Below are positions 1 to 22,304 of a stretch of DNA of 22,304 bases, one piece after another. The notes beneath the pieces are model-generated. The model searched no databases. It worked only from the letters and a program-made list of their open reading frames with translations, and was not told where the DNA came from. A program made the translations under genes and the position numbers. Origin of the DNA: a virus; IMG/VR virus record IMGVR_UViG_3300035138_000130, positions 1 through 22,304 of that record; one strand, written 5' to 3'. How positions within the stretch are numbered: the stretch's first letter is position 1; each line of letters starts with the position of its first letter.

Positions 1-715
1 CGTCTTGAAGCGTTGTGTCAGCTTCCGGCGGCAAGAACCCCGCCGGCCACCGAATGAAACGAATCGGCATTCCCCATGCGTCGATGAACTCGGGCATCCC
101 GTCGTTATCGTAGTCGCCAATCTCGCTCTCGTGGAACTGCTCAATCGCTCCAGGAATCGCCGACACGATCATGTACAAGCATTCGGCAGCGGCGTGCGCG
201 GTGGTAGCGGTCTTCGTGTTGTTGAAAATCCTCTCGTATCGTCCACTCAAAGATGTGAGGCGACTCGCTGTGCGTGTTTCAGTGACCCATTCGCCAGTCT
301 CAATGTTTCTGTATCTGACGATTGCAGTTCCTTCTGGGTACAGGTAGATCGGGCCTCGCGTGATGTCCAGATATCGGTCGGGCATTTCGAGTCGCATCAG
401 GTCGCGAAGTGCATTGATGCGGTACTTTGCATTCCTCTTTGATCTTTCAATAAGATACGCCTGCTTCTGGGCTTGGGTGTACGTGCCGAAGTCCGATGGG
501 AGTGACCGGTCCAACTTGATCGGCAGCCGTCGCGCCCGGTACTCGTCAACCTTCTTGGCGATGATCCAATGCAACTTCGTAATCGTCGCTCTGGTCGCAT
601 CCTTCCGAGCCGATTCCCGCGCCGACGAAATAGCCAGCATTGAGATGCTAGCCAGAATTCCGATGATCGTGACGGACACCATCAAATCAATCAGAGTGAA
701 TCCGCGTCGTTTCAT
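1..715 (-). CDS. Type IV / type II secretion-like pseudopilin, planctomycete type (partial, runs off the left edge)
   Basis: The minus-strand frame is open from ATG at 715 to the window edge (238 codons, no stop). The protein starts with a class III prepilin signal, MKRRG followed by FTLIDLMVSVTIIGILASI. Prepilin peptidase would cut after the Gly and leave an N-methyl-Phe helix; Asp replaces the usual Glu at +5 (FTLID for FTLIE). After the helix comes an ARESARK stretch like that of planctomycete pseudopilins. Near the edge lies GDYDNDGMPEFIDAWG and then RFIRWPAGF, a pattern I recall from planctomycete pseudopilin-like proteins. The start overlaps the 3' end of the upstream small membrane gene by 29 bp, with AAAGGAACGG ahead of it, so the two are probably co-transcribed. 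Pseudopilins form short periplasmic pili for secretion or adhesion. Whether this is host flank or phage cargo cannot be decided here. Confidence 0.85.
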   Translation of the reverse strand, partial: MKRRGFTLIDLMVSVTIIGILASISMLAISSARESARKDATRATITKLHWIIAKKVDEYRARRLPIKLDRSLPSDFGTYTQAQKQAYLIERSKRNAKYRINALRDLMRLEMPDRYLDITRGPIYLYPEGTAIVRYRNIETGEWVTETRTASRLTSLSGRYERIFNNTKTATTAHAAAECLYMIVSAIPGAIEQFHESEIGDYDNDGMPEFIDAWGMPIRFIRWPAGFLPPEADTTLQD

Positions 716-884
716 CTTTCCGTTCCTTTCGCTTCATGGCCACGATTAGAGCCACCGTGGAAACAATCGCGCCTGCAGCGCACACGTAACCGATTCGGAC
801 TTCCGGGTCAGCCTGACACCCACGCACCAACAGCCAGAGCCCGAACAGAATGCCCGAGCCAGCGGATAGAATAATCTGCCACAT
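687..884 (-). CDS. Small two-helix membrane protein
   Basis: A 65-aa protein is read from ATG at 884, chosen over the upstream in-frame ATG at 1025 because AAGGAG lies six bases before it. Two hydrophobic segments are visible, about residues 2-20 (IILSAGSGILFGLWLLV) and 31-48 (GYVCAAGAIVSTVALIVA). A short loop with DPEVR lies between them, and the tail is strongly charged (MKRKERKDETTR), which predicts a cytoplasmic C-terminus. The gene overlaps the pseudopilin start by 29 bp and probably shares its transcript. I do not recognise a family. It could assist the pseudopilin or simply be a membrane moron. Confidence 0.6.
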   Translation of the reverse strand: MWQIILSAGSGILFGLWLLVRGCQADPEVRIGYVCAAGAIVSTVALIVAMKRKERKDETTRIHSD

Positions 885-1043
885 GGTTTGCTCCTTGGAC
901 TTCACCCTAACCTCCCTATCCAAAGAAGGCAACCCCCCAAAGGGACGCGCACGGTGCGCCTTTTGGAATCGGGACTCCGGCAAATTTAGCTGGTTATTCC
1001 ACCTATCTGCTATAATGCCAGACATTTAACACAGGAGGGAGCC
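885..1043. promoter_or_regulatory. Divergent intergenic region with plus-strand promoter
   Basis: The region separates the minus-strand membrane gene (start 884) from the plus-strand virion operon (start 1044). A perfect TATAAT lies at 1011-1016 on the plus strand. No good -35 lies at 16-18 bp spacing; the nearest weak candidates are around 986-996. AGGAGG stands a few bases before ATG 1044. A GC-rich inverted repeat GCGCAC-G-GTGCGC followed by CTTTT lies around 947-964; it may be a short terminator or a protein site. This gap is also a candidate left boundary of the phage, but no attachment-site repeat could be shown. Confidence 0.5.
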
Positions 1044-2639
1044 ATGCGCGTCTCACACCAACCTTCGGGCACGGCAGTCGGAATGGCCGCCTACACAGCG
1101 GGTCTCGGGCGGGGGAGAGAACGGCGTCGGAAGGAGATTCTGGACCTGCTGGAATTGACCCAGCGGGGGAACATCTACCGGCAACCTCGGGGCGGACGGG
1201 CATTCGTCCAGCAGGGAACGTGGAAAGACCAGCTCGAAGACCCGTTCAAGACACCCAAGGAGAAGATGCAGATTCGGGCGCAGCGGGAAGCGAACGCCCG
1301 GGCGCAGAGGATGGGCGAATCGATTCCGTTTCCCGACGCCGAACAGCAATTCATTCCGGCGCCCACCGAACAGGAAAAACGCTGGGAGCACGAAGAACAG
1401 GTTGCCCAGCGCAATCGCCAGTGGAGGCTTCAAGATCAAGCCGCCGCGAGTGCGCGATCCGCGAAAGAACAAGCGGACGCCGACACGCTTAGCATCTTCA
1501 AGACAAACTTCACGAGTCTCAAGAAGGAATTCGACGCCATAGGGGCTGGTGGAGTGGAGTGGGCCGATCCGGCAAGAAGGAAGAAATACTACGAGATAAA
1601 ACGTGGTCTTGCTGCGGGAGAGCGGGACCAGGAAGGCGATAGGCAATTCTATCCCCTGGAATACTACCAGACGGCAATCGAAAAGATGACCGGATTCCTG
1701 GAGACCCATGACCCATCCCACATCAAAAGACAGTCCCCGTTGGATGCTCTTTCCGGGAGTCTGGTTACGTTCGACGAAGGCACGGGACAATTCAGGGAGC
1801 CACGCGCTGGAGATCGCCCCAGCCATACATTCATCAATGGACAACTGCGAGCGATTCCGAAAACCGCCGAACAGGAATCCGCCGCGAAAGCACAAGCCGA
1901 AGCAGCCAGGCAGCGCGAGAAGCTAAACTCGCTGGCGATGGCGATCATGAAGGAAGAAGATCCTGTTACCGAGGACAAGAAGTTTCCCGACTACGATGAT
2001 GCCCTGTCCGAAGCCAAACGGCGTCTTGGAATACACGATGAAAGGTACGAAGAAGGTCTTTACGATTCCGGCAGGCCGCACCACCCCAACCCAATTAGGA
2101 CTGGTCAGGACTCGCCAGCCAACGATGACGAATTGATCGACACGGTAGTGGACGTTCCGGATGATCCTGGTTTGCCTAGCGAGATGCCTGCCGGCGACGG
2201 ATCGATTCGATTGGAAACGCTGGAAGACCTTGAGAATCCGACGGCCCAGCGAGGCTCGAATGATCCGAATTGGGAACAGCATTTCCCGATGGACGAAGAG
2301 CGCCATCAACGGGAACAGGTTATCCAGCAGCCGGACGAAACGAAGGGCATCCCCTTCAACGACCTGGACGCCATCAGCAAAGTCCCGTTTGGCAAGCAAT
2401 TCACGCTGGAAAACGGGCAGCCGCAAGTCAAACTTTACGGCTCGGACTACGTTGACGCGGGGCGTCTTGAACGGCACGGCATCGGCCGCATGATTCAGGG
2501 AAAGGGACGCCGATATATGAAGTCCAAGTACGGCGTATTGCCGTTCATCCAGAACGAGCAAGATTTCGTCGGTTATGGGCTGACACGCGGGGACTACTTC
2601 ATCGGCAAGGACAAGAAGGTTCACCAGTACAATGGCTGA
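1044..2639 (+). CDS. Putative phage virion-associated protein, first gene of the plus-strand operon
   Basis: A 531-aa hydrophilic, mostly helical protein with no signal peptide or membrane segment. The ATG is supported by AGGAGGGAGCC immediately upstream and by the TATAAT at 1011. Residues about 75-165 are rich in Arg, Glu, Gln and Ala and look coiled-coil. Residues about 290-315 are another Ala/Glu/Lys helix. About 340-440 is a low-complexity Pro/Asp/Glu linker. The last roughly 90 residues (from about IPFNDLDAISKVPFGKQF) look like a small folded domain ending in DYFIGKDKKVHQYNG. I recognise no family. Its stop overlaps the start of the 1867-aa gene by 8 bp (ATGGCTGA), so the two are translationally coupled. 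It may be an internal virion or ejection protein. Confidence 0.7.
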   Translation: MRVSHQPSGTAVGMAAYTAGLGRGRERRRKEILDLLELTQRGNIYRQPRGGRAFVQQGTWKDQLEDPFKTPKEKMQIRAQREANARAQRMGESIPFPDAEQQFIPAPTEQEKRWEHEEQVAQRNRQWRLQDQAAASARSAKEQADADTLSIFKTNFTSLKKEFDAIGAGGVEWADPARRKKYYEIKRGLAAGERDQEGDRQFYPLEYYQTAIEKMTGFLETHDPSHIKRQSPLDALSGSLVTFDEGTGQFREPRAGDRPSHTFINGQLRAIPKTAEQESAAKAQAEAARQREKLNSLAMAIMKEEDPVTEDKKFPDYDDALSEAKRRLGIHDERYEEGLYDSGRPHHPNPIRTGQDSPANDDELIDTVVDVPDDPGLPSEMPAGDGSIRLETLEDLENPTAQRGSNDPNWEQHFPMDEERHQREQVIQQPDETKGIPFNDLDAISKVPFGKQFTLENGQPQVKLYGSDYVDAGRLERHGIGRMIQGKGRRYMKSKYGVLPFIQNEQDFVGYGLTRGDYFIGKDKKVHQYNG

Positions 2640-5600
2640 TTGGCTCCAGAGACATCCGGTCGTGGCGGATATCGGACTGATCGGGGCGCAGGAAACGGTC
2701 GGGCAGGTCGCCAAGGGCTGGCTTGATACGCATCCCGTCGTGGATGACACTCCTGTTCTTGATTCCGACACGTGGATTCGCGAGAAGGCTAAAGCCGACC
2801 GGCAAACGATCAAACAACGCCAGCAGCAGAGACTGTTCGCCGACTCCGACGAAATAGCGCGGTACAGCGGCAAGCTCGACCCCCGCGACATCAAGACCCA
2901 CAATCGGGAAATGGACTTCGAGCAGGAATTCCCCGGGGAGAAATTCACCGAAGAACGAAAGTCTCGATACCTCAGCATCCGTGATGCATATTCTCAGGCG
3001 GAAAACCTGGGAACAGAGTCCGATCTGGAGAAAATGCCCAAGGCGCAGCGAGAGGAAGTCGAATCCGCATTCAATGACCTCTACCGAACTGGCGAACCGC
3101 CAAAGACCCAAGCGTCACGGTGGGCCTACGATCATCTGTATTCGAATCTGGACGTTACCTCTGGGAGTGATGAGAAGGTTGACGAATCAGTGCGCAGGCT
3201 GACTGCGCAGGCCAATAAGATGTTTCCCGGCGCGGACCTAACCGAGGACGACACGCGAAAGCTCCATGGAAAAGCTGATCGTCAATTGTCGAGCGAATAC
3301 GCCAGGATGGTGACTGCCGGAACGCCGTTTTACGACCTTGAAGTCACGCTAGCGCAGGGTGGCCGCATGATTGCCAGCCCGATTGCACGCGCTCTGGGAT
3401 GGTCGGAGCAAGCGAACACGATGAATCGCTATGCCGACGAGTTGGCGTCCGCCGCCGCCGCGCAAGACGTGGAAGGTGGGATGCCGCCGATTCTGCGGAG
3501 AGGATTAAGGGGCGCTGGCAGCACGTTGCCCAATATGGTTGTGGCGGGACGGGCGGGAGGACCGTATGCCGCGATTGCCGTGGCTGCTGCTGGGGAGGCG
3601 GACGCGGCGTACACCCGCGCTCTGGACAAGGGGATGGAACAAGGCGACGCCGCGAAATACGCCCTGACTCAAGGAATGATCGAAGCGGCCCCGGCAATCG
3701 TCATGCAGAGACTTGGCCTTGGTGGATTCGAGTCGATTGCATCACAAGGAGGAAAACAGGCGGTCGTTCATGGAATAGGAGAAGGATTGAAGCGGGCTGG
3801 CATTTCCATGCTTCAAGAATTGCCGGAAGAAATCGTTACAGAACTTGGCCACAACGTAGCGGATAAACTCTCCGGAATTGACCCGAAGGCGACCGACAAG
3901 GCCGTGTTGCGTCAGGTGGTTGCGGACACTACGGTTCAAACCCTGATTACGGGTGGATTGCTGAATGCGGCCCATGTCGGCCAGGCGGCAATAGACGCCA
4001 GGACTGAACAAGCAGCCAAATCTGCTCTCCTGCAAGAGTTGCGGGAGATTCGCTCCAAGGGATGGGTCTCGGTGGAAGAGGGCAAGGGCAAGGAATTGGG
4101 CCTCTCCGAAGAGGAGATGACGAATCGGGCCAGCCGGAAAGCGGCGGTGGACAAACGCATTCAACAAATTGAACAGGAGATTCGAGATGCCGAAGAAACT
4201 GCACGACAAGCTCAAGCGCCAAGCGAAGAAGAAGGGCTTGAAGGGGAAGCGGGCGGACAAGTACGTGTACGGGACGTTGGAGAAGCGGAAGAAGAAGTAG
4301 TCCGGACTGCCAATGAACCGGTAACAGACTTGGGCCGTGCATTGCTTCCGTACTCAGAAACAGACGCGATGGCGAGGTATATCCTCTCCTACGAAGGCCA
4401 GGAAGGATTTGAGAAAGCCGCTGAGAAATATCTGAGTACGCACGCATCAGAAGAGACTCCAGCAGCTCCTCAATTACCGGATACGCGAGGCCAAGGCGTA
4501 CAGTATCACGGAGCTCGTGGCGAAGTATCGCTGGACGATGAAGGGTACGCCAACGAGGACAATATCTATGGCAGCTTCAACACGTTTTACACGACCGACG
4601 CCATAGATGTGGCGCAAGGATATGGACGCAAGCAGCCAAACGCAAAAGTATACCGAGTCACCGAGAAGCAGCCTGTCAAGTTCTATAATATGGAGCAGCC
4701 GATTGAAAGTCGCGAGCGATTCAAGGAACTGTTCGGAACAAATCACCGTGGCGATATGCACGACATTGTTTCGGACGTTCTGCAATCCTTGGCTGACGAC
4801 GGAATTACTAACCCGTCCTTACGCCGCGTCATGGATGAGATACGAGCAGAAAGCCGAAGCTACGGCATGTCCAAGTCAGCGGTTCAGGAGCTATTCGATG
4901 CGGCCACATACAATCTGTCCAACGAAGGATTCGGCGGCATGACGCACATTGGTGGCAGATTGACGCAGCAGCCAGAACATACTGTCAAGATTTACTTTGA
5001 TCCAGTCAACCAGATTGAACTCCAGGAAACAGAATTACCAACAGAAGCCCCAGAATCGCCCGTAACGCCACCAACTGAACCGGCGTTCAGTGAGGCACAA
5101 GAAGCCCCGGAGACGCAGGAGACGCCGCCACAGGAGCCGGAATCGGCACAAAAGGCACAACCCACACGATCCAAAACCGAATTCGAGGCAATGAAGCCCC
5201 GCGAACTGGGGGAACTAACAGGAACCAAGTGGGTTGGCGTGAAGAAATCCGTCCTGGTTGACAGGGCGATGGAGAGTCAGGAGACTCCACCGGAGGAGCC
5301 GGATTTCGGGAAAGACCCGTCGTCCGGCGTGGGCATCGCTGCAACCGTTCCGATCGCTCCCCGTGGCGGAATTGGGCGCTCCGTCAAAAACACCTTCCAG
5401 AAGTTCTTCACGTCTCGTGGCGAATTGCCCGCCGACGTCTACGACGCCAAGGTTCGCAAGGAAGGGCGTGTGGCCAAGGAAATGAATGCGCTCCGGTTCG
5501 CCGCCACGGACTTCCGGAGGGGAATTCGCCAAGCGTTGGGAGGCAAGGAACTGTCCCAAGCCGACGTGGAGAAGATGAATTCCGTATTGCGCGGTGAAGC

Positions 5601-8235
5601 CGACATGGCGACCGTGCCGGAGGAAGTGCGAACCCCGTTGCAGGCCATGCGGGACCACATCGATTCCCTGTCCCGACAACTGATTGCCGAGGGTGTGGCG
5701 CAAGGCGACCTGGTGGGAATCATCTCCGAAAACCTGGGCGTCTACGCGACTCGCTCCTACCGGGTATTCGATGACCCGAAGTGGCGAGACAAGGTTCCCT
5801 ACGGAGTGAGAAACAAGGCGATTGGGGCTATTCGTAACATGTATCCCGAGGCATCCGACGCCGAAGTCCAAGGGGTTCTGGAATCGCTTCTGTTCCGGGG
5901 GGCTGCCGAGTCTCCAGCGACTTTACTGAAAGGCTCGAAGCTGGGCAGTAAAGACATGAGCGTGTTCATGCGGCGCAAGGAAGTGCCCGAATGGCTACGG
6001 GACTTGTGGGGCGAGTACAAGGATGCAGGAGTGAATTACGCGCGAAGCGTATTCAAGATGTCCCACCTATTGGCGAATCAGCAGTTCTTGAACGAAGTGC
6101 GAGAAATAGGGATGGGAAAGTGGCTTCGCACACAAGAAGAAGGCCCCGTTGTCAATGAGTACGGTGAAGTCATCACGCCGATCGCGGCCGAGGGCAGTTC
6201 CGTGATGGCTCCGCTCAACGGGCTCTACACGACTCCGGAACTCAAGGCGGCGTTCGAGCGATTCAATTCACCGCAATCCATGCCGGTTCCATTACGAATC
6301 TTCATGTCGGTGAACTACGCCGTCAAGTATGGAAAGACGGTCGGGTCCATGATGACCCACATTCGGAACCTGATCTCCAACACTGGTTTCGCGGTGGCGA
6401 ACGGACACTGGAGGCTTGACAAAGCAGGAAAGGCGTTGTGGGCCACGGCTACGGGGACGTTTCAGCTATCGAACGAGGAATTCCGGTCCTACTACAAACG
6501 TCTCGCTGAATTGGGGGTCGTGGGAGAAGACGTTCGGGCTGGTGAGTTGAAGGATGCTTTGCGGGACGCCTCCCAGGCGGACATCGACGAATTCCTCTAC
6601 AACCGAGAAGCCCGCCACGCGAAGAAGATCACCAAAGCGGGACGGGCGGGATACCGATTCCTCAACGCCTTGTATCAGGCTGAGGACGGTGTTTGGAAAA
6701 TCTACGCATGGGAAAACGAAAAGGCGCGATACTCCAAGGCCCATCCGGAATGGTCGGAACAACAGGTGGAAGAACACGCCGCCAAGATCGTTCGGGACAC
6801 GTATCCCACCTATAGTAAGATTCCCAAGGCTGTCAAGGCGCTTCGCCGGTTCCCTCTGTTCGGTACGTTCGTCAGCTTTCCCGCCGAAGTAGTTCGCACT
6901 CAATTCAACACGATCAGTCTCGGCATCCAAGAGATGCAGGCCCCGGAAACCCGCGCGATGGGAGCCCAACGGCTTGCCGGAACCGCTATCGCCTTGGGGG
7001 GATTGTCCGCCTTGTCGCGAGGAATGATGGCGCTGTTTGGAATCGGCGACGACGAGGATGACGACCTTCGGTGGTTCGTTCCCCCGTGGCAGGAGAATAG
7101 CCGATTCGTTTACACGTCCAAGCCCGAAAAGGCGACGTACCGCTTCGTGGACTTGGGCTACTCCGATCCCCATGCCTACTTGACGGATTCCGCCATGGCT
7201 TTCATGCGCGGTGATGACTGGAAAGAAAGCCTGTGGAACGCGCTTACGGAATTCCTGCGTCCGTTCGCTTCGGAAGAGATTCTGGCGAAAGCCTTGATGG
7301 ACCTTCGCAGCAATGAAGACCAGAAAATCTACAACCCCAAGGACACGCCCGGAGAACAGGCCAAGGACATGATTTGGCACATGTGGTCCAAGGCGCTGGA
7401 GCCGGGAACCATTTCGTCAATGCGGCGCATCCACGAAGCAGTGACGGGAACCAATCCGAACCGCGACCTCCAAACGGAAGTGCTGGCGCTCACAACGGGA
7501 CAGCGGCTCCAGAAAATCGACGTCGAGCATTCACTGGGATTCCGGGTCAGGGAATTCGCACGTGGGTTGACTGACATTCAGAGAATCGTCCGCAAAACGG
7601 CCACGTCACGAGGAACGGCCACGGGAGAAATGGTGGCGACGGACTTGGCGAGAATGGAAAAGGTGCGCATGGCGGAATTCGCGGAGATGCAAAGGATCAT
7701 CGGCGCCGCGCGGCGGCTCGGCGTGCCCGAGAGCAACATTCGCACTCTGCTGAAAGACAACCTTCCCAACGAGATTGCCGAACAGTTGATGACTGGAGAT
7801 TACTCCCCCTACGAAATGACCCCGCAGACCGTCCAGCAGATGCTCAAAGCACGTCCGGAGGAATTCCAGGAACGATTCGCGGGCTGGCACGGCGAGAACC
7901 TACCGGAAGCCATAAAGCGATTCGCCTTGCCGAAAGTGGGAGGTTTGCCGGTCTCGCGTCCAGCCGACCCCGACAAAGCCGAGGCATATGACAGGAAGAT
8001 TGCGACCGCCAAGGAAACGCTTGATGCTCTTGGCGTCTCCCACTCCCAGGCCCAACAACTCCTCGTGGAATACTGCACCAGCAAAGGCTCCTCACACAAG
8101 ACATACGTCAAGCGAGCAATAGCCTTGGCGAAACTCTACGGCCACTCGAAGGAGGAATGGCTGGAGTTCTATCAGAATCCGGAATTCAAGTCGTGGCGTG
8201 CTAAGTGGATTCGGGACCACAGGAAGAAGCGTTGA
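2632..8235 (+). CDS. Giant phage polyvalent / internal virion protein with ADP-ribosyltransferase-like domain
   Basis: An 1867-aa multidomain protein. Residues 1-230 are helical and charged. Residues about 300-460 are Ala/Gly-rich, with hydrophobic stretches (GGPYAAIAVAAAGEADAAY) that could contact membrane. A very acidic linker follows at about 500-560. Residues about 623-797 look like an ADP-ribosyltransferase fold: VQYHGARG at 623, SFNTFYTTD at 648-656, and a late GFGGMTHIGG...HTVKIYFDP block ending near 797. A Pro/Glu linker leads to a small SAP/Rho-N-like segment (about 848-880). The long C-terminal half contains RFPLFGTFVSFPAEVVR (about 1407-1423) and a hydrophobic stretch at about 1451-1472 before DDEDDD. 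It resembles the large polyvalent-protein-associated domains of phages (LPD38-like, from memory). Such proteins are packaged and ejected to act early in the host. No strong RBS is seen; translation is probably coupled to the upstream gene. Confidence 0.8.
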   Translation: MADWLQRHPVVADIGLIGAQETVGQVAKGWLDTHPVVDDTPVLDSDTWIREKAKADRQTIKQRQQQRLFADSDEIARYSGKLDPRDIKTHNREMDFEQEFPGEKFTEERKSRYLSIRDAYSQAENLGTESDLEKMPKAQREEVESAFNDLYRTGEPPKTQASRWAYDHLYSNLDVTSGSDEKVDESVRRLTAQANKMFPGADLTEDDTRKLHGKADRQLSSEYARMVTAGTPFYDLEVTLAQGGRMIASPIARALGWSEQANTMNRYADELASAAAAQDVEGGMPPILRRGLRGAGSTLPNMVVAGRAGGPYAAIAVAAAGEADAAYTRALDKGMEQGDAAKYALTQGMIEAAPAIVMQRLGLGGFESIASQGGKQAVVHGIGEGLKRAGISMLQELPEEIVTELGHNVADKLSGIDPKATDKAVLRQVVADTTVQTLITGGLLNAAHVGQAAIDARTEQAAKSALLQELREIRSKGWVSVEEGKGKELGLSEEEMTNRASRKAAVDKRIQQIEQEIRDAEETARQAQAPSEEEGLEGEAGGQVRVRDVGEAEEEVVRTANEPVTDLGRALLPYSETDAMARYILSYEGQEGFEKAAEKYLSTHASEETPAAPQLPDTRGQGVQYHGARGEVSLDDEGYANEDNIYGSFNTFYTTDAIDVAQGYGRKQPNAKVYRVTEKQPVKFYNMEQPIESRERFKELFGTNHRGDMHDIVSDVLQSLADDGITNPSLRRVMDEIRAESRSYGMSKSAVQELFDAATYNLSNEGFGGMTHIGGRLTQQPEHTVKIYFDPVNQIELQETELPTEAPESPVTPPTEPAFSEAQEAPETQETPPQEPESAQKAQPTRSKTEFEAMKPRELGELTGTKWVGVKKSVLVDRAMESQETPPEEPDFGKDPSSGVGIAATVPIAPRGGIGRSVKNTFQKFFTSRGELPADVYDAKVRKEGRVAKEMNALRFAATDFRRGIRQALGGKELSQADVEKMNSVLRGEADMATVPEEVRTPLQAMRDHIDSLSRQLIAEGVAQGDLVGIISENLGVYATRSYRVFDDPKWRDKVPYGVRNKAIGAIRNMYPEASDAEVQGVLESLLFRGAAESPATLLKGSKLGSKDMSVFMRRKEVPEWLRDLWGEYKDAGVNYARSVFKMSHLLANQQFLNEVREIGMGKWLRTQEEGPVVNEYGEVITPIAAEGSSVMAPLNGLYTTPELKAAFERFNSPQSMPVPLRIFMSVNYAVKYGKTVGSMMTHIRNLISNTGFAVANGHWRLDKAGKALWATATGTFQLSNEEFRSYYKRLAELGVVGEDVRAGELKDALRDASQADIDEFLYNREARHAKKITKAGRAGYRFLNALYQAEDGVWKIYAWENEKARYSKAHPEWSEQQVEEHAAKIVRDTYPTYSKIPKAVKALRRFPLFGTFVSFPAEVVRTQFNTISLGIQEMQAPETRAMGAQRLAGTAIALGGLSALSRGMMALFGIGDDEDDDLRWFVPPWQENSRFVYTSKPEKATYRFVDLGYSDPHAYLTDSAMAFMRGDDWKESLWNALTEFLRPFASEEILAKALMDLRSNEDQKIYNPKDTPGEQAKDMIWHMWSKALEPGTISSMRRIHEAVTGTNPNRDLQTEVLALTTGQRLQKIDVEHSLGFRVREFARGLTDIQRIVRKTATSRGTATGEMVATDLARMEKVRMAEFAEMQRIIGAARRLGVPESNIRTLLKDNLPNEIAEQLMTGDYSPYEMTPQTVQQMLKARPEEFQERFAGWHGENLPEAIKRFALPKVGGLPVSRPADPDKAEAYDRKIATAKETLDALGVSHSQAQQLLVEYCTSKGSSHKTYVKRAIALAKLYGHSKEEWLEFYQNPEFKSWRAKWIRDHRKKR
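4187..4300 (+). CDS. Nested 37-aa very basic phage protein, overlapping the 1867-aa gene in another frame
   Basis: An ATG at 4187 opens a 37-codon frame ending TAG at 4298-4300, in the +1 frame relative to the large gene. AGGAG lies 7 bases before the ATG (AACAGGAGATTCGAG). The product begins MPKKLHDKLKRQAKKKGLKG, continues KRADKYVYGTLEKRKKK, and is nearly half Lys/Arg. The pattern KKGLKGKRxDxYVYGTL matches, from memory, a widespread family of tiny tailed-phage proteins, which argues against chance. The host-frame sequence over the same bases is an acidic, low-complexity linker (EETARQAQAPSEEEGLEGEA), as expected where two frames share DNA. Its function is unknown; the charge suggests binding to nucleic acid or to an acidic partner. 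Confidence 0.6.
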   Translation: MPKKLHDKLKRQAKKKGLKGKRADKYVYGTLEKRKKK

Positions 8236-8683
8236 CGTTCTCCGCCACGTCCGGAAATTCACCTTCTTTCGGCAACCTCACCAAATCCGGACGGATGTTG
8301 CGTTCATCCCCTTCGAACAGGACGACCACCTTGTCGTCTCTCATTTCCAGGAAATGCGCGGCCCGGTCCTTGTTCCGCCAGTGAATCACCACCTTCTGGC
8401 CGTGTTCGGCTCCGGGGAACGAATACGCGGGTTCCTCCCCTTTGAGTTGTGCTCCATCCCGTAGCGCCAAGGCAACCACCGTCGCCAGTTGGGTTGGGGT
8501 CATTCCGTTGCCCGTCGCTCCCAATCGGGAAAGCGCGCTCGCCATGTCGTGATGCGCTCGCTTTACGGAATCGGGCAATTCGGGCGGTGCTTCTCCCGGT
8601 TGGGTTCTCAGCCCAAGACAAGTGCGCAGATAGGCGGCGTCCATTTGGCCGGAATCGGGATCGTCGGGAATTTGGTAATCCAT
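8201..8683 (-). CDS. Hypothetical phage protein at the end of the head operon
   Basis: A 160-aa soluble protein, last gene of the minus-strand head module. ATG 8683 follows GTGAGGCCCAC, and the gene lies 15 bp after the previous stop. Residues about 15-80 are helical; residues about 95-140 look like a small beta domain (KVVIHWRNKDRAAHFLEMRDDKVVVLFEGD). Its stop is TAG. The last 35 bp overlap the 3' end of the convergent 1867-aa gene, with no terminator visible between them. No family was recognised; by position it may be a minor virion or head-completion protein. Confidence 0.6.
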   Translation of the reverse strand: MDYQIPDDPDSGQMDAAYLRTCLGLRTQPGEAPPELPDSVKRAHHDMASALSRLGATGNGMTPTQLATVVALALRDGAQLKGEEPAYSFPGAEHGQKVVIHWRNKDRAAHFLEMRDDKVVVLFEGDERNIRPDLVRLPKEGEFPDVAENVNASSCGPEST

Positions 8684-8698
8684 GTGGGCCTCACAATT

Positions 8699-9037
8699 TC
8701 AATAGGAATTGGTTGGGGTGCCGATTCGGAAGAGCTTGATGACTCCATCGGCGCCGGTGGTTGACTTCACGTACAGGTTTCCGATGCCGGGACCGAAGGT
8801 TTCACTTCCTCCGTCCGTCAGTTCGTATTTCTCGTCTTCGATGCTGTTGTCGCATGTGATCGTGCCCGACAACGTAGACAGCCACGCCGACAAAGCGGAT
8901 TGCGCATCGTCATTCCCGGCCGCATCCTTGCCCGTGTGGGTGAGTTTGTACGCATATCGCACGTCCAGCGGCAAGGTAATTTCCGTTGCTGCGGTCAGGG
9001 CGAACATTCCGAAAACGTCTTCTTTCGCGAAAGACAT
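8699..9037 (-). CDS. Small putative structural protein
   Basis: A 112-aa protein from ATG 9037 (MSFAKEDVFGMFALTAATEI). An in-frame longer reading to 9091 would start inside the preceding terminator stem, so it was rejected. The RBS is weak (GAG within TGAGACGCCA). The composition is rich in Thr, Gly, Asp and Ser, with alternating hydrophobic residues, suggesting a beta-rich virion protein. The end reads GPGIGNLYVKSTTGADGVIKLFRIG. It follows the strong hairpin after the second LamG-like gene, so its mRNA level may be lower than that of capsid. No family was recognised. Confidence 0.6.
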   Translation of the reverse strand: MSFAKEDVFGMFALTAATEITLPLDVRYAYKLTHTGKDAAGNDDAQSALSAWLSTLSGTITCDNSIEDEKYELTDGGSETFGPGIGNLYVKSTTGADGVIKLFRIGTPTNSY

Positions 9038-9053
9038 TGGCGTCTCATTTTTT

Positions 9054-9089
9054 AAAAAGGCGTGGGGCGGCGCGGGGCCGCCCAACGCC
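9054..9089 (-). terminator. Strong Rho-independent terminator after the second LamG-like gene
   Basis: Read on the minus strand, a 12-bp GC-rich stem with one internal mismatch (GGCGT / GGGCGGC pairing with GCCGCCC / ACGCC) and a 5-nt loop is followed by five T residues. It starts 8 bp after the stop at 9097 and lies before the next gene start at 9037. It should end or strongly reduce the capsid-decoration transcript. Confidence 0.8.
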
Positions 9090-9096
9090 AATGGGT

Positions 9097-10176
9097 TTAC
9101 GCCTTCAGTTGCACGAGTCGCACGTACTCGACGTACAACGCCGAAGCAGAACCGCCGGCAACACCGTCCTTCAAGTGGAAGAATGGCGTCAGGCCGACGT
9201 CGTTCGGAACGTTTCCGGTGTCTCCGATCGTAACCGTGTCCGTCAGAGCGGTTCCGTTAACGTAGAACGTCAGGGTCGTCACACCATCGAAATAGATGCC
9301 GAGCTTGAGAGCGGTGTTGGCGGCAACCGTCGCGGCATTGCCCTTGACTTCGGTTGCCGTTCCGCTCTGATTCGTCTCCGTGTCAAGCTCCGTCTCGGTG
9401 GCGAGCAAGGTGCGGAAGTAGAATCCGTCGTCGATGCTTTCGGCTCCGGTGGCGTCCACCGTAACGTCATCAGCATTGGCGGCTCCCAGCCCGAGCATGA
9501 AATACTTGTCCGTCACGCTCGCGGGGATGATCTTCGTTTCGAACCACATCTTCAAGCCGGAATTCTCGGTGATCTTCACCGGGCAACCAGCTCCGCCAAG
9601 TCCGGTCAGCTTGACCGTCGCATAGTCGTACTGCGCCGAGCCGTCCGTGGAGAGCGTCAGGTATCCGCCGACACCGGGCGTGTTTGCGGTGACGGCGTCG
9701 CCAACGGCAATCGAACCGTTGGTGTTCGTGCCGGCGATCCATCCATGGGCTCCGTCGACTCCGTGCTCCGTGCCCTGGAATTCGTAGATGAACGCCTTGC
9801 TCATCCAGTCGGGGTCCGCCTTGCTGGGACAGCCCGCCCAGAATCCGCTCGCCGGGCCGGAAGTCAACCGCGTTCCATCCCATGTCATGGCGACGTCGGA
9901 GCCATCGCCGAACGTCAGAACGTCGTTGTCGCCGAAGAGCATGTCCACGTCTTCGAGCTGAAGACGGGAATTCCCAACGTCCAACAGGACGTACTTACTT
10001 GAAGAACCAAGGAACATTTTCACATCGATGTCGGTAGTCCCGTCACCGATGTTGATGGCCCCTGTGTCGTCTGTCTTTGGTTTGATGACGAGCGTTTGGC
10101 CGGAAACCAAATCCAGCGATTCGCCGTTGAGAACCAGCGCGTCTCGAAGCAGACGCAGAATGTTGGAAGAACTCAT
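9097..10176 (-). CDS. Capsid decoration / fibre protein with C-terminal LamG-like (concanavalin A-like) domain
   Basis: A 359-aa protein; ATG 10176 follows AAAGGGATATTTCA. Residues about 35-105 show short beta repeats (INIGDGTTDIDVKMF, SRLQLEDVDMLFGDND, VLTFGDGSDVAMTWDGTRL) of the kind seen in phage fibre and appendage N-termini. Residues about 110-359 look like a jelly-roll LamG-like domain, with ALKLGIYFDGVTTLTFYVNG and a final SALYVEYVRLVQL strand. The C-terminal half aligns by eye with the neighbouring 286-aa protein, so the two are probably a tandem duplication. The domain may bind host surface glycans or coat the capsid. The start is preceded by tandem hairpins, and a strong terminator follows. 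Confidence 0.7.
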   Translation of the reverse strand: MSSSNILRLLRDALVLNGESLDLVSGQTLVIKPKTDDTGAINIGDGTTDIDVKMFLGSSSKYVLLDVGNSRLQLEDVDMLFGDNDVLTFGDGSDVAMTWDGTRLTSGPASGFWAGCPSKADPDWMSKAFIYEFQGTEHGVDGAHGWIAGTNTNGSIAVGDAVTANTPGVGGYLTLSTDGSAQYDYATVKLTGLGGAGCPVKITENSGLKMWFETKIIPASVTDKYFMLGLGAANADDVTVDATGAESIDDGFYFRTLLATETELDTETNQSGTATEVKGNAATVAANTALKLGIYFDGVTTLTFYVNGTALTDTVTIGDTGNVPNDVGLTPFFHLKDGVAGGSASALYVEYVRLVQLKA

Positions 10177-10214
10177 TGAAATATCCCTTTACATTTGGTG
10201 ATGGTCCGATTAGC

Positions 10215-10289
10215 AAAAGCCCGGCCGCATCTTCGGCCGTGAAAACCGGCATCCATGAACCCCCGGCGGTCGCTACGGACCACCGGGGG
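10215..10289 (-). other. Tandem RNA hairpins between the two LamG-like genes
   Basis: Read on the minus strand, a 12-bp stem (10278-10289 with 10260-10271, loop of six) is followed by a CGGCCG / CGGCCG hairpin (10222-10239) and a short TTTT at 10215-10218. The only imperfection in the first stem is C against A on the plus strand. On the minus strand it becomes a G-U pair, so the stem is better as minus-strand RNA. The pair may protect the upstream capsid mRNA or partly terminate. Confidence 0.55.
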
Positions 10290-10314
10290 CGTGAGGCCCA
10301 CGCGAGGTGGACGG

Positions 10315-11175
10315 TTAAACGTCGACGTTGTAGGCGCCTATGGCCCACCAGTCCAAATAACTGGCGTGCGCCGTGGTGTCTTGCGTCTCGTTCTTCGTCA
10401 GGAAGCACAGCGTCAGTTCTTCGTCCGTCGGGAATGCCGTTCCAGCGGCGATGATCGCGTCCGTGACGGCGGTGTCGTAGCTGATTTCCACGCCATCCAC
10501 GAAGAATTTCAGCTTTCCGTTCGCTTCGGCGAGCGGATCGTAGAGGATGCCCAGCTTCATCCAGGTGTCCGCCACGGCGGTGGCGGCGTTATCCGTCACC
10601 TGGACCGCACTTCCACTGCCGATGGAGTAGAGCGCGTCTACTTCATCGTTGCTTCCCTGGAGCGCGCCGAAGCCCACGAAGTCCTTGGCTATCAGGGCGT
10701 GCGTCTCCGACACCATGGCGTCCGCGCCGCTGATTGCGGGCTCCGCCAAACCGAAATAGAACCCGGTATGCGCATCGGTGACGGTCGTTCGCTTCATGCG
10801 GCATTCCGCAGCAACGACGCACCGGTGTCCCACTGTGTTGTCGATGCGGACGAGACCGGCCGTTCCATCCCCAAGCTCCAGGTGGCCTTCGTCGTCTTCG
10901 GCGTCATTGCCGGCGATTTGAACGACGCCCCACTCTTCTTCACTCGTGTCGAGAGTGGCGTAAGGCGCGATGGTGACTCCGGTGTCCTGGTAGGTGTAAT
11001 ACCCGTCCTGGTCCGTTGCCGACGTCATCGTCGGGAACTTGACAAAGTCATCGAAATGGAACAGCATCCGGGACGGATCGCTGAAATTGCCGCCGATGAA
11101 TTGGTACGCCTGCCAAATGGCGGGGCTCAGTCCGCGGCCGACTGCGCCCTCAGCGGAAAGTCGTGTGGTACCCAT
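10315..11175 (-). CDS. Capsid decoration / fibre protein, LamG-like fold
   Basis: A 286-aa protein lying 38 bp after the major capsid gene; ATG 11175 follows AAGGAG at 10-nt spacing. The N-terminal third has FHFDDFVKF and EEEWGVVQIAG, typical of LamG-like phage structural proteins. The middle has VVAAECRMKRTTVTDAHTGFYFGL, a strand pattern of jelly-roll glycan-binding domains. The C-terminal block TWMKLGILYD...KLKFFVDG...LTLCFLTKN matches the paralogue downstream in order and spacing. It is probably exposed on the capsid or in a fibre and may help adsorption. There is no signal peptide. Confidence 0.7.
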   Translation of the reverse strand: MGTTRLSAEGAVGRGLSPAIWQAYQFIGGNFSDPSRMLFHFDDFVKFPTMTSATDQDGYYTYQDTGVTIAPYATLDTSEEEWGVVQIAGNDAEDDEGHLELGDGTAGLVRIDNTVGHRCVVAAECRMKRTTVTDAHTGFYFGLAEPAISGADAMVSETHALIAKDFVGFGALQGSNDEVDALYSIGSGSAVQVTDNAATAVADTWMKLGILYDPLAEANGKLKFFVDGVEISYDTAVTDAIIAAGTAFPTDEELTLCFLTKNETQDTTAHASYLDWWAIGAYNVDV

Positions 11176-11213
11176 GTTTATGAGTCTCCTTGTTTTTGGA
11201 TTGATTCAGTCAG

Positions 11214-12263
11214 TTACGCCGGGTCGGACTTCGCCGCCACGCCCGACCGCCGGGGGTCGACGCAGAGGAAGTTGTACGTCAGGTCGGTGAAGCAGTTCCA
11301 CGTGTTGTGGGACTCGCCCTGGGTCGGGCCGCTTTCCCGGAGGTAATCGCCCTTGAGGCAGACCGGGTAGAACGTCGAATGATCCACGACGTAGACCGGG
11401 TCGGACGTCGAATCGTCGTCCAACTGCGGGATGTAGATGATGGGGTAGCCCGCGATGTAGGCCGCTCCATCGAACATCGCCAGATCCTTGCCGAGATTCG
11501 AGTTGTGGCTGCGAACCACGTCCTCGAATGCGGTCATGGTTTCCTCGTTGCAGTACAGCCGGTAGCGATCCCGAATCTGGCCCCGGTAGTCCGGATGCGA
11601 AACCGGGCTGACGAAACGGCACTTGCGGAACATCGTCCGCAGCTTCTTCACCAGGTCGTTGTCGCTGACGGCAGCGTACGTGAGCGAGTAGTTCTTGAAA
11701 TGCGGAACGCTGGTCGGATTGACGCCGCCCTTCGTGGTGTGGCCGCTGGGGGCCGCGCCGGTGAAACCGTCCGTCGCGTTGTACGTAATCCAGTACTTCA
11801 GCGCCCACGGGTTGACGTTGTCGTCCGCGCCGGGCGCCGAGCCGAATCCCAGCTCTTCGATCTCTTCCACCAACCCCAACAGCGAAGCGATTCGCCGGGG
11901 CTTGATGATGTTGAGAATCAGGTCCTGGCCCGAGTTCATCAGGACATCCGTTTGGTAGACGATGCCCCAATCGGTCTGGGCGTGAACCCATTCGACGGAC
12001 ATGGTCGTCAGGACGTCCATGATGTTCACGGCGTCGGGCTGGAGGAATCCGACGTGCTTGGCGGCGGCGCGATTCAGCTTGTTCATCAGCGTCCGCTGAA
12101 TCTTGTAGCCGCTGGAGAACATCACCTTGTCCCGCTTGAACCAACGGGAGAAGACTTCGTAGAACGGAAGATTCTGCGCGATTTGCTGGAATCGCAGCCG
12201 TCCTTCCGAGACTCTGGTTGTGGCCACTACATCGGGGATGTCGGCCGGTTGAATGGTTGCCAT
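11214..12263 (-). CDS. Major capsid protein
   Basis: A 349-aa protein directly after the scaffold gene (15-bp gap), the usual scaffold-capsid order. Features are an extended N-arm (residues about 1-55), a central region with VEWVHAQTDWGIVYQTDVLMNSGQDLILNI, and a late domain GYPIIYIPQLDDDST followed by PVYVVDHSTFYPVCLKG. These resemble a family of HK97-fold capsids of podovirus-like phages, although I assign it mainly by position, size and overall pattern. The RBS is AGGAG at about 10-nt spacing; it lies in a self-complementary AGGAGACCTCCT that could partly hide it. The C-terminus (SGVAAKSDPA) is short and polar. Confidence 0.8.
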   Translation of the reverse strand: MATIQPADIPDVVATTRVSEGRLRFQQIAQNLPFYEVFSRWFKRDKVMFSSGYKIQRTLMNKLNRAAAKHVGFLQPDAVNIMDVLTTMSVEWVHAQTDWGIVYQTDVLMNSGQDLILNIIKPRRIASLLGLVEEIEELGFGSAPGADDNVNPWALKYWITYNATDGFTGAAPSGHTTKGGVNPTSVPHFKNYSLTYAAVSDNDLVKKLRTMFRKCRFVSPVSHPDYRGQIRDRYRLYCNEETMTAFEDVVRSHNSNLGKDLAMFDGAAYIAGYPIIYIPQLDDDSTSDPVYVVDHSTFYPVCLKGDYLRESGPTQGESHNTWNCFTDLTYNFLCVDPRRSGVAAKSDPA

Positions 12264-12278
12264 TGAGGAGGTCTCCTA

Positions 12279-13442
12279 TCAGATATCTCCGTCGAATTCG
12301 TCCGCGTCGGGGTTCATGTCCAGCGAATAGCCCTTCTTCTTGAGCATGGCGTTCACGTCGGACAGAACCCTTTCGTTCTGGCTTTTTGGTGGAGTGTTCC
12401 GCTGAGTCGGACGACTGGCGGTGACTCCGGCCCGAGACGATTTGCCGTCGGAATTCCCGGAGATGGTTTGTTGAAACTTGTCGGGGTAGCGCTGAAACAG
12501 AGCGAATTGCACCTCTTGTTCGAGGGTCATAGGCGCTCTGCCCTGGCTGGCGTTGACTTCTCGAACCGCTTGCACGGTGTCGAATAGCAGTTTCCGGTGG
12601 TTGAACGCGGTCATCGCGGCGGGGTCGAATTGGCCTGCGCGGTCCAAGTCTCTTCCGCTGCCCTCACCGAATACGTCTTTCCAGTCACCGAGACTCTGAA
12701 CGGCCTCATCGAACTGAATCTCTTCGTTCTGCTCTTGCTGAAGGGCGAGCGATTCGTCGCGCCGCTTCAGTTCGGCCCGAAGGGATTCCAGCTCTTTCTG
12801 TTGACTCGCTTGACTCGCGCCAACGGATTGGTAGTGCTCGTTCATCTGACGAAGCACGTCCTGCAAGTCCTCGTCCACGCCCTCCAATTCGGGCAACTGG
12901 AACGGTTGGACTTCCGTAGGCTCCGCTGGAGCTTCCTGCGCGGGTTCGGCGGGACTGGATTCCGTGCGCCGATACAACCCTTGCGCCGAAGACTGGGCGG
13001 GTTGAGCGGTCAACTGTCGGCCTAGCAACTTGACGGCGCTAAACAAGGATTCCGGGGTTTGGAATCCGGCCGATTGCGCCGCAGAGGCATCGGTGAATCC
13101 CGCCATTTGCAGCAATTGCGGCGGGAACTCAGGGGTTTCCGGTTCTTGCTCGGGAATTGGCTCCGAGACGGTCTCGCCTGCGTCCTGAACCGGTTCGGAC
13201 GTGGCGGTGTTCTCCGGCGCTTCGCCGGGTTCCTCTTTCGAGGGTATTTCGTTCACGATATCGGATTCCAGCGTCGCGCTCGCCGGCTCCGACTGTTTTC
13301 CCTTCTCTCCGCCCAATCCCATGGGCGTGCCGTCGTCATTCTGGTTCGCGCCGTCTGGTCCGTCCGCGAAGTTGTCCAGAATCTCGTCGTCGCTTCCAGA
13401 GAAATCCTGGGCGTTCAGGGAAGTAGGGGATTCAGTACTCAT
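12279..13442 (-). CDS. Capsid scaffolding protein
   Basis: A 387-aa, strongly acidic protein just upstream of capsid. Residues 1-115 are disordered and rich in Glu, Pro, Asp and Ser. Residues about 205-265 form a probable coiled coil (NEHYQSVGASQASQQKELE, then LRAELKRRDESLALQQEQNE). The C-terminus is shorter and more basic before MLKKKGYSLDMNPDADEFDG. This acidic, helical, disordered-end layout is typical of tailed-phage scaffolds, which bind capsid through a basic C-terminal segment and leave the finished head. The start has only a modest GAGG ahead of it and sits 13 nt after the T tract of a terminator-like hairpin, an unusual setting for a highly expressed gene. Confidence 0.8.
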   Translation of the reverse strand: MSTESPTSLNAQDFSGSDDEILDNFADGPDGANQNDDGTPMGLGGEKGKQSEPASATLESDIVNEIPSKEEPGEAPENTATSEPVQDAGETVSEPIPEQEPETPEFPPQLLQMAGFTDASAAQSAGFQTPESLFSAVKLLGRQLTAQPAQSSAQGLYRRTESSPAEPAQEAPAEPTEVQPFQLPELEGVDEDLQDVLRQMNEHYQSVGASQASQQKELESLRAELKRRDESLALQQEQNEEIQFDEAVQSLGDWKDVFGEGSGRDLDRAGQFDPAAMTAFNHRKLLFDTVQAVREVNASQGRAPMTLEQEVQFALFQRYPDKFQQTISGNSDGKSSRAGVTASRPTQRNTPPKSQNERVLSDVNAMLKKKGYSLDMNPDADEFDGDI

Positions 13443-13455
13443 CGTTCAGCCTCAC

Positions 13456-13501
13456 AAAAAAAGAACGGGATAGCCATGCGCTGACGCACAACCATCCCGT
13501 T
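13456..13501 (-). terminator. Terminator-like hairpin just before the scaffold start
   Basis: On the minus strand AACGGGAT (13494-13501) pairs with ATCCCGTT (13464-13471). An inner TGCG/CGCA stem is present, and seven T residues follow (13456-13462). The T run ends 13 nt before the scaffold ATG. It would act as a terminator or attenuator between the upstream head genes and scaffold/capsid. Confidence 0.7.
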
Positions 13502-13598
13502 AGAGGCTGTCGACGATGAACGGGAATTCGACGCTTCCGGGGATCAAATCCAGAAGCTGCCTGTCCGTTCAGGCTGTGCGTGAGGGCACAGCCATCCC
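13477..13598. repeat. Pair of REP-like palindromic repeats 100 bp apart, with a third hairpin between
   Basis: The plus strand at 13477-13498 and at 13577-13598 shares TGCG, then GCACA or GCAC with RCCATCCC; arms are conserved and loops differ. The right copy forms a clean GGCTGTGC / GCACAGCC hairpin (13572-13593); the left copy is part of the terminator-like structure. Between them GCTTC / GAAGC (13533-13557) with an inner GGAT/ATCC forms a third hairpin. The 170-bp gap (13443-13611) holds no gene that I can support. It may be a REP-type doublet or a structured leader for scaffold-capsid mRNA. Confidence 0.5.
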
Positions 13599-13611
13599 TG
13601 ATGTCAAGTGG

Positions 13612-13971
13612 TTACTCAGTATCCTCTGCGTAAAACAAAATCTTGTCCGTGCAACATTGCAAGTGCGTGCGTAGCGGCGAGTCCAGGAATTCGCGCTTGC
13701 GGTCCACTGGCACTAACGCACAAAACAACCGTTCTCCGCTGTAGAACCTTGCATCAACAAAGCTATGCTGATCTGTTAGCAGCAGTGTCCTTGTTCCTTG
13801 GTTCTCTTTCTTGGCGTTCTCCTCAGCCATCAACGTGCCCATCATGCACGCCTTTGCATTGGCGACATTGCACGCCGCCTGCGAGAACTTCAAGGCGTCA
13901 TTCGCCTCATTGGCTTTTTCCGCCTTCTCAATCAACGCCTTCACGGCATTGGCTACATCGATAATCCACAT
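13612..13971 (-). CDS. Hypothetical phage protein
   Basis: A 119-aa protein; ATG 13971 follows a strong GGAGGT at 8-nt spacing. The first 55 residues form an Ala/Lys/Asn-rich helix (VKALIEKAEKANEANDALKF, then SQAACNVANAKACMMG). The second half looks like a beta domain with several Cys (RLFCALVPVDRK, LQCCTDKILFYAEDTE). There is no signal peptide or membrane segment. It lies between the small ORF at 14093 and the scaffold leader. No family was recognised. It is probably phage-specific, and its independent RBS and the 121-bp gap upstream suggest it is not tightly coupled to the previous gene. Confidence 0.6.
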   Translation of the reverse strand: MWIIDVANAVKALIEKAEKANEANDALKFSQAACNVANAKACMMGTLMAEENAKKENQGTRTLLLTDQHSFVDARFYSGERLFCALVPVDRKREFLDSPLRTHLQCCTDKILFYAEDTE

Positions 13972-14092
13972 TGGGTTTTACCTCCAATAGAAAGGAAAGA
14001 AACACTGGGCGAATTCCAAGATGGTGGCCCACGTTGTGTCCAGAAATGGTGCTGCCTTACAGGTTGCGTTCACGCCATGGAACCCTCCGATA

Positions 14093-14239
14093 TTACCGAT
14101 ACTTCGACATGACCATGCGCACTTCCTCCCCCCAGATTTCATCGTCTGTTGCTTGACATTGCTCGGCGAATCGCTTCATATGCTCGCGGCGTCTGAGTCG
14201 AATCGCCTCGGCAATCTCTTGCTTCTCGGCGTCCGTCAT
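14093..14239 (-). CDS. Small helical hypothetical protein (48 aa)
   Basis: ATG 14239 overlaps the previous stop by four bases (ATGA). The reading frame runs to TAA at 14093-14095. The protein is a charged helix (TDAEKQEIAEAIRLRRREH, then EQCQATDDEIWGEEVRM). GGAG (in GCGGAGAACACGGG) stands 8 bases before the start. The same short coupling module precedes the neighbouring gene. Its function is unknown. Confidence 0.5.
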   Translation of the reverse strand: MTDAEKQEIAEAIRLRRREHMKRFAEQCQATDDEIWGEEVRMVMSKYR

Positions 14240-14796
14240 CCCGTGTTCTCCGCCTTTCTGCCTGGAAGCCATCTCCAGTCCTCATCAGCTCTCATCACGA
14301 TCGGCTCTCCAGTAAATGGAGAATACAGCCCTTGAATACTGACCTGTCCTGGCTGTAACGACACCAGCATCGCTTCCTCAAGTGACTGAACTAACGTCTC
14401 GTCGTCCATTGACGCCGCCAGGTCAACCGTTAGCGTAACGAATCCACACTCGTACAGTCCTCTGCTATCACTTACGCGACCGTCAATCCAAATCTCAATC
14501 CATCTCGTATCGCATCTATCTGCCTGAATCGTGATGTCATACCGAGCGCTCCCCTTGTCTGCGTATCTCAGATTTCGATATGTGGCGTGATTTGCCCTCC
14601 ATCCGTTTCTGGATCGAGCCTTCACCAACTGCTCTATGCGACGCATTTCCCGAATGCACGCGTCTGCCGGCGTGAGCACTCTCGTTCGCTGGCTCGACAA
14701 GAGCTTGTCGCCATCTTGCCCGTTCACGTTCCGCCATGGCAGAAACACGGACACGCACGCACCTATCGCCGCTTTCAGCATGGATCGTCGGTTCAT
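14236..14796 (-). CDS. Exported protein with Tat-like signal peptide, inserted in the head operon
   Basis: A 186-aa protein. The N-terminus MNRRSMLKAAIGACVSVF has the twin-Arg pattern (N-R-R-S-M-L-K) followed by a short hydrophobic stretch and a likely cleavage region near NGQD (about residues 25-28). The rest looks like a soluble alpha/beta protein (ARYDITIQADRCDTRWIEIWIDG, GFVTLTVDLAASMDDETL). The start overlaps the previous stop (ATGA) and its stop overlaps the next start (ATGA). An 18-bp near-identical repeat (GCGGAGAAYACGGGATGA) marks both junctions, so the gene looks like a cassette. An exported, possibly folded-before-export protein is unusual among head genes. The domain family was not recognised. 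Confidence 0.6.
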   Translation of the reverse strand: MNRRSMLKAAIGACVSVFLPWRNVNGQDGDKLLSSQRTRVLTPADACIREMRRIEQLVKARSRNGWRANHATYRNLRYADKGSARYDITIQADRCDTRWIEIWIDGRVSDSRGLYECGFVTLTVDLAASMDDETLVQSLEEAMLVSLQPGQVSIQGLYSPFTGEPIVMRADEDWRWLPGRKAENTG

Positions 14797-15326
14797 CCCG
14801 TATTCTCCGCTGTCGGTCGAATATCGTACTTGTCCAATACGTCCGCCGCGACGTGCGCAGGAACTTCCTCGGGCATGGACTCCAATTCCTTGATCGCCCT
14901 TCGCACCCTTCCGCGTCCCTCTTGAATCTCGTCGTTGCGTCTCCGGCCGCTGTTCTGGAACCGCCCGAATTCGTCCGTGTGCCCGAATCCGTCCCTGCCG
15001 GTTTTCATCCCCAATGCCGTGGCCAAAGCGGAGTGCTGCTTCGTGCTCGTAATCTCAGGGCGTCCCTCCCGGTCGAAGTCAACGAATAAACCCTGTCTCC
15101 GTAGTTGCTCCTGGACTTCGGGGACTTCACTCGGATCAACCGCCATGGAGGTTGATTTGTACGGAAACATCGAATGACCGACCACTGCGCTGGGGCGCTC
15201 CACCTCGACGACTTTCTCTCCGTCGTGGCGCAAGTATTTCGCCCCGGACTTTCCCGTCCGTGTGTGGCCGATGTTGGCTTGAATAGCCGTCATCGCCTTT
15301 CGCATTTCGTCGGTGATTCCGCTCAT
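14793..15326 (-). CDS. Conserved phage protein next to portal
   Basis: A 177-aa protein whose ATG (15326) overlaps the portal stop by four bases. The core PYKSTSMAVDPSEVPEV, then RRQGLFVDFDREGRPEITS and KQHSALATALGMKTGRDGFGH, matches a pattern I recall from small proteins encoded beside portal in many podovirus-like phages: Lys-Ser, then the VxPxxVxE helix, then 'G-R-P-x-x-T-S'. Their role is not known to me; they may be head or internal proteins. The tail is basic and helical (RRRNDEIQEGRGRVRRAIKE). There is no signal peptide. The C-terminal codons AENTG overlap the start of the Tat-like gene. Confidence 0.65.
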   Translation of the reverse strand: MSGITDEMRKAMTAIQANIGHTRTGKSGAKYLRHDGEKVVEVERPSAVVGHSMFPYKSTSMAVDPSEVPEVQEQLRRQGLFVDFDREGRPEITSTKQHSALATALGMKTGRDGFGHTDEFGRFQNSGRRRNDEIQEGRGRVRRAIKELESMPEEVPAHVAADVLDKYDIRPTAENTG

Positions 15327-17185
15327 GACTCTCCGTTACCCTGTGACAACATCATCTCCAGCGCCTGCTGGCCCGGCCCTTCCGTCGGCCCTCCTCCGCT
15401 GGAAACATTCCTTCGGATGTACTCGTGAGGCATTCCCGTGTTCGCGCTGGGCATTCGGTCCATCGGGGCGGCCGTAATCGGCTCACCCGACGAACGAATC
15501 AACTCGGACAGCTCCGTCAACCCGGTATACCGAGTCACCAAGCGCCACATCGCTTCGGTGTCCAATTCGTCCCCGACTTGCGCAAAGAGCATCTTGGCTT
15601 GTGCTATCTGCATCGCCCGGGGAATCAGGTCCATGATCATCCGAAGCCTGTGAGCCGGAGTCCGGTTGTGAATGCTGAACGGGTCCACCTCGAACTCGAA
15701 CTCGAAGAACTCCCGCGTTCTCCTGTCCGGTCCCCACTCGACGGGAATTTCCCAATCCGTCCCTTCCAGGCGTTTGACGAACTTTCTGGTTCCATTCGGG
15801 TCGCTGTAGGTGTACCACGCCAGATCCGTTACGACTCTCTGGAGGAATCCGGTGAACTTGTCTGACAATTCGTCTATGAGGCTGTTCGCCCCGGCGACTT
15901 CCATCTCTTGTTGCGCGGCCGTTTCCGCGCTGCTCGACAATCCTCCAATCGCGTCGATGTTTCCAGCCAGCCAGGAGTACAGGCTAATCAACCCTTGAGT
16001 GAAGGCGTAGGACTGCTGGTCGATTCCACCAGAACGAATCTCGGCTGTGTTCTTCGGGTCTTGCAGGATGATTACCTCTCCATCCTTGCAGTCCTGAATC
16101 GTGTTGTCGTCTCCTGAGTTTTGCGCGGAAGGGGTAACTGCTTGGTTCGTCTTCTGCCTGTCGAGCTGGTCTCCCAGCTTCCGAATGGCTCGATTCAACA
16201 GTTTCGCAAGGCTCTCCAAATGCCCGCCCGGAGAGACGGGCATGATGTTTCCTGGAATGGGGTCGAAACACAACAAGTGATAGGGGCCGTTTTCCGGTCC
16301 TTCCCACTTGACTACCCGGAGAGGTTGCCCTTTCCCATCCGGAATCGTAATCAACAACCCTTCACGCGGGAGCCAGATATCCCAGACGGTGACGTACTGT
16401 CTCAAGTCGTCCCGGAATACCGAATCCTGCACGCCCATCCGTTGGACGCTTTCCTCTCCAGGACTTTGCCGCAGGTCTTCGTCCTGACGGGATTCCTTCG
16501 TGTCCAACGTGGCTACCGCTTCCTGGTTCCACATTGGGTTGTTCAACAGATCGTCAAGAGGAAGACGGTATCTATCTCCACACCAGTCAATCTCTTCCCA
16601 GCGCTTTGCATTCGTGTCGTAAGCGAAATTCTCCAACAACACTGGATCGCAGAACGGTTGTTCCGCGTCGTGAAGGAACCCCAGAGATTCGTTCATCCCC
16701 TTGGAGGTGACGGCAATCTTGACGATTCCCACACTCTCCAATCCCTGGTGGACGACTTCCTTCAAGGAATCTTTCAGGTTGATTTCCCGGAACAGTTGTT
16801 CGCACGCCAGGGACAATTCGTACGCTTCGGACCGCGCCTTGGGGGACCGGGCCCTTACGTTCACCCGGGGATCTCCGCTAATCAGTCTCCTCTGGTAGAT
16901 CCTCAGCGCAAGGTTGTAGACGTTCAGGGGCGTGTCTACTTCCTCTTCGTTGGTTCCGTACCCATGTCCCGAATAGAGCGCCTGACGTTCCTTGTTCTGC
17001 TTCCGGAAGTCCTCCATCTCCTTTTCGGCCATGGCAATCTGGTCGTGGAGACGCTTGACGAATTCCTGCGTCAGTGGCCCTTTCTCCGGTTGCGCAACGG
17101 GCTCGCCGAGGCGTTCCGGTAGCGGAAGCCCCATTCCTACGGCGGCAGGCACGCCGCCTCCAAGGATTGGGTACGTGGCAACCAT
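15323..17185 (-). CDS. Portal protein
   Basis: A 620-aa protein. I start at ATG 17185, which overlaps the upstream stop as TGATG, rather than at the TTG one codon earlier; AAGGGACG lies upstream. Layout: N-terminal helix with coiled-coil character (residues about 35-70); a wing/clip-like beta region including YVTVWDIWLPREGLLITIPDGKG; then CFDPIPGNIMPVSPGGHLESLAKLLNRA and a long helix RAIRKLGDQLDRQKTNQAV typical of the portal stem. The C-terminus is helical (HRLRMIMDLIPRAMQIAQAKM). Size, position after terminase and before scaffold, and pattern fit P22/podovirus-type portals, the dodecameric ring through which DNA is packaged. Terminase would dock here. Confidence 0.75.
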   Translation of the reverse strand: MVATYPILGGGVPAAVGMGLPLPERLGEPVAQPEKGPLTQEFVKRLHDQIAMAEKEMEDFRKQNKERQALYSGHGYGTNEEEVDTPLNVYNLALRIYQRRLISGDPRVNVRARSPKARSEAYELSLACEQLFREINLKDSLKEVVHQGLESVGIVKIAVTSKGMNESLGFLHDAEQPFCDPVLLENFAYDTNAKRWEEIDWCGDRYRLPLDDLLNNPMWNQEAVATLDTKESRQDEDLRQSPGEESVQRMGVQDSVFRDDLRQYVTVWDIWLPREGLLITIPDGKGQPLRVVKWEGPENGPYHLLCFDPIPGNIMPVSPGGHLESLAKLLNRAIRKLGDQLDRQKTNQAVTPSAQNSGDDNTIQDCKDGEVIILQDPKNTAEIRSGGIDQQSYAFTQGLISLYSWLAGNIDAIGGLSSSAETAAQQEMEVAGANSLIDELSDKFTGFLQRVVTDLAWYTYSDPNGTRKFVKRLEGTDWEIPVEWGPDRRTREFFEFEFEVDPFSIHNRTPAHRLRMIMDLIPRAMQIAQAKMLFAQVGDELDTEAMWRLVTRYTGLTELSELIRSSGEPITAAPMDRMPSANTGMPHEYIRRNVSSGGGPTEGPGQQALEMMLSQGNGES

Positions 17186-17397
17186 CAATTGGCGTCCCTT
17201 CGGCGAGGCTCGTACATCGAGCCCATCTGCGTGGAATGCTGTTCGTCGAGGGTTTCTTCGTCCAAGGGGGAGTCAAGTGGTTCAGGGACGAGCATGTCGT
17301 TCTCGTCCCAAACCATCGCCTCCATTTCATCCCTGACGAGATCGTCGTTCGAGCTGGCATCCCTCGCAGCCTCTCGGACGCGGCGGGGTGCGCTCAT
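17185..17397 (-). CDS. Small acidic hypothetical protein coupled to portal
   Basis: A 70-aa protein from ATG 17397, preceded by AAGGAG at 7-nt spacing; a longer in-frame start at 17457 has no RBS. The sequence is acidic and probably disordered (DENDMLVPEPLDSPLDEETLD). Its stop overlaps the portal start (TGATG), so it is translationally coupled to portal. No family was recognised; it could be a portal or head assembly helper. Confidence 0.55.
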   Translation of the reverse strand: MSAPRRVREAARDASSNDDLVRDEMEAMVWDENDMLVPEPLDSPLDEETLDEQHSTQMGSMYEPRRRDAN

Positions 17398-17398
17398 G

Positions 17399-17557
17399 TT
17401 ACGACTCCTTGGGAATCGAGCCCGAAACACCCGCTGACGACGCGCTGCCGTGTCCAAAGTTCTTCGGCGGCTCGCTCCCGGCGTCCTTCGGCGCGCCCTG
17501 TTCGGGCTCCACGGAAGCGAGTTTCTTCTCGACGGCCTTTCCGGCTTGGTTCTTCAT
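17399..17557 (-). CDS. Small low-complexity hypothetical protein (52 aa)
   Basis: Read from ATG 17557 after AGGGAG, ending TAA one base before the next ATG. The protein starts MKNQAGKAVEKKLASVEPEQ and continues as a Gly/Ser/Pro-rich tail, probably unstructured. RBS, tight spacing and coding order support it as real; the length makes it uncertain. Its function is unknown. Confidence 0.45.
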   Translation of the reverse strand: MKNQAGKAVEKKLASVEPEQGAPKDAGSEPPKNFGHGSASSAGVSGSIPKES

Positions 17558-17802
17558 CGAATCGGTCTCCCTAATTGGAACACAGCCCCTATTCCTACCT
17601 TGAGAATGCAGATTTTCCGTACGCCGTCTACGGATTTTTCCGGACTTGTTCCCAGAAGAGGGGGAATAGGAAAGAGAGGTGCAGTCACCAAAGTGTCAAA
17701 TGACACTCCGGTTTGGCCCGGCGAGTCGGTAGGAAAAGCAAAGGCCCAAATGGTACTTTGCTCTAGTCAAATGCCTAGAAAACAAGGGGTTTCAATATCA
17801 AC
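17558..17802. other. Intergenic region with palindrome and a plus-strand hairpin
   Basis: No gene is supported in these 245 bp. A perfect inverted repeat GTGTCA-AA-TGACAC sits at 17693-17706 and could be an operator. At 17616-17639 TCCGTA / TACGGA followed by five T residues forms a small terminator-like hairpin on the plus strand, where no gene ends. TTGAC-like boxes occur on the minus strand (for example near 17768) without a convincing -10. Confidence 0.4.
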
Positions 17803-17964
17803 TCATTTGCGTCCGAATCCGATGCACACCCATGCTTGGCCAATATGCACGGCGCTGTATGGACTGATTTCCAAACCCCATTTCCCTGTCCAAGCGTCTC
17901 TCCAACAGACGTTGATTCCGAATAATCTTATGTGCGAACGGTTAATCGTGAACAACCATTTCAT
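17803..17964 (-). CDS. Small Trp-rich hypothetical phage protein (53 aa)
   Basis: ATG 17964 overlaps the stop of the upstream Cys-rich gene (ATGA), and GAGAGGAAAACC provides an RBS. The product begins MKWLFTINRSHIRLFGIN and ends HIGQAWVCIGFGRK. It is rich in Trp, Ile and Gly with alternating beta pattern, like short conserved phage ORFs that end in an IGFG(R/K)K-type motif. No function is known to me. Confidence 0.5.
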   Translation of the reverse strand: MKWLFTINRSHIRLFGINVCWRDAWTGKWGLEISPYSAVHIGQAWVCIGFGRK

Positions 17965-18425
17965 TTGGTTTTCCTCTCCATGAAATCACCACATCCGTCA
18001 TTCGGAAACACTACTGGAAACTTGCGCATGCCTTCTGGGGAAGGTGAATGACGCCTGCACTCACCACACCCGCCATTGTTCAATGTTCTCTGATCGCAAG
18101 GATCTGGCGTTACCGGTTCTCCATGTTTCCACCAGGAATAGAAGCAATTTTCGCACATTCCAGGATGGTCAACCACCAGCGTTTTTCCTACCGATTCACT
18201 AGACATGGCCACCTCCTCGAAGGCATTAGCGAATATGAAATCGGGAATCGTCACTGTATACCCGTGCAATCGCTCGTCCATGCAGGACAATTCATACCAG
18301 TAGGCACGTCCAGGAAGCGAGTCACGTATACGTTTTACTTGACATGTCACTGAATGATCGTCCTTCAAGCGATATTCAGTGTCGCTCGTCACGTCTTTCC
18401 ATTTTGGCAATTCTGTCTCGTCCAT
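17961..18425 (-). CDS. Cys-rich, possibly zinc-binding phage protein with internal start
   Basis: A 154-aa protein; ATG 18425 follows AAAGGAGAGACG, which overlaps the terminase stop. The C-terminal half carries C-x2-C (MCENCFYSW), a third Cys (PDPCDQ), C-x2-C (GGCGECRRHSPSPEGMRKFP) and NDGCGDF. This spacing resembles small zinc-ribbon-like phage or bacterial proteins with a CxxC...CxR...P...FP...CG pattern. A second ATG in the same frame at 18206 is preceded by a near-perfect GAGGAGGT, so an 81-aa form holding just the Cys-rich part may also be made. Its target is unknown. Confidence 0.6.
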   Translation of the reverse strand: MDETELPKWKDVTSDTEYRLKDDHSVTCQVKRIRDSLPGRAYWYELSCMDERLHGYTVTIPDFIFANAFEEVAMSSESVGKTLVVDHPGMCENCFYSWWKHGEPVTPDPCDQRTLNNGGCGECRRHSPSPEGMRKFPVVFPNDGCGDFMERKTK

Positions 18426-18435
18426 CGTCTCTCCT

Positions 18436-20403
18436 TTACCAATTCGATTTCCGCTTCATCGCCCCACGCTCTTTCAGGTACTGCGCCCTCCTCCAAGCGG
18501 CTGAATTCTTGGGAACTTCGTCTTCCCGGACGTTCATCACGTTGATGTTCTTGCGTTTCTGTAATCCGCTGTACTGATCCCCGAACGTCAAGGATACGTG
18601 CCAAGATAGTGCATCAGCGACGACACGGTCGCCATGCGCCGCCCCGGCGCCGCTGGCGTCCTTCTTGTTCTTCTCCGCCACGTGGAATGGTTCGCCGTCC
18701 TGTCCGCGTTCATATTGGCGCAGTTCCTCGATCGCGTCTTTGTCGGGGTTGTCGAAATTTCCCTCTAGAAGGGCTTGACGGTAGGGGCCTAACAGAGCGC
18801 TCTTGGGTTGCGTCCAGTATCCCGGTTTGCCGGTGTCCCGGTCATGAAGCATCGCATCCTTGGGTTTCCTTCGGTAATAGTTGTGGAAATTACTGCGCTC
18901 GACTTGCACCTGGAATTCCTTCCCACCAGGCCCGTTCGCCTCCCAAGCCAAGAAAGCAGGATCGCTCTTGTAGTCCACGAACCATCTGCACAGGGCTATT
19001 GCCAAATTGGCCAATTCGTACGGAAGAATCGCGGGAGAAGCAAACGCCAGAACCTTTCTTCCGGTTCGCCTGTTCCGAACCGTAATGGCTGAATTGCTGC
19101 TCCCGTCCCCTCCACCGCCGGCGGCGATGTCACAAGCCAAGACATACTCGCCCATCGGAGGTCTGCGCCTGAGGTCCAATTCCTCCCACAGCTTGAATCT
19201 CCCGTCAGGAGCATCGCTCCAGCTTCCCGTGAGGGTTTCCACGTCGACGAAGAATTCCCCCAACACCCGGGGAGGCACGCACTGATTCAGAAGCCGGTTC
19301 ACCAGCGCGTCGGCAAAGTACCTTGAGACAGATGACCCGAAGTTCATATCGTACTCTTGCGCCATCAAGATCGAGTCGGCGCCCTGCCGGAGGCTTTCTT
19401 CGTCGTACCACTCCGAGCGGAATTGGTCCGAGGTGAGATCGTAACCTCTCTCATTCAGTCGCGTCTTGAGGCGTTCCCAATACTCATGATTCAGGTATTT
19501 CTCGGGAAGCGGCCCGTACTTCGCTTCATCCACGGGGACGGGTTTCCCCTTGACGATTCGGTACAAACCGCGATTCTGGGTTGGGTTGTCCCACCACGCC
19601 AGCGTGAGGAGCGGTTCGTCAATTGTCTTGTCGTGGACGATCCCTGCAAATACGCCGGCCATTCCGAATGGGGTTGACAGACACCCGCGGCATCGAGTGA
19701 CCGGCTGGGTGGAGGCCATGGCGGCTTCATCTTGAGGGCGAGGATGCTTTGCGTGTTCGTCCATGAAGAACACCAAAGCCCGCCCACCCGTGGCCACGTT
19801 GGGAGTACAGGCGAAGAACGCGATAACCGTTTCACCATCAGTTCGGGTGAATGTGTGCTCGGTTTTGTTGCGGTTCCAGTCCTTTCGCTTCTTCCCCACC
19901 ATCCATTCGGGCAGTCTGTCCAGCAGCCAGTCCAGCTTGGCGCCTATACTGTTCATGTCGCCCGGTTTATCCGCAGCGTCCATGTCCTTGCTGACGAAGT
20001 TGATTACGGCCCCACGCCGGAATAGCCACAACCAAACGGCTATGAGAACCATCAGCCAGGTAGCGCCTTGGGCGCGAGACTTCACCAGCCGGAAGTCCCG
20101 CTTGCCGAGAACCTTGAGGATATGGTTCACGACCGGTATCTGATGCGGCCAGGGGAGGAATTGGACCTTCGTGTCCATGTCCTCGATGTCCACGTCATCG
20201 TCCAGAATGCGCGTCTCATGGACGTAAGCGAACCCCTTCGCCCAATACCAGAAGGACTTTCTGCACTGTTCCCGAATCAGATTCCGAAACTTCCCGACAT
20301 TGGGGTGATTTTGAGAAGCCAGCCTGAGAGTTTCCGCCCGCCACTCGGCATTCTTCTCGGGATCGTCTGGTACTATGAGGGGGTTGTATTGGTAATCCGT
20401 CAC
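18436..20403 (-). CDS. terL: Terminase large subunit (TerL)
   Basis: A 655-aa packaging motor, read from GTG 20403 with GGAG five bases before. The ATPase domain shows a Walker A-like loop in RLVKSRAQGATWLM (K108, then G113-T115), a Walker B in ALVFFMDEHAKHP (D215-E216) and a coupling motif CLSTPFGMAG. The C-terminal nuclease domain shows an RNase H-like first Asp in YVLACDIAAGGGGDGSSNSA (D425), EANGPGG, and a late GDRVVADALSW Asp cluster (about residue 590). The protein cleaves concatemers and pumps DNA through portal. A 30-bp gap separates it from the release factor gene upstream, with no small terminase between. The C-terminal tail is basic (KERGAMKRKSNW). Confidence 0.93.
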   Translation of the reverse strand: MTDYQYNPLIVPDDPEKNAEWRAETLRLASQNHPNVGKFRNLIREQCRKSFWYWAKGFAYVHETRILDDDVDIEDMDTKVQFLPWPHQIPVVNHILKVLGKRDFRLVKSRAQGATWLMVLIAVWLWLFRRGAVINFVSKDMDAADKPGDMNSIGAKLDWLLDRLPEWMVGKKRKDWNRNKTEHTFTRTDGETVIAFFACTPNVATGGRALVFFMDEHAKHPRPQDEAAMASTQPVTRCRGCLSTPFGMAGVFAGIVHDKTIDEPLLTLAWWDNPTQNRGLYRIVKGKPVPVDEAKYGPLPEKYLNHEYWERLKTRLNERGYDLTSDQFRSEWYDEESLRQGADSILMAQEYDMNFGSSVSRYFADALVNRLLNQCVPPRVLGEFFVDVETLTGSWSDAPDGRFKLWEELDLRRRPPMGEYVLACDIAAGGGGDGSSNSAITVRNRRTGRKVLAFASPAILPYELANLAIALCRWFVDYKSDPAFLAWEANGPGGKEFQVQVERSNFHNYYRRKPKDAMLHDRDTGKPGYWTQPKSALLGPYRQALLEGNFDNPDKDAIEELRQYERGQDGEPFHVAEKNKKDASGAGAAHGDRVVADALSWHVSLTFGDQYSGLQKRKNINVMNVREDEVPKNSAAWRRAQYLKERGAMKRKSNW

Positions 20404-20433
20404 GATAACTCCGTTGCCTCACCTCGCGCGCAT

Positions 20434-21118
20434 TTACTGTATTAGATCTAATCGGCCCTTCAGGTATTCCTTTACAGAACATCGACGGCCACTGCGGTGA
20501 TTTGTCACCATGCCGTTCTGTTCCTGGACAGTGCGAATCTTCTCTGCACGGTCAGAATCGCCCACCTGTTTCCGCCGGTGACAATTCCGTTCTCTTCGTG
20601 ATCGTTGGTCTGCTGCCACCTGAAGCCGCGCAGCGAGAATGGCGCGTGCCTCAGCCTTATTGGCTGCTTGACTCCGCTCTGACTCAATCCGCACAACAAT
20701 TCCAGTTGGAACATGTCGCAACACAACGGCGGTGTCCGTTTTATTGCGATGCTGCCCACCGGGACCGCTGCCTCTCGTTGTAGTTTCATAAATATCACGG
20801 GAATCCAGTCGTATTGCATCGCGTGCCGGGGACTCAAGGATAGCGACTGTAATTGTAGACGACTGACGTCTTCCGCGTTTCTCTGTTGGCGGCACACGCT
20901 GCCACCTATGCACACCAGCCTCGGGCGAAAACCGCTCCATAGCGTTATGTCCTTCGATCTTCAACACGACAAGAGCACTCGTATCACTAATTATAGAGCA
21001 GTCAAAGACACCACTGTCGGGCGGCCCGGCTGTAGATACCAACCATTTTGTCAACAAGCAACTTGGCATCATCGCCACCTTGGCCAGGTCTCAATTCTAC
21101 AAAACACACTTCTTTCAT
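20434..21118 (-). CDS. Phage-encoded class I peptide chain release factor, RF1-like, lacking domain 1, joined by a putative +1 frameshift
   Basis: Zero-frame codons run from ATG 21118 (AAGGAG seven bases before) for 38 codons to CTT TGA; a +1 shift at 21004 then gives 189 further residues, 227 aa in total. The first part (ELRPGQGGDDAKLLVDKM, then IYSRAARQW) matches domain 2 of RF1/RF2. The shifted part continues it: LKIEGHNAMERF, EAGVHRWQRVPPTEKRGRR (RF1-type PxT at residues 76-78), GSGPGGQHRNK (GGQ at 120-122), PTGIVVRIESERSQAANKA. The spacing between PxT and GGQ is about that of E. coli RF1. Domain 1, used for RF3 contacts, is absent. The tail keeps GDSDRAEKIRTV and the NGMVTNHR block. Expected activity: release at UAA/UAG. 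It lies 17 bp after the XRE gene and 30 bp before terL. Confidence 0.8.
21001..21010 (-). promoter_or_regulatory. Putative programmed +1 ribosomal frameshift site, CTT TGA C
   Basis: Read on the minus strand: TGT CTT TGA C. The heptamer CTTTGAC is the slippery stop of bacterial prfB. At that site peptidyl-tRNA-Leu slips +1 on CUU when UGA is read slowly, giving Leu-Asp. Here the same move changes frame from ...RQWCL to DCSIISD..., exactly where the release-factor alignment changes frame. The upstream CAGTGG is only a weak Shine-Dalgarno mimic compared with AGGGGG in prfB. Confidence 0.65.
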
Positions 21119-21134
21119 CGCATGTCTCCTTTTC

Positions 21135-21341
21135 TTACAACAAATCCTTCAGTTCAATCTCAATCGCCTTGCAGAATCGCAACATGCTAGCCAGGGTGGG
21201 ATTCTTCCCATGAAGGAACGCATTCACTGACGCCCTGGCCGATTTCTTGGGGTAGCCCATCCTCTCCCCAATCTGCTGATAGGTGAGGCCGGACTTCTTC
21301 GCTGCGCGCTCGGCGTTCTTGAGGAATCTCTTTATTGTCAT
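21135..21341 (-). CDS. XRE-family helix-turn-helix regulator
   Basis: A 68-aa single-domain protein. Residues about 12-60 form a Cro/C1-type HTH: KSGLTYQQIGERMGYPKKSA (helices 1-3 start), then VNAFLHGKNPTLASMLRFCK and EIELKDLL. ATG 21341 has no RBS. A promoter (TTGACT - 17 bp - TAAGCT) would start the transcript almost at the A of ATG, so a leaderless mRNA like that of lambda cI from PRM is likely. It heads the minus-strand operon with the release factor (17-bp gap). Its likely operator is the 18-bp near-palindrome in the divergent promoter. A stand-alone HTH this short could act as Cro- or repressor-like; a role as terminase small subunit is less likely. Confidence 0.8.
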   Translation of the reverse strand: MTIKRFLKNAERAAKKSGLTYQQIGERMGYPKKSARASVNAFLHGKNPTLASMLRFCKAIEIELKDLL

Positions 21342-21347
21342 GATATC

Positions 21348-21376
21348 AGCTTAGCATTCCAGAACGAAATAGTCAA
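21348..21376 (-). promoter_or_regulatory. Promoter for the XRE - release factor - terL operon
   Basis: The -35 TTGACT lies at 21376-21371. A 17-bp spacer and -10 TAAGCT at 21353-21348 follow. Transcription would begin near 21341, the start codon of the XRE gene. Confidence 0.5.
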
Positions 21377-21389
21377 GATATATATTGAC
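21372..21389. promoter_or_regulatory. Near-palindromic operator shared by two divergent promoters
   Basis: GTCAAGATATATATTGAC is an 18-bp inverted repeat with one mismatched base pair near the centre. It covers most of both -35 boxes, so one dimer bound here could block both promoters. The XRE protein encoded next door is the natural candidate. Confidence 0.6.
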
Positions 21390-21413
21390 ATCGCGCGAGG
21401 CCAGGTGTAGACT
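21385..21413 (+). promoter_or_regulatory. Strong sigma70-type promoter for the secreted small protein
   Basis: A perfect -35 TTGACA at 21385-21390 is followed by a 17-bp spacer and TAGACT at 21408-21413. The predicted start is near 21420, with the RBS AAGGAG at about 21437 and ATG at 21450. Confidence 0.7.
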
Positions 21414-21449
21414 GACAGCATGACGTTTCTCTTGAAGAAGGAGCATAGC

Positions 21450-21755
21450 ATGAAGAATCTGTTTGCACTACTTCTCGTCTTGGTGCTTTCCACCTCAGCC
21501 CTGGCGTGGGAGCGCTACAGCACGAATTCCCTGGGGAATCGCTATGGAGCCGGAAGCCCTTATGGGGCGATGAACCAGTACCGTCAGAGCCACTACAGCA
21601 ATTCGTCCTGGCGGAATCCCTACGCCACCAACGCGCCGCGAATCTACCACCGGGGGAATTACCTTGGGCGGTGGAGTGCGAATCGGTACGACACCGAGTC
21701 GATATCGAATCCCTACGGATATGGGAGCCCGTATCAATCCGTTTATTCATGGTAG
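21450..21755 (+). CDS. Secreted small Tyr/Asn/Gly-rich repeat protein
   Basis: A 101-aa protein. I use ATG 21450 because AAGGAG lies a few bases upstream and a clean signal peptide then begins: MKNLFALLLVLVLSTSALA, with cleavage probably after the final ALA. The mature part is built of short repeats: NRYGAGSPYG, NPYATNAP, ANRYDTES, NPYGYGSPYQS. I recall similar NPYG/GSPY repeat proteins as a widespread family of exported bacterial proteins of unknown function. There are no Cys and no membrane segment. It is the first gene right of the XRE-controlled divergent promoter and is followed by a terminator. This suggests lysogenic expression or response to the XRE regulator. It could be a surface or periplasmic modifier, for example in superinfection exclusion, but there is no direct evidence. 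Confidence 0.7.
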   Translation: MKNLFALLLVLVLSTSALAWERYSTNSLGNRYGAGSPYGAMNQYRQSHYSNSSWRNPYATNAPRIYHRGNYLGRWSANRYDTESISNPYGYGSPYQSVYSW

Positions 21756-21766
21756 GCTTCTGTCCT

Positions 21767-21825
21767 GCGCGGCTAGGGTCGCACCCGAAAGCCGGAATAC
21801 CTTGCCGGTTGCCGCGCGGTTTTTT
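21767..21825 (+). terminator. Rho-independent terminator after the secreted protein gene
   Basis: GCGCGGC (21767-21773) pairs with GCCGCGC (21811-21817), with an inner CCGG/CCGG stem. Six T residues follow (21820-21825). It lies 11 bp after the stop at 21755 and 25 bp before the recombinase start. Confidence 0.65.
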
Positions 21826-21849
21826 CCAAGGCCAGAAAAGGAACTGGAC

Positions 21850-22304
21850 ATGAAACTGCAACCCCAACCTCTCTCAAGAGAAGAAGCCAAAGCCCTGCTG
21901 GACGCCTGCTCGAATACCACTGCCGGAATTCGGGACAAGGCCGTCTTCGCCACCCTGTACCGGGGCGGAACCCGAATCAGCGCTACCTTGATGATTCGTC
22001 CATCCGACATCGATTGGGACAGGCAGCTAATCCACATCAACGTCGACAAGGGCGGAAAGGGCAGAACGATCGCGATTGATTCGGGACTACTGGACATTCT
22101 CAGGGCGTGGGCCGAACGCAGGAAGTCTCTTGGAGTGAATGGGCATCATCCGTTCTTCTGCGTCACGCACAAGGATTCGTTGGGGAATCAACTCGATTCG
22201 AGCCACTACCGGCACAAGATTCAGAGGCTCCGCAGGAAAGCGGGAATCGAGCGGCGGTGTCACTGTCACGGATTGAGGCACACCGCCGCGAGCGAATTGC
22301 TCGA
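21850..22304 (+). CDS. Tyrosine recombinase / integrase, catalytic domain without an N-terminal core-binding domain (partial, right edge)
   Basis: ATG 21850 has AAGGA seven bases upstream, and the frame stays open to the window edge (151 codons). The protein enters at once into the catalytic domain: LSREEAKALLDAC, Arg I in YRGGTRISATLMIR (R42), beta-hairpin Lys in VDKGGKGRTIAI (K67 or K70), and HGLRHTAASELL with the HxxR motif at H140-R143. The nucleophilic Tyr lies beyond the window. The usual 90-110-residue SAM-like core-binding domain is missing, as in FimB/FimE-like invertases. It might be an integrase, an invertase or a resolvase-type enzyme. A terminator precedes it, so it probably has its own promoter or is expressed by readthrough. 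Confidence 0.85.
   Translation, partial: MKLQPQPLSREEAKALLDACSNTTAGIRDKAVFATLYRGGTRISATLMIRPSDIDWDRQLIHINVDKGGKGRTIAIDSGLLDILRAWAERRKSLGVNGHHPFFCVTHKDSLGNQLDSSHYRHKIQRLRRKAGIERRCHCHGLRHTAASELL

Follow-up and report, generated by a model that had tools for sequence, protein, structure and literature searches.

Programmed frameshifting in prfB is the textbook case of self-control by a release factor. The bacterial prfB gene, which encodes RF2, has a CUU-UGA-C slippery stop near codon 26 with a Shine-Dalgarno-like element three bases upstream (PMC12421855). Among viruses, the eRF1 genes of Mimivirus and Megavirus combine UGA readthrough with a +1 frameshift at CUU-UAG/UAA (PMC3521657). PrfH (RF-H), encoded in bacterial RtcB-PrfH operons, is a class-I factor of about 200 aa that lacks domain 1 and carries GGQ (PMC1586002, PMC9223846). 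According to a 2016 review, bacteria had no known equivalent of prfB that works by readthrough or that pairs UAG with RF1 (PMC5009743). Our own literature search, whose reach ended short of subscription papers and preprints, found no phage release factor with recoding.

The window, that is the whole stretch of DNA analysed here, is an IMG/VR virus record of 22,304 bases. It carries a release factor gene divided between two reading frames, with an AAGGAG Shine-Dalgarno just 5' of its ATG (Table 1). The zero frame translates to MKEVCFVELRPGQGGDDAKLLVDKMVGIYSRAARQWCL and then meets a stop. When TGAC is read as one step, the +1 shift at CTTTGAC links ...WCL with DCS..., so that MKEVCFVELRPGQGGDDAKLLVDKMVGIYSRAARQWCL is joined to DCSIISDTSALVV and the protein runs on through GGQ to its terminal stop. 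The initial annotation called this a phage release factor gene, and profile comparison confirmed it. The fused protein matched the NCBIfam RF1 model at 196 bits from end to end (residues 5-226, model positions 106-334) and contained the Pfam PCRF and RF-1 domains. As the protein begins at model position 106, domain 1 is absent, and the stop, placed after codon 38, lies inside domain 2 and not domain 1, as initially described. The score was under the cut-off of the RF1 model (196 vs 400 bits), the NCBIfam RF2 model (131 vs 370 bits) and the PrfH model TIGR03072 (92 vs 166.65 bits). Both GGQ and an RF1-type PxT loop (RVPPTE) are retained, the loop reading PPT where that of RF2 is SPF. The gene is separated by 16 bases from a 68-aa ORF and by 30 bases from the terminase gene. 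Elsewhere in the window, a 1,867-aa ORF on the plus strand (2632-8235) matched phrog_22602 (virion structural protein), and a phage integrase-family gene (21850-22302) runs past the window end, which suggests a temperate phage.

Table 1. Features of the release factor locus and its immediate neighbours in the window.
Feature	Position	Strand	Details
68-aa ORF, upstream	21135..21341	minus	weak match to phrog_1373, phage transcriptional regulator family; no Pfam match
Whole recoded gene, RF1-like release factor without domain 1	20434..21118	minus	227 aa after +1 shift, to stop at 20434; profile matches
Zero-frame ORF	21002..21118	minus	TGA after 38 codons; encodes the opening strand and helix of domain 2 (ELRPGQGGDD...RQWCL, then stop)
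Weak Shine-Dalgarno-like stretch AGTGGTGT	21008..21015	minus	GGAGG or GGGAG there in most relatives
Frameshift heptamer CTT TGA C	21001..21007	minus	
+1-frame ORF	20434..21003	minus	remaining domain 2 with RF1-type loop RVPPTE, catalytic GGQ domain, C-terminus
Terminase large subunit, downstream on the same strand	18436..20403	minus	phrog_2, E 7e-18; no Pfam match

Relatives were sought in IMG/VR and in one genome per GTDB species, giving 143 distinct members with the window counted in. The first query alignments were made from split members, but open members would match over a greater length, so the search is unlikely to have favoured interrupted ones. The +1 split was found in 78 of the 143 (window included), with TGA as the stop in 65, TAG in 13 and TAA in none. 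All 78 have CTT as the slippery codon, a codon that makes up 11.9% of Leu codons downstream. This consistent pairing of CTT with TGA or TAG bears out the initial identification of a prfB-type CTT TGA C +1 site. CTTTGA is not rare by itself (6 in the window vs 12 expected), so what exceeds chance is its conservation among relatives. The initial annotation had also proposed a search for the same split and heptamer in homologues; in every one of the nearest relatives, L001-L014, the split falls at the window's codon, as CTT-UGA or CTT-UAG.

Homologues in one frame without a UGA at this position had been named as an observation that would speak against the idea. Only nine of the 143 members are uninterrupted, and another 56 are in one frame but keep an internal stop, which is TGA in 55 (52 single, 3 double) and TAG in one. 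As these stops involve no change of frame, the 56 members would need readthrough. The idea that one phage gene had taken up the prfB switch was right about the site, which is genuinely of prfB type, but not about its being a one-off: across a large phage family, carrying a recodable stop is the norm. The prfB heptamer is only one form of a common theme, a recodable stop in domain 2, since UAG, or a UGA with no change of frame, is found in many relatives.

Across the family the stops occupy several alignment columns, all within one stretch of about 45 columns of domain 2. In-frame stops share this stretch with +1 stops and sit mostly at the RF1 Trp. The commonest +1 stop falls directly after the residue aligned with this Trp (RKGW), and the commonest readthrough UGA is the Trp position itself. 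Trp insertion is therefore the natural guess, and on alignment grounds the in-frame UGA is probably read as Trp. Together, L138, L133, L172 and 53 others, one of them with UAG, are candidates for a family in which UGA at the place of a Trp is naturally read through.

A code in which TGA is sense was rejected for most loci of the readthrough class, where TGA terminates 175 of 447 other long ORFs. Other genes in the relatives' loci end with TGA and TAG. A comparison of ORF coverage under codes 11, 4 and 15 gave no discrimination. Double in-frame UGA was seen in the release factor genes of L061, L099, L195, L290 and L292, and the small double-UGA clade of L061, L099, L195 and L199 possibly has an altered code. 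Suppressor tRNAs were flagged in just three interrupted loci. Near readthrough loci, ARAGORN reported tRNAs with TCA and CTA anticodons (possible suppressors) and tmRNA-like genes (L142:8313-8384, L178:10028-10102, L178:7259-7628, L184:8006-8345).

The +1 sites resemble prfB in their flanking sequence as well. Most +1-split relatives have a prfB-like Shine-Dalgarno three bases 5' of the site. Anti-Shine-Dalgarno pairing of the upstream bases averaged -7.2 kcal/mol in the family vs -1.8 for 5,557 in-frame CTT control codons from the same loci. Pairing of -4 kcal/mol or better was found at 86% of +1 sites vs 19% of control CTT codons (p ~1e-28, kinship not corrected for). The window itself is prfB-like in its heptamer but not in this element, its own pairing (dG -2.5) being near background. 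About ten other +1 sites lack a Shine-Dalgarno. Several of a group of such sites (L017, L104, L110, L208, L213, L236) share CCAC(T/C)GT or similar right before CTTTGA, and this stretch is possibly another stimulator. Arg at codon -3 is encoded by AGG in 34 of 35 cases, AGG being 9.4% of Arg codons downstream. A U directly after the stop is the strongest context for UGA termination. U never follows the internal UGA; after nearby terminal UGA stops its frequency is 23-28%.

dN/dS was at most 0.24 in every pair and part that could be estimated, in +1 and readthrough members and on both sides of the stop, some comparisons being saturated. These values indicate that purifying selection is acting both upstream and downstream of the stop. 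In a quick maximum-likelihood tree with many weak branches, the +1 and readthrough modes interleave. Parsimony on this tree called for a minimum of 15 changes in where the stop lies and which mode is used, and a minimum of 10 switches between TGA and TAG; given the weak branches, both figures serve as guides.

Long uncultured phage records carry the gene too: among six examined, 485-735 kb in length, the +1 split occurs in one and in-frame UGA (one or two) in four, and the last is open. The recoded factor is also carried by bacterial isolates from several phyla, for example Nannocystis, Minicystis and Achromobacter, and the isolates checked have their own RF2. Isolates with putative natural recoding sites include Nannocystis exedens and Achromobacter anxifer. 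In the former (L272), a PrfH-like domain occurs apart from the recoded factor, within an open frame of 711 aa that is possibly an RtcB-PrfH fusion. Scanning of ten neighbourhoods revealed no functional partner shared among them. In L212, a ribonucleotide reductase with an intein and a LAGLIDADG domain (7704-11813) adjoins the release factor. In the flanks examined, tRNA genes accompany 28 of the 78 +1 loci and 38 of the 56 in the readthrough class, often within 1 kb and numbering up to 35. In L167, L180, L097, L109 and L015 the release factor gene lies within dense phage tRNA arrays of 32-35 tRNAs per ~9-13 kb. The tRNA genes beside recoded loci support a place for the factor in phage translation kits.

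We put at roughly 85% the probability that the phage gene encodes a third class-I release factor, built of RF1-like domains 2-4, whose synthesis would be gated by the stop in domain 2. A ribosome arriving at CUU-UGA-C would have two outcomes: termination, which yields a 38-aa peptide of no use, or a +1 slip on CUU, after which the complete factor is made. Because the frequency of slipping would be set by the speed at which the stop is read, slow UGA termination would lead to more factor. The simplest account would be that of prfB, in which a slowly read stop lets in a slip or a near-cognate tRNA. Across the family the gate appears to take two forms: +1 shifting at CUU-UGA/UAG, in most cases accompanied by a Shine-Dalgarno inside the gene, and readthrough of an in-frame UGA. 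We infer from the sequences that both slippage and readthrough take place at these sites. The factor is likely to serve in the phage translation kit, where it would come into play if the host's termination or decoding ran short or suffered damage in the course of infection. Points that weigh against this account are the weak Shine-Dalgarno of the window, the ten or so other +1 sites that lack one, the RF1-type loop, with which UGA sites give no obvious self-feedback, the nine open relatives, the weak branches behind the parsimony counts and the failure of the ten scanned neighbourhoods to show a unifying partner.

As a model for this control, prfB holds for the heptamer but not for the product, which is RF1-like (PxT) rather than RF2-like and is not expected to read its controlling UGA. 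The prfB feedback loop therefore cannot be transferred unchanged. Since the RF1-type PxT loop and GGQ are kept, the UGA of the window probably works as a host-termination sensor or throttle and not by simple self-feedback. With a loop of this type, UAG sites elsewhere in the family could give true self-feedback, and UGA sites would report host RF2. Nearly all phage relatives have a stop in the same part of the gene, and phages thus seem to control their own release factors by stop-codon 'errors'. A broader proposal, which we favour only narrowly, is that sensors based on stop codons (+1 shifting or UGA/UAG readthrough) were placed in domain 2 of the phages' own RF1-like factors on repeated, independent occasions. 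Such factors would be made only when host termination fails, and a cross-sensing circuit of this kind (RF1-like product, RF2-read stop) is not known in bacteria.

The best surviving alternative, though on balance an unlikely one, is a PrfH-like rescue factor that frees ribosomes after host defence or rival toxins have harmed their decoding centre or tRNAs, with the stop sensing failing termination. Domain 1 is absent, as in PrfH, and roughly one in two interrupted loci has phage tRNA genes close by, as many as 35 at a single locus. Six members (L011, L015, L016, L018, L111, L288) in which the codon-reading loop is lost or shortened keep the internal stop, suggesting that stop reading by the product itself is not needed for control. 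However, PP[TN] is kept in most members, which suggests that they read stops, and the sequence is far nearer RF1 (E 4e-73) than PrfH (E 4e-26). The predicted model of a readthrough member, with UGA as Trp (pLDDT 90.5), gave a TM of 0.83 to ribosome-bound RF1 vs 0.68 to PrfH. Furthermore, none of the neighbouring proteins that were scanned, whether in the window or at the loci of relatives, was RtcB.

Somewhat more doubtful still is a dose limiter, in which the stop would set a low, constant output of a factor toxic in excess, without sensing. UGA sites combined with RF1-type loops give no self-feedback, and low readthrough levels are the norm, both of which favour this explanation. Against it, the Shine-Dalgarno, which makes prfB shifting efficient, is kept at most +1 sites. 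Single-factor stops (UGA, UAG) are used and UAA is avoided, which fits the slow-reading idea, though a dose limiter could favour them too.

It is very improbable that the +1-frame part initiates on its own and the two halves assemble. Most relatives do have an internal Shine-Dalgarno near the junction, but the TTG of CTTTGAC belongs to the third frame, and CTTTAGC has no TTG. A start codon in the right frame, from -3 to +5 codons, occurs in only 18 of 78 members, none is conserved, and the in-frame-stop relatives do not fit. A pseudogene, indel or assembly error, the least probable explanation of all, would suit a single-locus appearance and L221, a relative with one-base deletions, but is refuted for the family by the low dN/dS on either side of the stop and by an identical arrangement in dozens of independently sequenced genomes, the split being shared by 78 of 143 members, in agreement with the initial judgement that it was no random indel or error.

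If gating by a domain 2 stop is the true function, a recodable stop in a release factor gene is a repeatedly evolved regulatory device. The phage family would then offer natural recoding sites for study, isolates included. Automated gene calling will probably overlook these phage genes or cut them short.

Among known systems, those closest to the phage gene are bacterial prfB and the eRF1 gene of Mimivirus. In sequence and fold the phage factor is best matched by bacterial RF1 (prfA), with which it shares PxT and GGQ, but it lacks domain 1, scores well below the RF1 cut-off and is recoded. It differs from PrfH in falling below the PrfH cut-off, in its RF1-type PxT loop and in that RtcB was not found among the scanned neighbours. 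Like the eRF1 genes of Mimivirus and Megavirus, it is a virus-encoded release factor needing stop recoding, by UGA-C readthrough or a CUU-stop-C shift. Those amoeba viruses, however, encode eukaryotic-type eRF1 with both events in each gene, whereas the phage genes have bacterial RF-1/PCRF domains and each show a single mode, a few of them having two UGA. With prfB it shares the CUU-UGA-C slippery stop in a class-I release factor gene, a +1 shift that restores the protein and, in most relatives but only weakly and near background in the window, a Shine-Dalgarno three bases upstream. By contrast, prfB encodes full-length RF2 with its site in domain 1, and the phage factor is RF1-like, without domain 1, with sites at several positions in domain 2. 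Unlike prfB, the phage family also uses UAG and has a readthrough version. The readthrough and UAG/RF1 versions are thus both seen here, in a phage family, at recurring positions of one domain.
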